Shown here one piece after another: positions 1-64,000 of a stretch of 64,000 nucleotides of DNA; within the stretch, counting starts at the first letter, position 1, and each line of letters opens with the position of its first letter. The DNA is from Magnetovibrio sp. GTDB taxonomy: Bacteria > Pseudomonadota > Alphaproteobacteria > Rhodospirillales > Casp-alpha2. Both the position numbers and the translations under genes were made by a program. Below the pieces are notes generated by a model. That model saw only the letters and a list, made by a program, of their open reading frames with translations. It was not told the DNA's origin and did no database searches. The stretch is taken from contig NZFO01000009.1 of NCBI GenBank assembly GCA_002690705.1, positions 178,240 to 242,239 on the forward strand. The letters are read 5' to 3'.

Positions 1-722
1 GTGGGACTGGGGGCGATGCTGTTCGTGTCTTTTTGAGCTATCGCGAGGGAGTCAACTTTCGTCATGCCTTTAATGGTGTTTTTTTAGAACGTGTTGCGAC
101 TGTGTTGGCGCTTATCGCATTGGTCGATATTACGCAGCCGTTCTTCATTGAGAGCTTATCTGAGGAGATGGCAAGCGTTAGCCTCACCAGTGCAATTATT
201 ATATCTCTTGGTGGGATCGTTGGAGTTATACTATTAACACAACTTTACCGGTTTCCCGAGCGTATACAGCACTGGTCCATCATTCGGGGGCTTGGTAATC
301 TTGGGAGAGATTTGCGATTAATATTTTTTTCATTTAAGCGAGCCGGCCCACCATTATTCTGGAGCCTTGTTGGGCATATAAACGTCTCTTTTTCGGTTTT
401 TTTACTTGCGACGAGCCTAAGGTTGAATGTGTCATTATTTGATTGCATCATCCTTGTACCACCTGTTTTATTGATTTTATCCATACCTATTTCCATTGGA
501 GGCTGGGGGGTTCGTGAGGGGGCCATGGTATGGGCATTTGCTTTGGTTGGGGTGCCAAAAGAAGCCGCTTTGGCCCTATCCCTCCTGTTCGGCATTGTGG
601 TTCTTTTAACGGCGCTACCGGGGGGGGTGGTATGGTTAGTAACACGAAAAGGCGACAATAATAGCTCTAGTATACCTAAGGGTGCCATTGGGGCTATACA
701 GGACCAGCAGGAAAAAACTTGA
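1..722 (+). CDS. Lysylphosphatidylglycerol synthase-type (UPF0104) membrane protein, C-terminal part
   Basis: This is the 3' part of a gene that starts left of the window; the frame is open from base 3 and the first visible residues GGDAVRVFL match the conserved GGD-A-R segment of the LPG-synthase transmembrane family. The TTG at 33 is therefore not the real start. The visible ~240 residues hold several hydrophobic helices and the family hallmark SIGGWGVREG near the end, followed by a hydrophobic stretch and a short polar tail. Members are integral inner-membrane proteins related to the flippase domain of MprF or to glycolipid-handling UPF0104 proteins. The substrate cannot be told from the sequence. 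The next gene, pepA, starts 75 bp downstream in the same direction. The family call is firm and the function is inferred only at family level. Confidence 0.85.
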   Translation, partial: GTGGDAVRVFLSYREGVNFRHAFNGVFLERVATVLALIALVDITQPFFIESLSEEMASVSLTSAIIISLGGIVGVILLTQLYRFPERIQHWSIIRGLGNLGRDLRLIFFSFKRAGPPLFWSLVGHINVSFSVFLLATSLRLNVSLFDCIILVPPVLLILSIPISIGGWGVREGAMVWAFALVGVPKEAALALSLLFGIVVLLTALPGGVVWLVTRKGDNNSSSIPKGAIGAIQDQQEKT

Positions 723-797
723 AAAGTAGGGCCGCTCTGTTTCTCTGTTATTTAATTATTTTTAATTATCAAATTGTAATTTCAAGGAACTCTATAC

Positions 798-2291
798 ATG
801 AAAATTGTTTTCGCTAATCCGTTCATGCCTTCGACCGGCGTTGCTGTTGTTTTCGCTACAGATACTGGGCGATTTTTAACCTCGGCGTCTAAGCTTGATA
901 CTGCTGCTAAGGGTGCTCTCACACGCGCCGTTAAAGGCAGTAAATTTAGAGGGCGTAAGGGACAGTCGTTGACCGTAATGGCTCCTGCGAGCGCAAAGCT
1001 TAATCGAATTCTCTTGGTTGGCCTAGGCAAGGCTAAAGACATCGATGAGTTGGCGGCCCAATCCGTTGGTGGAGAGATTTACACTCATATAGGTTCGAGT
1101 GGCCAAACGAGTGCTAATGTAATGGTCGATGAGATTGACGGTGTTAGTATGAAGACAGCAGAGATCGCAGCAAATATAGCTTATGGTGCACGACTGCGCT
1201 CTTACTGCTTCGACAAGTATCTAACAAAGAAGAGGGCGGAGGCCCAACCTAGTCTGAAAACTTTGCGGATTACATGTGTAAGAAGCTTAAATGCTAAATC
1301 GTTATTCCAGCCTTTGAACAGGGTTGCAGATGGTATTTTTATGGCCCGTGACCTCGTTTCTGAGCCTCCGAACGTAATTTATCCGCAGTCATTGGCGCAA
1401 CGCGCTCGAGAATTGTCCAAGCTCGGTGTCAAAGTTGAAGTGCTTGGTGAGGCAAAAATGAGAAAGCTGGGGATGGGAGCACTTTTGGGGGTTGGCCAAG
1501 GTTCTGCGCGGGAGTCACAAATGGTTATAATGCGATGGAACGGCGCCGGAAAAGACTCGAGCCCAATTGCCTTTGTTGGTAAAGGTGTGACTTTTGACAC
1601 AGGTGGAATTTCTATTAAGCCCGCGGGAGGCATGGAGGATATGAAGTGGGACATGGGTGGCTCCGGTGTCGTGATCGGTTTGATGCGGGCACTAGCTGGA
1701 CGCAAAGCGAGAGTAAATGTGGTAGGGGTTGTGGGCCTCGTTGAAAACATGCCCGACGGAAATGCTCAGCGTCCGGGCGATATTGTGACCTCTATGTCTG
1801 GTCAAACCATCGAGGTAATAAATACAGATGCCGAGGGCCGCTTAGTACTTGCCGATGCATTGCATTACACCGTTGAGCGTTTTAAACCCAAATTCATCGT
1901 CGACTTGGCTACATTGACTGGCGCTATCATTGTTTCTTTAGCCGATCAGTATGCAGGTTTATTTACTAATAATGATACGCTGTGCGATCGGCTGTTAACA
2001 GCTGGAATAGCAGTAAATGAGAGGCTTTGGCGGTTACCGCTGGGCGATGGTTATGACAAGATGATCAACTCTGATGCTGCAGATATGAAGAATGTTGGTG
2101 GACGTGGTGGGGGTTCAATTACAGCAGCTCAATTCTTACAGCGTTTCATCGGAGCAACACCTTGGGCACACATAGATATTGCTGGGGTCACGTGGTCAAA
2201 GCGTAATTTGGATACTGTGCCCAAAGGGGGCACAGCCTTCGGTGTTCGACTATTGGACCGGTTAGTCGCAGACTATTATGAAGGCAAATGA
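798..2291 (+). CDS. pepA: Cytosolic leucyl aminopeptidase (M17)
   Basis: A 497-residue M17 leucine aminopeptidase that removes N-terminal residues from peptides in the cytoplasm using two metal ions. The C-terminal catalytic half carries GKGVTFDTGG with Lys262 and Asp267, then the family signature NTDAEGRL beginning at Asn342, which holds the Asp and Glu metal ligands. The N-terminal ~170 residues form the less conserved domain. Full length matches the family. The ATG at 798 is preceded by AAGGA about nine bases upstream. It overlaps holC by 4 bp (ATGA), so the two are probably cotranslated. A pepA-holC pair is common in proteobacteria. No broken residues were seen. Confidence 0.97.
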   Translation: MKIVFANPFMPSTGVAVVFATDTGRFLTSASKLDTAAKGALTRAVKGSKFRGRKGQSLTVMAPASAKLNRILLVGLGKAKDIDELAAQSVGGEIYTHIGSSGQTSANVMVDEIDGVSMKTAEIAANIAYGARLRSYCFDKYLTKKRAEAQPSLKTLRITCVRSLNAKSLFQPLNRVADGIFMARDLVSEPPNVIYPQSLAQRARELSKLGVKVEVLGEAKMRKLGMGALLGVGQGSARESQMVIMRWNGAGKDSSPIAFVGKGVTFDTGGISIKPAGGMEDMKWDMGGSGVVIGLMRALAGRKARVNVVGVVGLVENMPDGNAQRPGDIVTSMSGQTIEVINTDAEGRLVLADALHYTVERFKPKFIVDLATLTGAIIVSLADQYAGLFTNNDTLCDRLLTAGIAVNERLWRLPLGDGYDKMINSDAADMKNVGGRGGGSITAAQFLQRFIGATPWAHIDIAGVTWSKRNLDTVPKGGTAFGVRLLDRLVADYYEGK

Positions 2292-2749
2292 CGAACATTG
2301 CATTTTATCACCTCGAGATCTCTTCTCTTGAGCAAGCACTTCTAAAACTCCTCGAAAAAACCTTAGATGCAGGAAAGCGAGCGTTGGTTATTGCGGGATC
2401 GGAGGAGCGTGTTGAGGCCTTAAATACGTTACTTTGGACTTACGATGGAGGTTCTTGGATTCCTCATGGCTCTTCTATGGATGGCACTCCTGAGGAGCAG
2501 CCTGTGTGGCTGAGCATAGAAGAGGCCAATCTTAATAATGCGCACTTCCTATTTCTTACTGATGGTATAGAAAGCGCAACAGTTTCCAATTTCGAGCGTT
2601 GTTTCGATTTGTTTGATGGTAATGACCCAATTATGCTCCAGGCTGCGCGCGAAAGATGGCGAATATCGAGTGATGCGGGGCATCAGCTCACATACTGGAA
2701 GCAAGGGATTATGGGTGATTGGGAAAAAAGAGCGGAGGTGCACAATTGA
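2288..2749 (+). CDS. holC: DNA polymerase III chi subunit
   Basis: A 153-residue protein matching the chi subunit, which binds SSB and links it to the clamp loader through psi. Family features are the start TNIAFYHLE, the segment GKRALVIAGSEERVEALNTLLW, and the SWIPHG motif around residue 57 followed by the EEQPVWL strand. The C-terminus is a little longer than the core fold. The start ATG overlaps the pepA stop by 4 bp, supporting translational coupling. The usual neighbourhood pepA-holC strengthens the call. Psi (holD) is not expected in alphaproteobacteria and is not seen. Confidence 0.9.
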   Translation: MTNIAFYHLEISSLEQALLKLLEKTLDAGKRALVIAGSEERVEALNTLLWTYDGGSWIPHGSSMDGTPEEQPVWLSIEEANLNNAHFLFLTDGIESATVSNFERCFDLFDGNDPIMLQAARERWRISSDAGHQLTYWKQGIMGDWEKRAEVHN

Positions 2750-2760
2750 AGGAGGTGCCA

Positions 2761-3786
2761 TTGGCGAAACGTTGGGTTATCCGGCCAGATGGTTCGAACT
2801 GGGGGGACTGGGGGGAGGATGATCAACGCGGCCGAATGAACTTAGTGACGTCTGAATGTCGCCTCAATGGGGTTGCTGAAATACAGGAAGGCCTGTGTTA
2901 TTGTTTGTCGATGCCTCTTGATATGCCGGGTGGTAATGCGGTGAATCCAAAACGCCTCCCGCCGGCCTTCGGTACTGTGCATTACCCACCTGATAGCAAC
3001 TCTCCCTATTATAATTTCGATTGGAATGCCATACAGGAAGGAAATATGGACGTCACTTCGGACGAGCACGTGACAATCTATTCACAATACTCCACGCAGT
3101 GGGATAGTTTGGCACATGTTGGCAGTTTGTTCGATGTAAATGGCGACGGTATATTGGAGCAGGTCTATTATAATGGTTACCGTAAAGGAGAACATATCAA
3201 AGGACCTGACGACCCCGAAGGCCCAGGGGCAAGAGCTTTGGGTGTCGAGAACATGGCGACGGGAGGCATGCAGGGTCGCGGAGTATTAGTGGACTTTCAT
3301 GCCCATTTTGGTGATGAACGTGTGGCTGTGGGATACGATTTATTAATGGAAATCCTTGGAAAGGATGAAATTAGAGTTGAAGAGGGAGATTTCTTTCTTT
3401 TTCATACGGGATGGGACGATATGATCCTCTCCATGAAGGGAAAACCGGATGCAAAACGACTTCACGCCTCTGGCGCAGTGCTTGATGGTTTTGATAAAAA
3501 GATGTTGCAGTGGATTACAGATAGTGGAGTCGTAGCATTAATATCTGATAACATGGCGGTCGAAGCACCTGATGGTTATGGTGAGACCCAAGGTGGCTTT
3601 TCGCGTTTGCCGATTCATCGTCACTGTCTGTTTCGTTTAGGGGTCCACTTAGGAGAAATCTGGTATTTATCAGAATTGGCTCATGCGTTACGTATTCGGG
3701 GCCGGTCCCGGTTTTTTCTTACAGCTCCCCCGCTAAGGTTACCCGGAGCTGTTGGGTCGCCTGTCACTCCCATCGCAACGATATAG
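2761..3786 (+). CDS. Cyclase-family (kynurenine formamidase-like) metal-dependent hydrolase
   Basis: A 341-residue member of the cyclase family (PF04199), which includes kynurenine formamidase, isatin hydrolase and related metal-dependent amide/ester or lactone hydrolases. The TTG at 2761 is chosen because GAAGGAGGTG lies four to ten bases before it; the frame also extends to 2719, inside holC. Family marks are a metal-site region STQWDSLAHVG near residue 115, GRGVLVDFHAHFG, the EEGDFFLFHTGWDD strand typical of the fold, and a late SDNMAVEAPDG stretch. The tryptophan- and Asp/His-rich N-terminus is seen in the longer COG1878 branch. The substrate is unknown. It lies 11 bp past holC but is functionally unrelated to it. 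Confidence 0.82.
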   Translation: MAKRWVIRPDGSNWGDWGEDDQRGRMNLVTSECRLNGVAEIQEGLCYCLSMPLDMPGGNAVNPKRLPPAFGTVHYPPDSNSPYYNFDWNAIQEGNMDVTSDEHVTIYSQYSTQWDSLAHVGSLFDVNGDGILEQVYYNGYRKGEHIKGPDDPEGPGARALGVENMATGGMQGRGVLVDFHAHFGDERVAVGYDLLMEILGKDEIRVEEGDFFLFHTGWDDMILSMKGKPDAKRLHASGAVLDGFDKKMLQWITDSGVVALISDNMAVEAPDGYGETQGGFSRLPIHRHCLFRLGVHLGEIWYLSELAHALRIRGRSRFFLTAPPLRLPGAVGSPVTPIATI

Positions 3787-4618
3787 CTCAACCTGCGCGC
3801 AAGCCTTATCGTGCTAAGAACGTTCGGGATTTGCTGAGTCCTCAGTTAAGAAAACCCATAAAAAAATACGCGAAGGACATTCGTTCTGTCTCCGGAGCCT
3901 CACTTGTATCTCGGGGGGGTGGGGCAAATCAGGTTCTGGTGGCCCAGCATTGCTGTAGTAATGAAAGAATTCACAACTATCGACCCTATATCACTAATGG
4001 CAATTGGCGGAGCAGTGGTTGCCACTTCCAGTGCCAAAATTAGAGCCATAAGAATTAAAGCACCCGTGTGCCCTCTGAGCATTGTAATGAGTTGTCGATA
4101 AAACAGCTCAAGTTAAAGGATTGAAGCAAAAAAGTTTGGAAGATAAAGCTGTAGTATGAGGTTTTTGCTTTTAATCAAGTGTACTTATATCCCAATGGAT
4201 AACTCACGGTGTCGGGATCTAGTTGGGATATTTCATAGGAAGTAGATAGTTATAACAATGGTCTTATTTAAGAGGCATGTCATTATATCTCGTTAACTTA
4301 CCCGGTGTTTCACATTGAACTATTTATTGATGTTTAATCGATTTAATATGCAAAGATTGTGGTAAATTTCCTGATTTGACCCATCGAGTGCTCTCATTTT
4401 TTTGGTTAAATTCCTACTTACCTTATTCAATGAACTACCACAAAATGTGATACACAATATCTCGGCAGTTACTAATAACCAGAGCTTTTTGGTCGGCAGT
4501 AAATCGCTAAGTATTTATGTCTATATAAGCGGGTTATAACTTTTGGTTAAATTACAAGTTTGGCGTGCTTTTCAAGTTACGCTTGAAACACAACCCTTGT
4601 TCCTCGATGCTCTTATTT
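3787..4618. other. Gene-free stretch upstream of the CoA-transferase gene
   Basis: About 830 bases without a supportable gene. All frames carry short interrupted ORFs. One antisense ORF (3900-4082) encodes a hydrophobic stretch but resembles nothing I recognise. The right half is AT-rich and probably holds the promoter of the CoA-transferase/lyase pair. I see no tRNA, riboswitch or clear terminator. Confidence 0.5.
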
Positions 4619-5836
4619 ATGAGTATTGCGCGAAGCAAATTCGATGTGAATGCCGTGGGGCCTCTGTCGGGAGTCCGAGTGCTTGACCTCACTCGCCTTG
4701 TGGCAGGTAATATGATGACCCTACAACTGGCGGATATGGGAGCCGATGTTATTAAAATCGAGCCTGCAGGAAAAGGCGACCCACTGCGGGCTTGGACCGA
4801 GGGCGGTATTGCAGCTTTTTGGAAAGTTTATTGCCGAAACAAGCGCAGCCTAGCTCTAAATTTCCGCGCTGATGGGGCTGCTGATATTATTTTAAAGTTA
4901 GTTCAGTCGGCCGATGTACTCGTTGAAAATTTTAGACCTGGTCGCATGGAAGCTATGGGGTTAGGGCCTGAAGTCTTGCAAGTTAAAAACCCTAACCTGA
5001 TCATAGCTCGAATTTCTGGATTTGGACAAACAGGTCCTTATAAAGGACGGCCGGGGTTTGGATCCTTGGTTGAGGCCTTGTCTGGATTTGCCAGTCGTAA
5101 TGGTTTTCCAGATCGACCGCCACTTTTGCCGCCTTTGGCTCTAGCCGATATGATAGCGGGATTACAGGGAGCTTTTTCTATTATGGTCGCGTTGCGAGAG
5201 GTAGAGCTCAATGGAGGTAGCGGGCAGGTTATAGACCTCTCTTTACTGGAGCCAATCCTCGCAACGTTGGGACCTGAAGCTTACACTTATGAGATAACAG
5301 GGGAGGTAAAGTCCCGTGTTGGTAATCGGTCAAATACAAGTGCGCCACGAGACGTTTATGTGACACGTGATGGCGGTTCAATCGCTGTTTCGGCTTCAAT
5401 GCAAGCCATGGCTGAGAGGTTATTTAAAGTGATAGGACGCGAGGATATGATTAATAATCCCAAGTTTTGCTCAAATACCGAACGGGTAAAAAATCGTGAT
5501 GAGGTGAATGACATCGTTGCCCAGTGGGTGGCAGCTCGAGATCGTGAACACGTTCTAGCTATATTTAATGAAGCTGGGGTGACCGGGGCTCCGGTATATG
5601 ACGCGAGTGATCTTCTGGATGATCCGCACATTCGGGCACGTGAGGTTTTGATTGCATTGCCAGATGATGAAACAGGTATGGCTCAACATCACAATATTCA
5701 CCCGCGCCTCTCTCAAACACCGGGAAAATTTCGTCGCGCTGCGCCGAGTTTGGGCGAACATACAGATGAAATTTTGCAGGCGGCGGGTATTAAAAAAAAT
5801 GAAATATCAAGTTTGCGTGAGCGAGGTGTTTTGTGA
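4619..5836 (+). CDS. Family III (CaiB/BaiF) CoA-transferase
   Basis: A 405-residue family III acyl-CoA transferase, which moves CoA between carboxylates through an aspartyl-CoA thioester. It begins GPLSGVRVLDLTRLVAG and shows DMGADVIKIEPAGKGDPLR, the NKRSLALNF segment, and the catalytic-Asp region PLALADMIAGLQGAF in the expected position. Length is typical. ATG 4619 is preferred, although the frame continues upstream through ATG 4607 and GTG 4565 and no strong ribosome binding site decides between them. The stop overlaps the GTG start of the next gene by 4 bp. Coupling with a CitE-type lyase suggests a pathway in which a dicarboxylate is activated to its CoA ester and then cleaved; the acid itself is not known. 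Confidence 0.92.
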   Translation: MSIARSKFDVNAVGPLSGVRVLDLTRLVAGNMMTLQLADMGADVIKIEPAGKGDPLRAWTEGGIAAFWKVYCRNKRSLALNFRADGAADIILKLVQSADVLVENFRPGRMEAMGLGPEVLQVKNPNLIIARISGFGQTGPYKGRPGFGSLVEALSGFASRNGFPDRPPLLPPLALADMIAGLQGAFSIMVALREVELNGGSGQVIDLSLLEPILATLGPEAYTYEITGEVKSRVGNRSNTSAPRDVYVTRDGGSIAVSASMQAMAERLFKVIGREDMINNPKFCSNTERVKNRDEVNDIVAQWVAARDREHVLAIFNEAGVTGAPVYDASDLLDDPHIRAREVLIALPDDETGMAQHHNIHPRLSQTPGKFRRAAPSLGEHTDEILQAAGIKKNEISSLRERGVL

Positions 5837-6717
5837 ATGTAGAGGATTTAGTCTGGCGATCGCAACTTTATGTGCCGAGTAATAATCAGCGATTTATCGC
5901 CAAAGCCCATACCTACGGTGCAGATACTATTATTCTTGATTTAGAGGATAGCGTGCCGATAGAGGAACGCCCGTATGCTCGTAGTGGTTTAGTAGAGGCG
6001 GTTGAAAGTGTTGGGCAAAATGGTGCTGACGTGACGGTTCGGATTAATTCTCCATTGCTGGAAACTTATGCCGATATTGAGGCAGCCGTGATGCCCGGGC
6101 TCTCTGCGGTGTATGTTACAAAGGTCACAGATGGAGAATATCTCAAAGCCGTGAGCGATAAAATTGGTCAGCGTGAACGTGCAACTGGGATGGATGAGGG
6201 ATGCATCCATATCATTGCGATTATTGAGACGTCGAAAGCTTATTTACGCGCTGAAGAAATTGCTTGTGCGGATTCAAGAACCATTGCACTTGTGCTAGGG
6301 GGAGAAGACTTAGCGTTGGACTTAGGGAGCGTGCCTGACGATGAAACGCTTGCAATGCCGAGACAGCATATCGCTATTGTTGCGCGATCGGCCGGTCTTG
6401 TGCCATTTGGCATCATGGGATCGATCGCTGACTACAAAGATTTAAATGCGATAAGGGTGGTGGCTGAAAGATCACGCAGGTTTGGCTTTGAGGGCGCGGC
6501 GTGTATTCACCCGAGCGTTGTGCCTGTTTTAAATGAAGCCTTTACACCGAGTGCAATAGAGGTCGAACATGCTACGCGTGCCGTAGAAAGGTATGGAAAT
6601 GCAGAAACTGAGGGACTTGGTGCGATTACAGTTGATGGTAAAATGATTGACGTTCCAGTGGTACGCCGTGCGAAAAACCTTCTCAAGCGATATGAGTTGA
6701 TCAAAAGACGTTATTGA
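5833..6717 (+). CDS. CitE-like CoA-ester lyase (HpcH/HpaI aldolase family)
   Basis: A 294-residue CitE/malyl-CoA lyase-type protein. The TIM-barrel family marks are RSQLYVPSNNQRFIAKA at the N-terminus, TIILDLEDSVP (substrate Arg and Asp/Glu region), IIAIIETSKAY with the metal-binding Glu, GGEDLALDLG with the metal-binding Asp, and AACIHPSVVPVLNEAF near the end. It lacks citrate lyase alpha, gamma and ACP partners nearby, so it is more likely a stand-alone malyl-, methylmalyl- or citramalyl-CoA lyase than part of citrate lyase. GTG 5833 overlaps the upstream CoA-transferase stop by 4 bp (GTGA), which strongly implies a two-gene operon. Citramalyl-CoA lyase is one attractive option but is inference. 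Confidence 0.88.
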   Translation: MNVEDLVWRSQLYVPSNNQRFIAKAHTYGADTIILDLEDSVPIEERPYARSGLVEAVESVGQNGADVTVRINSPLLETYADIEAAVMPGLSAVYVTKVTDGEYLKAVSDKIGQRERATGMDEGCIHIIAIIETSKAYLRAEEIACADSRTIALVLGGEDLALDLGSVPDDETLAMPRQHIAIVARSAGLVPFGIMGSIADYKDLNAIRVVAERSRRFGFEGAACIHPSVVPVLNEAFTPSAIEVEHATRAVERYGNAETEGLGAITVDGKMIDVPVVRRAKNLLKRYELIKRRY

Positions 6718-6965
6718 CTAATGTTTGCGGAGACTATCGTCACTTCATGAGGTTTTTTACCTGAATAAAACCATTCCCCTCCATTTATGATCTTATGGTA
6801 AATAAAATTTGTAAATATTAGATATATTCCACCCGACAAAAGACATTGGAAGCTCTCTAATCAGAACCCCGGCCAATTTTTTTCTTACCGACATGGTTTT
6901 TAAAATTGAGACAAGTTTCTGCTAAAATTGTCGCTATCTAGGGGATATAAAAAAGTTGGAGAGGC

Positions 6966-8096
6966 TTATCGGTTGCTAGGGCGCTTTAATGAGTGAGCTA
7001 ATATTCCGCCGATGGCCGCCATAACGGCCATAACATGATAAGTGTCAGAATTTATATTGGCATAGAGCATTCCCGATACCCAAACCGATAAGCCTAAGGC
7101 TAATCCCATCACTAAACCTGCGTATACACTCTGGGCGGTTGCTGAATTTTGCGAATCTATCCTATTTGCAATAAAATATATAGCACCAAGGTGTGTCGCG
7201 GCAAATGTAAAGGCGTGTAGGAGTTGTAAAATCATTAGTGCAGGCAGTGCGTCAGTCAGACCTGTTGCGACCCATCGGATCAATCCTGCTAGACCGCCTA
7301 GCGCTATCAATTTTGTGGCACCTATCTTTTTAATTAAAGCTGCGCCCCAAATAAACAAAACGACTTCGGCTATTACGCCTTCCGCCCATAACCAGCCTAT
7401 AACGGGTTCGGAATGACCGGCGGTCTGCCAATGAATGGTGCCGAATGTGTAATATACAGCATGACTTGATTGAATAAGACCACATGCAATTACTAATGAC
7501 ACAAACGTTCGGTCACCCAAAACTCTGATGAGCGGTTGATGTCCTTTTTGCGGCCTCGGAATTCGCGTGTCGGGTAGTGAGAGAGTTGTAAAAAAAGTAG
7601 TCATAAGAAATAACAACGCACCCCAATAAACGAGATCAATGGGTTGTTCTTTGAGTAGATAGCCCAAGCCCCACGCTGAAAGAATAAAGGTCATTGATCC
7701 CCATAAACGTACTCGTCCATAGTTGATGGGGTTCTGCTTTGCCGTTTGCATTACTAAACTTTCCATGAGTGGCATGTTTGGAGACCAACACATTTGAAAC
7801 ATGAGGGTGATGACTAATATTCCCCAGAATCCCTGAACGTTATGAAAAAGTGCGAAGGTAAGTACGGCTAAAAAAATTAAAATGCTCATTATCCTTTTAC
7901 GCTCGCCTCGTACATCCGCAACACCGGCAATCATTGGGTTTGTGAGGGTTTTGATGGCGATCCCCAACGCCATTACGGCTCCGATATTTTCTACATTCAG
8001 TCCCTTTGATTGGAGCCACAGCGGCCAAAATGGCATAAGTATACCAACCACCGCAAAGGCGGTAGAATAATAGAGAGCAAACCTGAGGTTTATCAT
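6966..8096 (-). CDS. MFS permease of the HcaT/LacY-like group
   Basis: A 376-residue major facilitator with about twelve hydrophobic segments. The N-terminus ALYYSTAFAVVGILMPFWPLWL and the GVADVRGERKR loop between helices 2 and 3 are typical of the MFS_1_like (PF12832) group, which contains the 3-phenylpropionate transporter HcaT and the nucleoside/sugar LacY-like permeases. It sits in the inner membrane; the substrate is unknown. Its ATG overlaps the stop of the upstream BtuF-like gene by 4 bp on the minus strand, so the two are probably one operon. It could belong to organic-acid uptake, but nothing in the sequence proves that. Confidence 0.88.
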   Translation of the reverse strand: MINLRFALYYSTAFAVVGILMPFWPLWLQSKGLNVENIGAVMALGIAIKTLTNPMIAGVADVRGERKRIMSILIFLAVLTFALFHNVQGFWGILVITLMFQMCWSPNMPLMESLVMQTAKQNPINYGRVRLWGSMTFILSAWGLGYLLKEQPIDLVYWGALLFLMTTFFTTLSLPDTRIPRPQKGHQPLIRVLGDRTFVSLVIACGLIQSSHAVYYTFGTIHWQTAGHSEPVIGWLWAEGVIAEVVLFIWGAALIKKIGATKLIALGGLAGLIRWVATGLTDALPALMILQLLHAFTFAATHLGAIYFIANRIDSQNSATAQSVYAGLVMGLALGLSVWVSGMLYANINSDTYHVMAVMAAIGGILAHSLKRPSNR

Positions 8097-8905
8097 TTTT
8101 CCATCTCGTCACGAAACTTCGTCAGGTATCGAAGCCCAGGAATTGCTCGGCTACCGTACCATGATACCATTTCAGCATTGATACTATGTGCTTTTGATGC
8201 ATGTTCTGGAAAAGTCTCTCGAAAGTTAGTTAAGTGCTTTTCTGAAAACGGAAAAGGCTCAGTGGAGAATAAAATATAATCAATGGAGCCGAGGAGTCTC
8301 TCGTTTATTTCAATGACTGGGTAACGTGCCTCGCTCGCATGAGAGATGGGATTCAGTGCTGCATTAACCAAGACATCTGCGATGTAAGTATCGCGTCCTA
8401 TGCTCATCCAAGGGTTTTGCCATATCAAATAAAGCACCTGCTTTTGTGTCCAATTTTTAGCCTTTTGACCGAGATCGGATAGTGCCTTATCGAAAGACAC
8501 CTCCATTTTCTTAGATGGCTCTGATGCATTAAGAATACCCCCAATGAGCTGAAACAAATCACGATTTTCTCTCAACTTATTTGGGTGAGTTACAACAATT
8601 TTTAATCCTAATGTGGCGAGATTATCAGCAAGGTCCTTTGGCGTTTCATCCTTATTTACGATGGCATGAGTTGCGCCCAACCTAATTATTTTATCGAAAT
8701 CGACTTGTTTGGTGCCGCCAACAATTTGTATTGAGGTAACTGCGTCTCTGGGATGAATACAAAATTTTGTTCGGCCAACGAGTTGTTTTGCACAACCCAA
8801 ATCGATAATTAATTCTGTAAGACTGGGAACTAACGAAATTACACGGTCTGTAGGAAGGATGGGTAAGTGTCGATTGCTACCAGCATCAATTAACGTGTTT
8901 AGCAT
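8093..8905 (-). CDS. BtuF-like helical-backbone metal-receptor protein without a signal peptide
   Basis: A 270-residue member of the periplasmic binding protein fold of COG0614 (BtuF/FepB type). Marks are RVISLVPSLTELIIDLG, LVGRTKFCIHP, and VDFDKIIRLGATHAIVNKDETP. Unlike transport BtuF proteins it starts MLNTLIDAGSNRHLP and has no hydrophobic leader or lipobox, so it appears cytoplasmic. No ABC permease or ATPase lies nearby. ATG 8905 has GAGG five bases upstream. A six-base GC-rich hairpin lies just before that site. It is coupled by a 4-bp overlap to the MFS gene. Known signal-less relatives are of uncertain function; corrinoid, siderophore or metal binding is possible. Confidence 0.78.
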   Translation of the reverse strand: MLNTLIDAGSNRHLPILPTDRVISLVPSLTELIIDLGCAKQLVGRTKFCIHPRDAVTSIQIVGGTKQVDFDKIIRLGATHAIVNKDETPKDLADNLATLGLKIVVTHPNKLRENRDLFQLIGGILNASEPSKKMEVSFDKALSDLGQKAKNWTQKQVLYLIWQNPWMSIGRDTYIADVLVNAALNPISHASEARYPVIEINERLLGSIDYILFSTEPFPFSEKHLTNFRETFPEHASKAHSINAEMVSWYGSRAIPGLRYLTKFRDEMEK

Positions 8906-8925
8906 TTAAACCTCAGCCTATTTAC

Positions 8926-8946
8926 ACGCCGTCATATTGTCGGCGT
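8926..8946 (-). promoter_or_regulatory. Short hairpin in the leader of the BtuF-like gene
   Basis: Perfect inverted repeat ACGCCG - 9 nt - CGGCGT lying directly upstream of the ribosome binding site of the minus-strand BtuF-like gene. No T-run follows on the minus strand, so a Rho-independent terminator is unlikely. A role as a translational control hairpin or protein operator is only a possibility. The consensus boxes of a cobalamin riboswitch are not visible. Confidence 0.3.
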
Positions 8947-9074
8947 AATACTCAAATTTGATATATCAATTTAACTAGCCTAAAGCTGTAAAATATTTTG
9001 CATATGGCACGTGGACAGAACCTTTAATGCGACAGTATTTAGCACTTGGTGTTTGGAAAGATATTTGCCAGACT

Positions 9075-10988
9075 TTACTGGCCTTGGTTGATAAGGGAAG
9101 GTTCGCCCATAGAGTCTAAATGTTCGTTGAGGTTTATCCAAGCTTCTTCTAACCTCTTAATCTTGTCTTTTATTTCGGTGTGTAGTACTTGAATCTCCAT
9201 TAATTTCGTTGTCGGACCTTCATAAATTTCAGGATTGGCCAAGCATATCTCTAGTGATTCTCTCTCCGCGCTTAGTTTTTCAATGCGTTTTTCATATTCG
9301 TTAATAGTTTTGCGGAGCCCGGCTGTCTTTTCACGTTTTTCTGCTCTTTTGCGACGTTGTGCCTTCTTATTTGAAAATATTTTTACGCCTGTGTCATCAT
9401 CAAAGCGTTCTGTTTGCCTTTTAGCGCGCTGTTGAGTAGTCAAAATCGCGTGGTAATCGCTTAAATCTCCCTCGAAAGTCTTGCATTCGCCATTTGCAAC
9501 CAACCACAACCTATCTGCTACCAATTCGACCAGATGTGGGTCATGGCTGACCAAGATTACGGCGCCATCATAAGCATTAAGTGCTTGAATTAATGCTTCT
9601 CGGGCATCGACATCTAGGTGGTTTGTAGGTTCATCTAAAAGAAGAATATGCGGTGCGCCAATGCTTGTCATAGCGAATAAAAGTCGTGCTTTTTCTCCAC
9701 CTGATAAACTCAGGCAATTTGTATTGGCACGATCTCCAGAAAAACCAAATCCAGCTAGGTGAGCACGGACTTTTGAGTCAGGTGCCATAGGCATCAACCG
9801 CGCCAAATGGTGATAAGGCGTCTCTGATAATTGTAACTCCTCCGCTTGGTGCTGAGCAAAGTAACCAATTTTCAACTTTGAAGATTTCAGTAATTTTCCT
9901 GCTGTTGGTTTTAAGCGGCCGGCTAGAAGTTTCACCAAAGTAGATTTACCGTTACCATTTGATCCAATTAATGCAATTCGGTCATCCATGTCGATCCGCT
10001 GATTAAGATTTTGCAAAACAGTGGTGACTTCGTAGCCTACTGATGCATTGTCGAGTGAAATTAAGGGCGGAGGTAATTGTTCAGGCTCTGGAAAATTGAA
10101 GGAAATAGTTTGGTCGTCCACAAGCGAAGCTATGGGGGCCATGCGTTCAAGCATTCTTAATCGGCTTTGCGCTTGGCGGGCCTTTGATGCTTTGTAACGA
10201 AAGCGCTCTACGAAGGCTTTAATATGGCGTCGTTGGATATTTTGCTTATTTCGAAGCCGTGCATCTTGTTCCTGGCGTTCATGCCGTGTTCGTTCAAAGC
10301 GATCATATCCACCCGTGTAACGTGTTAGCTTTTGGTTCTCAAGATGAACGATTTCCGAAACAACCGTATTCAGCAGCTTTCGGTCATGACTGATAAGTAA
10401 CAGTGTTCCTGGCCAGCTATTCAAATAACCCTCTAGCCATAGGACAGCCTCTAAATCTAAATGATTGGTGGGTTCATCCAAGAGTAGCAGGTCCGGGGTG
10501 GCGAAAAGCGTTGCGGCGAGCGCGACTCGCATTCGCCAACCGCCAGAAAATTCCGAGCAAGTTTGTGTCTGTTGCAATTCATTGAATCCAAGTCCTGTCA
10601 AAATACGCGCGGCACGAGCGGGCGCTGTTTCCGAGTAGATATCTGCAAGTCGGGTATGAATCTCGGCAATTTTAGATGGGTGGGTCTCTATTTGTGCTTG
10701 AGTTAGCAGATCTGTTCGCTCTACGTCGGCAGCAAGAACGTGCTCGAGCAACGTATCATTATTACTTGGCGCTTCTTGAGCAACGGTGCCAATGCGAATA
10801 TTGTTTCGTAACCTGATGGAGCCCTCATCAGGAGAGATATCTCCCAAGATCATTTTGAGTAACGTTGTTTTACCGGTTCCATTACTTCCGATTAAGCCCA
10901 TCTTATGGCCTTTAGGTAGATGAAGAGTGGCTCCTTGGAAAAGAATACGTCCGCCGATGCGGTGAACCAAATCATTTATATGTAACAT
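9075..10988 (-). CDS. yheS: ABC-F family ATPase, YheS type
   Basis: A 637-residue soluble protein with two ABC domains and no membrane segments. This is an ABC-F protein, which acts on the ribosome rather than in transport. Domain 1 has Walker A GSNGTGKTT (34-42), signature FSGGWRMRVALA and Walker B LLLLDEPTNHLDLEA. The linker (P-site tRNA interaction motif region) contains RFRYKASKARQAQSRLRMLE, very close to YheS. Domain 2 has GSNGNGKST, LSGGEKARLLFA and LLLDEPTNHLD. A charged coiled coil occupies the last ~100 residues. Length equals that of E. coli YheS. Transcribed alone on the minus strand, divergent from ndk. Confidence 0.93.
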   Translation of the reverse strand: MLHINDLVHRIGGRILFQGATLHLPKGHKMGLIGSNGTGKTTLLKMILGDISPDEGSIRLRNNIRIGTVAQEAPSNNDTLLEHVLAADVERTDLLTQAQIETHPSKIAEIHTRLADIYSETAPARAARILTGLGFNELQQTQTCSEFSGGWRMRVALAATLFATPDLLLLDEPTNHLDLEAVLWLEGYLNSWPGTLLLISHDRKLLNTVVSEIVHLENQKLTRYTGGYDRFERTRHERQEQDARLRNKQNIQRRHIKAFVERFRYKASKARQAQSRLRMLERMAPIASLVDDQTISFNFPEPEQLPPPLISLDNASVGYEVTTVLQNLNQRIDMDDRIALIGSNGNGKSTLVKLLAGRLKPTAGKLLKSSKLKIGYFAQHQAEELQLSETPYHHLARLMPMAPDSKVRAHLAGFGFSGDRANTNCLSLSGGEKARLLFAMTSIGAPHILLLDEPTNHLDVDAREALIQALNAYDGAVILVSHDPHLVELVADRLWLVANGECKTFEGDLSDYHAILTTQQRAKRQTERFDDDTGVKIFSNKKAQRRKRAEKREKTAGLRKTINEYEKRIEKLSAERESLEICLANPEIYEGPTTKLMEIQVLHTEIKDKIKRLEEAWINLNEHLDSMGEPSLINQGQ

Positions 10989-11335
10989 AAACTTGGCCTT
11001 AACAGCTTGAGGCAGATTCTGCCAGTACCGATAGTGGAGAGCAGATCTCCCTAACTGAAGTTATAACGAGCACAGGTTTTTTTAAGACAATGAGAAGTTG
11101 AATATCACAAGAATGTCGCAATAATGAGACAAATTAGTTAATAAAGCTATATTTTTTGTTTTTTTAATCAGTTTTTGACAAGCCAGGTGGTGCTCTTCTC
11201 TTGCCACGATGAGTGGGGGCCGGTATAAACCGGCCGCGTTTAGGAAGTGCACCGTTATGGGGTATTCTTTGGCTACACATATAAGCTTTAAGGTTAGAAA
11301 TCAAACTTCTGCACAATATCTAGGGGAATAGACGC
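10989..11335. other. Divergent intergenic region between the ABC-F gene and ndk
   Basis: About 350 bases between two divergent genes, so it should hold both promoters. A TTGACA occurs at 11175-11180, but no good -10 is correctly spaced. A GC-rich hairpin lies at 11218-11235. No ORF of note. Confidence 0.5.
11218..11235 (+). promoter_or_regulatory. GC-rich inverted repeat upstream of ndk
   Basis: Perfect 7-bp stem GGCCGGT / ACCGGCC around the tetraloop-length ATAA, about 100 bases before the ndk ATG. It is much more GC-rich than its surroundings. No T-run follows, so it is more likely an operator or leader hairpin than a terminator. Function unknown. Confidence 0.35.
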
Positions 11336-11758
11336 ATGGCTGTCGAACGCACTCTGTCGATTATTAAACCGGACGCCACCCGGCGGAATTTGACTGGCAA
11401 GATAAATGCCCGCTTTGAGGACGCTGGGTTGCGGATTGTAGCGCAGAAGCGCTTGTACTTAACTCGCACGCAGGCGGAGGGTTTTTATCAGGTACATAAA
11501 GATCGCGCCTTTTTTAGTGACTTGGTAGAATTTATGACTTCGGGGCCAGTTGTCGTGCAGGTTCTTGAGGGAGAAAACGCCATCCAGCGGAACCGCGAGA
11601 TCATGGGAGCGACTAATCCGGCAAACGCTGAAGAAGGCACCATTCGCAAAGATTTTGCTGAAGATATCGAAGCTAATTCCGTGCATGGATCTGATGCCCC
11701 TGAGACAGCAGCAGAGGAAATAGACTACTATTTCTCTCAATTAGAAATTGTTGGTTAA
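11336..11758 (+). CDS. ndk: Nucleoside diphosphate kinase
   Basis: A 140-residue NDP kinase, the usual bacterial length. It transfers the gamma phosphate of ATP to NDPs through a phosphohistidine. It begins [11 protein letters not shown], carries the phosphate-binding RNLTGKI and the [14 protein letters not shown] strand, and has the active-site NSVHGSDA with catalytic His117. A CTAGGGGA stretch precedes the ATG at 11336. It stands alone between the divergent ABC-F gene and the convergent purN. Its closeness to purN/purM fits nucleotide metabolism. Confidence 0.98.
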
Positions 11759-11821
11759 TTGCCATTATAATTAAAAATAGTAGGGCCAGTTATTTAGTCG
11801 CTGAAATCTAGGATTAATGCA

Positions 11822-12481
11822 CTAAAGGCACTGTTCAGGATTGATTAAAACTCCCATAGGAGGTTCGGCTCCGCTAACAATGACCCGCTCGCCATCCATA
11901 AGGATGCGGCCCTCAGCGATCCATTTTACAGCCAAGGGGTAGATAATATGCTCTTGTTTGAGGACTCGTGTTGCCAAAGAGTCAGCTTTGTCGCCCGTGA
12001 TAACGGGAGTGATTGCCTGTATAATTATTGGCCCGGTATCCATTTTAAAACGCACGTAATGCACCGTGCAGCCTGTGAACTTAACGCCCGCGTTGATGGC
12101 TCGCTCATGGACATCTAGTCCCTTGAAAGCAGGAAGTAATGATGGATGAATGTTAATTATTCGGTTATACCAATGAGTGACAAAGTGGTTTGATAATAAA
12201 GTCATGAATCCCGCTAAGCATACTAGATGAACGTTATGATGTTCCATAGCCTTAGTCATTTCAGCTTCGAAGTCTGCATGGTTAGAGCAAGTATTACGAC
12301 TAATGATTAAGGTCGATATATCCGCAGCCTCAGCGTGTTTTAAGCCCGGTGCGTCATCCTTATTTGAGATTACCATCACAATCTTAGCTGGAAAGTCATC
12401 AGCAGCAGTAGCATCAATGAGGGCCCTGAGGTTAGACCCTTGGCCTGAAATCAAAACAGCTAGGCGGAGTTCTGCGCTCAT
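11822..12481 (-). CDS. purN: Phosphoribosylglycinamide formyltransferase
   Basis: A 219-residue GAR transformylase, which adds a formyl group from 10-formyl-THF to GAR in step three of purine synthesis. Marks are [15 protein letters not shown] at the N-terminus, [20 protein letters not shown] with the catalytic Asn and His, and [15 protein letters not shown] with the catalytic Asp. The ATG overlaps the purM stop by 4 bp (ATGA), so purM-purN form a translationally coupled operon read leftwards. It converges on ndk with a 63-bp gap. No odd residues. Confidence 0.96.
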
Positions 12482-13614
12482 GGGTGAAACGGAGCATCTG
12501 GGTTACTTATGTTAATCGTGCTGTCTGTGTCCATGATATCTTTTATTTGCCCGATTACAGCTACACTTTCACCGAGCTCGGTCAGGGTATGAGTTAACAA
12601 CTCTACTCGAGCCTCATCGACTACCATGATCATGCCAATTCCTAAGTTGAAGGTCCGATACATCTCAGATAACGGAATGTTTCCCGTTGACCTGAGCCAA
12701 GTGAAAACGGGGGAAGCTTGCCAATTACCACCATTAATTTGCGCTTTAACTCCGTTGGGAAGCACGCGAGGTAAATTTTCTAGCAGGCCGCCCCCTGTTA
12801 TGTGTGCTAAGGCGTGAACACCGCCGGCTTTAATCGCTGCAAGACATGGTTTCACGTACATCCGAGTAGGTTGCAGCAGTACTTGGCCGAGGGTTTTAGT
12901 TGCGTCGAAGGGAGCTAAGTCATCGAGGCCAAGGGAGGAAATTTCAATAACATCTCGGACTAACGAGAAGCCGTTGGAATGCACCCCGTCAGAAGCAAGC
13001 CCTAAAATGATATCGCCGGATTGGACGGTTCGACTAGTTAAAATTTGATCGCGCTCTACTGCACCGACACAAAAACCCGCAAGGTCGTAATCACCGTCAC
13101 CATACATTCCCGGCATTTCTGCTGTTTCGCCACCGATTAATGCACAACCAGCCCGTCTGCAACCTTCAGCAATGCCAGTAACGATCTCCTTGCCTACCTC
13201 TACTTTTAGATTACCGGTAGCGAAGTAATCGAGAAACATTAATGGCTCAGCACCTTGGACAACGAGGTCATTGGCACACATCGCAACAAGATCTATTCCT
13301 ACCGTGCTATGTTGACCAGTAGCGATGGCGATCATCAACTTAGTACCGACACCATCGGTACTCGTAACGAGAATCGGGTCACTAAACCCAGCGGCTTTCA
13401 AATCGAAGAGTGCACCGAAACCACCAATATCTGATATCACTCCTGTGCGTTTAGTTTTATTCGCGAGAGGACGTATCTCACGCACAAGATTTTGTCCGGC
13501 GTCTATGTCAACGCCGGATCCTTTGTAGCTTAGGCTAATATTCGTGCCTGTAGGTGGATTCGAGGGTATGTTAGTATTGTTCTCATGGGAGGTAATGCCT
13601 TTCTCCTTTGCCAA
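12478..13614 (-). CDS. purM: Phosphoribosylformylglycinamidine cyclo-ligase
   Basis: AIR synthetase, which closes the imidazole ring using ATP and FGAM. The core begins [17 protein letters not shown], then [53 protein letters not shown] and [15 protein letters not shown], all typical. The start is uncertain: the longest frame uses TTG at 13614 and adds about 28 unconserved residues before the core, with no clear ribosome binding site before it. An AAGGAG lies just inside this extension, but no standard in-frame start follows it. Divergent from the DUF2066 gene and coupled to purN downstream. Confidence 0.95.
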
Positions 13615-13762
13615 CCTATTGATACATTAAGTGGTGAACTATGACCTATCCTGCGTATACGTAAATCTTAACCAAACCCGTGACTAAACCCAAGGCTAAT
13701 CCGAGAGAAACACACGGCAAACATTGGCTTCACGCAATATGGAAAATACTACAGGAAAAAAG

Positions 13763-14878
13763 ATGGAAGTCCGATACACATTTTTGGTGTGTTTAATCGC
13801 GACGTTAGTTGTGAGTGGGACATGGAGTATTAAAGCCGTGGGGCAGGTTTTTGAGATTCGTGACGTTAAGGTAGATGTGACTGCTGATACTGCCGCAAAA
13901 GCCCGTGAAGAGGCATTAGCACGTGGTGAGTCTGAGGCGTTAAACCGTATGCTGAGACGACTCACTTTAAGTGAAGATCATGCAAAGTTGCCAAAATTTA
14001 ATCACAAAAAAACTACTGAATTCGTCAGTGATTTCTCTGTATCAGATGAAAAAACCTCGTCGGTCAGATATCTGGCTAGGTTACATTATAGGTTTAAGCC
14101 AAATGCTATTCGGGGGTTACTTCGTGACAGTGGTTTTCAGTTTGCAGAAACCCCGAGCAAACCAATCCTTGTACTGCCTGTTTTTCAACCAGCAGGCGGG
14201 TTGGTCTTATGGGAAGCGCCAAACCCGTGGCGTGACGCGTGGAGTAGGCGCGGGACGATTGATGGTTTAGTTACCTTTGCCCTGCCCTTGGGTGATTTGG
14301 CTGACATAAGTACACTAAACGTTAATCAAGCTGTTCGAGGTGAAGTGGCGGCGCTGGGAAAACTTGCCGCGCGCTATCGCGCAGGTGACACAATAGTTGT
14401 GTACGCTCGTAGCGGTTTGGACCCTGCTAGTAGCGGGCGGCGCATCGATGTGTCAATGACACGGTTTAGTCTTCTGACCGATCCGGAGACAGATTTTCTG
14501 GGTATATCGCAACAAGAAGATGAGACTGAAGAAGACACCTTAATACGTGCCGTCAATTTAATTGTTAATCAGTTGGAGGATAGTTGGAAGCGCAGAAATT
14601 TATTGGTCGGTGGAGAGTTAAGGGTCGCCGCCGTAACCGTGCCAATTAGTGGATTGGGAGACTGGCTTGATGTGAAAATGAAGTTGGAAAATGTTACCGT
14701 TGTAAGGGCTTTAAACATGGTTCTGATGTCTCTTGATGAAGTTCGTGTGAATTTGCATTACGCAGGAGGAACCGGTCAGTTACAGACAGCACTGGGTCAG
14801 TCTGATATGGCTTTGCTTCGCGAAGAAAATGAATGGGTGCTGTATCCATCGGATGCGATATCTGCCCCTAGTCAATAA
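13763..14878 (+). CDS. DUF2066 exported protein
   Basis: A 371-residue protein with an N-terminal signal peptide (basic start, then FLVCLIATLVVSG) and mature sequence beginning near QVFEIRDVKVDVTADTAAKA. That segment and AREEALARGESEALNRMLRRLT are typical of DUF2066, a family of unknown function common next to pgsA-like, perM and hdaA genes in alphaproteobacteria. ATG 13763 is chosen because AGGAAAAAAG precedes it and it gives a clean signal peptide; in-frame ATG 13739 and TTG 13724 lie upstream. Periplasmic or envelope location is expected. First gene of a four-gene run ending in hdaA. Confidence 0.82.
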   Translation: MEVRYTFLVCLIATLVVSGTWSIKAVGQVFEIRDVKVDVTADTAAKAREEALARGESEALNRMLRRLTLSEDHAKLPKFNHKKTTEFVSDFSVSDEKTSSVRYLARLHYRFKPNAIRGLLRDSGFQFAETPSKPILVLPVFQPAGGLVLWEAPNPWRDAWSRRGTIDGLVTFALPLGDLADISTLNVNQAVRGEVAALGKLAARYRAGDTIVVYARSGLDPASSGRRIDVSMTRFSLLTDPETDFLGISQQEDETEEDTLIRAVNLIVNQLEDSWKRRNLLVGGELRVAAVTVPISGLGDWLDVKMKLENVTVVRALNMVLMSLDEVRVNLHYAGGTGQLQTALGQSDMALLREENEWVLYPSDAISAPSQ

Positions 14879-14924
14879 TGCGGAGCAAACGAGAGCCAAT
14901 AAAGATACTGTGGAGGGTCTTGCA

Positions 14925-15491
14925 ATGAATCTGCCAAATATTATTACGTTAACACGATTATGTTGTGTGCCTGTGGTAGTTTGGTTGATTCTCTCGGATA
15001 TGATCAGCGCTGCATTTTGGGTGTGTTTGGGAGCTGCTGCGAGCGACGCACTTGATGGTATCATTGCGAAGAGATTTCGTATGGAGACCGTATTAGGAGG
15101 GTTTCTGGATCCAATAGCCGACAAGGCCCTTCTAGTTGGAACATATATGGCGCTTGGAAACGTTGGCTATTTACCGGTTTGGTTAGTTATTTTAGTAGTA
15201 TTTCGCGATGCCCTAATCATTGGTGGGGCCATACTATTTCATACCATAACTCATTCGCTTACTATGCAGCCGATGCTTATAAGCAAAGTAAATACTGTAA
15301 TACAATTAATTTTACTTGTTGTTGTTGTTGGCGGCGCTGCGTTAAATATTGACCTTTCTGGCTATGTTCCCTGGTTAACGTATTTAGTTGCTATAACAAC
15401 AACTGTATCGGGTTTAACTTATATTGTTAGATGGACCAAACGCGCGGGTGATTTGGAACTTGTCGCATCAACAAAGGATGACGGGAAATGA
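14925..15491 (+). CDS. CDP-alcohol phosphatidyltransferase family protein
   Basis: A 188-residue integral membrane enzyme that joins a CDP-diacylglycerol phosphatidyl group to an alcohol. The family motif is complete in spacing: Asp41, Asp44-Gly45, Ala48, Gly58, Asp62 and Asp66. The usual Arg after Ala48 is Lys49, a variant also found in related alphaproteobacterial proteins. Several hydrophobic helices follow. ATG 14925 is preceded by GGAGG; the frame extends upstream into DUF2066 without need. The likely product is phosphatidylglycerophosphate or a cardiolipin precursor, but the alcohol cannot be told. It overlaps perM by 4 bp. Confidence 0.87.
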   Translation: MNLPNIITLTRLCCVPVVVWLILSDMISAAFWVCLGAAASDALDGIIAKRFRMETVLGGFLDPIADKALLVGTYMALGNVGYLPVWLVILVVFRDALIIGGAILFHTITHSLTMQPMLISKVNTVIQLILLVVVVGGAALNIDLSGYVPWLTYLVAITTTVSGLTYIVRWTKRAGDLELVASTKDDGK

Positions 15492-16552
15492 CAATTGAGA
15501 AGCGCACGCTATTTTGGGGAGCTGGCTGTGTATTTTTAGTTTTTTTGCTTCATATTTTGAGCAGTATCCTTCTACCTTTTGTGTCGGGAATATTGATTGC
15601 TTACTTTCTTGATCCAGTTACCGATAGGCTTGAGGAACGAGGGGTTCCAAGAAGCATAGCCACCGGTGCAATACTGCTTGCGTTTTTTTTATTTGGCTTC
15701 GGCGTACTTACTCTTTTTTTTCCAATGTTGCAAAAGCAGATTACGGGGCTTGCATTGATGTTGCCCGGCATGGTTGATGCCCTTCGTTTCTATCTGGAGC
15801 CGTTTGCGAGAGAATTTTTAGCCGGATTGTCGCCAGATGCGTTGGGAGAGATAAAATCTCATTTTGGCCAATTTGCAGGGCGGGTGGCTAAATGGACAGC
15901 AGGCCTTCTCGCTGGGCTATGGAGTGGTGGGTTAGCGGTATTTAACGTACTCTCTATGTTAATCGTGATGCCGGTCGTGGCCTTTTACTTGTTGCGAGAT
16001 TGGGATTTAATTACTTATAAAGTTGATTCTTGGCTGCCGCGAAGAGCCCGGGCCACAATCCATCATCAGTTGCGTGAAATTGACCTTACATTGGCCTCGT
16101 TTGTTCGTGGGCAAGCTCTGGTATGTCTGGTGCTGATTTTTATTTACACCACTGGGCTATCAATCGTTGGTTTAAAGTCAGGACTTTTGGTGGGTTTAGG
16201 TGCAGGTTTGATATCATTTGTGCCTTATCTCGGGGCGGCGATAGGTTTGTTACTTGGAGTCGGTATTGCGCTTTTTCAATTCTCAGAGTGGGAGCCGGTA
16301 TTAATAGTTACGGGTATTTTTGTTTTTGGCCAAATGCTGGAAAGCTACGTCCTGACGCCGAAATTTGTGGGGGATAAAGTAGGATTACATCCTTTGTGGA
16401 TCATTTTTGCATTGATGGCTGGAGGAGTATTATTGGGCTTTACTGGGGTTCTTATTGCCGTGCCTGTGGCAGCAGTAATCGGCGTCTTGACACGCTTCTC
16501 GATTGACCGTTATTTGAAAAGCCCGCTCTATCAAGAGGGAGAGAAAAAATAA
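15488..16552 (+). CDS. perM: AI-2E/PerM family membrane protein
   Basis: A 354-residue polytopic membrane protein of PF01594. The N-terminus has two close helices (LHILSSILLPFVSGILIAYFLDPVTDRLEERGVP split by a short loop), a soluble middle part, and a C-terminal group of helices with the conserved LTPKFVGDKVGLHPLWIIFALMAGG segment split over residues ~300-325. Family members are called PerM permeases or TqsA-type AI-2 exporters; the real substrate is usually unproven, and some act as Na+/H+ antiporters. Start overlaps the upstream gene by 4 bp and its stop overlaps the hdaA start by 1 bp, showing an operon. Confidence 0.88.
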   Translation: MTIEKRTLFWGAGCVFLVFLLHILSSILLPFVSGILIAYFLDPVTDRLEERGVPRSIATGAILLAFFLFGFGVLTLFFPMLQKQITGLALMLPGMVDALRFYLEPFAREFLAGLSPDALGEIKSHFGQFAGRVAKWTAGLLAGLWSGGLAVFNVLSMLIVMPVVAFYLLRDWDLITYKVDSWLPRRARATIHHQLREIDLTLASFVRGQALVCLVLIFIYTTGLSIVGLKSGLLVGLGAGLISFVPYLGAAIGLLLGVGIALFQFSEWEPVLIVTGIFVFGQMLESYVLTPKFVGDKVGLHPLWIIFALMAGGVLLGFTGVLIAVPVAAVIGVLTRFSIDRYLKSPLYQEGEKK

Positions 16553-17220
16553 TGTTGAGCGAACCGGCACAGTTCGCACTTGGCTTTGAGCATCGCGCAG
16601 CCATCAGTAAAGATGATTTTTTTGTTGCATCGCCAAATCGTGAGGCAGTTGAGTGGATCGACAGGTGGCCTAATTGGTCAGGGTCCGCGCTTGCAGTTTA
16701 CGGTTCGGACGGCTGCGGAAAGACACATTTGGGAGCTGTTTTTAAAGAGAGGGCGGGTGCTCGGCCGATTCCAAAGTCTTTAAAAGTACCACCCAATGAA
16801 ATGAGTGGCGCATGGATTGCGGATAACGCGCGCAAAGTCATATGCCGATTAGGTGAAGAACAAATGTTACACATATACAATTCTATTGTAGAGAGCCGTG
16901 GCAGTATACTTTTTATTGACCGTGATCCTCCAGTCAATTGGGATATCAAACTTGCTGATTTGAGTTCAAGAATCAAGTCGATGGCCAGTGTTGGTATTTT
17001 ATCTCCTGATGACGATTTGCTGGGCATGGTGTTACGCAAATTATTATCTGATAGACAGCTACGTGTGAGTGCAATTGTTATTAATTTTCTCCTACTTCGC
17101 ATGGAACGATCGTTTTTGGCGGCTGATAAATTAGTTAAGAATCTAGATCGACTGGCATTGGCGGAACGTCGTGAAATTACGATACCCTTGGCTCGACGGG
17201 TACTTAATAGTAAGGATTAG
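16552..17220 (+). CDS. hdaA: DnaA-related regulatory ATPase (HdaA, RIDA)
   Basis: A 222-residue protein matching the AAA+ part of DnaA without the DNA-binding domain. It has ALGFEHRAAISKDDFFVA, Walker A GSDGCGKTH (residues 51-59), a Walker B-like LFIDRDPP, and the sensor/lid region ending RREITIPLARRVL. The N-terminal QFALGF segment is the clamp-binding motif type used by Hda to contact DnaN. In alphaproteobacteria HdaA promotes hydrolysis of DnaA-ATP after replication starts. The last gene of the DUF2066 to hdaA run, overlapping perM by 1 bp. In many relatives ppk follows here; in this window an SDR gene follows instead. Confidence 0.9.
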   Translation: MLSEPAQFALGFEHRAAISKDDFFVASPNREAVEWIDRWPNWSGSALAVYGSDGCGKTHLGAVFKERAGARPIPKSLKVPPNEMSGAWIADNARKVICRLGEEQMLHIYNSIVESRGSILFIDRDPPVNWDIKLADLSSRIKSMASVGILSPDDDLLGMVLRKLLSDRQLRVSAIVINFLLLRMERSFLAADKLVKNLDRLALAERREITIPLARRVLNSKD

Positions 17221-17285
17221 AGCTGGCCGACGTTGTCTTGCGCTCATGGCCTTTATTTTAATCAATAAGCGGTGGGGAAATTGAT

Positions 17286-18065
17286 ATGGATTTAGGAATA
17301 CAGGGCCGGAGAGCAATAGTTTGCGCCGCCAGCAAAGGCCTCGGACGGAGTTGTGCAGAGTCACTGGTGCGCGAAGGTGTCGACGTTGTGATCTGTGCTC
17401 GCTCAAAGGGCCCCTTGGAGGAAACGGCTAAAAGCCTTCGTGCCCTTGGGGGGGGGGCGGTGTCTGCGGTTGCTTGTGATGTTACCACTGAAGAAGGACG
17501 CGGTCTCATTCTCAGTGTTTGTCCGGACCCAGACATTTTAATTAACAATGCGGGAGGACCTCCACCTGGGGACTTTCGAGATTGGGAACGTGAGGATTGG
17601 ATAAAAGCTATTGATGCCAACATGTTATCACCTATTCTGTTAATTAAACGGACAATCGACAGCATGATTGAGAGACAATTTGGACGTGTAATTAATATTA
17701 CATCTGGCGCAGTTAAATCACCAATAGATATCCTTGGTCTTTCGAATGGTTCGCGTGCTGGTCTGACGGGTTTTGTTGCCGGCTTATCTCGAACAACCGT
17801 TAAGCACAATGTTACAATCAATAATTTGTTGCCGGGTCCTTTTGATACGGATCGGTTACGCGAAAATTTGAAAGTTCTCGCAGCAAAGCATGGGATCTCC
17901 GTGGAGGAAATGACAAAAAAACGGGCTTCTGGTAACCCGGCTGGCCGCTTTGGAACGGCCTATGAGTTTGGGGAGATGTGCGCCTTTGTATGTTCGGCCC
18001 AAGCAGGATTTATGACTGGTCAAAATTTCCTCATTGATGGTGGCGCATTCCGCAGTACCTTGTAG
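17286..18065 (+). CDS. SDR-family protein with altered catalytic residues
   Basis: A 259-residue short-chain dehydrogenase/reductase. The nucleotide-binding motif is intact (CAASKGLGRS near residue 15) and so are the NNAGGPPPGDF segment and the C-terminal FLIDGGAF. The active-site region reads NITSGAVKSPIDILGLSNG then SRAGLTGF. The Ser is present, but at the Tyr-x3-Lys positions there are Ser and Arg by alignment with the usual YxASKAGL. This matches a known SDR subgroup with the GLSNGARxGL pattern, whose activity is unclear. RBS GGGGA precedes the ATG. It lies alone between hdaA and ppx. Confidence 0.85.
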   Translation: MDLGIQGRRAIVCAASKGLGRSCAESLVREGVDVVICARSKGPLEETAKSLRALGGGAVSAVACDVTTEEGRGLILSVCPDPDILINNAGGPPPGDFRDWEREDWIKAIDANMLSPILLIKRTIDSMIERQFGRVINITSGAVKSPIDILGLSNGSRAGLTGFVAGLSRTTVKHNVTINNLLPGPFDTDRLRENLKVLAAKHGISVEEMTKKRASGNPAGRFGTAYEFGEMCAFVCSAQAGFMTGQNFLIDGGAFRSTL

Positions 18066-18184
18066 CTTTATTTTTGGCCGCGCCACACAGTACCTATATA
18101 GTGTAAGAGTGCAGTGATTAGAGCTTTACCGGAGGTTTCGTTCATCGTGGATGACTTTTGCCCTTCAAAGGGATTTGTGAGCTT

Positions 18185-19705
18185 ATGATCGGAGAGACGT
18201 CCGCGACATGGATGGCAGACCTATCAGAAACCGGGCTGGGGCGGGTTGGGGTTGTCGATATTGGTTCAAACTCAATCCGTTTGGTAGTTTATGATGCTCC
18301 TACGCGCCTACCTATTCCTATCTTTAATGAAAAGACTGAATGTGGATTAGTTCGTGGCATGGCAAAAACTGGGAGGCTTCACCCCGAGGGAGTCTCTAGG
18401 GCGTTACGTAGCCTGTGGCGTTTTCATTTATTAACACAATCAATGGGGATTGAACGTATTGCATTAGTGGCCACGGCAGCTGTTCGTGAGGCTTTGGACG
18501 GAACTGAGTTTGCGCAACAGGTGGGTCAAATATTTGGAATTCCGGTGCGTGTGATATCGGGCAATGAAGAGGCGCGGTTGTCAGCGGTAGGACTACTGAG
18601 TGGTTATACAAAAGCCGATGGATTAATTGCGGATTTAGGTGGTGGAAGTTGTGACTTTATGGAATTGAACGAGGGAAGTTTTGGTCTCAGTGGATCGGTG
18701 CCGTTAGGGCACGTGAGGTTGAAGGAGGCGGCTAAAGGCTCAACGCGAAATTCGAAAATGATCGTTGCCAAGTATTTAGCGACGGTACCTTGGTTAACTG
18801 GGGTTGAAAATCGAACATTATTTTTGGCTGGAGGGTCCTGGCGGGCTCTGGCGCGGGTTTTTATCCATGATTTAAATTACCCTTTACATGTGATTGATGG
18901 CTTCACACTCCGCACAGGTGAAGCCAACTCGCTGAGTAGCGTAATTGCATCTTGTGGCGCTAAAATTAACGCAGATGTGCTGGGTATTTCCATGAGCCGA
19001 TATTCAACACTGCCATACTCGGCCGCCGTGTTGCTTGGCTTACTTCATGCGTGTAATCCGAAATCAATAGTATTTGCTGGTTTTGGGATGCGTGAGGGAC
19101 AAATGTTAGAGATGCTTCCGCCAAGAGTGCGCAGCCAAGATCCCTTACTAGCGGGGTGCGCGCGTATGGCCGAGCGTATGGGGCGCTTCGCAATTACCGG
19201 TGAAGAAATTTTTGATTGGATGTCACCCATTTTTCCAAGTACGAGGGATGATGTGAGCCGTATACGCATGGCCGCATGTATTTTAAGTGACATAGGCTGG
19301 AGTGAACATCCGGATTATCGCGCTGAACATGCTTTCTTACGAGTCTTAAGAATACCTTTCGCCGGCCTTACGCATCATAATAGGGTACTTTTAGCCGTAA
19401 TAATCTTCGTGCGTTATAAAGGTAATGCCGCAAACTCGGTGGTCCACCCTGTGCGATCTCTGTTATCTGATAGTGACATTTCCATCGCTGAGTCTGTAGG
19501 TTACGCACTGAGAATCGCCCACAAACTCTCAGGCTCAGCACCTGACTTGTTATCCACCACAAAATTTATTGTAGATAGTCATAGTATCGAATTAGTCTTG
19601 CCTAAAAATAATATGGGTGGTGGGAACATCTTTGTGAGTGAAGCAGTCAAATCTCCATTGTGTGCCCTTGCTTCAAGCTTAAATAAATCACTTCGCCTCT
19701 CTTAA
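18185..19705 (+). CDS. ppx: Ppx/GppA exopolyphosphatase family protein
   Basis: A 506-residue protein of the sugar-kinase/Hsp70 ATPase superfamily. Phosphate loop motifs are VGVVDIGSNSIRLVVYD near the N-terminus and LIADLGGGSCDFMEL about 140 residues on; a central EEARLSAVG matches the NEEAR motif, and the C-terminal part is the HD-like helical domain. It should cut phosphate from polyphosphate ends, or from pppGpp. ATG 18185 is preferred over TTG 18158 because AAGGGA lies upstream of it, though spacing is loose. Convergent with rnd with a 4-bp stop overlap. No polyphosphate kinase gene is next to it. Confidence 0.92.
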   Translation: MIGETSATWMADLSETGLGRVGVVDIGSNSIRLVVYDAPTRLPIPIFNEKTECGLVRGMAKTGRLHPEGVSRALRSLWRFHLLTQSMGIERIALVATAAVREALDGTEFAQQVGQIFGIPVRVISGNEEARLSAVGLLSGYTKADGLIADLGGGSCDFMELNEGSFGLSGSVPLGHVRLKEAAKGSTRNSKMIVAKYLATVPWLTGVENRTLFLAGGSWRALARVFIHDLNYPLHVIDGFTLRTGEANSLSSVIASCGAKINADVLGISMSRYSTLPYSAAVLLGLLHACNPKSIVFAGFGMREGQMLEMLPPRVRSQDPLLAGCARMAERMGRFAITGEEIFDWMSPIFPSTRDDVSRIRMAACILSDIGWSEHPDYRAEHAFLRVLRIPFAGLTHHNRVLLAVIIFVRYKGNAANSVVHPVRSLLSDSDISIAESVGYALRIAHKLSGSAPDLLSTTKFIVDSHSIELVLPKNNMGGGNIFVSEAVKSPLCALASSLNKSLRLS

Positions 19706-20853
19706 CGATCCTCTATTATTAATTTATTTTTATAAATGGCAATTGAGAGCTGACCAGCGCGAAGTCTCAGTGCATCCGCACCAAAGATTTGTCGTCGCCA
19801 CCCTTTGAGGGCCGCGACAGCTGCATCCTCACCCAATCCCGCAATTAATTCGATGTCCGCACTATTTGCAATTAATCGCCCTGCTACGTTGGTCTCGTCA
19901 GACACCTTTTTAAGCAATACTTTTAAGAGATCAACAACCGGTCCGATATTGCGGGGTAGATCAGGCTTCTCAATTGGTTTTGGCCAATTAATTTGCGGAA
20001 CGCTCAAGCCCCGTTTTACGGCATTTAAAATTTGATTTCCCATTTGACCCTCCGCCACCTTGGCACTTAGCCCTCGGGACTTCACCAAAAGTTGCGAATT
20101 GGTGGGAGTATTGTGTGCTATTTCTGTCAAGGATTCATCTTTTAAAACACGATTACGCGGCACATCCCGTCGTCGCGCTTCAAGCTCTCGCCAAGCTGCA
20201 AGCTCGCGCAGGACAGAGAGAAATTTACCTTTTCCACTGCGTACTTTTATTCGCTGATATGCCATCATCGGTTCTATTCGATAAGTTGTTGGCTCAGCAA
20301 GATTAGCCATCTCTTCTTCTATCCATGAACCTCGCTGTTCTCGTTCTAAACGGGCATATAATTTTTCATAGGCTATGCGTAAATGTGTGACATCTGCCAA
20401 AGCATATTCAAGTTGGCGATTACTTAGTGGGCGCAAACTCCAGTCAGTGAACCTTGGGCCTTTGTCTAGTTGAATGTTTGTAAGTTTTAAAATCAAGTTG
20501 TCGTAACCGACCGATTCACCATATCCACACACCATTGCAGCAACTTGTGTGTCAAAAACCGGGGCTGGTACTTCATCCATCAAATTTAGAAAAATTTCAA
20601 TATCTTGACGCGCAGCATGAAATACTTTTACAACGTTTGTGTCACGCAAAAGGTTAAATAATGGCGTTAAATCTATTTCTTTTGCTAAAGGATCAATGGC
20701 TGCAAAATTATTGGGACCTGCAATTTGGACTAGACAAAGTATCGGCCAATACGTGTTTTCCCGCATAAATTCCGTGTCAACTGTCACAAAACTTGTGCGG
20801 TGAAGCGGCTTGCAGAAGTTAGATAATTGATCTGTGGTGGTAATTAGAGTCAT
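19702..20853 (-). CDS. rnd: Ribonuclease D
   Basis: A 383-residue 3'-5' exoribonuclease for tRNA and other stable RNA processing. The DEDD exonuclease motifs are Asp26 and Glu28 in TVDTEF, the VFHAARQDIEIF segment with the second Asp, and YALADVTHL with the C-terminal Asp and preceding Tyr. An HRDC domain follows (WRELEARRRDVPRNRVLKDE region) near residue 215-290, as usual. Length and domain order are normal. It converges on ppx with overlapping stops. The ppx-rnd pairing is common in alphaproteobacteria, where aspS often follows; here aspS lies 13 kb away. Confidence 0.95.
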   Translation of the reverse strand: MTLITTTDQLSNFCKPLHRTSFVTVDTEFMRENTYWPILCLVQIAGPNNFAAIDPLAKEIDLTPLFNLLRDTNVVKVFHAARQDIEIFLNLMDEVPAPVFDTQVAAMVCGYGESVGYDNLILKLTNIQLDKGPRFTDWSLRPLSNRQLEYALADVTHLRIAYEKLYARLEREQRGSWIEEEMANLAEPTTYRIEPMMAYQRIKVRSGKGKFLSVLRELAAWRELEARRRDVPRNRVLKDESLTEIAHNTPTNSQLLVKSRGLSAKVAEGQMGNQILNAVKRGLSVPQINWPKPIEKPDLPRNIGPVVDLLKVLLKKVSDETNVAGRLIANSADIELIAGLGEDAAVAALKGWRRQIFGADALRLRAGQLSIAIYKNKLIIEDR

Positions 20854-21156
20854 CGTACCTTTTAAAATAAAAATAGATAGAAAAGGTTATCTTAATAGAA
20901 TGTTATAGGGATTTGTTTTCTTGATGAAAACTTTGTTTTTCCTATCCTTGAGACTTTATTGCTTGGCGATACAAAGTTAAAATCAAAAAGCGGTATAATG
21001 ATATCATAATCTGGCAGCGTGGACTGTTATACTTAAAAACTAAATTTCGAAGCCCTTTTCTTGACAACTTTCGAACCACTCCCAACAAGCTAAATGAATT
21101 CAGGGTGGGGCCAAATTTTCTCTTATTTGAGAAATCAATCCATTGGGAGGATACCG
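20854..21156. other. Divergent intergenic region between rnd and the enoyl-CoA hydratase gene
   Basis: About 300 AT-rich bases that must carry promoters for both genes. A TATAAT occurs at 20994-20999, but no convincing -35 is spaced correctly, so I do not call a promoter. Nothing else is visible. Confidence 0.4.
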
Positions 21157-21918
21157 TTGTCAGAAGTGAAGATAAAATTTAAAACAATATCCAATAGTCG
21201 TGTTTCAATTATCACTTTAGATAGGCAGAGTAAGCTCAATGCAATTAATACGAACATAGCAGATACCCTGAAGGCTGCCTTTATTGAACTAAAGAGCGAC
21301 GAGAAACTGCGTGCTGTTATTCTGAGAGGGGCTGGCAATAAAGCGTGGGTTGCAGGCGCAGATATTAATGAGATGGCCAGCTTAGATTCTTCTCGTAAAG
21401 CGTCAGCTTTCATTTATCGTCTTCATTCGATGATGCAGACAGTTCGTGATTTACCTGTGCCAGTAATCGCGCAAATTAATGGGTTTTGTCTTGGAGCTGG
21501 AATGGAATTAGCGGCTGCATGTGACTTACGGCTTGCTGGGAATTCAGCGAAATTTGGAATGCTAGAGGTTCAAGTGGGCCTCCCATCAGTTATCGAAGCG
21601 TCGCTCCTGCCAGTTTTAATGGGTCGTGGTCGGGCAGCACGTCTTGTTTTGACTGGTGAAATTATCGATGCCAGAAAAGCTAGTGAGTGGGGGTTTGTTG
21701 AAGAAACAGTCGACGATCTAGATCTTGAAGCTGCAGTAAACGTGTTAGTAAGTCAAATATGTTCGGCCGCACCGGGTGCAGTTCGTATGCAAAAAAAACT
21801 TTTGCGTAATTGGGAGAAGGTCTCGCCTGATGAGGCTGCGTTAGACAGTGTAAAGAATTTCGGTGATGTATTTAAAACGGCTGAGCCTCTGGAATGGCTT
21901 GGTCGTGTAAAAAAATAG
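21157..21918 (+). CDS. Enoyl-CoA hydratase/isomerase family protein
   Basis: A 253-residue crotonase-fold protein. TTG 21157 is chosen because GGGAGG lies about seven bases upstream and the protein then begins MSEVKIKFKTI, the usual place; the frame extends to 21094 without conserved sequence. The oxyanion-hole segments AWVAGADINEM and NGFCLGAGMELAAACDLRLA are present. Both catalytic glutamates of true hydratases are matched: the Glu in GMELA and the Glu in FGMLEVQVGLP. This favours a real 2-enoyl-CoA hydratase of beta-oxidation or butanoate metabolism. It is a single gene with no coupled partner. Confidence 0.9.
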   Translation: MSEVKIKFKTISNSRVSIITLDRQSKLNAINTNIADTLKAAFIELKSDEKLRAVILRGAGNKAWVAGADINEMASLDSSRKASAFIYRLHSMMQTVRDLPVPVIAQINGFCLGAGMELAAACDLRLAGNSAKFGMLEVQVGLPSVIEASLLPVLMGRGRAARLVLTGEIIDARKASEWGFVEETVDDLDLEAAVNVLVSQICSAAPGAVRMQKKLLRNWEKVSPDEAALDSVKNFGDVFKTAEPLEWLGRVKK

Positions 21919-22684
21919 GTAAAAAATTTATGTGCCGTTGTTGCTATAATTAGTGACCGGCAATTAAACGTGATGATTAGAGTTAACGCATGAATCGGTT
22001 TTTTTCAAAGTTTGTCGGTATGTGTTTAAAAAGCAGGTACGAACTCGCATCATGTGATTTACTACTCTGTAAATGGTGATGTAAAGCCGTCGTGGCTTGA
22101 AAAACTAAGACCGTTACTCAAAGTTGACTGAGTAGATTCAATTTTAATCTCGATGCTTAATCTAAATAATTAGTTCGCCCAAAAAACTTTTTTAACAAAA
22201 TATTGTTAAAGTACGTTTATCTCAATTATTCGGGCAAGAAGATACCAATATCGGTATTAGAGACTTGGTAACAAGTTAAAAACTGTTGTTTGCCGTTCAC
22301 ATACGGTCCATCGCCGTCCAGATACTAACTTTTACATATATAAAGTTCGGAAGTTTTGGAGCTACTGGTCTGTTAGCCTTTTCGTAGAGCGATCTCTTTA
22401 AGATATGCTAGACCTGTCTACATATAACGTTGAACTCTTTTTCGTGCAGCAAAAAAAATCAGAGGGCAACTGATCAATAAATATTGAAATATGAGAACAA
22501 ATAGTTTTCCCTCCGTGCTTTTTAAGAGAGAGCATTTGTCTTGCCCGTGAAGCCAATAATCGTGTGAGTGCTCTTTTTTAAAAGGTTTTTCTGAAGAAAT
22601 GGTGCAGTTGATTTGGAGCATGCCCCGAAAGCTACACTTTATCGATGGATTGAGTAGCTAAATAATGGTGGGACACGAAAAAAT
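21919..22684. other. Gene-free AT-rich stretch
   Basis: About 770 bases between the hydratase gene and the end of a minus-strand dioxygenase gene. All frames are broken by stops. A minus-strand ORF at 22418-22621 has no recognisable family features or ribosome binding site. I found no tRNA, repeat or convincing terminator. Confidence 0.5.
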
Positions 22685-23527
22685 CTAATAGGTACTTAGG
22701 TCTTCTATTGTAGTACGATGCATATGTCGCGGTTGATCATTTCCATAATCGCCAACACCTCTGTGGATTAGTGCACGATTGTCCCAAACCACGACATCTC
22801 CAGATTGCCATTTATGTCTGTAAACAACCTCTGGGCGTGTCATGTGTGCAAAAAGGAAAGCAAGTAATGCCCTGTTTTCGGAAAGCGTGACACCTTTAAT
22901 ACGAACCGTAAAACCCTCATTGATAAATAGACATTTTCTGCCACTTTCGGGATGCGTGCGCACTACAGGGTGTTCTACTAGTGGGCGATCATTCAAGGGG
23001 TCTTTAGGTCGCACTTTTGAGTTCCTACCGCCACGAAAAGCATGAGCGAATAGATGTTCTGCAGTTAAGTAGTTTAACATATTTTGGATAGGTTCGGATA
23101 ATGTTTCGTATGCATGGGCTGTTGATGAAAAAAGAGTATCTCCGCCGCATTCTGGAACCTCAATCCCATATAAAACCGAGCCCATGGATGGGTTTACTTC
23201 GTAAGTGAGGTCTGAATGCCAATACTGTCCTGCATAGGCCCGACCTTCAGGATTTCCATTCTTCTTTTTATTAGAAAGGCGATAAATTTCTGGGTAATTA
23301 TCCAACAACGCATCTTTCAACACATGTATCATGAGTGGACCAAAGCGTTTAGAAAAGTTAATTAGACTAACTGGTGTTAAATTTTGATCGCGAATTACAA
23401 TTACCGAGTGTTGAACAAGGGCATCATTAATTTCGCGGAACAATGCGTCCTCAAGCGGCTTAGACAGATCTACATTGCTGATCTCAGCTCCGAGAATTGG
23501 TGTGGCTGGACTAACTGTAAGTGGCAT
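22685..23527 (-). CDS. TauD/TfdA-family Fe(II)/2-oxoglutarate dioxygenase (paralog 1)
   Basis: A 280-residue 2-oxoglutarate-dependent non-heme iron dioxygenase. The iron motif HxD is in GQYWHSDLTY, the distal His in NRALIHRGVGDY and the 2-oxoglutarate-binding Arg in HMHRTTI. The N-terminal LGAEISNVDL and VIVIRDQNLTP segments are typical of TauD. ATG 23527 is chosen; TTG 23539 four codons upstream would give MSD as in paralog 2. The substrate may be taurine, a sulfonate, a phenoxyacetate-like acid or something else; the sequence does not decide. It reads in the same direction as the acetoacetyl-CoA synthetase but is separated by 440 bases with a probable terminator. Confidence 0.92.
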   Translation of the reverse strand: MPLTVSPATPILGAEISNVDLSKPLEDALFREINDALVQHSVIVIRDQNLTPVSLINFSKRFGPLMIHVLKDALLDNYPEIYRLSNKKKNGNPEGRAYAGQYWHSDLTYEVNPSMGSVLYGIEVPECGGDTLFSSTAHAYETLSEPIQNMLNYLTAEHLFAHAFRGGRNSKVRPKDPLNDRPLVEHPVVRTHPESGRKCLFINEGFTVRIKGVTLSENRALLAFLFAHMTRPEVVYRHKWQSGDVVVWDNRALIHRGVGDYGNDQPRHMHRTTIEDLSTY

Positions 23528-23539
23528 TAGATCTGACAA

Positions 23540-23968
23540 ATTAAAAATGTACTAACTTACGAAACAACTGTAAGAATAGAATATCAATAGGTGTGGCGAA
23601 TGTCTTTGTTTATTTTGGCTCGAAGAATATTTCTATACTTTTGCAGGGTTGTGACATCTACTCTCACAACGATCTTCCTCATGAATATGGCACCTAACAT
23701 GTGAACCCCATCATTTGCGTCAGATTGTTTTGTGACCTTTAATATACTCTCCAAAAAAAAATTAAAATATTACAAAAAAATAAACGATTGTTTTATTTTA
23801 GAACAATCATATTTCCTCACCTTAAAGTGTTGAGATTAATATTAGGCTTTGGTCATTACAAAATCGTTGATTTTATGAAGATGGGATATCTAAACACTCT
23901 TCACTTGGAAACTACTCTGGGGAAAAACCCTTCGAATTAATAAAGTGGTACATGAATTGGTGGACGCG
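23540..23968. other. Intergenic region between two minus-strand genes
   Basis: About 430 AT-rich bases. It contains a probable terminator for the upstream synthetase gene at 23786-23808 and presumably the promoter of the TauD paralog 1 gene. No ORF with coding character. Confidence 0.5.
23786..23808 (-). terminator. Probable Rho-independent terminator of the acetoacetyl-CoA synthetase gene
   Basis: Inverted repeat GATTGTT - 9 nt - AACAATC. Read on the minus strand it is followed at once by a T-rich tract (GTTTATTTTTTTG and more). It lies about 160 bases past the synthetase stop. The stem is AT-rich and short, so the call is moderate. Confidence 0.45.
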
Positions 23969-25918
23969 TTAAATCTCTAGTTCTTTGCGATTTTGAAATT
24001 CGTTCAGTACATCAGGGTTCGCCAGTGCCTCTTTATTTGAAATTTCTCTCCCGTGGATTATGTCGCGGACAGACAATTCAGTGATTTTGCCAGACTTCGT
24101 GCGAGGGATATCTGAAACGCGAAGGATACGGGCTGGTATGTGTCGTGGAGTGCAATTAATTCTAATTTGATGTTTTATTTTAGTAATGAGTTTGTCGTCT
24201 AAGTTATTGCCTTCACGGAGAACGACAAATAAAACGATGCGAACGTCATTCTTCCAATCTTGACCAATCACTATGGACTCAAGCACCTCATCGAGTTTTT
24301 CAACTTGGCGATAAATTTCTGCAGTTCCAATCCGAACACCACCCGGGTTTAGTGTTGCATCAGATCTCCCATGAATAATAAGACCGTGGGTATCCGTCCA
24401 CTCCACAAAATCCCCATGGGTCCAAACTTTAGGAAAACGCTTGAAGTAAGCGGCAGTCAACTTCACGTTGTCGGAGTCATTCAGAAATTTGGGAACTGTT
24501 GGAAAGCTCTTGGTACAGACTAGTTCGCCCTTTCCGCTCGGCATGGACTGGCCATTTTGATCATATACATCGATCGCCATCCCGAGTGTCGGTGTTTGAA
24601 TTTCTCCTCTCCACACTGGCCGGGTGGGATCACCTCCACAAAAGCAACCTGCGATGTCTGTACCACCAGACATGGATTGCAAGTGCAAATCGGTTTTGAT
24701 GTGTTCGTAAATGTAATCGAAGGCTTCAGGGGCCAATGTTGATCCAGTAGAGCCTAAGCACTTTAATGTCGCAAGATCATGAGTATTTTTTGGTGATAAT
24801 GCGGCTTTTTTACATGCATCGATAAATTTTGCAGACGTTCCCAATAGTGTCATCCTCTCTGCCTCGGCAAAATCATAAATAATGTTGCCGTTGGGATAAA
24901 AAGGCGAGCCGTCATAAAGCAAAATTGTTGCACCAAACGCGAGGCCACTTACTATCCAATTCCACATCATCCAACCGCACGTGGTGAACCAGAAAATTCT
25001 ATCCCCCTCCTTGACGTCGGTTGACAAAGTGTGTTCGACAGTGTGCTTTAATAATATGCCGCCACCCCCGTGAACTATGCATTTGGGTTTACCTGTAGTA
25101 CCCGATGAGTAAAGGATGTAAAGTGGGTGGTTAAAGGGCACATACTCGTAGTCGATGTCTTTAGCTAAGCAGCCACGCACGAAATCAGAAAAAATTTTTG
25201 CATTTTTAATAGAGCTGATGTCTGGCGCAATCTCTGAGTAAGGAACTACAATCACTTTTTGGACACTCGGTAGCCGTTTGATAATGTCCCTTATCTTGGA
25301 TCTAATATCTATACGCTTACCATTATAGAAATAACCATCGATAGTAATTAAGATTTTAGGTTTAATTTGGCCAAAACGTTCGATTACCCCATCCACTCCA
25401 AAATCGGGAGAACATGAAGACCAAGTTGCCCCGAGGCTTGCACAGGCTAACATTCCGATAACAGCCTCGGGTATATTTGAAATATAGGCTCCTACTCGAT
25501 CTTTTTTTGTTAAACCGGCCTTTCTAAATGCTTGAACCAAACAGGATACGGAGCGATATAACTCATCGCGCGATAATCGACGCTCAACCTTATCCTCACC
25601 TCTGAAAACAAGCGCGTCTTGGTTTCCACGATAACGAAGAAGATTTTCGGCAAAGTTTAAACGGGCTGATGGAAACCATTGTTCATTTGAGAGCTTTTCA
25701 TCTTGTTTGAGGACAGTGCCACCCCATGTTTTAGCAGAGAGACTGGCGAATTTGCAGACACTCTCCCAGAATTTCTCTCTTTCTTCGATGGAAAATCGCC
25801 ATAGAGCATCGTTGTCTGTAAGCGCGACAGACCATTGATCAGAAACCTCTTTTCTAAACCGAGTAATGTTAGCAGTAGCAACGCGTGTCGGATTGGGTGA
25901 CCATATCGGATGTGGCAT
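23969..25918 (-). CDS. Acetoacetyl-CoA synthetase
   Basis: A 649-residue AMP-forming acyl-CoA synthetase that converts acetoacetate, ATP and CoA to acetoacetyl-CoA. The P-loop YILYSSGTTGKPKCIVHGGG, the FWFTTCGWMMWNW segment, the GSTGSTLAPEAFDYIYEHIK region and the SGGTDIAGCF motif are all diagnostic of the acetoacetyl branch, and length is typical. The C-terminal RTKSGKITELSVRD carries the catalytic Lys. ATG 25918 starts MPHPIWSPN, as in the family, with AAGAGA upstream; the frame runs 46 codons further but that part is not conserved. It fits use of ketone bodies or PHB-derived acetoacetate. Confidence 0.95.
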   Translation of the reverse strand: MPHPIWSPNPTRVATANITRFRKEVSDQWSVALTDNDALWRFSIEEREKFWESVCKFASLSAKTWGGTVLKQDEKLSNEQWFPSARLNFAENLLRYRGNQDALVFRGEDKVERRLSRDELYRSVSCLVQAFRKAGLTKKDRVGAYISNIPEAVIGMLACASLGATWSSCSPDFGVDGVIERFGQIKPKILITIDGYFYNGKRIDIRSKIRDIIKRLPSVQKVIVVPYSEIAPDISSIKNAKIFSDFVRGCLAKDIDYEYVPFNHPLYILYSSGTTGKPKCIVHGGGGILLKHTVEHTLSTDVKEGDRIFWFTTCGWMMWNWIVSGLAFGATILLYDGSPFYPNGNIIYDFAEAERMTLLGTSAKFIDACKKAALSPKNTHDLATLKCLGSTGSTLAPEAFDYIYEHIKTDLHLQSMSGGTDIAGCFCGGDPTRPVWRGEIQTPTLGMAIDVYDQNGQSMPSGKGELVCTKSFPTVPKFLNDSDNVKLTAAYFKRFPKVWTHGDFVEWTDTHGLIIHGRSDATLNPGGVRIGTAEIYRQVEKLDEVLESIVIGQDWKNDVRIVLFVVLREGNNLDDKLITKIKHQIRINCTPRHIPARILRVSDIPRTKSGKITELSVRDIIHGREISNKEALANPDVLNEFQNRKELEI

Positions 25919-26411
25919 TATTAATCTCTTATTTTGAATAAACTGAATTATGACGGTAGGGCTAAGGAGGTTCAAGCTGACAAAAGTCGAACAAATTATC
26001 TCTGAAAAAATATTGGTTATTAATCTAGACAGATCATCTCTTGGACATAAGAACATTACTCAACTTATCAGTCCATAAACCTGTTATCTGTTAAGCAGAG
26101 AAGATATACCGCATAGAGTAACAGTTAGTGAGATGAGATAGTTAAGTTCGTCGATAGTGGTAGTTTCTTGCGATGAGTTCTGGGTGAATGGAAGGGCCGT
26201 AAAACCACTCTACGCAGAGGCTATTTGAAGAAAACTTCACCATGGAGTGCAAAATTTATTAGATCTTTTGGGCTTAGTTCTTTTGATTGTTTGAGGTCTC
26301 TTTAGTACAGTATGAGGTATTAGAAAACTTACTACTAGTATTGATCTTAAGCCTCCGGCTTTCTTGATTAAGGCCTCTTATGCCGCAAACAGCAATGAAG
26401 AGCATTCTATA
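25919..26411. other. Intergenic region between acetoacetyl-CoA synthetase and the SDR pseudogene
   Basis: About 490 bases at a divergent junction. It must include the synthetase promoter. A small hairpin AAGCC-TCC-GGCTT is at 26349-26361, too short for a confident call. No supported gene. Confidence 0.4.
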
Positions 26412-27173
26412 ATGAAGACTGGTGGGATTGCAGCAATTGTTACAGGGGCTGTATCTGGATTGGGCGAGGCAAAGACGCATGCTTTAGCAGAAGTCGGCGC
26501 AAAACTAGGCATTTTAGACAAAGACTTTAGATGGTAAAAAAAAGTGGCGAGAGAGACTGGAGGAAAACCATTTCCATGCGATGTATCTGACGCGTTTATC
26601 ATCTAAACAGCTGTCGAAGCCGCATGTGAAGAGCATGGTATAGCCCGTATCTCGGTGAGTTGTGCAGGTGCAGCTCCCTCTGCTAAACTAGTTCGGCGCG
26701 AGGGACCACAGCAGCTAGAATTATTCCGGAAGACGATTGAAGTGAATCTAACTGGTACATTTAACATGATGCGCCTCGCTGCGGCGGGTATGCAGAGTTT
26801 AAATACTAAGTCTGACTGGGAGCGTGGGGTGATCATCAATACAGCGTCAATAGCTGCATTTGAGGCGCAAATAGGACAAGCGGCCTGCGGAGCATCAAAA
26901 GGAGGGGTGGTGGTGATGACGTTACCAGCAGCGCGAGAATTTTTGCGCTTGGCTATCCGCATAATATCAATTGCGCCAGGAATATTTGCGATGCCTATGC
27001 TATCCGGGCCACCACAAGGGGTTCAGGACCGTCTTGGATCGTCGGTGCCGTTTCCTTCACGATTGGGTAATCTGAGAGAATATGCAGGATTGGTTATGCA
27101 AATGATTTTCAACGCTATGCTGAACGGTGAAGATATTCGTTTAGATGGCGCGACTCGAATGCAGGCAATTTAA
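26412..27173 (+). pseudogene. 3-hydroxyacyl-CoA dehydrogenase type-2-like SDR, broken by two stop codons
   Basis: The whole frame from ATG 26412 to TAA 27171-27173 reads as an SDR of the 3-hydroxyacyl-CoA dehydrogenase type-2 (HSD10-like) group: VTGAVSGLGEAKTHALAE, KPFPCDVSDA, VNLTGTFNMMRLAAAGM, GVIINTASIAAFEAQIGQAA, IAPGIFAMPMLSG and PFPSRLG, ending LNGEDIRLDGATRM. Two TAA codons interrupt it, at codon 42 (26535-26537) and codon 65 (26604-26606), with no frameshift. The catalytic Tyr of Y-x3-K is Cys (QAACGASKGG), which alone should kill activity. Length is otherwise normal. A late fragment from 26655 stays open but lacks the cofactor domain. It sits 8 bp before an intact SDR gene. Confidence 0.88.
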
Positions 27174-27181
27174 TTAGGAAC

Positions 27182-27985
27182 ATGACTATGCGGTTAAAAG
27201 GTAAGACGGCAATTATCGTTGGCGCTGGGCAGACTCACGGGGAAACTATGGGTAATGGTCGAGCGACGGCTTTGCGGTTTGCGGAGGAGGGGGCATCATT
27301 ATTATTGGTGGATAAAAACGAGGACTCTGCATTAGAGACAAGCTTGTTGATTAAGGAGGCGGGAGGGACAGCGTCCGTTATTCAAGCTGATATTACTCAG
27401 GAGAATAGGTGTAAAGCACTCGCTAAAACCTGCGTTGATCTGTACGGCAAAATAGACATCCTTCACAATAACGTTGGGCGCTCAGAGGGAGATCAGTCAA
27501 CGTTTGATTTAAATGTAAGCACTTGGGATCGTCTTATGGATATGAATTTAAAAGGCATGTTTATGACCATAAAGCATGTTTTGCCGTTTATGCGTGATCA
27601 ATTATGCGGCTCTATTATTAATGTCTCCTCGACAGCTTCCATATCAACTTGTGCTACTGTGACATATAAAACTTCCAAAGGAGCAATCAACACAATGACT
27701 CAACATGTCGCTATGGAAAACGCTGCGTATGGTATTCGAGCCAATGCGATCTTGCCGGGTTTGATGGATACGCCTATGGCCATTGAACGGCGCGCGCGGG
27801 AGCAGGGTATTGAGAGGGATTTAGTGCGGAAAGCGCGAAATATAAAAGTACCGTTACGGGCGAGTATGGGGACAGCATTGGATGTTGCCAATGCTGCTCT
27901 CTTTCTGGCCTCAGATGAGGCTCAATATATTACTGGTGTTTTGCTTCCTGTTGATGGTGGCAGGCTCGTTCGTATAGGAGAATAA
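27182..27985 (+). CDS. SDR-family oxidoreductase
   Basis: A 267-residue classical short-chain dehydrogenase. The cofactor motif is GAGQTHGETMGNGRATA, a stretched glycine motif typical of one SDR subgroup; NNVGRSEGD follows, and the catalytic set is intact, with Ser in NVSSTASIS and Tyr/Lys in YKTSKGAINTM. The C-terminal YITGVLLPVDGGRL is standard. An Asp after the second strand (LLLVDKNED) suggests NAD preference. The likely role is oxidation of a hydroxy acid, alcohol or hydroxyacyl-CoA. It follows the pseudogene by 8 bp and precedes a nitroreductase by 5 bp, so it shares their transcript. Confidence 0.92.
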   Translation: MTMRLKGKTAIIVGAGQTHGETMGNGRATALRFAEEGASLLLVDKNEDSALETSLLIKEAGGTASVIQADITQENRCKALAKTCVDLYGKIDILHNNVGRSEGDQSTFDLNVSTWDRLMDMNLKGMFMTIKHVLPFMRDQLCGSIINVSSTASISTCATVTYKTSKGAINTMTQHVAMENAAYGIRANAILPGLMDTPMAIERRAREQGIERDLVRKARNIKVPLRASMGTALDVANAALFLASDEAQYITGVLLPVDGGRLVRIGE

Positions 27986-27990
27986 TTTTT

Positions 27991-28701
27991 ATGGATACGC
28001 ATACCAAACCTGTTTCGTTAGACCCTGCTCAAAGCGTCAACGATGCGATCCGAACTCGCCATTCCATTCGTGCTTTCCTTCCCCAACCTGTCTCTTACGA
28101 GACGATTTGCGAGATATTGGACGTTTCTGCCCGTGCGCCAAGTGGAACTAATATGCAGCCTTGGAATACCTACGTAATCACTGGCGACCGGCTGCAAGAA
28201 CTTAGCAATGACTTATTGCAAGCTCATGATGCCCAAAATCCTGAGAACACAGCGGAGGTCCGGTACTATCCCAAGGAGTTTTTTGAACCATATACAGCAC
28301 GCCGCCGTAAAGTAGGATGGGACCTATATGGACTGCTGGGCATAGAGAAAGGAGAAAAACATAAGATGCACGTCCAACATGGAAGGAATTTCTCATTTTT
28401 TGGCGCTCCAGTTGGTCTTATGTTTTCCATTCACAGGGATCTCGAAACTGGTAGTTGGCTCGATTACGGAATGTACCTACAAAATATCATGTTGGCGGCG
28501 CGCGCTAAGGGGTTGCATACCTGTCCTCAAGCTGCTTTTACCCATCTTCATAGAGTCATTCGCGAGCACATATCCATACCTGATGATCACGTATTGGTTT
28601 GTGGTATGTCACTTGGCTACGCTGACGGGACCGCTGTCGAAAATACACTTGTTACCGAGCGTGAACCTGTTCAGGCGTTGACGAAATTTTTTGGCTTTTA
28701 A
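27991..28701 (+). CDS. Nitroreductase-family FMN protein
   Basis: A 236-residue member of the nitroreductase fold. The FMN-binding N-terminal motif is IRTRHSIRAFLPQPV, followed by ILDVSARAPSGTNMQPW and a VCGMSLGYADG segment near the C-terminus, all family hallmarks. It should bind FMN and use NAD(P)H; substrates range from nitroaromatics to quinones and dehydrogenation steps. AGGAG lies before the ATG at 27991. It overlaps the convergent TauD paralog 2 gene by 4 bp at the stops. Co-transcription with an SDR suggests a shared small-molecule redox pathway, but which one is not visible. Confidence 0.9.
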   Translation: MDTHTKPVSLDPAQSVNDAIRTRHSIRAFLPQPVSYETICEILDVSARAPSGTNMQPWNTYVITGDRLQELSNDLLQAHDAQNPENTAEVRYYPKEFFEPYTARRRKVGWDLYGLLGIEKGEKHKMHVQHGRNFSFFGAPVGLMFSIHRDLETGSWLDYGMYLQNIMLAARAKGLHTCPQAAFTHLHRVIREHISIPDDHVLVCGMSLGYADGTAVENTLVTEREPVQALTKFFGF

Positions 28702-29552
28702 TTAGGGTACGAACCCTTGACACTTACTCGGATAAAATGTCGAGCCTCATTCATGTCATAATCTGCAATCGCGAGGTGACAGGTTGATTGGTTATCCCAA
28801 ATAACGACATCACCTACGGCCCAACTGTGGCGATAAATAAAGTGCGGTTTTTGAATATGTGAAAATAAAAAACTTAGCATCGCCTCGCTCTCTGAAGGCG
28901 ATAACTCGTTAATATGACGGGTGAACCCTGGATTGACGTACAGGGCCTTTTCTTTGGTGTCTGGATGAGTACGAATAACGGGGTGGCTAACTGGCGGAGT
29001 CGCGGCTCGGGCTTTGTCTGTAAGTGGAGGTCTCTCAGGGTAATGGTTAAAGTATTTTTCGTAGGCAAGAGCGTATTCGTGGGTAGCCGTTAAATTTTCC
29101 AGTAAGCCCTTTATTACCGGGGATAATTCACTGTATGCAGATATCATGCTCGTGAACATTGTATCTCCCCCGTAACTGGGCACTTCAAGTCCGTGCAATA
29201 TTGATACCATGGTTGGTCTTGCCATGTAAGAGAGGTCGGAGTGCCAGTATTGCCCAGCCCTAATAGCGCCGATGGGTCGGCCTTTATGTTTTAGGTTGGA
29301 AACGACGAAAACATTCGGGTTTTTTGGCAGGGCAAACTGCTTAATAACATGCTGCTCTGGTTCCCCAAAACGGCGTGCAAATGCCTCTAGTCTATCGGGT
29401 GTTAAGCTTTGTTCTCGAATAACTGTTACCGCGTGGTCAAAGGTTAACTGCCGAATTTCCTCGAACTGCCCATCTGAAATATCAGCCAGGTTTACTTTGC
29501 TGATCTCTACCCCGATGCTCCCTGAGAGTCGCTTTGTCAAAATATCGCTCAA
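28698..29552 (-). CDS. TauD/TfdA-family Fe(II)/2-oxoglutarate dioxygenase (paralog 2)
   Basis: A 284-residue 2-oxoglutarate-dependent dioxygenase. HxD is in GQYWHSDLSY, the distal His in STCHLAIADY and the 2-oxoglutarate Arg in RHFIRVSVKG. TTG 29552 is chosen because it overlaps the stop of the upstream Nif11-like gene by 4 bp (TTGA) and gives [18 protein letters not shown], the usual TauD start; an ATG at 29594 would force a 46-bp overlap and a non-conserved extension. It is clearly related to the paralog at 22685-23527 but not close enough to be a recent copy. Third gene of the phhB / Nif11-like / tauD operon. Confidence 0.92.
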   Translation of the reverse strand: MSDILTKRLSGSIGVEISKVNLADISDGQFEEIRQLTFDHAVTVIREQSLTPDRLEAFARRFGEPEQHVIKQFALPKNPNVFVVSNLKHKGRPIGAIRAGQYWHSDLSYMARPTMVSILHGLEVPSYGGDTMFTSMISAYSELSPVIKGLLENLTATHEYALAYEKYFNHYPERPPLTDKARAATPPVSHPVIRTHPDTKEKALYVNPGFTRHINELSPSESEAMLSFLFSHIQKPHFIYRHSWAVGDVVIWDNQSTCHLAIADYDMNEARHFIRVSVKGSYPN

Positions 29553-29788
29553 GAGCGCACCAAACCCAATTCGCGAGCAATGGGCCATCCCCATGGTCGT
29601 GGCAGGCTCTCGGCGCTCGCTATGCGAAGGCGTAAAAAAGCTCCAAGATCATCGGTAGAAAAATCAATTCCAATGGCTTTGCCAAATTTTACTATGTCAG
29701 CGGCACTGGCTTTATCCGGCAGTTCGGTAATAGATATTTCTCCTGCTTCAATTTGAGCAATCATTTTCATCACATTTTCGCGGCTCAT
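29549..29788 (-). CDS. Small Nif11-like protein
   Basis: A 79-residue protein beginning [17 protein letters not shown] and continuing [19 protein letters not shown] then [10 protein letters not shown]. The helical start, the alanine-rich middle and the GIDFSTDDL motif resemble the Nif11 domain (PF07862) found in nitrogen-fixation-linked small proteins and in NHLP/Nif11 leader peptides. No double-glycine cleavage site or core peptide is seen, and no lanthipeptide or rSAM enzyme is near. ATG 29788 overlaps the phhB stop by 4 bp (ATGA) and its stop overlaps the tauD start by 4 bp. That tight coupling argues that it is a real gene. Function unknown. Confidence 0.6.
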
Positions 29789-30078
29789 GCGTCTGCAACC
29801 TTGTCCATAAATTTTGCACACTCAATATCCAAATCTGTCAATCCCCCCATTTCATGAGTGGATAACGTGACCTCAACCCGGTTATAAACGTTAAACCATT
29901 CAGGATGGTGATTAATACGTTCAGCATTCATCGCACATTTGGTCATAAATGCAAAAGCTGCATTAAAATCAGAAAAAGAGAATGATTTTGTGATGGCATC
30001 ACGCCCCTCGACGTAAGACCAACCAATAAGAGAATTGATCTCTTGGTTGCCTTGGAGTGTATCTAGTTTTTTAACCAT
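29785..30078 (-). CDS. phhB: Pterin-4a-carbinolamine dehydratase
   Basis: A 97-residue protein of the PCD/DCoH family. The conserved catalytic segment [20 protein letters not shown], followed by GGLTDLD, holds the family's His residues. It dehydrates 4a-hydroxytetrahydrobiopterin made by aromatic amino acid hydroxylases and so recycles the pterin; some family members instead serve folate or molybdopterin-related pathways. ATG 30078 has GAGGA at about seven bases. It is the first gene of a coupled three-gene operon. No phenylalanine hydroxylase gene (phhA) is in the window, so its pterin partner is elsewhere or it has another task. Confidence 0.92.
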
Positions 30079-30349
30079 ACGGTATCCTCAGTTGGTAAGT
30101 TTAGCGCCAGAGTAGCGGTCCCTGCCTTCACATCAAGTCCAGAGCTTTGAATTGCATGACGGTATGACCTTTTCTGAGCTGCCAGTGAATATATATCTTA
30201 AAGATTTAGAACACCTAGGGAAGTACGATTGTTATTTTAATTTTGGCGAGTAGTACAGAAAAGCTGGCTGGGCTTATGCCTTCAAGAATGCGCTGCAAGT
30301 ATAAAACCACTTTCCGAGTAAGTATTTTTTATAATCATTGGGTGAAAAA

Positions 30350-31597
30350 TTAAATCATTAAAGCGATAATCGAGGCTGTCACCAGAGTTGAGAGTACTCC
30401 TGCAAAGATCGATTTGAGACCAAGCCCGGCAATTTCAGATCGGCGCTCTTGTGCTATGGTTCCAAGGCCTCCAAGCATTATCCCCAGACTCCCTAAGTTG
30501 GCAAAACCGCATAAAGCATAGACGAGAATAATCCGACTTTTTTCGGACAGTTGTGTATTTTCTAGTTGGGCTAACTCTATATAAGCTACCAATTCGTTCA
30601 ACACGATTTTAATTCCCAACAGACTACCTGCGGTCTGTGCCTGATCCCAAGGGACTCCAATTAACCAAGCAACGGGGGACATGATCCATCCAAGAATACG
30701 TTGCAGCGTAATAGGGGCGTCAAAGACATCTGGAAAGATTCCAAGACACATGTTTGCCAAACTGACGAGTGCTACCATTACAATTAACATTGCGATAATG
30801 TTAAAAAGAAGTTTCACGCCATCCAGTGTCCCTTGCGTGACGGCATCGATCGCTCCCCGGGTGGCGGGGGATGCAATTATTGGTTCAGTGATTTTAGTAT
30901 TATGCAAGTGGGCTGGCACGAGTAAACGAGCTATCAAGATGGCCCCTGGAGCATTTATAAAAGAGGCGGTTAAAATATGACCCAATGCGTTGGGAATTGC
31001 TGGCCCAATAATACTTGAATAGAGCACCATCATTGTCCCGGCTATAGTTGCCATGCCTGCCGTCATGATGAGGAAGAGGTCTGCTCGAGAAATTTTATTG
31101 ATGTAAGGTCGGATTAAAAGTGGAGCTTCCACCATACCGACAAAAATATTAGCGGCTACGCCAACGCCCGCTCCACCGGTGACGCCAAGGGTGCCTCTCA
31201 GCACCCAAGCAAAGCATCTGACGATAATTTGGAGTATCCCCCAATGATACAGAAGCGCCGAAAGCGCGCTGATGATAAGAATCACGGGTAACCCCTGAAA
31301 AGCCAAAATAAAAGTTGTGCCGGGGGAACGCGCTGTGAAGGGGAGCTCGCCACCACCAAGGTAGCCGAAGACGAGCGAGGTGCCAGCTTTAGTTGCTGCT
31401 TGCAAGCCTAAAATAATAGTATTTAACGCGTGAAAGACCCCTTGAAGGGCTTCAACATTTAATAGGATGGAGGCAATAATTAACTGTATGATGAGAGCTA
31501 GACCGGCCTTTTTCCAGGATATACTGCGGCGGTTCTCTGAAAAAACCCATGCTATTCCGATTAGGGCTGCTACGCCAAATAAGGATTGACCCGGCAC
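30350..31597 (-). CDS. nupC: Concentrative nucleoside transporter (NupC/CNT family)
   Basis: A 415-residue polytopic inner-membrane protein of the CNT family, which imports nucleosides with Na+ or H+. Family features are the N-terminal FGVAALIGIAWVFSENRRSI, the middle GVFHALNTIILGLQAATKAGTS region, MVEAPLLIRPYI with the conserved Glu-Ala-Pro-Leu, and a late GFANLGSLGIMLGGLG. GTG 31597 is chosen because GAGGAG lies six bases upstream. Single gene, divergent from def. Nucleoside uptake matches the purine genes in function but not in operon. Confidence 0.93.
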   Translation of the reverse strand: MPGQSLFGVAALIGIAWVFSENRRSISWKKAGLALIIQLIIASILLNVEALQGVFHALNTIILGLQAATKAGTSLVFGYLGGGELPFTARSPGTTFILAFQGLPVILIISALSALLYHWGILQIIVRCFAWVLRGTLGVTGGAGVGVAANIFVGMVEAPLLIRPYINKISRADLFLIMTAGMATIAGTMMVLYSSIIGPAIPNALGHILTASFINAPGAILIARLLVPAHLHNTKITEPIIASPATRGAIDAVTQGTLDGVKLLFNIIAMLIVMVALVSLANMCLGIFPDVFDAPITLQRILGWIMSPVAWLIGVPWDQAQTAGSLLGIKIVLNELVAYIELAQLENTQLSEKSRIILVYALCGFANLGSLGIMLGGLGTIAQERRSEIAGLGLKSIFAGVLSTLVTASIIALMI

Positions 31598-31724
31598 AGT
31601 ATTCTCCTCGCTTTTTACATGTTGCCGATATCTTACATCGAGAGAAGTCTAGGGCAAAGGCTTGACGATTTTGAAACAAATGAATATTCGTTGTCCGTGT
31701 TGTACTTCTTAAAGTTGAGTTTTT

Positions 31725-32240
31725 ATGGCTCTTTTACCGATCATTATAGCCCCAGACCAACGTCTCAAGGTTAAAACTAAATTAGTTGAGGTTGTCGATG
31801 ACGGGCTTAGGACGTTTATGGATGACATGCTTGAAACCATGTATGCCGCAAATGGCATTGGTTTGGCTGCGCCGCAGGTTGGTGACGTGCGGAGCATTAT
31901 TGTGGTTGACGTTGCTCGCGCGCAGAAGGAACCACAACCAATGCAAATTATTAATCCCGAAATAGTCTGGACATCTGATACAAAGCATGCGCACGAAGAG
32001 GGTTGTTTGTCGTTACCCAAGAATTATATCGAGGTTATCAGGCCAGAAATAATTCACTTGAAATACCTTGATAGGTTAGGCCATGAGCGGGAACTGGAGG
32101 CGAGCGGTATTTTAGCGACCTGCATTCAACACGAAATGGATCATCTTCAAGGTATATTGTTCGTTGATTACGTCTCGATAGTTAAGCGTAGCATGATCTT
32201 TCGAAAACTCAAAAAAGCCAAAAAACAAGCGATGGAATAA
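31725..32240 (+). CDS. def: Peptide deformylase
   Basis: A 171-residue metal hydrolase that removes the formyl group from new proteins. The three motifs are GIGLAAPQ (44-51), EGCLS (92-96) and HEMDH (136-140), which supply the Cys and two His metal ligands and the catalytic Glu. Length and spacing match type I deformylases. The ATG lacks a strong ribosome binding site. It is followed after 3 bp by fmt, the classical partner that adds the formyl group, so the pair is an operon. Confidence 0.98.
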   Translation: MALLPIIIAPDQRLKVKTKLVEVVDDGLRTFMDDMLETMYAANGIGLAAPQVGDVRSIIVVDVARAQKEPQPMQIINPEIVWTSDTKHAHEEGCLSLPKNYIEVIRPEIIHLKYLDRLGHERELEASGILATCIQHEMDHLQGILFVDYVSIVKRSMIFRKLKKAKKQAME

Positions 32241-32243
32241 CCA

Positions 32244-33176
32244 ATGGATACGGATCCATTGCGGTTAATTTTTATGGGCAGCCCTGATTTTGCCGTGCCA
32301 GCCTTAAAGGCATTGATAGATTCAAGACATGAAGTTGTTTGCGTTTACTCACAGCCACCACGACCGGCAGGTCGGGGCCAAAAAGAAACTCTTTGCCCTA
32401 TTCATTCGTTTGCGGATAGGAATAGAATTCCGGTTCGCTCTCCTTTGTCCCTCAGGGATGATGAGGTTCAGAGAAATTTTGCGCGGCTCAAGTTGGATGC
32501 TGTTGTTGTTGTTGCCTATGGGCTGATGTTACCTCAAGCTATTCTTAATGCACCGAAACTCGGATGTTTTAATATTCATGCTTCCCTTTTGCCACGTTGG
32601 CGCGGGGCTGCACCGATTCAGCGCGCGATTGAAGCTGGTGACGAAAAAACAGGCGTTTCAATCATGGCTATGGACGAAGGTTTGGATACGGGGGGTATTT
32701 ACCTAGTGCGTGAGACCCTAATAACCTCAAAAACCACAACGAGTGATCTTCATGATATCTTGGCAGTGGAGGGCGCAGAAATGATTGTTGAAGCGCTTGA
32801 GCGAACCTCAAAAAAGGAATTAAAGGCAGTTCCGCAATCGGTCAACGGTGTCACCTATGCCGAAAAGTTGACACGCGATGAGGGACGCGTGAACTGGCAA
32901 CGCTCTTCTGTTAAGTTAAACCTGCAAATTCGGGCTCTCAATCCCCGACCAGGAGTTTGGTGTGAATTGAATGGTATGCGGCTCAAAATTCTTGCAGCGA
33001 CTCCTGAATGGGGTGTCAAAGGTGAGCCCGGAACTGTGGTGGGCTTGCCGTTGGTTGTGGCTTGTGGGGAGGGGGCTTTGAGGGTGCAAAAGGCTCAACG
33101 ATCTGGAAAAGGGAGTATGGATATTGCTGATTTAGTCCGCGGTATCCCTATTGCAATCGGCACAAAATTGGGGTGA
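32244..33176 (+). CDS. fmt: Methionyl-tRNA formyltransferase
   Basis: A 310-residue enzyme that formylates initiator Met-tRNA with 10-formyl-THF. The N-terminal Rossmann part starts LIFMGSPDFAVPAL; the catalytic stretch is NIHASLLPRWRGAAPIQRAI with Asn, His and the SLLPRWRG motif; the Asp of DTG follows. The C-terminal beta domain is present and ends near DIADLVRGIPIAIG. Full length. It lies 3 bp after def. In many relatives truA follows fmt; here there is a gene-free 0.7 kb instead. Confidence 0.97.
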   Translation: MDTDPLRLIFMGSPDFAVPALKALIDSRHEVVCVYSQPPRPAGRGQKETLCPIHSFADRNRIPVRSPLSLRDDEVQRNFARLKLDAVVVVAYGLMLPQAILNAPKLGCFNIHASLLPRWRGAAPIQRAIEAGDEKTGVSIMAMDEGLDTGGIYLVRETLITSKTTTSDLHDILAVEGAEMIVEALERTSKKELKAVPQSVNGVTYAEKLTRDEGRVNWQRSSVKLNLQIRALNPRPGVWCELNGMRLKILAATPEWGVKGEPGTVVGLPLVVACGEGALRVQKAQRSGKGSMDIADLVRGIPIAIGTKLG

Positions 33177-33903
33177 CGCTATTGTGTTCCCAAAAATTCG
33201 TTAGAGAAATCTCGAGGAGCATCTCACTGATAGTTAGTAGATCGTCAATCGTTGCTCCTCACGAAAGTATCTTCATAAACGTGTTAAGTAAACATACCTA
33301 GCTTTAAGTTTATGCTCTGCAAAATAAGTAAAGGTGTTCACACAAGTTTAACAATCAGACTGCAGCGTGGCTGAGGGTTTCGTTTTTTGAGGTAATTTTA
33401 GTATCAGTTTGGACGTAAAAATCTCTCTTTCAATTCACTAGCCTCTCGGGCCAAATCAACGTCGCAACCGGTATGTGTTAAAGAGCTACATGCATTAATT
33501 GTTCAGTCGGTTTAAACTATTCATCCGCGCGCGCGGCAAATCATTGGCTTAAATGAAAAATTTAACATTGAATTTTGACGAGAAAGCATAGCCTTAAAAA
33601 TGAGTCAGGGTCGGATATCGTTGCATATATTTCTGATGTTATGGCTACCTCCGACAAATAATCCCAGATTGGGCAAGACGGATTTATGCTTTTTAAAAAA
33701 CGTATGACATCAGAGAACACGAGTACTCATAAGCCCAATGTTTTGATCGGACTCCTCAGTGTTACAATGTTGTTGATAAATTAGTTCCGTCTGCGTCCAG
33801 TTCATCAGTGGTCAAAGGGTATTGTTTCCTTGGGTCAATAGGGGGATAAAGTTCGTTCTTAAGTTTACAAGCATCAGTTTGTATTGACCGAGGGATATAA
33901 AAC
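33177..33903. other. Gene-free stretch between fmt and aspS
   Basis: About 730 bases with stops in every frame and no recognisable remnant of truA or another gene. It ends in the leader of aspS, where GAGGGA precedes the GTG start. I see no tRNA or clear regulatory hairpin. Confidence 0.5.
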
Positions 33904-35715
33904 GTGAGTGACAATTTGCATCCATTTCGAAGCCACACTTGCGGCGAATTAAGTCGGGGTCATATTGGGGAAAAGGTCCGATTATCTGGTTGGATTCATG
34001 CTAAACGAGATCACGGCAATCTTGTCTTTATCGATTTGAGAGATGAGTTTGGCTTGACCCAATGCGTTATCGATATTTCAAGCTCTTTGTTTAATTCGGT
34101 AGAAACTGTCCGTATAGAGAGTGTCATAACGGTGACTGGAAAAGTAGTGGAGCGGTCAAACGAGACAATTAATCCAAGTATTAAAACAGGTCATGTGGAA
34201 GTGCATATGGAGGCAGTGGTAGTTGAGAGTTCTGCGGACGTGTTGCCAATGCTAGTTGCAGGGGATCAAGAATTTGGCGAAGACATCAGGCTTCGGTATA
34301 GATTTCTAGATTTGCGACGAAATCAATTGCATAAGAATATCCAACTCCGGTCAAAAGTAATTTCCTCAATTCGTCGCCGTATGACTGATCAAGGGTTTTT
34401 GGAGGTCCAGACGCCCATTTTAACTGCGTCTTCCCCTGAGGGAGCAAGAGATTATTTGGTGCCCAGCCGTAACCATCCGGGTGAATTTTATGCGCTGCCT
34501 CAAGCGCCGCAACAATTTAAGCAGTTGCTTATGGTTTCTGGCTTTGACAAATACTTTCAGATCGCTCCGTGTTTCCGTGATGAAGATGCACGGGCTGATA
34601 GATCGCCCGGTGAGTTTTATCAATTAGATTTTGAAATGGCGTTCGTCACCCAAGAAGATGTATTTAACGCTATTGAACCTGTGTTGGCTGGTGTGTTTTT
34701 AGAATTTGGCGGTGACCATACAGTAACTAAAATGCCTTTTCCGCGGATTCCGTACAAGGAAGCAATGCTCAAATACGGCACCGATAAGCCAGACTTACGA
34801 AACCCGTTAACCATTCAAGATGTGACTAATTCGTTTCGTAACGGAGGATTTGGTTTGTTTGCCAAAATCATTGATGCGGGTGGAATAGTCAGAGCTATTC
34901 GGGTGCCGGGTGCCGGAAACCAACCGCGCAGTTTTTTTGATAAACTTAATGACTGGGCTCGCCAAGAAGGAGGAGGTGGCCTTGGATATATTATTTTTGG
35001 CGAAGATGGGAATACTAAAGGACCGATTGCGAAGAATTTAGAGACTGAAAAAATTAGTGAAATCGAAACGAAGACTGGCACAAAAAATGGCGACGCCGTG
35101 TTTTTCGTATCCGGGGAGGTGGGGGAGGCTGAGAGGTTCTCTGGGCTTGCGCGTGAGCGGCTGTGCACCGAGTTATCCTTGCGGTCTGGCGGACAATTTA
35201 ATTTCTGTTGGATTGTTGATTACCCAATGTTTGAACTGAATGAAGAGGCAGGAAAAATTGAGTTTTCTCACAATCCATTTTCTATGCCTCAAGGGGGTCT
35301 TGACGCTCTTCAGACGCAAGATCCTCTGGATGTAATGGCATATCAATATGACATTGTTTGTAATGGTGTTGAATTATCTTCTGGGGCGATCCGAAATCAT
35401 CGTGAAGATATCATGGTTAAAGCATTTGAAATCGCCGGTTATGATCGATCTGTCGTAGAAGAGGAATTCGGTGGAATGTTGCGTGCGTTCCGATTTGGTG
35501 CTCCACCGCATGGTGGGTCTGCGCCCGGAATCGATAGAATCGTGATGCTTCTCGCTAATGAGCCGAATATTCGCGAAGTTATTGCGTTTCCAATGAACCA
35601 ACGGGCTGAAGATTTATTAATGGGGGCGCCTAGCAAAGTGGATGACTCGCGGCTTAGGGAATTGGGTTTAAAGCTAAATTTGCCAAAAATTAAGACCAGT
35701 CCCAACTCTGTCTAG
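33904..35715 (+). CDS. aspS: Aspartyl-tRNA synthetase
   Basis: A 603-residue class II synthetase of the bacterial type. The OB-fold anticodon domain occupies the first ~110 residues ([22 protein letters not shown]). Motif 2 reads [19 protein letters not shown], the form common in alphaproteobacteria, and motif 3 is [14 protein letters not shown]. The bacterial GAD insertion domain lies between. GTG 33904 is preferred, with GAGGGA eight or so bases before it. It charges tRNA-Asp; in species with GatCAB it may also misacylate tRNA-Asn, which cannot be judged here. A single gene. Confidence 0.97.
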
Positions 35716-35892
35716 GTTTGTTGAACGTTTAATTATTAAAAATCAGTTGCCTAGAGTTTATTTAACAGGCCATACTATCGAATAAAGCGATAGCGAGATG
35801 TGAGTTTTGACAAGGCATCATTACTCCAAGAATTTAATCGTTTTGGTAGGGCTCTATTGGAGCCTCTTATCAAGATTAGTGGTGCAAGTAAA

Positions 35893-36855
35893 ATGGGTTT
35901 GTTTGGGAAATTAGTTTTAAGAAAGGCCTTGATAATTGGGTTAAGTTGTTGGGGGCTTAGCGGGTGCGCCATGCCTTTGCCATTGCAAGTTGCATCATGG
36001 GCTTTGGACGGTCTCTCGTATGTTGCGACAGATAAATCAATGACTGACCATGGTTTATCAATGGTTGCGCAAAAAGATTGCGCCCTCCTCCGAGGGTTGA
36101 CCGAGGGAAGTATCTGCAAAAACTGGGATGATGCGGCGACATTAGTTGCAGACACACAGCACGAAAAAGTTCGCCCGTCCTCGGAGATGAGGATGACTAA
36201 GGTACGAGAGGCAGACTTGGCGAGCGTGGTCAAAAATATGGCTTCACGGGGAATGAACTTGAAGACTTTGTTGCCGATGGAAAAAGATTTTGAAAAATTA
36301 AATTCAGTTGCCGAGTGGGAGAGAGGATCACTTAATTCTCTCAGGGTGTCTCAACACTCCGGTGATCAACAACCTAAAACTAGTTTGAGTAGAACTGTAA
36401 AAAATTTATCGGCTCCGCGTAAACCTAAGGCCTTAATAGCAAGTGATCTGGTGGCGCCGGTCACAACGCAGATTAAGTTACCCCCTCTAAAAAATTACTC
36501 TATAAACGCTTCGCATTTAGCTACTGATATTTCGGATAATCCTATTTTGGGAATTTATTATGTGATAGGTAGTTTCCGTAATTTCAAAAATGCAAAATTG
36601 TTTGCAGTTCGACATGGTAATATTGCCCCTAATGTTCTTGTAGCCGAAGCTAATGAAACGACCGTCTATCGAGTGGTTGTCGGTCCAGTCAGTAAGGAAG
36701 ACACAAAGCATACATTTAAACGTATGGTGCGTGCGGGTTTGCCGGATAGCTGGGCTATTCGAGTTCAGACCGGGGATTGGCGCCTTGCTCACCAAGTGAT
36801 TGACGAGGGCCCAAACAATTTAGCATCCATAGAATTGGCCCGAGCGGTTCGTTGA
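35893..36855 (+). CDS. SPOR-domain lipoprotein
   Basis: A 320-residue predicted lipoprotein. From ATG 35893 the N-terminus is a signal sequence ending in the lipobox LSGC with Cys25. A GTG at 35800 adds 31 residues before the signal and is less likely. The middle is low in conserved features and has the CALLRGLTEGSICK stretch seen in similar alphaproteobacterial proteins. The last ~80 residues, from GIYYVIGSFRNFKNAKLFA to WAIRVQTGDW, have the shape of a SPOR peptidoglycan-binding domain. It should sit in the outer or inner membrane facing the periplasm. It follows aspS by 177 bp. Confidence 0.75.
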   Translation: MGLFGKLVLRKALIIGLSCWGLSGCAMPLPLQVASWALDGLSYVATDKSMTDHGLSMVAQKDCALLRGLTEGSICKNWDDAATLVADTQHEKVRPSSEMRMTKVREADLASVVKNMASRGMNLKTLLPMEKDFEKLNSVAEWERGSLNSLRVSQHSGDQQPKTSLSRTVKNLSAPRKPKALIASDLVAPVTTQIKLPPLKNYSINASHLATDISDNPILGIYYVIGSFRNFKNAKLFAVRHGNIAPNVLVAEANETTVYRVVVGPVSKEDTKHTFKRMVRAGLPDSWAIRVQTGDWRLAHQVIDEGPNNLASIELARAVR

Positions 36856-37107
36856 GGGTTGGTGTCCCCACTCAGAGGCTCCTGCACTATCGGTAGGTTC
36901 CCGACGTGCCAGTCTCTCAAAATAAGAGGGGCGGGGGTGGTAATCAAAATACCCAATGGCTCACAACTCTCTGAAAATCATGAATTATAACTTTGCGCGA
37001 AGATTAAATCGAAAAAGAAACAAAAAATGTAATTATGTTCGCTGCGCCATAGCATGATTAAACTGATCTAGACTGCTAAATATTAGCTTTACTTAAAGAG
37101 GATTGAA

Positions 37108-37965
37108 ATGGTGCAAAATAATATTTTGCTCTCCATTACCGGAGTTTGTGCTGCTCTCCACTTAACCTTTTTAGCTCCAAATCATGTTTATAGTGAGGAA
37201 TTAGTATCTCATAGAGCGGTTTACGGAATGAAGTTGAAATCTGCTGTGCGTGGTTCTGGCATATCTGGGGCTACGGGCAAAATGATATATAATTTTCAAA
37301 GTAGTTGCGAGGGATGGGCGTCTGATACAAATGTCAAACTAGTCCTATTTTATAAATGGGGGGATATTAGGTCAACAATTTGGTCATTCGCTAGTTGGGA
37401 GGCACGTAACGGCAGTTCCTATCACTTTCACTCTCAGCAAGCTGAGAATGGGGTCATTACTGAGGTTCTAAAAGGAATAGTAAAGCGTAGGTCAAATAAC
37501 CGGCAAATTGTTGTGAAATTTGCGACCCCTATGGATACAGAGATTACTCTGCACAGAGAAACATTATTTCCCTCAATGCATCTAAAAAAGCTTTTTGCAG
37601 CCGTTAAATCGGATGCGAAAATGATTAATCGGGTAGTTTTTGACGGCACCAGCATTGATAACCCCTACGAGATTAACGCAGTTGTTTCCCGGGGCTCCCC
37701 GTTGCGTGGCACTAAACGTGTTAATAAACTGGAACAAATCTTAAACAAAGCTGGTTTTCCAACCATGAAGACTCAGCATTTTCGGCTGGCGTTTTTTGCA
37801 GATATACGTCAACAAATGATAACTGAGCAGCACACTCCTAAATTTGAACTTGGAATTGACTATCGTGCCGATGGTGTGGCACGCTTTATTCGTCAAGATT
37901 TCGATACATTTAGTATTGATCTGGAACTTGAAAATATTGAGAAAATTAACGAGTTACCTTGTTGA
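37108..37965 (+). CDS. eipB: EipB-family cell-envelope integrity protein (DUF1849)
   Basis: A 285-residue exported protein. The N-terminal hydrophobic segment and a cut near HVYSEELVSHRAVYG are followed by the EipB features: SHRAVYGMKL, GKMIYNF, SSCEGWASDTNV. EipB has two conserved cysteines that form a disulfide in the spiral beta fold; here Cys67 in SSCEGW and the C-terminal Cys285 fit. In Brucella EipB maintains the periplasm and binds TTPA; the function here is inferred from that. Ribosome binding site AGAGG is seven bases before the ATG. Single gene. Confidence 0.85.
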   Translation: MVQNNILLSITGVCAALHLTFLAPNHVYSEELVSHRAVYGMKLKSAVRGSGISGATGKMIYNFQSSCEGWASDTNVKLVLFYKWGDIRSTIWSFASWEARNGSSYHFHSQQAENGVITEVLKGIVKRRSNNRQIVVKFATPMDTEITLHRETLFPSMHLKKLFAAVKSDAKMINRVVFDGTSIDNPYEINAVVSRGSPLRGTKRVNKLEQILNKAGFPTMKTQHFRLAFFADIRQQMITEQHTPKFELGIDYRADGVARFIRQDFDTFSIDLELENIEKINELPC

Positions 37966-38155
37966 TTATTCAGGTTCTTGATTTTCCCCATATTCTATCC
38001 ATTTACGGCATTATACGTGGATTCAAAGCAAGGAATTCATTGATCTTTGATATATTTGTCTAAAATACTTACCCGCGTGAAATTGCTCTGACCAAGAAAA
38101 TCTATGAGAGGTTTAATGTAAATTGTAGCATGTATATGCCCCAAACAAGCTCCAC

Positions 38156-39082
38156 TTACCATAACCAAGCTGCTCCTCGAACACCACTCGAGTCACCATG
38201 AATGTTTTGCACTAAGCGCGTAGCGCAATGATCAGAAAAAACCCAATCTTGCCAAATTAGAGGTACGGTATCATAAAGTCGGTGGATATTTGAGAGGCCA
38301 CCTCCCAAGACAATAACATCAGGGTCAAGAACATTTATTACACTCGCTAAGGCACGAGCTAGTCTATGTTCATAACGGGCCATAACGTATACCGCTGCGG
38401 GGTCGTATAAATCGCACTTTTTTGCTATATCTGCAGCTTTCAAATTAGTCCCTGTGATCACTTTGAAATCAGCCTCTAAGGCAGGTCCTGATAAATAAGT
38501 CTCGATACATCGTGATTTACCGCAGTAGCATTTTCGTTCCTTGTGTTTTGTCTCGTGCTTTGAGGCATTATTATCAGCACTTGGAGTGGACCATGGAAGC
38601 GGGAGGTGACCCCACTCACCAGCAATCCGATTCCGGCCGGGCCATAATTTTCCATTAATTACTATGCCGCCGCCAACACCTGTTCCAAGTATCACGCCAA
38701 ATACACTATTGGCACCTTTACCCGCACCATCGTATGCTTCGGATACCGCGAAGCAATCTGCGTCGTTTGCAATTCGGACAGGGCGTTGTAATACTCGTGA
38801 GAGGTCTTCATCAAGAGGCATCCCTGTGAGGCAAGTACTGTTGGAATTTTTAACTAATCCTGTAGCTGGTGATAAAGAGCCAGGTATCCCTATACCTACA
38901 GGTACATCCAGTTGTATTTTATGCTCAACAGTTAAATCTTTTACCAAATCTCGAATAGCAATAATTGTGTCGTAGTAATTTCCAACTGGAGTATCCATTC
39001 GAACACGATTTAGTTCTTTCCCGTTATCCTGGATGACGATGGCTTCGATTTTTGTGCCACCTAAATCAATACCAATTTTCAT
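38156..39082 (-). CDS. mak: ROK-family sugar kinase, fructokinase (Mak) type
   Basis: A 308-residue ROK kinase. The phosphate loop is KIGIDLGGTKIEAIV, the catalytic Asp is in the ANDAD segment (Asp107), and the zinc site has His159 plus Cys185, Cys187 and Cys192 in CYCGKSRC followed by IETYLSG. The sequence VGIGIPGSLSPATGLVKNSNS and GEWGHLPLPW follow E. coli Mak closely, so fructose or a related hexose is the likely substrate. Length is right. It has no strong ribosome binding site and stands alone. It is not linked to a sugar transporter. Confidence 0.88.
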   Translation of the reverse strand: MKIGIDLGGTKIEAIVIQDNGKELNRVRMDTPVGNYYDTIIAIRDLVKDLTVEHKIQLDVPVGIGIPGSLSPATGLVKNSNSTCLTGMPLDEDLSRVLQRPVRIANDADCFAVSEAYDGAGKGANSVFGVILGTGVGGGIVINGKLWPGRNRIAGEWGHLPLPWSTPSADNNASKHETKHKERKCYCGKSRCIETYLSGPALEADFKVITGTNLKAADIAKKCDLYDPAAVYVMARYEHRLARALASVINVLDPDVIVLGGGLSNIHRLYDTVPLIWQDWVFSDHCATRLVQNIHGDSSGVRGAAWLW

Positions 39083-39303
39083 CGTTTTATTTCAATTTTT
39101 GTCGCTTGATACACAAGTATATCAGCTACGACTCGTTTATACTCTATCGTAATAACGAATAACTTATCATTGGGAAACAATACAAGAAGACAGGAGATAA
39201 TATATTATTTCCGATATTTTTAGGGTTATTAATGCTTTAGACACAAATATTTGTTTGATTAGGAACAAGTTTCAGTTACACACAATTCGTATTTACAGGA
39301 AGA

Positions 39304-39765
39304 ATGGAATTCAAGTTGAGCAGGCGCGATCTTATAAAAACATCCGATTCATCGGTTCCCGTTTTTCAAGGATTGTGTGCGCTCGCCGTTACTGGTCGGG
39401 AAATTGCGGCGGCACTGCGTGTTTCTCCAGCTAGTGTTAGTAAATGGCGAAATGGAAAATCTAAAGTGCCGGACGATGTACTAGTGTTTTTAACTCTCTT
39501 ATTGGGAGATCAAATTGAGTGTGGCAGGGACACTAAGTTGGGATCGAGTGCGGCTACCTCGGGCGGGAGACAAACTGTCTTAATTATGGCGGAATCTGAA
39601 TTGCGACTACAAGAACGCCTCAATGCGCGACTACCGTCAATGGCTATTCGGGAAGGTGTGAGGCGTTATAGGTTGTGGTGGAATGGCACTCGTAACTCTA
39701 TTCTGCTTCAACCGAGTTTGATCAGTCATGGATTTAACGGGCGGCACTTCACTAGTTTGCGATAA
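39304..39765 (+). CDS. Small HTH protein
   Basis: A 153-residue protein with a helix-turn-helix near the N-terminus (CALAVTGREIAAALRVS then PASVSKWRNGKSKVP), the shape of an XRE-type or sigma-like DNA-binding unit. The rest, including QERLNARLPSMAIREGVRR and a final WWNG segment, matches no family I know. ATG 39304 has AGGA just upstream. It is followed 17 bp later by an unknown gene with its own GGAGG, so they are probably a pair. Could be a repressor of that gene or a regulator of some envelope function; I cannot choose. Confidence 0.6.
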   Translation: MEFKLSRRDLIKTSDSSVPVFQGLCALAVTGREIAAALRVSPASVSKWRNGKSKVPDDVLVFLTLLLGDQIECGRDTKLGSSAATSGGRQTVLIMAESELRLQERLNARLPSMAIREGVRRYRLWWNGTRNSILLQPSLISHGFNGRHFTSLR

Positions 39766-39782
39766 GATTCACGGAGGAAATT

Positions 39783-40535
39783 TTGGTTGATTACCGAGGA
39801 ATATCTCAAGAAGGGATCAAAGTGGCGCTCGGTATAAAAAAGAATTACCGTGCACGCCAACCCATCCTCATGCCCGGAAGAGATGATCGAATTCTGGTTC
39901 CGGAGACCTTAATGAATCATCAGATCGATCTCCTGAAATTTGAAGAGCCGTTACCACTGGCTGTCATGGCAGCGCGTGACCCAGAGGCTCCAATGGCCCT
40001 AGCAGCCGCAGCCCGGTTGTCTCCACAAGGCGGTAAAACACGCCTTCTTGAGGGAATAACCGAGATTGTTTCAGATCAAAGCCGGCATGAATCTGTGAAA
40101 ATGTGTCTTCGTTATGTTCAGGAGAGAGCCTTTGAGCCCTCTGCCGTTGCGGAAATTCGGAGGCATGCAGCAAAATTTATAATTCACACACGCCAACAAT
40201 ATACTGTTGCACTTAGAGACAACTTAAAAAATCTTCTTCAAGGTAAGATTACTTCCAGTCACTTCGTCCAAGAGTTTTTCGAACTTACTGAGGCTGGTAA
40301 TCTGCGAAATGATATTAGAAAAAAACTAGTATTAAGTCTTTTACTGTCTCACACAGTTCGACCCAGTGTAAAATTTTTAATGTTGGAAAATTTTGATTAT
40401 ATGCCAAGGGCTGTGCAGGGAGCTATAATCACTGGTATTTTGCATGCGGAACCCAACCGGCATACTGAACTTATTAAAGACGAGTTGAGATACTTGATAA
40501 TGAACCGCCGGCAAGAAAAAGTTGAAATTCATTAA
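39783..40535 (+). CDS. Hypothetical helical protein
   Basis: A 250-residue protein I do not recognise. TTG 39783 is chosen because GGAGG lies seven bases upstream. The frame has coding character from end to end. The sequence is mostly helical and charged, for example RLLEGITEIVSDQSRHESVK and LRDNLKNLLQGKITSSHFVQ split over residues 95-160, with no signal peptide and no membrane span. It ends in a basic tail. Paired with the upstream HTH gene. A role in DNA or RNA handling is conceivable but not shown. Confidence 0.6.
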   Translation: MVDYRGISQEGIKVALGIKKNYRARQPILMPGRDDRILVPETLMNHQIDLLKFEEPLPLAVMAARDPEAPMALAAAARLSPQGGKTRLLEGITEIVSDQSRHESVKMCLRYVQERAFEPSAVAEIRRHAAKFIIHTRQQYTVALRDNLKNLLQGKITSSHFVQEFFELTEAGNLRNDIRKKLVLSLLLSHTVRPSVKFLMLENFDYMPRAVQGAIITGILHAEPNRHTELIKDELRYLIMNRRQEKVEIH

Positions 40536-40827
40536 GAATCAAGGAGTCGAGCCCGCAAGATATAATAACAAAAATTCCCTGCTCATAACCCTCCCGCTTC
40601 ATATAGAGATGATGGATTTTTATCATCAAACGGGTGTTTGTAGTGTCAAGGCGTAAGGATAAGACAGACTTTACAAGTAGGCATTAGTTGCAATTCTTTG
40701 AATGCAGTTATCATTGAGTAAGGTTGAATCGCAAATAGTTAGGTTAAGTGAACATAGGATGACGCACTGTTTGGCCTGGTTTTGGCTGTGAGAGTGAAGC
40801 CTAATTGATATTAGGAAAGGAGATGGA

Positions 40828-41697
40828 ATGTCGAAAACTGTGATTACTTGTGCTGTAACTGGGTCGGCCCCAACGCCCGCAAAAAATTCGGGTGTGCCTG
40901 TCACTCCTCAACAAATCGCTGAGTCCTCTATTGAAGCTTGGCGGGCGGGAGCCTCCATTGTTCATATACATGTTCGTGATCCTGAAACTGGCGCGCCGAG
41001 TATGAAATTTGACTATTATAAGGAGGTAACGGAGCGAATTCGAGACTCGGAGAGTGACGTCTTGATCAACTTAACCACAGGGCCGGGAGCGCGATTGATA
41101 CCGGGGATAGATGATCCACTATCTTTCCAAGAGGGAACTACAGTCAAGCCCGTTGCTGAGCGTGTCGCTCATATTGAAAAATTAAAACCAGATATATGCT
41201 CGCTCGATATTGCCACGATGAACTTTAATCAGCATGTATTTTTAAACACACCTGACCATCTTCGTCTTATGGCAAACCGTATCAAGGCAGTCGGAGTTAA
41301 GCCTGAACTTGAGGTGTTTGACACAGGGCAAATCGTGCTAGCTCAAAAGTTGATTGATGAAGGGTATATTAAGTCGCCGGCATACTTTCAACTTTGTTTG
41401 GGTATTTCTTATGGGGCAAGAGCAACTCCTGAGGCGATGATGCACATGCGCGATATGCTACCGGAAGATTGTTTATGGTCCGCATTTGGAATTTCGCGTC
41501 AACAGTTTCCCATGGCTGCTCAAGCAGTTTTACTTGGTGGGAATTTACGTGTCGGCATGGAGGATAATATTTACTTAGGGGCGGGTGAGTTAGCCCCGTC
41601 GAATGCCGCATTAGTTGAACGCGCTGCTCGAATAGTTTTAGATGTTGGCGGTGAAGTTGCTTCTCCAATCGAAGCTAGGGAAATTTTAGGCGTTTGA
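40828..41697 (+). CDS. Beta-keto acid cleavage enzyme (BKACE, DUF849)
   Basis: A 289-residue BKACE/3-keto-5-aminohexanoate cleavage family enzyme. These zinc enzymes condense a beta-keto acid with acetyl-CoA and yield acetoacetate and a new CoA ester. It begins VITCAVTGSAPTPAKNSGVP and has the zinc motif HIHVRD with His46 and His48, then NLTTGPGA, SLDIATMNFN and the ELEVFDTGQI segment. Length is typical. AAGGAG sits about six bases before the ATG. The acetoacetate could feed the acetoacetyl-CoA synthetase of this window, 15 kb away, but that is inference. Which beta-keto acid it uses is unknown. Confidence 0.9.
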   Translation: MSKTVITCAVTGSAPTPAKNSGVPVTPQQIAESSIEAWRAGASIVHIHVRDPETGAPSMKFDYYKEVTERIRDSESDVLINLTTGPGARLIPGIDDPLSFQEGTTVKPVAERVAHIEKLKPDICSLDIATMNFNQHVFLNTPDHLRLMANRIKAVGVKPELEVFDTGQIVLAQKLIDEGYIKSPAYFQLCLGISYGARATPEAMMHMRDMLPEDCLWSAFGISRQQFPMAAQAVLLGGNLRVGMEDNIYLGAGELAPSNAALVERAARIVLDVGGEVASPIEAREILGV

Positions 41698-41812
41698 TAT
41701 TAAAAATTATTATGCGATGAGCGGAGTTTTGTTTTCATCTTCATTTTCATTTTAAATTTGCCCTTGTGGTTCGAGATTGAATTATCGAATAAAAATAAAG
41801 CTTGAGACCTAG

Positions 41813-42037
41813 ATGCCCCGAATCGTATTGGATCTTAAAGGCTTTCAATGTCCTTTACCTGTTGTGCGGGCGAACAAAGCTCTACAAAGCATGGCATCAG
41901 GGGACGAACTGGAGGCTCATGTCACAGACCGCGCTGCTCCAAATGATTTTATCGAGTATTGTCAAAGAACCGGTAATCAGATGGTTTCTTGTGATACAGG
42001 CAAGGACTGCTCAGTTATTGTCATTAGAAAAGTCTAA
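41813..42037 (+). CDS. tusA: TusA-family sulfur carrier
   Basis: A 74-residue protein with the TusA fold: IVLDLKGFQCPLPVVRANKAL carries the conserved CPxP motif with the sulfur-accepting Cys13, then a SGDELEAHVTDRAAPNDF strand-helix and a final CSVIVIRKV. It likely moves persulfide sulfur, for tRNA thiolation or sulfur metabolism; other family members have other partners. Complete and of standard length. Single gene, convergent with the RND transporter gene. Confidence 0.9.
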   Translation: MPRIVLDLKGFQCPLPVVRANKALQSMASGDELEAHVTDRAAPNDFIEYCQRTGNQMVSCDTGKDCSVIVIRKV

Positions 42038-42067
42038 AATTAGACGCTGAGACTAAAATACAAGTGT

Positions 42068-42101
42068 GGTTTGCGGGCTTTAGTGGAGTTACGAGCAAAC
42101 C
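42068..42101 (+). terminator. Possible terminator between tusA and the RND gene
   Basis: Seven-base inverted repeat GGTTTGC / GCAAACC with a 20-base loop, followed on the plus strand by TGATTTTATTTTTGCTTTT. The long loop makes it weak. It lies in the 69-bp gap between convergent genes and would stop tusA transcripts. Confidence 0.3.
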
Positions 42102-42106
42102 TGATT

Positions 42107-45100
42107 TTATTTTTGCTTTTCCAAAACACCCGCAAATAGGATGAGAAGCGGTGGGATTATTGCTAGGGTTAAGATGGCAGACATACTTAACCCCCCCACT
42201 ACGACAGTTCCCAAACCACGATATAATTCTGACCCGGAGCCTGGAAATATAACCAAGGGAAGCATGCCGAAAATACTGGTAAGTGAAGACATAAAAATAG
42301 GTCGAATACGATTCTTTGTGGCCTCTAGCACTGCATCGCATATTTCATAACCTTCAGTGCGAATATGGAAGAGGGTTTGGTGTACAAGTAAGATTGCGTT
42401 GTTAACGACTATCCCAATTAATATAACAAAACCAAGCAAGGTAAGCATGTCAAGAGGTTGAAAGATTTGTGTGTTTACTAATGCGAGTGCCAGAACTCCC
42501 CCACCAGTCGCTAAGGGGACAGATAACATAATTATGAGTGGGTAAAAAAAGCTCTCAAATAAAATTGCCATTACAAGATAAACTATAATGATCGCAATAA
42601 TCAGGTCCATGATCATCGCATTCCAAGTTTGTTTTAACTTATCTGCAGCGCCGGTCAGGGTAAATTTGATCCCTGTTGGTAAGGCCTCTGAAATCCTTAA
42701 TTTATCGATTACTTGCACCTTGAGAATATCTAACGCCTCCTCCAGTGGCATTCGGCTTGGAGGAATAATGAACAGTGTAACTGTTCGTTCTCGGTTCAGG
42801 TGACGAATCTGTGTTGGTCCTGATGTAATTTCAATTGTGGCTAGTGACTTGGTCGGGATGACCCGGCCATCGGATGTAACAACCGGAATATTCGAAATAC
42901 TCTGTGTCTTTTGAGACTTGTCCATCTTGCCTTGGAGCATTAAATCCATTCGTTTGGCGCCAATGGTAATTTCAGCGACCCGAAGTCCGTTATTAAATGC
43001 ATCGATCGTCTCGCCAAGGACTTGAGCACTCACGCCGTTATCTGCAAGCTTAATTCGATCTGGGATAACACGCACTTCGGGTGCCCCCAATACCAGTCCG
43101 GGAACAGGACGGACTTGAGTTCCCTCGGCTCTTGGAAGCACTAATCCAACATTTTTATTGACTATGTTGGCAACGTTTAAAATATCCTCAAGATCTGGCC
43201 CGGAAATATTTAGCTCGATCGACCGACTACCGCCGATACCTCGACCAAACAAAGATCTTTGGACGACACCCCCCAGTGTTCCGGGTTCTTTGTAAACTGC
43301 ACGACGCATGATTGGAAGAAGCTCGGCGACTCTGTTTGGGTCAGCGGCAGCGGCTCCGACAAATGTCCTTCCACGTGATGCTACGAAAAAAAATCTTTGA
43401 AGTTTTGGAGTGCCGTCTTCCATATTTAAATCATTCGGACCACTGCTCAGAAATGGGAGTAATTCAGATTCAAAGTCGCTTGCGATCTCTGTGGTAGTTG
43501 CGAGGTTGTAACCGGGTGGTGGGACCAGCCTTCCAAAGATCAGGTTTCTGTTTCCATTAGGAAGATAATCTAACTTTGGAAGGAAGGCCCAAGTTGCTGC
43601 TGCACTAGCTCCGCAAATTAAGATTACTACGAAGGCGCAAAAATTTCTTCTTTGGATAACGTAGGAGGTGTAGCGAATTGCAACTCGAACAAACCAAATT
43701 GCAAAATCGTCGATGATTGGAATACGCACTCGGCGGATCCGGATGCCACGATCACTCCCTAGCAGTCGATTAGAGAGAGCAGGGATCACCGTTACCCCAA
43801 CGATGAGTGATAATATTACTGAAACGGACAACGCAACAGCGATATCCCGGAACAATTGTCCCATTTCCAATTCCATTACTAATACGGGTATAAAAACCAT
43901 CACCGTGGTTAAAGCTGAAACCAAAACCGCTGTCCAAACCTGGCGGGTGCCGAGGTATGCAGATTCGCGGGGCGACATCCCCTTCTCCCTAAATCGATAG
44001 ATATTTTCTAAAACGACAATTGCCGCATCCACCACCATGCCAACTGCAAAGGCGATACCTGCTAAAGAAATTACATTAATTGATCGTCCCATAGCCGCCA
44101 TCGCGACAAAGGCGCCAATAACCGAGACTGGTATTGCAAGAGAAACTATGAGAGTTGCACTGCCGGAGCGGAGAAAAATTAACAGCATCAGCGCTGCTAA
44201 GGTACCTCCGATAACGATATTTTGTTGCACCAACCTAATGGATGATTTTATATAAACAGTCTCGTCGTAGACTTGTATGAGCTTCACTTTGTTACCCGAG
44301 AGAGGTCCAGCGTTTAACTCCAAGATTGCCGCGCGAATTCCCTCCATTACCTCAATAACGTTGGCGGCGTGTTCTCGGACGGCGTTTACAGCCATTGCCG
44401 GTTGTCCATTAAAACGAATTCGAGAGGTTGGATTTTTGGTTGCCAATCGCACCGACGCTATATCCCCGACCGTTACCCTTGCGACTCTGCGATCAGTCGA
44501 GTCAGCGGCTGACCGAAGTAACACTGACTTTACATCTTCTATGTTTGCGAATTCACCCTCGGTTCTTACCACGTAACGTCGTTTTCCTTCATCCAAATCA
44601 CCCGCTGAAACGGATGAATTAGCTGCTCTGAGTTTTTGGACTACCTCGGTTACATTTAATTGATACCGTGCCAGCTGGCTCGGTTCGACAGAGACCTCCA
44701 TCTGAGTTGCTGCGCCGCCATAGACGTTGACGCGTGAAACACCTTCGACGCGTTCAAGGCGATCTTGAACAATGTCTTCGACATAGTCGCCGTAGGTATG
44801 AATGGCCCGGTCATTCTCTTTGTCACGGATGAACACAATCCAGGTGATTGGGTTGTCGTCAGAACTTGAGGTCCGAATTGTTGGCTCACGTGCTTCATCA
44901 GGATATCCGCTCACCCTGTCTAGTCGGTTCGCTACTAGCAATAACGCTCGCTCCATGTTGTGTCCGATTCCAAATTCAAGTGTTATCCGTCCTCGGCCAT
45001 CCTGAGCTTGGCTTATCATTGACTGGAGGCCCTCAAGGCCCCGTAAAACCTCCTCCTGACGATTAATTATTTCACGTTCAATCTCTGCTGGCGCAGCACC

Positions 45101-45256
45101 CGGCCAAATTGTCTGTAAGTTAATGATGGGTTTTCTTACATCTGGTGTTAATTGAATTGGAATGGCGTTAAATGCTACAAAACCGAACATGACGACCATA
45201 AGAACAGCGGCAAGTACAGCCACTGGCCTATCAATGGCAGTACTAATTATATTCAT
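42107..45256 (-). CDS. RND-family efflux permease
   Basis: A 1049-residue inner-membrane transporter of the resistance-nodulation-division superfamily. It begins MNIISTAIDRPVAVLAAVLM, has the large periplasmic loop, then the RND proton-relay helices around VVDAAIVVLENIYRFRE, which carries the conserved Asp of TM4, and GIVVNNAILLVHQTLFH in the second half. The TTTG and AAMA family landmarks are present. Length is standard for the AcrB/HAE1 group. The substrate (drug, metal, lipid or quinone) cannot be told. Its ATG overlaps the stop of the membrane-fusion gene by 4 bp. No outer-membrane TolC gene is present in the window. Confidence 0.92.
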   Translation of the reverse strand: MNIISTAIDRPVAVLAAVLMVVMFGFVAFNAIPIQLTPDVRKPIINLQTIWPGAAPAEIEREIINRQEEVLRGLEGLQSMISQAQDGRGRITLEFGIGHNMERALLLVANRLDRVSGYPDEAREPTIRTSSSDDNPITWIVFIRDKENDRAIHTYGDYVEDIVQDRLERVEGVSRVNVYGGAATQMEVSVEPSQLARYQLNVTEVVQKLRAANSSVSAGDLDEGKRRYVVRTEGEFANIEDVKSVLLRSAADSTDRRVARVTVGDIASVRLATKNPTSRIRFNGQPAMAVNAVREHAANVIEVMEGIRAAILELNAGPLSGNKVKLIQVYDETVYIKSSIRLVQQNIVIGGTLAALMLLIFLRSGSATLIVSLAIPVSVIGAFVAMAAMGRSINVISLAGIAFAVGMVVDAAIVVLENIYRFREKGMSPRESAYLGTRQVWTAVLVSALTTVMVFIPVLVMELEMGQLFRDIAVALSVSVILSLIVGVTVIPALSNRLLGSDRGIRIRRVRIPIIDDFAIWFVRVAIRYTSYVIQRRNFCAFVVILICGASAAATWAFLPKLDYLPNGNRNLIFGRLVPPPGYNLATTTEIASDFESELLPFLSSGPNDLNMEDGTPKLQRFFFVASRGRTFVGAAAADPNRVAELLPIMRRAVYKEPGTLGGVVQRSLFGRGIGGSRSIELNISGPDLEDILNVANIVNKNVGLVLPRAEGTQVRPVPGLVLGAPEVRVIPDRIKLADNGVSAQVLGETIDAFNNGLRVAEITIGAKRMDLMLQGKMDKSQKTQSISNIPVVTSDGRVIPTKSLATIEITSGPTQIRHLNRERTVTLFIIPPSRMPLEEALDILKVQVIDKLRISEALPTGIKFTLTGAADKLKQTWNAMIMDLIIAIIIVYLVMAILFESFFYPLIIMLSVPLATGGGVLALALVNTQIFQPLDMLTLLGFVILIGIVVNNAILLVHQTLFHIRTEGYEICDAVLEATKNRIRPIFMSSLTSIFGMLPLVIFPGSGSELYRGLGTVVVGGLSMSAILTLAIIPPLLILFAGVLEKQK

Positions 45257-46419
45257 GGACTATCGGCCTTTTTTGCCCCGCCGTTCTTATTGACACCTTT
45301 GCTTGGCGTATTGAATTGCACAGAAACTCCCGGCAATAAACGCTCGTTACCTCGAACAATCGTCAAGTCACCAGCCTTTAAGCCATCCTTAACTATAAAC
45401 CGTGATCCAGATGTAGGACCTAGCTCGACCGCTTGTAATTGAACTTTTTTTTCTACTGCCAAAGCTACAATTTTTCTCCCGTTCCGGCTCATTACGGCAT
45501 CTTTGTGGACAGTAAGAGCATTTTTTTTAATACCCGCTGGTATTTCAAGTATGACACTCTGGTTAGCGGCGTACGTTTCGTTGTCTCGGGTTGCTCGTGA
45601 TCCTACCGTAAATCTTACAGCGCGAGTCCGTGTCCTTGGGTTTTCCACAGGAATAATTGCTCGAACTGTGACAGAAAAGAAACTGTCTTGGCTAGTTCTG
45701 GCTCTAGAGATAGTACCAGTATTTAAGCCATTGATGTACAGTGATGGGATATCGGCCTCGATCTCCATCATTTTAGTGTCCACTAATGTGACGACGGGCT
45801 CACCGATTTTTAGGTAAGCTCCTATAGAAGTATGTTTTTGCGTAATTATACCGGCATTTGGGGCGCGTATCTCCGCATTTTTTAGGGAGATTTCTGTTAG
45901 TTTTTGGTCCGCTTTAGATTTATTTAATTCAGCTTTCGCCTCAATCGCTTGGCTCTCGGCGACAGCGATTTGTTGTATTTTGTCATCTAGTCTTGCGCGA
46001 GAAAAAGCAGGTGAATTTTTTAATGACTTTAAGCGCTGTAATTCTTGCCGAAGCAAAAGGATTTTTTGTTTTTTGGTTTTAAATTGTGCTCGGTATTGCG
46101 CAACTTCTGACTGCTTAAGCTCTAACTGCCATTTTAGGCGGTCTTTGTTAAGGGTGGAAATTATGTCACCGGCCTCGACGCGGTCCCCTGTTTCGACTGA
46201 TAGGATTTGCACCGCGCCACTAGAGAGTGCGGAAACGATGCCACTTTGACGCGGTACAAACCGACCTATGATCTCAGCAGTTTGACGGTAAGGTTCAATG
46301 CGAACTGTATCTACAGTTACTTTAGTCGCTGGCCGACCCGGTGCTTCAGTTGCAAATGCTTTTGCAATCACCTGATCACAAAGCATTAATCCAATAATTA
46401 TGTTCCAAGCGAGTTTCAC
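45253..46419 (-). CDS. RND efflux periplasmic adaptor (membrane fusion protein)
   Basis: A 388-residue adaptor. GTG 46419 is preferred because AGGAAA lies eight bases upstream and the protein then begins with a clean signal peptide (MKLAWNIIIGLMLCDQVIAK); GTG 46446 would add nine residues. The lipoyl-like domain shows SGAVQILSVETGDRVEAGDIIS; a coiled-coil hairpin spans about residues 100-190 (LELKQSEVAQYRAQF to the KSKADQKLTEISLKNAE region); then the second lipoyl half GIITQKHTSIGAYLKIGEPV and beta-barrel. It bridges the RND permease to an outer-membrane channel. Overlaps the permease start by 4 bp (ATGA). Confidence 0.9.
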   Translation of the reverse strand: MKLAWNIIIGLMLCDQVIAKAFATEAPGRPATKVTVDTVRIEPYRQTAEIIGRFVPRQSGIVSALSSGAVQILSVETGDRVEAGDIISTLNKDRLKWQLELKQSEVAQYRAQFKTKKQKILLLRQELQRLKSLKNSPAFSRARLDDKIQQIAVAESQAIEAKAELNKSKADQKLTEISLKNAEIRAPNAGIITQKHTSIGAYLKIGEPVVTLVDTKMMEIEADIPSLYINGLNTGTISRARTSQDSFFSVTVRAIIPVENPRTRTRAVRFTVGSRATRDNETYAANQSVILEIPAGIKKNALTVHKDAVMSRNGRKIVALAVEKKVQLQAVELGPTSGSRFIVKDGLKAGDLTIVRGNERLLPGVSVQFNTPSKGVNKNGGAKKADSP

Positions 46420-46446
46420 TGTAATTTTTCCTAGTAACTTATACAC

Positions 46447-46754
46447 AGGCGCACAAAATGTGTGGGAGGGTTGATATTTTGAACTATTTTACGCGTTTAA
46501 TTTTGTCCACGTAATCTTCAGCGGCAACTAACTTCATTTTTTTACGTCTCAAGCATAAATCTAATGGGTGGAGGTGATGCTTACAATCCACAAGAAGTTA
46601 AGTAATATGATCTGAAAACGTCCTTAATTTCCAATTTTATTTTTGTGCATAAAAAATTAATAATACCGGCAACTCGGCAAAAGAGTTCCTTAAGAAGTAC
46701 AATAGTGGGTAGGACTTTGCCTCTGGTCTTCGTTATCAGATCTATTTTCTATTA
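46447..46754. other. Intergenic region upstream of the adaptor gene and the WD40 pseudogene
   Basis: About 310 AT-rich bases that should contain the promoter of the minus-strand efflux operon and the former promoter of the decayed WD40 gene. No further feature is clear. Confidence 0.4.
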
Positions 46755-47961
46755 ATGTTATTTCCGTCTTTGGTTTTTGCGGCCTTAATTGGACATGGCG
46801 GAATGATCCGATTGGTAGCTATCTTCCATTATGGTCAAAGGGTGTTGACGGGTAGCTGTGATTTTTTTGTCATACTTTAGGATTTTAAAGATCATACGGA
46901 ACTCTTAATTCTAGATGAAAATGATGGTTCTGTTTAGTTTTCCCCCGACGGCGCAACAGCCGTAACTGCTTTCGACAATGGCGATATTCTGTTGTGGGAT
47001 CTAGTGGCTAAACGCCCAAGGCTACTTCCCTGAGTAAACGCTCACAAATATAAGGTAATGGCGTTGGCGTTCGATGGGCCTGGGGTAAGACTAGCCAGCG
47101 GTGGTTGGGATAACAGGCTTAAGTTTTGGCGAGTGATAGACATTATAATTTGCATGAATTAATGTGAAGGTTCCTATTTATGCAATTACCTTCACGAACA
47201 GGGATTCTAATTTGTTACTCGGTGGTCATGATCAATTTATTCAAGTATACGTCGCTAAAAGTGGACGAACTAGAGGCAAACTTGAAAATCATGCCATAGG
47301 CGGAATTGATTTTTTTGTTTCGCGCGGTGGCATAATGTTGCTTTTGGTCCAGCATTGATCAATCGGTGAGCTTATAGAATTGCCGAAGCTTTACGCCAGT
47401 CGAAGCGTTTAAGCATCATAAAAGTCTAGTTTTTTCAGCTCGTTTTCTGCCGTTTGGAAATAACTTCGTGTCTACCGGACGAGATGGGTATGTAGTCCAA
47501 TTAGATAAGGCTCGGGGCGAGATTGTTCGGGTAATAAAGGCCCATGATAAAACTATTTGTTCATTAGCGGTCTGGCCAGACAGTCGTTTCGTTGTGACAG
47601 GTCGCTCAAATGACCCAACCAGCGTTTGTCACATTGCAGCTGGTGGAAGAATTGGGAAAACATTCAGTAGAAACAGGATGTCTTAAAAGAGCCGCTATTA
47701 ACAAGTGATCATCCCGGTGCTAAAAATTTTAAGAAATGTGCGCGATGTCATTCACTAAATATGGATGATGGCCGTAGATCAGGAACTTATTTTCACGGGT
47801 TATTTGAATGTAGAGTGAGGTCTGTTTTGGGTTCCAATTATTCCGAGGTGCTTTTGAACAAAACATTTGCGTGGAACAAAAAATTGGTATTCGATTTGTT
47901 TGACAAAGGACCAGATAATTATTTATTGAGGGGCAAAAATGCAGGTTCAACGGGTACTTAA
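46755..47961 (+). pseudogene. Decayed WD40-repeat / cytochrome c fusion gene
   Basis: Pieces in three frames together spell a WD40 beta-propeller followed by a c-type cytochrome. The frame from ATG 46755 begins MLFPSLVFAAL, like a leader, then GHGGMIRLVAIFHYGQ. Successive WD-like units follow, about seven in all, including SPDGATAVTAFDNGDILLWD, MALAFDGPGVRLASGGWD, SARFLPFGNNFVSTGRDGYV and AHDKTICSLAVWPDSRFVVT. In-frame stops occur at 46878, 46935, 47031, 47160 and 47356, and frame changes near 47160, 47395 and 47687. The last part (47689-47961) reads EPLLTSDHPGAKNFKKCARCH, a CxxCH heme site, but the axial Met of the usual GTKM is lost (RGKNAG). No intact product is possible. Confidence 0.85.
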
Positions 47962-48069
47962 TCGCTCATCTTTGCGAAAATCTAGAGATTGTTTAAATGT
48001 TGTCACTGCCGTTCCTCATAAAACGAAATAAATGCACTCGTTGCAGTAAGTTTGGAGAAGTTAGTATCA

Positions 48070-48996
48070 ATGACAACCTTTTTATATTCTCATTTGGATT
48101 GCTTGTCTCATAATGTGGGGGATAGTCACCCGGAGTGCCCTGATAGACTTCGGTCAGTTTTAAACGGCTTGGAAGAGGATAAATTTAATACGTTGGTTCG
48201 AAAAGAAGCCCCCAAAGCTGACGTGAATCAAATTGAAGCCGTTCACCGCGGGTATTATATAGAAAAATTAATGGATACTTTTCCAGAGACGGGGTACGTG
48301 TATCTTGACCCGGATACCGCTTTATCAGCAGGTTCTCTGGGGGCGGCTTTGCGAGCAAGTGGTGCAGCAATCGATGCTGTTGACGCCGTTATTGACGGAA
48401 AAGCTAGAAACGCTTTTTGTGCTGTGCGGCCCCCTGGACATCATGCTGAATCTAATCAAGCAATGGGGTTTTGCTTGTTGAACTCAGCGGCAATTGCGGC
48501 GGTTCACGCTAGGTCTAAGCATCAGATGAAGCGGGTTGCCGTCGTTGACTTTGATGTTCATCATGGAAATGGGACCCAACACACTTTTGAGACTGATAGT
48601 GGGTTGTTTTACGCCTCTAGCCATCAATGGCCAGCCTATCCCGGAACAGGCTTAAAAACCGAGACAGGAGTTGATGGCAATATCGTTAATGTGCCATTGA
48701 GTCCCGGATCTGGGTCGAGTGAATTTCGTAAGGCTTACACGGAAATTATTGTGCCGGCTCTGCGCAGTTTTAACCCAGAAATTATGATTATTTCTGCAGG
48801 TTTTGATGCCCACATCCAAGACCCACTCGCACAACTAAATGTTAAGACCGAGGATTACGGTTGGCTGACAGAGGAACTCATTGATGTCGCTAAGTGCTGT
48901 GATGGACGGATTGTATCTTTATTGGAGGGGGGATACGACTTAAAAGCTCTGAGAGAGAGTGTTCAAGCGCACGTTTCTGTTTTGTTAAAAGCTTAG
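48070..48996 (+). CDS. Histone deacetylase-family amidohydrolase (class II-like)
   Basis: A 308-residue zinc amidohydrolase of the HDAC/AcuC/polyamine-deacetylase superfamily. Marks are LSHNVGDSHPECPDRL at the start, RPPGHHAESNQAMGFCLLN with the catalytic His pair, VAVVDFDVHHGNGTQ with the metal Asp and His, SAGFDAHIQDPLAQL with the second metal Asp, and LEGGYDL with the transition-state residue region. ATG 48070 is chosen; TTG 48052 is in frame upstream. It probably removes acetyl groups from polyamines or other small amines. In alphaproteobacteria it is often next to xseB-ispA-dxs, as here, so its position is ancestral. Confidence 0.93.
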   Translation: MTTFLYSHLDCLSHNVGDSHPECPDRLRSVLNGLEEDKFNTLVRKEAPKADVNQIEAVHRGYYIEKLMDTFPETGYVYLDPDTALSAGSLGAALRASGAAIDAVDAVIDGKARNAFCAVRPPGHHAESNQAMGFCLLNSAAIAAVHARSKHQMKRVAVVDFDVHHGNGTQHTFETDSGLFYASSHQWPAYPGTGLKTETGVDGNIVNVPLSPGSGSSEFRKAYTEIIVPALRSFNPEIMIISAGFDAHIQDPLAQLNVKTEDYGWLTEELIDVAKCCDGRIVSLLEGGYDLKALRESVQAHVSVLLKA

Positions 48997-49392
48997 CATT
49001 ATGAGAGGTTGTGAATAATAGTTAAACAAAGGTCAAATGTGCAAGCTGGGCCCTTATACTTCGATAAAGGTTGCCCCCCAACCAGTGATGAAAGATTTTA
49101 ATTGAGCAAATCACGTGGGCATGAACATTGGACACGGTTGTTTTTTCTCTGGCAGTAGCACTGTGTGGTCTTGGTTCTTAATAAATTAATTTATTGGATG
49201 ATGTTATTCTCGTTTTCGTACTAGCTAATACTGAGCACTCCGCAATAAGACCGCATTACAGACCAATTTTTAAGGGATTAAAATCTAGATTTAACGCATG
49301 GCTTTATGAAACTTTCTTGCGATTATTTTTTTGCGTGAGTACACTTACCCTCTGGAGATGTTACAGAATATTATTTGTATTGAGGGCACTGG
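48997..49392. other. Intergenic region upstream of xseB
   Basis: About 400 bases ending in GAGGG just before the xseB ATG. It should carry the promoter of the xseB-ispA-dxs run. No ORF or hairpin of note. Confidence 0.4.
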
Positions 49393-49644
49393 ATGGCTGA
49401 AGATAAAATTCCAGCCGACATTCGGAAATTGAGTTTTGAAGAGGCTTTGTCGGAACTTGAGGACATAGTGCGAAATTTGGAAAGCGGCGGGGGTAATCTT
49501 GATGAAGCAATTGTATCGTACGCGCGCGGTATTCATCTGAAACGTCATTGCGAATCTCGATTAAAAAACGCACAAGTTAAGATTGACAAAATTGTGCTCG
49601 ATGCTGACGGAACCCCAACGATAGAGCCGCTTGATCCCCAATAA
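49393..49644 (+). CDS. xseB: Exodeoxyribonuclease VII small subunit
   Basis: An 83-residue helical protein with the XseB core LSFEEALSELEDIVRNLESG then LDEAIVSYARGIHLKRHCESRLKNAQVKI. It binds XseA to form the single-strand exonuclease VII in the cytoplasm. GAGGG precedes the ATG. The first gene of the xseB-ispA-dxs-tlyA block, a common bacterial order; ispA starts 29 bp downstream. Confidence 0.95.
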   Translation: MAEDKIPADIRKLSFEEALSELEDIVRNLESGGGNLDEAIVSYARGIHLKRHCESRLKNAQVKIDKIVLDADGTPTIEPLDPQ

Positions 49645-49673
49645 ACAACACAAAGCATCAAGAGGAAATCGTT

Positions 49674-50564
49674 TTGGTATTCGACCTGCACGAGGCTATG
49701 GAAAACAATACTAGGTCCGTTGAGGGCGTTCTTAATAAGTTTTTGTCAAAAGGGGAGGGCCCGGAGCGCCGCGTGACGGAAGCTATGCGGTATGCCTCGT
49801 TGGGTGGGGGTAAACGTATTCGCCCCTTTTTAGTTAATGCGTCGGCAAGATTATTCGGTGTTAATGAGATTTCGGCCTTACGGGCTTCAGCTGCGATTGA
49901 AATGGTGCATTGTTACTCACTTATCCATGATGATTTGCCGGCTATGGATGATGATGAAATGCGGCGTGGGCGTGCAACTTGTCATGTTCAGTTTGATGAG
50001 GCCACAGCTATTCTTGCTGGCGATGCATTGCTCACCAAGGCGTTCGAAATTATCGCCTCGAAAGAAACGCATGAAGATCCCAGTGTGCGATCTGATCTTG
50101 TTTTAACTCTTGCCCAAGCGTCTGGTCATGAAGGCATGGTGGGAGGGCAAATGTTTGATCTAGTCGCAGAAGGTCATGATTTGAACATACAAGATATTAC
50201 TCGACTTCAAAAGCTGAAAACGGGTGAACTTATCGTGGCAGCATGCCAAATGGGTGCTTTGCTGGGAAAGGCATCAAACCAGGATTTGCAGGTATTGGGT
50301 GGCTATGCACTTGATATTGGATTGGCGTATCAGATCGCTGATGACCTTTTAGACGTGGAGGGAAACGCGGAGGATGTTGGAAAGAAAACTGGCAAGGATG
50401 CCTGCGCAGGGAAAGCGACCTTTGTTTCATTGCTTGGTGTGGATGGGGCTCGAGAGAAGGCTCGTACTCTCAGCAATCAGGCTAACCAAAAATTAGCAAC
50501 GTTTGGAGAGCTCGCCGAACCGTTGCGAGCACTCGCTCATTTTATTGTAAATCGTCAATCATAA
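49674..50564 (+). CDS. ispA: Farnesyl diphosphate synthase
   Basis: A 296-residue prenyl transferase that joins IPP to DMAPP and GPP. The first Asp-rich motif is DDLPAMD (residues 86-92, the DDx4D form), preceded by GGGKRIRPFL, and the second is in YQIADDLLDVEG. TTG 49674 is preferred with GAGGA seven bases upstream; ATG 49698 is possible. Length is standard. It sits between xseB and dxs, supplying prenyl diphosphates for quinones and undecaprenol from the MEP products. Confidence 0.96.
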   Translation: MVFDLHEAMENNTRSVEGVLNKFLSKGEGPERRVTEAMRYASLGGGKRIRPFLVNASARLFGVNEISALRASAAIEMVHCYSLIHDDLPAMDDDEMRRGRATCHVQFDEATAILAGDALLTKAFEIIASKETHEDPSVRSDLVLTLAQASGHEGMVGGQMFDLVAEGHDLNIQDITRLQKLKTGELIVAACQMGALLGKASNQDLQVLGGYALDIGLAYQIADDLLDVEGNAEDVGKKTGKDACAGKATFVSLLGVDGAREKARTLSNQANQKLATFGELAEPLRALAHFIVNRQS

Positions 50565-50627
50565 TTGCTAGACTTTCGTATGGTAACTTTTTCAATTAAA
50601 ACACTTATAAATTGACTCAAGGAAGTT

Positions 50628-52565
50628 ATGGTGACTATTGAAACGCAAACCCCGTTGCTGGATACGGTTAAGAATCCAGCAGACGTTCGGGATTTTTCCG
50701 CTGAGCAGCTTCAACAGTTGGCTGATGAATTGCGGTTGGACACGGTGCGGTCTGTATCAATAACAGGTGGACATTTGGGCGCTAGTTTGGGCGTTGTCGA
50801 GCTGACTGTAGCTTTGCATTATGTGTTTAACACCCCGACAGATCGAATTATCTGGGACGTTGGACACCAATGTTATCCGCATAAAATTTTAACAGGCCGG
50901 CGTGAGCTTATGCATACTCTGCGACAAGGTGGTGGCTTGGCTGGATTTACCAAACGCTCTGAAAGTGAGTACGATCCATTTGGCGCGGGGCATTCTTCAA
51001 CCTCGATATCAGCGGGGTTAGGTATGGCTGTGGCGCGAGATCTTGCAAACATCAAAAACCATGTCGTTTCTGTGATAGGTGATGGGGCAATGACTGCTGG
51101 CATGGCTTACGAAGCGATGAATAACGCTGGCTCTATGGACGCTAAATTAATTGTAATTTTAAATGATAATGACATGTCTATTGCGCCACCGGTTGGCGCA
51201 CTGAGTGCTTATTTATCGCGTTTGATCTCATCCAAGCAATTTCGTTCTGTTCGTCATTTTGCCAAGGAAATGGCAAAGCGATTTCCGCGCCAACTCGAGC
51301 AAGCAGCAAGCAAGGTTGATGAATACGCAAGGGGGATGGTCACTGGTGGCACTTTATTTGAAGAGCTTGGTTTTTATTATGTTGGACCTGTCGATGGGCA
51401 CAACCTTGATCATTTGCTTCCAGTTCTCAAAAACTTGCGCGATGATGAAGAGAAAGGACCAGTGCTACTTCATGTTGTGACGGAAAAAGGACATGGTTAC
51501 GCTCCGGCGGAAAAATCAAAGGATAAGTATCACGGTGTTTCTAAATTTGATGTTGTGACGGGAGAGCAACATAAACCTGCGGCCAACGCACCAAGTTATA
51601 CTAACGTTTTTGCAAAGGCTTTGATAGCTGAGGCGGAAGTGGACGATAAAATTGTTGCCATTACTGCGGCGATGCCGGGCGGTACGGGGGTAGATAAGTT
51701 TTCAGAAGCTTTTCCAAATCGTAGCTTTGATGTTGGTATTGCTGAACAGCATGCAATTACTTTTGCTGCGGGTATGGCGACGGAGGGTTATCGACCATTC
51801 GCGGCAATTTATTCAACGTTTTTACAAAGAGGGTATGACCAAGTCGTTCATGACGTGGCTATTCAACATTTACCAGTGAGATTTGCGATTGATAGGGCCG
51901 GGTATGTTGGGGCGGACGGCAATACGCATTGTGGGGCTTTTGACCTTGCATATCTGTGCACGCTTCCAGGCTTTATTGTCATGGCGCCAAGTGATGAGGC
52001 TGAACTGATGCACATGACCGCCACGGCGGCAACTATCAATGATGGCCCCTCTGCTATTCGCTATCCACGAGGTGAAGGTGTTGGTGTTGAACTCCCAGCA
52101 CGTGGTCGACCACTTGAAATTGGCAAAGGGCGCATTCTACGACAAGGGACGAGTATTGCAATTTTAGGGTTGGGACCGCCTGTTCAAACGGCATTGCAAG
52201 CGGCTGAGGAGTTGGGGGCACTGGGATTTTCGACTACTATTGCTGACGCTAGGTTTGCAAAGCCTCTTGACGAAGAGCTTATCTTGAATCTCTCACGAAA
52301 TCACGAAGTGTTAGTTACCATTGAAGAAGGCTCTGTTGGGGGATTTGGAAGCCATGTTGCAGGTTTTTTAGCGAATGTTGGTGCCTGTGATAGCGGTTTA
52401 AAGTTGCGTGTTATGACGATGCCGGATTTCTTTATTGAGCAAAATAAGCCGGATGTTCAGATGGAAATTGCTGGACTTACATCGCCACATATCGTTGCCA
52501 CTGTGCTGGCGGCTCTTGGTCGGGACGATGAGGCCGAAGCTGTTCTAGAGGCGCGGCGGGCGTAA
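50628..52565 (+). CDS. dxs: 1-deoxy-D-xylulose-5-phosphate synthase
   Basis: A 645-residue ThDP enzyme, the first step of the MEP isoprenoid pathway, which condenses pyruvate with glyceraldehyde 3-phosphate. The N-terminal ThDP domain has [16 protein letters not shown] and [18 protein letters not shown] with the metal-binding motif; the pyrimidine domain has [20 protein letters not shown] with the catalytic Glu; the C-terminal domain is intact. AAGGAA precedes the ATG. It lies 63 bp past ispA and 7 bp before tlyA. Confidence 0.98.
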
Positions 52566-52572
52566 ATCGGCC

Positions 52573-53319
52573 TTGGCCAATAAAAAAAAACGGGTTGATC
52601 TTGTTCTTGTGGAACGGGGGCTTGCGGAGACAAGCGCTAGGGCAAAGGCGCTGATTATGGCGGGACTCGTGTTCTTGGGAGAGCAAAGAGTCGATAAACC
52701 GGGTCAGCAGATTGCGCTCGAGGCTCAAATCACCGTTCGTGGCAACGATAATCCATGGGTCAGCCGTGGAGGTTTAAAATTAGCCTATGCTTTAGAATAC
52801 TTTGATATCTCCACGGATGTGGCTGTGGCCCTAGACGTTGGGGCTTCTACAGGGGGGTTCACTGACGTTCTCATCCAGCGAGGTGCGCGTATGGTTTATG
52901 CGGTTGACGTAGGGCGAGGACAACTTGATTGGAAACTACAAACAGATGTGCGTGTAGTTCAGCTGGATAAGACCAATGCTCGGTACCTAACGTCAGAGAT
53001 CATTCCTGATCAAGTTAATCTTATCTCATGTGATGCTAGTTTTATCAGTCTAAAAACTGTGTTGCCTGCTGCTCTGAAATTGGTTGCTCCGTCTGCTATG
53101 CTAATTGCACTAATTAAACCGCAATTTGAGGTTGAACGTAGTCATGTGAATAAAGGGGGCGTTGTGAAAGATCCTTATTTTCACCGGGAAGTGTGTAAGG
53201 ATATAAAGTATTGGTTATCTGAAATACCCGGATGGAAAGTCTGGGGGGTAACCGAGAGCCCTATTCAAGGGGCAGAGGGCAATAGAGAGTTTTTTATCGC
53301 TGGACAATACATTGCCTAA
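52573..53319 (+). CDS. tlyA: TlyA-family rRNA 2'-O-methyltransferase (hemolysin A family)
   Basis: A 248-residue protein with an N-terminal S4 RNA-binding domain (RVDLVLVERGLAETSARAKA to about residue 60) and a FtsJ-like Rossmann methyltransferase domain: VSRGGLKLAYALEYF, LDVGASTGGFTDVLIQRGA (SAM site), VYAVDVGRGQLDWKL. In actinobacteria TlyA methylates 16S C1409 and 23S C1920; the shorter branch may do only 23S. The old name hemolysin is not supported. TTG 52573 starts seven bases after the dxs stop. It is the normal last gene of this block. Confidence 0.93.
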   Translation: MANKKKRVDLVLVERGLAETSARAKALIMAGLVFLGEQRVDKPGQQIALEAQITVRGNDNPWVSRGGLKLAYALEYFDISTDVAVALDVGASTGGFTDVLIQRGARMVYAVDVGRGQLDWKLQTDVRVVQLDKTNARYLTSEIIPDQVNLISCDASFISLKTVLPAALKLVAPSAMLIALIKPQFEVERSHVNKGGVVKDPYFHREVCKDIKYWLSEIPGWKVWGVTESPIQGAEGNREFFIAGQYIA

Positions 53320-53422
53320 GCTCAGGCCAATTTATAGGTTGTCAAGAACGTGTTTGCTGGTCCCGCCAGCCAAATCTATGATGTTGACATGTTAAAACGT
53401 TTAAATGTTGGGTAATTTTTAA

Positions 53423-55312
53423 ATGCTTCTTCTAATGCGCAAGCGAATCGGGTCAGTGATCATAAAAATCTTTGCCTTTTTATTGATACTAGGTTTTGGG
53501 GCTTGGGGTATTCAAGATATGCTCGGGTATCAAGTTGGTGGTGGGGGCAGCGTAGCGCAAGTTGGCGATGTAAGGATGGGGCCTAACAAGCTTTATAGGG
53601 ATGTAGGGCTCGAAATCCAAAGGATGCGCCCCTTACTGGGTAAACAATTAGATATGGAGACCGCTCATCGACTCGGCGTAGTGGATATGGTTTTGAACCG
53701 AGAGGTCAGCAGTATTGCGACTATATTGACAACCCAATCTTTAGGCATCGCTATCAGCGATAGATTGGTGCGTGCTGAGGTCACATCTCGACCCGCGTTC
53801 ATTGGCTTAGGGGGCAATTTTGATCACCGCAAATTTAGAGCTATTTTGCGCCAAGCGGGCTTGTCTGAGGATGATTATATAGCGGAGGTGCGCGGCGCAT
53901 TAGCGAGCGATTTCCTATTAGGTAGCGTGGAAGCTGGCGCATCTCCCCCAAAAAGTTGGGTGAATAGAATTTACAGGTACCGCGAGGAGACCCGTGATGT
54001 TGATTCTATTGTGATATTAGATCAATCATCGAATAAGCCAACGATACCGACTGACGCGCAATTGCGCCAATCTTATACAGTAAACAAGGATATTTACACA
54101 GCACCTGAATACCGAGCCATCTCGTATGTACAATTGTCAGCGATGGACCTCGCAAAAGAGATATCGATTAGTGATGACGAACTCAGGAGAGCTTATGACG
54201 AGAGAGAAGAGGAGTTTTCCGTAGACGAAAAACGTGAGATTAGACAATTAATTCTTGCTGATGAGGATACGGCAAAGAGAGCGGCTGAAAGAGTGAAGAA
54301 TGGTGGTGACTTCATTCTTCTAGCGAAAGAAATTGCCGGTTTAGATCCAACAACTGTTGAGCTAGGCTTAGTCTCCAAAAGTGATTTACTGTCCGAATTA
54401 GCGGATCCAGTATTTACCGCTGGATTAGGAACGACTGTTGGTCCTCTAAAGAGTGCCTTAGGTTGGCATTTGATTCAGGTTATTAGTATTTCAGAGGGCC
54501 GCACGGCTAGTTTTGAAGAGGTTATCGAAAAATTACGCGCTGAGGTGGCAAGGGAAAAGGCTATCGATGGATTGTATGAGATTTCAAATCAACTAGAGGA
54601 TATCTTGGGCGGTGGAGCGTCAATTGAGGAGGCCGCTCGTGAGCTCGGGGTAGGTGTCAGAAAAATTATCGCGATGGACGCACAAGGGAGAGATCGCGGT
54701 GGTGCAAAGATTGTGGAGTTGCCCGGGGAACACCTATTCGTCAATTCTGCTTTTTCGACCGAATTATCGGAAGAGAGTGCGTTACAGGAGGTTGGAGAAG
54801 ATGGTTTTTTTCTGTTAAGGGTTGATCAAATCATTAAGCCGGCTTTAAGACCGTTCGCGCAAGTTCGGAGAGATGTAAGTCATGCTTGGGTCGAAGAGCA
54901 GCGTCGATTGGAGGCGGAAAAATTTGCTATACAATCTCTAAAAACTATTAATTCCGGAGCAGGGGTCGAGAATATCGGTGATATGGAGACTATACAGGGG
55001 ATTTATAGAGATGGGCGTACTGATGATCAAAGGTTTGGCCCTGCCCTTATCTCAAAAGTTTTTAAACTGAAAGTAGGTGAGGCAACAATGGGTCGGGTTG
55101 AAGGGGGCTACCGGATCGTATTACTCAAAAAAATCACTGAACCCAACCCTCACGCTGATAAAAAGGGCGCAAATAAGCTTGCAGAATTTCTTACCAATTC
55201 CATACGTGGCGATATAGCAAGCCAATTGCGAAAAAAATTTCAAAAGGATGCGGATGTAAAAATACATCAAGCGGAGATTGACCATCTCTTCAACGCTTCT
55301 AGGCGTAAATAG
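53423..55312 (+). CDS. ppiD: PpiD-like periplasmic peptidyl-prolyl isomerase
   Basis: A 629-residue membrane-anchored folding factor. Residues ~10-30 form one transmembrane helix (IIKIFAFLLILGFGAWGI); a SurA-N-like chaperone domain follows, and a parvulin domain lies near residues 250-360 (EKREIRQLILADEDTAKRAA to LGWHLIQVI). The C-terminus is a second SurA-like part. It should help outer-membrane or periplasmic proteins fold on the outer face of the inner membrane. The start could be ATG 53423 or 53435; no strong ribosome binding site decides. It is followed by trpE, as in many alphaproteobacteria. Confidence 0.9.
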   Translation: MLLLMRKRIGSVIIKIFAFLLILGFGAWGIQDMLGYQVGGGGSVAQVGDVRMGPNKLYRDVGLEIQRMRPLLGKQLDMETAHRLGVVDMVLNREVSSIATILTTQSLGIAISDRLVRAEVTSRPAFIGLGGNFDHRKFRAILRQAGLSEDDYIAEVRGALASDFLLGSVEAGASPPKSWVNRIYRYREETRDVDSIVILDQSSNKPTIPTDAQLRQSYTVNKDIYTAPEYRAISYVQLSAMDLAKEISISDDELRRAYDEREEEFSVDEKREIRQLILADEDTAKRAAERVKNGGDFILLAKEIAGLDPTTVELGLVSKSDLLSELADPVFTAGLGTTVGPLKSALGWHLIQVISISEGRTASFEEVIEKLRAEVAREKAIDGLYEISNQLEDILGGGASIEEAARELGVGVRKIIAMDAQGRDRGGAKIVELPGEHLFVNSAFSTELSEESALQEVGEDGFFLLRVDQIIKPALRPFAQVRRDVSHAWVEEQRRLEAEKFAIQSLKTINSGAGVENIGDMETIQGIYRDGRTDDQRFGPALISKVFKLKVGEATMGRVEGGYRIVLLKKITEPNPHADKKGANKLAEFLTNSIRGDIASQLRKKFQKDADVKIHQAEIDHLFNASRRK

Positions 55313-55331
55313 TGTCTATGTGGCTAATATA

Positions 55332-56846
55332 ATGCAGACTTTTCCAAAATATACACAATTCAGACAAGGATATGATGCCGGTTTAGCCCAGGTAATCTGG
55401 ACTAAGTTGGTTGCCGACTTAGAAACGCCTGTCTCTGCGATGTTGAAAATGGTTCGGGGAGAGCCGAACAGTTTTTTACTCGAGTCAGTTGAAGGAGGGG
55501 CAATCCGTGGACGTTACTCAATACTTGGTATGCGTCCAGATCTTGTATGGCGTTGCGATGGAGATAAGGCCGAAATAAACCGGAATGTTAGTTCAAATGC
55601 GGATGCGTTTTTGCAATGCCCCTTGGCTGAAAAGAATGGCACTATGGCATCTTTGCGTGGAGTGCTATCAGAGAGTCGTATTGATTTACCAGATCATCTA
55701 CCGCCGATGGCAGCAGGGTTAGTGGGATATATGTCATATGATATGGTTAGATTAATTGAGAAGTTACCCGACGATAATCCCGATTCGATCGGGGTGCCTG
55801 ATAGTATTTTTCTTCGACCGACTATCATGGCGATTTTTGATTCTCTCGAGGACACAATGACTTTGGTCACTCCGATATGGCCTGGCAACGCCCTGCCGAA
55901 ACAAGCCTATCAGTCAGCTATTCAGAGATTGGACTCTGCGATCAATAATTTGGAAACCCCGCTCGTTGCTTTGCATCCTGTTCGAACCTCTCTTCGATCC
56001 AACAAAGAGCAACTAAAGTCGAATGTCACGCGCGATGATTTCTATTCTATGGTGGCGCGAGCGAAAGATTACATTCATGCAGGTGATGTGTTTCAAGTCG
56101 TTCCATCACAACGTTTTAACTTACCTTTTAAATTGCCACCTTTTACGTTCTACCGCTCACTTAGACGTCTAAATCCATCACCTTTTCTATTTTACATGGA
56201 TTTTAACGGTTTTCAGATCGTTGGTTCCAGCCCTGAAATATTAGTTCGCGTGCGTGATGGGCGGATAACTCTCAGGCCCCTGGCAGGAACGCGCAAACGC
56301 GGTCAAACTGCTGATGAGGATGCCGCCTTGGCTGAAGACCTTCTTGCAGACCCCAAAGAAAGGGCTGAGCATTTGATGCTTTTGGATTTAGGCCGCAATG
56401 ACGTAGGGCGAGTTGCTAAAGTTGGGAGTGTGAAGCCGACTGAGCAATTTGCCGTCGAATACTATTCGCACGTAATGCATATAGCCTCTAATGTCGAGGG
56501 AGATCTTGACCGCATGCATTTTGATGAAATTGACGCATTAATGGCTGGCTTTCCGGCAGGCACTGTGTCTGGAGCACCCAAAGTACGTGCGATGGAAATC
56601 ATTGATGAGTTGGAGCCTGAGAGACGTGGTATATACGCCGGGTGTATTGGTTATTTTGGAGCAGATGGTGATATGGACACATGTATCGCGTTGCGCACGG
56701 CTGTTATTAAGGAGGAAGTGATATATATCCAAGCTGGGGCGGGAGTTGTTGCAGATAGTGAGCCGGAGTCCGAGTTTGAAGAGACTGTTAGCAAAGCAAT
56801 GGCTCTTGTTCGTGCGGCAGAGGAGGCGTCGTTTTTTGGTGAGTAG
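55332..56846 (+). CDS. trpE: Anthranilate synthase component I
   Basis: A 504-residue chorismate-binding enzyme that makes anthranilate with TrpG. The tryptophan-feedback motif LLESVEGG is near residue 48, and the catalytic part has RPLAGTRKRGQTADED, ADPKERAEHLMLLDLGRND, FPAGTVSGAPKVRAMEII and IQAGAGVVADSEPESE. ATG 55332 is chosen; TTG 55278, in the ppiD reading region, and GTG 55320 are alternatives and no strong ribosome binding site is seen. In relatives trpG, trpD and trpC often follow, but here a convergent gene follows, so TrpG must be encoded elsewhere. Confidence 0.95.
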   Translation: MQTFPKYTQFRQGYDAGLAQVIWTKLVADLETPVSAMLKMVRGEPNSFLLESVEGGAIRGRYSILGMRPDLVWRCDGDKAEINRNVSSNADAFLQCPLAEKNGTMASLRGVLSESRIDLPDHLPPMAAGLVGYMSYDMVRLIEKLPDDNPDSIGVPDSIFLRPTIMAIFDSLEDTMTLVTPIWPGNALPKQAYQSAIQRLDSAINNLETPLVALHPVRTSLRSNKEQLKSNVTRDDFYSMVARAKDYIHAGDVFQVVPSQRFNLPFKLPPFTFYRSLRRLNPSPFLFYMDFNGFQIVGSSPEILVRVRDGRITLRPLAGTRKRGQTADEDAALAEDLLADPKERAEHLMLLDLGRNDVGRVAKVGSVKPTEQFAVEYYSHVMHIASNVEGDLDRMHFDEIDALMAGFPAGTVSGAPKVRAMEIIDELEPERRGIYAGCIGYFGADGDMDTCIALRTAVIKEEVIYIQAGAGVVADSEPESEFEETVSKAMALVRAAEEASFFGE

Positions 56847-56919
56847 TCGATATTGTCGGCGGGAGGTTCTCAGTGGTGCTTGCACTCTTTAATTATCCAT
56901 GTGTTAGCTCGTCTACAAA

Positions 56920-58158
56920 TTAACCGTCTGTTTTTCTGAGCAATGTCGAGACAGGCACAAGTTGAAATCCTTTTTTCTCTATTTCTTTTAACCAAGGTTT
57001 TAATGTTCTGAGAGTCGTCTCCCTTGGGTGACCAATCGCAATTGCATAACCTTGACCTCGAGCTAATTTTTCTAGGCGACTTAATTGACGATTTATAGAC
57101 GTTTGATCGTCCTCGTGGTCAATAAAAATATTTCGTAATGCAAACGGCACAGCAGCCTCCCGTGCGACCAGAGTGGCAACTGATCGTGATGATGTGACGG
57201 AGTCTAAAAACGCTAACTTACGTGCTTTTAGTTCCGCCATAACTTGTCGCATACCCACTAAGTTTGCGGTAAAACGGCTTCCCATGTGATTATTAATTCC
57301 GACATAACCTGTCATCTGATCTAAGTTCCATCTTAGACTAGCCAGCCGCTCGCTTGCTGGGACCCCTGTTAAAAGAACATTTGGGCCGGGGTCAATATTG
57401 ACTGATTTGGGTTCCATGGGGACGTGCATCCATATCTCATGTCCTCTCTTCTGAGCTTTGTTTGCTTGGTTTTGGAGTCCGTTTGCGTAGGTAAGAAAGG
57501 ATAGACTGAGTGGGGGTTTCATTAAAATTGTTTGTCTGGTTCGTTTTTGGTCAACCCCTAAATCATCTATTACAATAGCAATAAGAGGTCGCTTGTCCCT
57601 AATTTTTTTATCCGAACTTTCATTTGATTTGATAGCTGGATCCCGACTAGGCGCTCTTCTAATATATTGTCCGTCTCGCGTGTCTCTATTCATTGCTAGG
57701 GCCGGCTTTTGGGGCGAGGCAACAGTGTACGATGAGCTGCCGAGGACTTGGTAACTTGACGATTTTTGTTCGGGGCTCGTGAGCGCCGCAGTCATATTAT
57801 TTTTTTGTGTCTGTAAATGCTCCATCATTACGACTATTTCGTCCGATAGCTCTTCCTCATAAACCCGAGGGGCTGCATTAACCGACGGAGAACTCGAGCT
57901 TTCAGATAAGATTGGTATGCTTGAATTTACTCTTTCTGGGGTGTAGGGCGTTTTATAAAATCTCTGATGATTTTTTTTGTTTAATGATTCTGAGTGATTA
58001 GCCTTTTCGCTAATTTCTTCTGGTATCGTCGGGGGAGCAAGAAGAAATCCGGCAACGTAGCCGATAATTAATCCGAATATGCTTAAAAAAACCAAAATGA
58101 GGTTTTGGGACCTTGAGCCTCGTCCAAACTTGCGCAGTGGTACTTTGTCGTTGGTCAT
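56920..58158 (-). CDS. Divergent polysaccharide deacetylase family protein (DUF610)
   Basis: A 412-residue protein with a transmembrane helix at the N-terminus (LILVFLSIFGLIIGYVAGFL), a long low-complexity linker rich in Ser and Pro, and a C-terminal divergent polysaccharide deacetylase domain from PLIAIVIDDLGVDQ to LVPVSTLLR. Domain marks are IVIDDLG, GHEIWMHVPMEP, GINNHMGSRFT and YAIAIGHPRETTL. ATG 58158 is preferred because AGGAAG precedes it; ATG 58185 adds nine residues. It is anchored in the inner membrane facing the periplasm and probably acts on cell-wall sugars. Convergent with trpE. Confidence 0.85.
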   Translation of the reverse strand: MTNDKVPLRKFGRGSRSQNLILVFLSIFGLIIGYVAGFLLAPPTIPEEISEKANHSESLNKKNHQRFYKTPYTPERVNSSIPILSESSSSPSVNAAPRVYEEELSDEIVVMMEHLQTQKNNMTAALTSPEQKSSSYQVLGSSSYTVASPQKPALAMNRDTRDGQYIRRAPSRDPAIKSNESSDKKIRDKRPLIAIVIDDLGVDQKRTRQTILMKPPLSLSFLTYANGLQNQANKAQKRGHEIWMHVPMEPKSVNIDPGPNVLLTGVPASERLASLRWNLDQMTGYVGINNHMGSRFTANLVGMRQVMAELKARKLAFLDSVTSSRSVATLVAREAAVPFALRNIFIDHEDDQTSINRQLSRLEKLARGQGYAIAIGHPRETTLRTLKPWLKEIEKKGFQLVPVSTLLRKTDG

Positions 58159-58680
58159 CCCTATTATCTTCCTAGAAATAGGCATTAGGTCAAGTAAGAC
58201 GTGGATTTTAAAAAATTTTATGTTTGAGAGCTTCAGTAAGCTTATGGGGTATTCTTTGATTACTACACCTACTAGGGTTAGTCGCGTATATGTGATGGTT
58301 TAAAGTATTAATTACAAATTAATACACACCTAAGATCACTTCATAATGACAAAGTATAATTCAAGTTTTCTTTGGTGTTACTTGATTAATAATTCATGTG
58401 ATTTATTTATCCGAAAAGCTATAATTTATATGATACTTTAGTTGTGATGCACTACTTCAGTTAGTTGTGATGCACTACTTCAGCGAGGTAAAGAGTTTAC
58501 GCACGAAGTCCATGGTTTTTGTTTGATATGGTTTAAACGTTTTCAAGTCGGATGGTTCTGGTGAGTTCGATTAGATTAGAGGATCACACGAGTATTTGGC
58601 TAATTATTTTACTCACCTATAAACCCAGTTTATTTGTCCTCTGCCCTAGCCTTTTCGAATATTACCGGTGAGACTGTCCT
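58159..58680. other. Divergent intergenic region between the deacetylase and the APH-like gene
   Basis: About 520 AT-rich bases that must hold two promoters. It contains a perfect tandem 23-bp repeat at 58438-58483. No ORF with coding character. Confidence 0.5.
58438..58483. repeat. Perfect tandem duplication of a 23-bp unit
   Basis: Two identical, directly adjacent 23-base units, 58438-58460 and 58461-58483, each of the form TTAGTTGTGATGCACTACTT plus CAG. The core GTTGTGATGCACTACTTCAG contains a partial dyad GTGATGCAC. Two copies only, so not a CRISPR. It may be a recent slip duplication or a pair of protein-binding sites between two divergent promoters. Confidence 0.75.
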
Positions 58681-59772
58681 ATGCAGAGAATTGATTATCC
58701 TGAGAAAAAATATTTGACTGGGTCAGTTGTTATTCCACAAGACTGGGAACGATTAGCATCTTATCTCAATCGTCATAATTTGTCCCTCGATACCAGTAAT
58801 CCGGCTCGCCAGTTTGCGGCTGGTTTTGGTAATTTAAATTATCTGATATCGGTTAATGGGCGTAATGCGGTGTTGCGACGCCCTCCACTTGGGCCAATCC
58901 CGATGGGTGGTAATGATATGATGCGTGAGAGTCTGATAATGCGAGGATTATCCTCCCAGATTGATCTAGTCCCAAGATGTATACACGCGTGCAATGATAT
59001 CAAAGTGCTTGGGGCCCCTTTTTTTATAATGGAGTTTCGAGAGGGGATTGTAATTGGAGGTGAGATGCCCCTTTGTATTGCGGGGTGGCGAGGACCTAAA
59101 GGAGAGGAACCGGGGGACCACTTAGGTCGCGTACTCGTGCAAACTTTGGCTCGGCTACATAGGGTTGCCCCCGCTAAAATTGGGTTAGAACAATTAGGGC
59201 GTCCAGATGGGTTTTTACATCGAACTCGCGAAGGTTGGCATAAACGCGCTCAGATAGCTTGGGAGGGTGAAGTTCCTGTAGCGTTGAGTGAGTTACTAAT
59301 TTGGTTATCGGCGCAACCAATTCCAGACGCTAAAACGGCTTTAATCCATAATGACTTTAAACTAGATAATCTTATCGTAAATCCGGTAAATTTGGAGCCC
59401 ACAGCAATGATTGACTGGGATATGGGGACCCGGGGTGATCCTTTGTACGACTTAGCAGTTCTTTTGAGTTATTGGACTGAGGTTGGTGATCCAGATGCGA
59501 TGTTTCAAATGAATCAAATGCCTACGGCAAGTAATGGTTTTATTTCACGACAAGATGCTGTTCGGATGTACTCTGAATTATCTAAGCAGGATTTATCCGA
59601 TTTTGGGTTTCGACGCGTGCTTGCAATACTTCGAACCGCATGTATTTTTCGACAGCTATATCGCCGGTATACATCTGGTGGGACTCGAGATCCTAGGTAT
59701 AAGTCCTTTGGTTTGACCGCGAACGGTATCTTAGAGTTTGGCGTTGATGTTGCTAACAATCGCTGTTTCTAA
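58681..59772 (+). CDS. APH/ChoK-fold phosphotransferase (ACAD10/11-like kinase part)
   Basis: A 363-residue kinase of the aminoglycoside phosphotransferase fold. The N-terminal lobe has FAAGFGNLNYLISVNGRNAVLRRPPLG with the nucleotide loop; the catalytic loop is LIHNDFKLDNLIVN with the Asp, and AMIDWDMGTRGDPLYDLAVLL carries the metal Asp. This is the phosphotransferase family often next to acyl-CoA dehydrogenases, including the kinase part of ACAD10/11 and LvaA. It is not an antibiotic-resistance gene on this evidence. It starts 24 bp before an acyl-CoA dehydrogenase gene, so they form a pair that may convert 4-hydroxyacyl-CoAs. Confidence 0.88.
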   Translation: MQRIDYPEKKYLTGSVVIPQDWERLASYLNRHNLSLDTSNPARQFAAGFGNLNYLISVNGRNAVLRRPPLGPIPMGGNDMMRESLIMRGLSSQIDLVPRCIHACNDIKVLGAPFFIMEFREGIVIGGEMPLCIAGWRGPKGEEPGDHLGRVLVQTLARLHRVAPAKIGLEQLGRPDGFLHRTREGWHKRAQIAWEGEVPVALSELLIWLSAQPIPDAKTALIHNDFKLDNLIVNPVNLEPTAMIDWDMGTRGDPLYDLAVLLSYWTEVGDPDAMFQMNQMPTASNGFISRQDAVRMYSELSKQDLSDFGFRRVLAILRTACIFRQLYRRYTSGGTRDPRYKSFGLTANGILEFGVDVANNRCF

Positions 59773-59795
59773 TCGGTATGGCTGGAGATGTTTAG

Positions 59796-60983
59796 ATGAT
59801 CGATTTTAATTTAACAGAAGATCAACTTAATCTTCAGACTAGAACCAAGACTTTTGTTGAGAATGTCATCATTCCTTTTGAAAAAGATCCGCGTTGCACC
59901 AGTCATGGTCCAACGGACGAGCTTCGCCTAGAATTGAATGCTTTAGCCAAGGAAGCTGGCTTATTCGCGCCACATGTTTCTGAGGAATGGGGGGGGCTAG
60001 GCCTCGATCACAGAGATATGGCGGTTGTATTTGAGGCGGCAGGATATTCGCCCCTTGGCCCTATCGCTCTTCATTGCGCTGCTCCTGATGAGGGGAATAT
60101 GAATTTGCTGGCTAAGGTTGCGACTCCTTACCAGCAAGATATCTATTTGAGACCGCTTGCAGCCGGCGAAACAAGGTCATGTTTTACTATGACTGAGCCG
60201 TCTGGTGGGGCAGGATCAGATCCCAATATGCTCACAACAACTGCAGTGCCGAGCGGAAATCATTACGTTATAAATGGGCGAAAGTGGTTAATTACTGGCG
60301 CCAAGGGCGCCGCCTTTACGATCATCATGGCGGTAGTGCCTGAAGGTCACAGCATGCAAAGTGGGCCCACAATGTTTTTAGCACCTATGGATAGCAATGG
60401 TATCGAGATAAAGCGAAATCTGGACACCATGGACTCAAGTTTCACTGGTGGACACGCAGAGGTGGAGTTTAAAAACCTTAGACTCCCGGCAGACAGTGTG
60501 TTGGGTGAAGTCGGAGAGGCTTTTCGTTACGTTCAAGTTCGATTAGCACCAGCTAGATTAACCCATTGTATGCGCTGGCTTGGAGGTGCATGTAGAGCAC
60601 ATGATATTGCATCAAAATATGCCAAAACGAGGCACGCCTTTGGTAAGGCGATCGGCCATCATGAGGGAATTGGTTTCATGTTAGCGGATAATGAAATTGA
60701 TCTTCAACAAAGCAGATTGATGGTATGGTGGACAGCAAACGAACTGGATAGTGGCAGAAAAGCGCGTCATGAGTCCTCAATGACTAAAATTGCGGTCTCA
60801 GAGGCTTTGTTTAGGGTTGCAGACCGCAGTCTGCAAATACTTGGTGGGATGGGTATGACTTCTGATACCGTGGTCGAACAGATATTTCGCGAAGTCAGAG
60901 GTTTTCGTATATATGACGGTCCCTCTGAAGTTCATAGATGGGCTATCGCCCGTCGAATTTTGAAGCGTGAGAAGTTGGAGTAA
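59796..60983 (+). CDS. Acyl-CoA dehydrogenase, ACAD10/11-like
   Basis: A 395-residue FAD acyl-CoA dehydrogenase fold protein. N-terminal helix part FNLTEDQLNLQTRTKTFVE; FAD/substrate segment CFTMTEPSGGAGSDPNML and KWLITGAKGAAFTII; C-terminal ILGGMGMTSDTVVEQIFREVR, and YDGPSEVHRWAIARRIL with the catalytic-type Glu. The long-chain ACAD11-like branch has this ending. GGAGA lies eight bases before the ATG. Together with the kinase upstream it resembles the pair used to turn 4-hydroxyacyl-CoA into a product for beta-oxidation through phosphorylation. The substrate length is unknown. Confidence 0.93.
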   Translation: MIDFNLTEDQLNLQTRTKTFVENVIIPFEKDPRCTSHGPTDELRLELNALAKEAGLFAPHVSEEWGGLGLDHRDMAVVFEAAGYSPLGPIALHCAAPDEGNMNLLAKVATPYQQDIYLRPLAAGETRSCFTMTEPSGGAGSDPNMLTTTAVPSGNHYVINGRKWLITGAKGAAFTIIMAVVPEGHSMQSGPTMFLAPMDSNGIEIKRNLDTMDSSFTGGHAEVEFKNLRLPADSVLGEVGEAFRYVQVRLAPARLTHCMRWLGGACRAHDIASKYAKTRHAFGKAIGHHEGIGFMLADNEIDLQQSRLMVWWTANELDSGRKARHESSMTKIAVSEALFRVADRSLQILGGMGMTSDTVVEQIFREVRGFRIYDGPSEVHRWAIARRILKREKLE

Positions 60984-61343
60984 ACATTACAGGTATGAGC
61001 GAATTATTTTTAATTCGTGATAATTTAATTCTAAAGTACTTAGCAATCGATATCCATCGAGGAGTGGAACGGTTGGATCTAGGTGCAATGTGGCTTTGAA
61101 CTGCAATGTCCTCTCATATATGAGAGGAATAAGGCGTTGTTGAGATAATTAGTTACTTTGTGTAACACAACCCCAGCCTCTAGACACTACAATATAGTAT
61201 GAAGAATAGTTTTGAGAATTTTAATGTGTGGGGAATAGTGTGATTGTTCATTAAAATATTTAATATTTTAGATCGATACCCTAAAAATTAAATAAAATCC
61301 ATGAAGATTGGAGGAGTATCAGCGGTTATAATAGATACAAGTT
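60984..61343. other. Intergenic region between convergent genes
   Basis: About 360 AT-rich bases between the dehydrogenase and rhodanese genes. It contains an 18-bp perfect palindrome at 61110-61127 and nothing else clear. Confidence 0.45.
61110..61127. promoter_or_regulatory. 18-bp perfect palindrome
   Basis: The palindrome CCTCTCATA / TATGAGAGG has two 9-base halves with no spacer. It is not followed by a T-run, so it is not a typical terminator. Such a site could be an operator or a cruciform, but it lies 3' of both flanking genes, which makes an operator for them odd. Confidence 0.4.
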
Positions 61344-61667
61344 TTATAGTTTTGTTATTGGGATGTTAGCCTGCATCCAAGCGGCTAACCCTCCTGTAAT
61401 ATTATATGCTTCATCCAGCAGGCCATTGATGACGAGGTATTCTCCGACTTGGTAGGATCTAATACCTTGCGCACACAGAAAAGCCACCTTTTTGCCGCGG
61501 CTAAGTGGTAAATTATCGGGATTAAAACGAGACATTGGAATGTGCACCGCGCCGGGCACACGTGAATGCACTAATTCGTTGTCCTCGCGAACGTCGATTA
61601 ACACGAGTTCTCCTGAATCTAGCCACTCTTTTGCCTCAATAGGCGAGCATTCAATAATTCCACCCAT
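61344..61667 (-). CDS. Single-domain rhodanese-like sulfurtransferase
   Basis: A 107-residue rhodanese-fold protein. The active-site loop is FLCAQGIRSY with catalytic Cys65, followed by the family's GGLAAWM end. VLIDVREDNELVHSRVPGAVHIP is the standard N-terminal part. ATG 61667 is preferred since AGGA lies upstream; an ATG at 61712 adds fifteen residues with no conservation. It moves sulfane sulfur to an acceptor such as cyanide or a protein. It stands alone; a partner such as TusA is present elsewhere in the window. Confidence 0.88.
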   Translation of the reverse strand: MGGIIECSPIEAKEWLDSGELVLIDVREDNELVHSRVPGAVHIPMSRFNPDNLPLSRGKKVAFLCAQGIRSYQVGEYLVINGLLDEAYNITGGLAAWMQANIPITKL

Positions 61668-61883
61668 AGTAATCCTACAATCCCCCAGCCTTGGGTAAAC
61701 CTCCCCCATCATCTTTTCAAGTTTTAAAAGTTTCCTATAGGAATCGCATTAGAAACTGTAGGCATAATCAATTCTGTTTTCAGTCATGCATTTTTACCTG
61801 AAGGCATTGCTATTGGCTTACTTCCTCCCATCAAACTAATATATAAAAGAGAAAGTTAATCATCAGATTTCGGGGTAGCAGTA

Positions 61884-63212
61884 ATGGTTAAAGATTATAA
61901 CGGTTTGGAAATGACGGCTTCAGAAAAAGGCGCTGCCGCTTTTAACCACGTAATCGATGGTTACTTAAGATTGGCTCATGACACTGGTACCCGGTTAAAA
62001 GGTTTATTAGAGATTGATGCAGAAATTCCGATGGCTCAAATCCTCAAGGGTTACTTTTTTATGTTAATGGCCACAAGATCTTTGAGGAAAAGAGCAATTG
62101 AAATTGTAGAAACTGTAAACTTGCTCCCAAAGAGTGCGAATGAAAGAGAAAAATTACACTTTAGGGCTCTTTGTGCATGGACGGGGGGTAAAAATTCGCA
62201 GGCCATTGCTGCCTGGGAAGAAATATTATTATTGTATCCAAGAGATATTTTGGCTCTTCGTTTGGCACATCACGGGTATTTTTATAATGGAGATAGTCAA
62301 AATTTATGTGATGTTGTTTCTCGTGTTTCTCATGCATGGGATAAGGGAATGCCCAACTTTGGTTACGTTTTGGGTATGAAAGCCTTCGGATTGGAGGAAA
62401 CTTATGCATTTGATGCGGCTATCCGTGCCGGTTTACAAGCGATAGAAATTAACCCGATTGATCCGTGGGCTATTCATGCAGTTGCTCATGTGCACGAGAT
62501 GACGGGGGAGCCAACTGAGGGCATAAATTGGATTACTAACAATGAGTCGGGCTGGATTGGATGTAATAATTTTCGTCACCACATCTATTGGCATCGCGCG
62601 CTGATGTGGCTTGAGAAGAGAGAATACGCAAAAGTTTTAAATAGTTACGATAATGATATTTGGAACCCTCTTTCCGAGGAGTATTTAGATTTATGCAATA
62701 GTGCATCGTTGCTTATGCGATTAGAGTTACATGATGTCGATGTTGGTGACCGGTGGAGCACCCTAGCTGAAAAATGTAAAAATCGCACGGACGAACACAT
62801 TTTGACATTTGCAGATATCCATTTTGCCTTGGCTCTCCTCTCAGTCAAGGCTGTAGAGGCTCAAGACCTAATTGCATCAATGAAATGTTACGCCGAGAGC
62901 AAGGGTAACTTTGATGATAACGCTCTGGTTAGCGCAGAGATAGGGATTCCATTAATTGAGGGCGTCAGAGCCTACCGTGATAAAAAATATCAGAGAGCTA
63001 TAAAATGGTTCATGCCAATCCGATACCACGTTCAACGCATGGGAGGGAGTCATGCACAAAGAGATTTGTTTGCGATGTTACTTTTAGATTCAGCGTTGAA
63101 AGCAGATCATATACCCTTAGCTAAAAGCTTGGCCGCTGAGAGAATGGGAAGGCTATCCAAAAGCTCTTGGACACAAAAAAAATATATCGATTGCCCTCGG
63201 TCGCCAGTTTAA
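61884..63212 (+). CDS. TTC38-like tetratricopeptide repeat protein
   Basis: A 442-residue all-helical protein of the tetratricopeptide repeat protein 38 family. It has VIDGYLRLAHDTGTRLKGLL, then repeats around LALRLAHHGYFYNGD, and the family's AIHAVAHVHEMTGEPTEGI and NFRHHIYWHRALMWLE segments with conserved His and Trp. It is cytoplasmic with no signal. TTC38-family proteins have no settled function; some lie near acyl-CoA or amidase genes. ATG 61884 is preceded by GGGGTAG. It is a single gene. Confidence 0.85.
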   Translation: MVKDYNGLEMTASEKGAAAFNHVIDGYLRLAHDTGTRLKGLLEIDAEIPMAQILKGYFFMLMATRSLRKRAIEIVETVNLLPKSANEREKLHFRALCAWTGGKNSQAIAAWEEILLLYPRDILALRLAHHGYFYNGDSQNLCDVVSRVSHAWDKGMPNFGYVLGMKAFGLEETYAFDAAIRAGLQAIEINPIDPWAIHAVAHVHEMTGEPTEGINWITNNESGWIGCNNFRHHIYWHRALMWLEKREYAKVLNSYDNDIWNPLSEEYLDLCNSASLLMRLELHDVDVGDRWSTLAEKCKNRTDEHILTFADIHFALALLSVKAVEAQDLIASMKCYAESKGNFDDNALVSAEIGIPLIEGVRAYRDKKYQRAIKWFMPIRYHVQRMGGSHAQRDLFAMLLLDSALKADHIPLAKSLAAERMGRLSKSSWTQKKYIDCPRSPV

Positions 63213-63457
63213 TCGAGTTTTAAACTTGCTTAAAACCGGCGCAAGAGGGAGGTCGTGAGGCCTATATACGAAATATAATTGGGGTCGATTATCATCATCA
63301 GGCTACGCTCTATCACGCTTATAGGATGAAAATTCGATGTTCTAGCCGGCAAGCACCTAAATGCGGTAAGCTTAAAACGATTGTGGTCATATACATAATT
63401 AAGCTCTCGTTTATCATTATCTCCAACTGGCTGAACTCTGAATTGAGAGCGTCCGTG

Positions 63458-64000
63458 TTAACCACATTGAGCACGGTGACGAAGTAGGTGATCTGCAAGT
63501 ACACACGCAGTCATAGCTTCCCCCACGGGCACTGCCCGAATACCAACACAAGGGTCGTGCCGCCCTTTTGTCGCAATCTCGGTTTCGCCTCCACTTAAGT
63601 CAATGGTTTTACGGGGTGTTAAAATAGAACTCGTGGGCTTCACAGAAAACCTGATAATTAAATCTTGACCGGTTGAGATGCCACCAAGAATGCCTCCATT
63701 ATTATTGGAGAGAAATTGGGGTTTATCGCCTTCCATTCGCATCTCATCAGCATTTTCCTCGCCGGTGAGCTCAGCGACTTGCATACCCGCGCCAATTTCG
63801 ACCCCTTTAACCGCATTGATACTCATAATTGCTGCTGTTATGTCGGCGTCCAATTTACCGTATATCGGTGCGCCCCATCCAGCTGGAACACCAGTAGCTC
63901 GGATCTCAATCATTGCACCAACAGAGGACCCCGCTTTCCTGACTTTATTAAGGTAGGTCTCAAAAGATCGGGCAGCTTCAGCATCAGGTGTAAAAAACGG
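63458..64000 (-). CDS. aroC: Chorismate synthase, C-terminal part (cut by the window end)
   Basis: The minus-strand frame is open to base 64000 and begins, within the window, with [17 protein letters not shown], the end of the FMN-binding region. Then come [48 protein letters not shown] and [19 protein letters not shown], all chorismate synthase motifs. The enzyme uses reduced FMN to make chorismate from EPSP, the substrate of trpE in this window. The 5' half is outside. The stop at 63458 is normal. Confidence 0.97.

Follow-up and report, generated by a model that had tools for sequence, protein, structure and literature searches.

Do genes that overlap one another in a bacterial operon encode proteins that act together? 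The question is raised by three genes of Magnetovibrio sp. within a 64,000-nucleotide stretch of DNA, the whole of which we refer to as the window. A gene for pterin-4a-carbinolamine dehydratase (PCD, or DCoH; 97 residues, positions 29785..30078), a gene for a Nif11-type small protein of 79 residues (29549..29788) and a gene for a 2-oxoglutarate/Fe(II) dioxygenase of the TauD/TfdA family (TauD2; 284 residues, 28698..29552) lie head to tail on the minus strand as one operon, joined by 4-bp overlaps with the sequence ATGA (29785-29788) and TTGA (29549-29552). The first-pass annotation had taken these overlaps as a strong sign that the three products are made together, and had guessed at a pterin role upstream and at a small protein that serves the dioxygenase as substrate, adaptor or inhibitor. 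We confirm the layout and find co-transcription of the three genes likely, but comparison with related genomes does not support a three-part functional system. On balance we lean towards an operon assembled stepwise in one lineage rather than a conserved machine, in which the small protein would be a folded adaptor or regulator whose C-terminal tail docks on a partner encoded elsewhere.

The overlapping genes and their surroundings

The TTGA junction requires the TTG start that we have assumed for TauD2; in-frame ATGs at 29588 and 29594 (36 and 42 bases upstream) would lengthen the overlap, so the start of this gene is uncertain. At its other end, the TauD2 stop codon overlaps the stop codon of a convergent plus-strand gene, again by 4 bp (28698-28701). 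That gene (27991..28701) encodes a nitroreductase-family protein, 61% identical to the copies in two congeners and identified through a Pfam search of the copy at one of their loci, L008. Beyond it on the plus strand lie SDR2 (27182..27985), a short-chain dehydrogenase gene whose product is 78% identical to SDR2 of L008, itself identified with Pfam, and which in this genus separates the nitroreductase gene from SDR1 (26412-27173, likewise on the plus strand). SDR1 looks broken in the window genome, with two in-frame stop codons where each congener gives one long SDR1 match. Next to SDR1 on the minus strand is a gene for an acetoacetate--CoA ligase-like protein (AACS; 23969..26056), assigned from synteny and from 70.5% identity to the L008 copy, which exceeds the TIGR01217 cut-off, and beside AACS is a different TauD gene (TauD1; 22685..23539, minus strand), whose product is 73-74% identical to copies in both congeners.

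Overlaps of 4 bp are common in bacterial operons and are therefore weak evidence for joint function; two of them on the same strand nevertheless make co-expression of the three genes likely, and to this extent the original reading of the junctions stands. The small open reading frame, though short, is judged from comparison to be a genuine gene, since homologues retain it with altered codons, their products being 53, 51 and 34-44% identical to the window small protein over the aligned family; its conservation had been an explicit concern when the locus was first annotated.

Origins of the dehydratase and the dioxygenase

The identities first proposed for the two enzymes proved correct. PCD matches PF01329 with an E value of 3.2e-30, narrowly exceeds the NF002020 equivalog cut-off (146.7 against 146) and aligns to DCoH of known structure (1dch, E 1.5e-31) with the HHP stretch and the distal histidine in place, so that both the family score and the HHP...H motif of PF01329 are present. 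The conserved histidines are H57, H58 and H75, which we take to be catalytic. One PCD match each was found in 40 of the 48 genomes of the window's family, and of 30 short PCD loci from this family, 27 show the gene in the company of at least one of SDR1, AACS, a zincin metallopeptidase and a response regulator; L072, L078 and the short locus of the window itself lack all of these neighbours. In the window itself neither the metallopeptidase nor the response regulator gene is beside PCD. Because 27 of the 30 loci keep at least one of its genes, the neighbourhood of AACS, SDR, PCD and metallopeptidase is most simply read as predating the insertion of SDR2, the nitroreductase gene and the small-protein gene in this genus. 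PCD would thus be the pterin recycling enzyme that genomes of this family ordinarily carry in single copy, a reading with which the role in Moco metabolism reported for the PCD family in excerpts of PMC3223725 agrees.

TauD2 matches PF02668 (E 5.1e-66) over its full length, and alignment to the solved TauD structures 3pvj and 1gqw places H104, D106 and H259, presumably the metal ligands, and R275, presumably the 2-oxoglutarate ligand, in the expected positions; it thus has the family score, the HxD...H motif and the 2-oxoglutarate-binding arginine of PF02668 members. Its score of 226.7 bits falls below the 313-bit cut-off of the taurine dioxygenase equivalog. Seven of the eight genomes of another genus, g7, encode a TauD with 57-59% identity to TauD2 (53% in the eighth), and in a tree TauD2 clusters with those seven TauDs (99/97), separately from TauD1 and on a long branch; none of the eight genomes yielded a small-protein match. 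Base composition gives no signal that TauD2 is foreign (its GC content is 0.464, and ten other genes range from 0.398 to 0.490). In both congeners (L008 and L009) PCD and the small-protein gene are adjacent with a 4-bp overlap and no TauD gene stands between the small-protein and nitroreductase genes, whose stop codons there overlap by 4 bp; in the window it is the TauD2 stop that takes this place. From these sequence comparisons, TauD2 was either gained in the window's lineage or lost from the two congeners, alternatives that are not separable with only three genomes in the genus. We note that the window genome encodes a third related TauD besides TauD1 and TauD2, and that in one g7 locus (L087, 4563-10323) the TauD2 relative appears by eye to be divergent from a LysR regulator gene and to be followed by a membrane-protein gene and then one for a large protein resembling iron-sulfur oxidoreductases.

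The small protein, its distribution and its tail

RiPP precursors are the best-known Nif11-type proteins. That the small protein is of this type, as the first-pass annotation proposed, holds at the level of its family, judging from profile comparisons of its homologues, but not for the window protein taken singly. The latter (P0001) matched 0 Pfam families at E<=1, a PF07862 search of the window genome returned 0 matches, and against TIGR03798 the protein scored 14.4 bits (E 0.034), below the cut-off of 32.3. Among its nine aligned relatives, counted at E<=1, eight match PF07862 (best E 2.9e-8) and six match TIGR03798 (best 6.9e-8), and over positions 1-53 family profiles match a solved Nif11 protein, 9zn4, with E values of 3.1e-5 and 3.6e-5; it is on these matches of the homologues that we consider the relationship settled at family level.

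The small protein is rare. It was found in eight of the 48 genomes of the window's family and in nine of 297 genomes of an order sample that includes those eight; three of 385 genomes matched in the class sample, with the tail in the window's own genome only, and one of 398, again the window's own, in the phylum sample. In the larger samples, scoring covered the first 14-19 candidates of each genome. Every genome with any match to the family has one. Another member, at L014, comes from a MAG labelled Acidiferrobacteraceae. Among the seven relatives that carry names, five are MAGs labelled Rhodospirillaceae and one is labelled Magnetovibrio; in the family of genome G891 the small protein was found in one of ten genomes. 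Matches in G424 and G444 (class sample; E 4.8e-5 and 9.3e-5) cover only about positions 2-57 and lie inside ORFs of about 390 residues, and we do not count them as members. ORFs of about 390 residues with an N-terminal Nif11-like stretch, matched to about position 57, are present at L028 (4215-5393) and L029 (2596-3768), the former adjoining what look by eye like genes for an ABC exporter and for the membrane fusion protein that goes with it.

A single-sequence search of genome contigs with the small protein gave no match. An alignment-based scan relied on a single exact peptide pattern, SLPRPWGW, and so misses members whose motif differs, among them those at L025 and L026. It returned nine loci, two of which were dropped before counting: at L015 the match is not within any ORF of at least 60 residues, and at L016 it falls in a 163-residue frame without small-protein family sequence. 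Five stretches of viral contigs fit a pattern, none of them related to the small protein, and plasmids searched with the L008 small protein gave no match.

What sets this family apart is its C-terminus. In an alignment of ten members, a small set in which L011 and L012 are nearly identical, the last 22 residues (the tail, 58-79) have a mean identity of 76% and residues 1-57 (the head) 36%, the tail being the more conserved part in all 45 pairs, which are not independent and for which the border of the tail was set after the alignment had been viewed. Fifteen positions do not vary at all: F43, L48, I56, A59, S61, L62, P63, W66, G67, W68, A71, R72, L76, V77 and R78. In the tail, 441 of 651 same-residue comparisons (M and W excluded) use different codons; since codons are free to change, it is the peptide and not the DNA that is conserved. 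A variable head and a fixed tail are the opposite of what would be expected for a Nif11 leader peptide. Excerpts of PMC2887384, PMC12455567, PMC3223725, PMC7726476, PMC12636437 and PMC3023750 contain no description of this tail.

Judging by structure prediction, the most likely form of the small protein is a folded domain of Nif11-like helices and a tail helix. In models built from alignments of eight sequences the window protein reached pLDDT 84 (pTM 0.67) and the L014 homologue pLDDT 90 (pTM 0.79), and in both the tail forms an ordered turn and a helix at 67-73, with block pLDDT of 83-92 over residues 61 to 79 or 80. The confidence that AlphaFold assigns may reflect conservation instead of true packing. 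Neither model had a Foldseek match in the PDB at E<=0.001; VIA-align scores of up to Z 3.2 (3lap, an arginine repressor; rmsd 3.1, 56 residues aligned) and Z 3.9 (3epz, DNMT1; rmsd 4.3, 72 aligned) are uninformative, and 9zn4 was not among the VIA-align matches listed.

Changing neighbours and the role of the small protein

The first-pass annotation had looked to conservation of the gene trio, and this is where its proposal fails. A tblastn search with TauD2 of the nine other small-protein loci (4.5-17 kb, with L025 and L026 near contig ends) found no TauD gene beside the small-protein gene in any of them, the only hits being the AACS-adjacent TauD1 genes, about 4.8 kb off, in L008 and L009. 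PCD is adjacent in these two congeners only. In 37 of the 40 family genomes with PCD the small-protein gene is not next to it: the small protein was not found in 33, and in four (G006, G018, G029 and G062) its gene is on another contig among other genes. In one more genome, G024, the small protein is present and PCD was not found.

The genes that take the place of PCD are varied, as judged from 30 selected neighbour proteins scored with Pfam. The small-protein gene begins 39 bp after an SDR gene in L011/L012 (identified by its resemblance to the SDR that was scored at L010), 20 bp after a corrinoid-protein gene in L025, and 55 bp after a gene for an OB-fold protein, itself downstream of a thiolase gene, in L014/L027; it has no same-strand gene before it in L010 and L026, and L013 is left out of this list. 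In total, it follows a same-strand metabolic gene in seven of ten loci, and a role beside diverse enzymes is conceivable on this ground.

We also looked at wider surroundings. Genes of methylated-amine metabolism occur near the small-protein gene at L008 (MttB, about 5 kb away), at L025, where the corrinoid-protein gene directly precedes it, and at L027, where trimethylamine monooxygenase and type III glutamine synthetase genes are 2.5-4 kb away; we set this link aside, as nothing similar was noticed by eye in the window or in the loci of genus g5. In this part of L027 (11913-16978) the trimethylamine monooxygenase scores 739 bits, above its cut-off, and an ammonium transporter gene is likewise within 8 kb of the small-protein gene. 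The g5 loci (L010, 7682-9563; L011, 5325-8336, the latter by eye) have genes for an N-formylglutamate amidohydrolase, for a CmcJ/NvfI-family oxidoreductase, which in L010 puts an oxidative enzyme, though not one of the TauD family, 2.5 kb from the small-protein gene, and for a protein of about 190 residues without a Pfam or NCBIfam match at the limits applied.

How might these observations be explained? A joint function of the three proteins would fit the likely co-expression and the retention of the PCD and small-protein pair in three genomes of the genus, yet TauD is absent from the flanks of all nine other small-protein loci, the nearest relatives of TauD2 are in genomes that gave no small-protein match, PCD usually occurs without the small protein, and TauD enzymes use 2-oxoglutarate, not pterin. 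Since no TauD gene is beside it at the other loci and PCD is rarely adjacent, the small protein is in general unlikely to be specific to this dioxygenase, and we regard concerted action of all three as very improbable. A function confined to the pair, and to this genus, has somewhat more in its favour. Mammalian DCoH binds HNF1, and DCoH/HNF-1 entries are among the alignment matches of the window PCD; PCD might likewise bind the Nif11-type protein, with which it has kept its 4-bp overlap in three diverged genomes (congener small proteins are 51-53% and PCDs 56-57% identical to those of the window). However, the same tail is present in five family genomes where PCD is elsewhere or was not found, which leaves the conservation of the tail unexplained by PCD binding, and we consider this reading unlikely.

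It is also possible that the small protein is a RiPP precursor, with the Nif11 part as leader and the SLPRPWGW tail as the core from which a conserved peptide product or cofactor is made. RiPP precursors are known among Nif11-related peptides (excerpts of PMC2887384), the mycofactocin precursor offers a precedent for a conserved C-terminus (excerpts of PMC3023750), a B12-binding radical SAM gene is divergent from the small-protein gene in L026, and C39 peptidase genes occur somewhere in the genomes of the congener G002, together with YcaO, and of G891. Against this, the window small protein has neither a Gly-Gly site nor a cysteine, the former being part of a cleavage motif before the core among the features that define N11P precursors (excerpts of PMC2887384); the tail is predicted to be ordered; and, the L026 radical SAM gene aside, no family of maturases was recognised in the 30 neighbour proteins scanned. 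A genome-wide search that covered C39 peptidase and YcaO did not find the former in eight of the ten small-protein genomes or the latter in nine, and the window genome (G000) had neither. We therefore hold a RiPP precursor to be just as unlikely as a pair with PCD. A narrower form of the idea, in which a Nif11-led peptide carries a fixed rather than variable core that enzymes encoded elsewhere would mature into a cofactor-like or signalling product, seems to us slightly less likely again.

We accordingly return to stepwise assembly, the explanation towards which we lean. In this genus the Nif11-type gene, together with the nitroreductase and SDR2 genes, would have come to lie directly downstream of PCD; in the window's lineage a TauD gene of the g7 type would then also have been squeezed between the small-protein and nitroreductase genes, with loss from the congeners as the alternative. 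The small protein would be co-transcribed with whichever gene it lands behind. As the tail stays while the neighbours change, its likeliest role is to bind something encoded elsewhere in the genome, and if its near-invariant tail does dock on such a putative partner, the small protein would act as an adaptor or small regulator whose work does not depend on the genes beside it. An overlap of start and stop codons can thus reflect a recent arrangement of genes, and need not signify joint function. What remains of interest at the locus is a small subfamily of Nif11 proteins whose tail is invariant. Nif11 proteins were described in 2010 as of no known function (excerpts of PMC2887384). That the present lineage combines a fixed tail with changing neighbours and a single match per genome suggests a role for some Nif11 domains as small proteins that stand alone.

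Lastly, we compare the three proteins with known systems. PCD has the histidine motif and the equivalog score of the PCD/DCoH family (PF01329, COG2154) and is unusual only in its neighbour gene; TauD2 resembles other TauD/TfdA dioxygenases (PF02668) in its full length and ligand positions, while remaining under the taurine dioxygenase equivalog cut-off. The small-protein family resembles the Nif11 domain (PF07862) in eight of nine members and in its profile match to 9zn4, although the window member itself goes unrecognised, and its near-invariant tail falls outside the stretch that aligns with 9zn4. With N11P/TIGR03798 precursors it shares short length and a Nif11-type N-terminus; it differs in that its tail is more conserved than its head, in the window protein's lack of Gly-Gly and cysteine, in its single match per genome, and in that no maturase or exporter is recognised beside the window gene. 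Like mycofactocin-type precursors it has a conserved C-terminus, but no invariably linked maturase is seen, and that C-terminus is predicted to form an ordered turn and helix.
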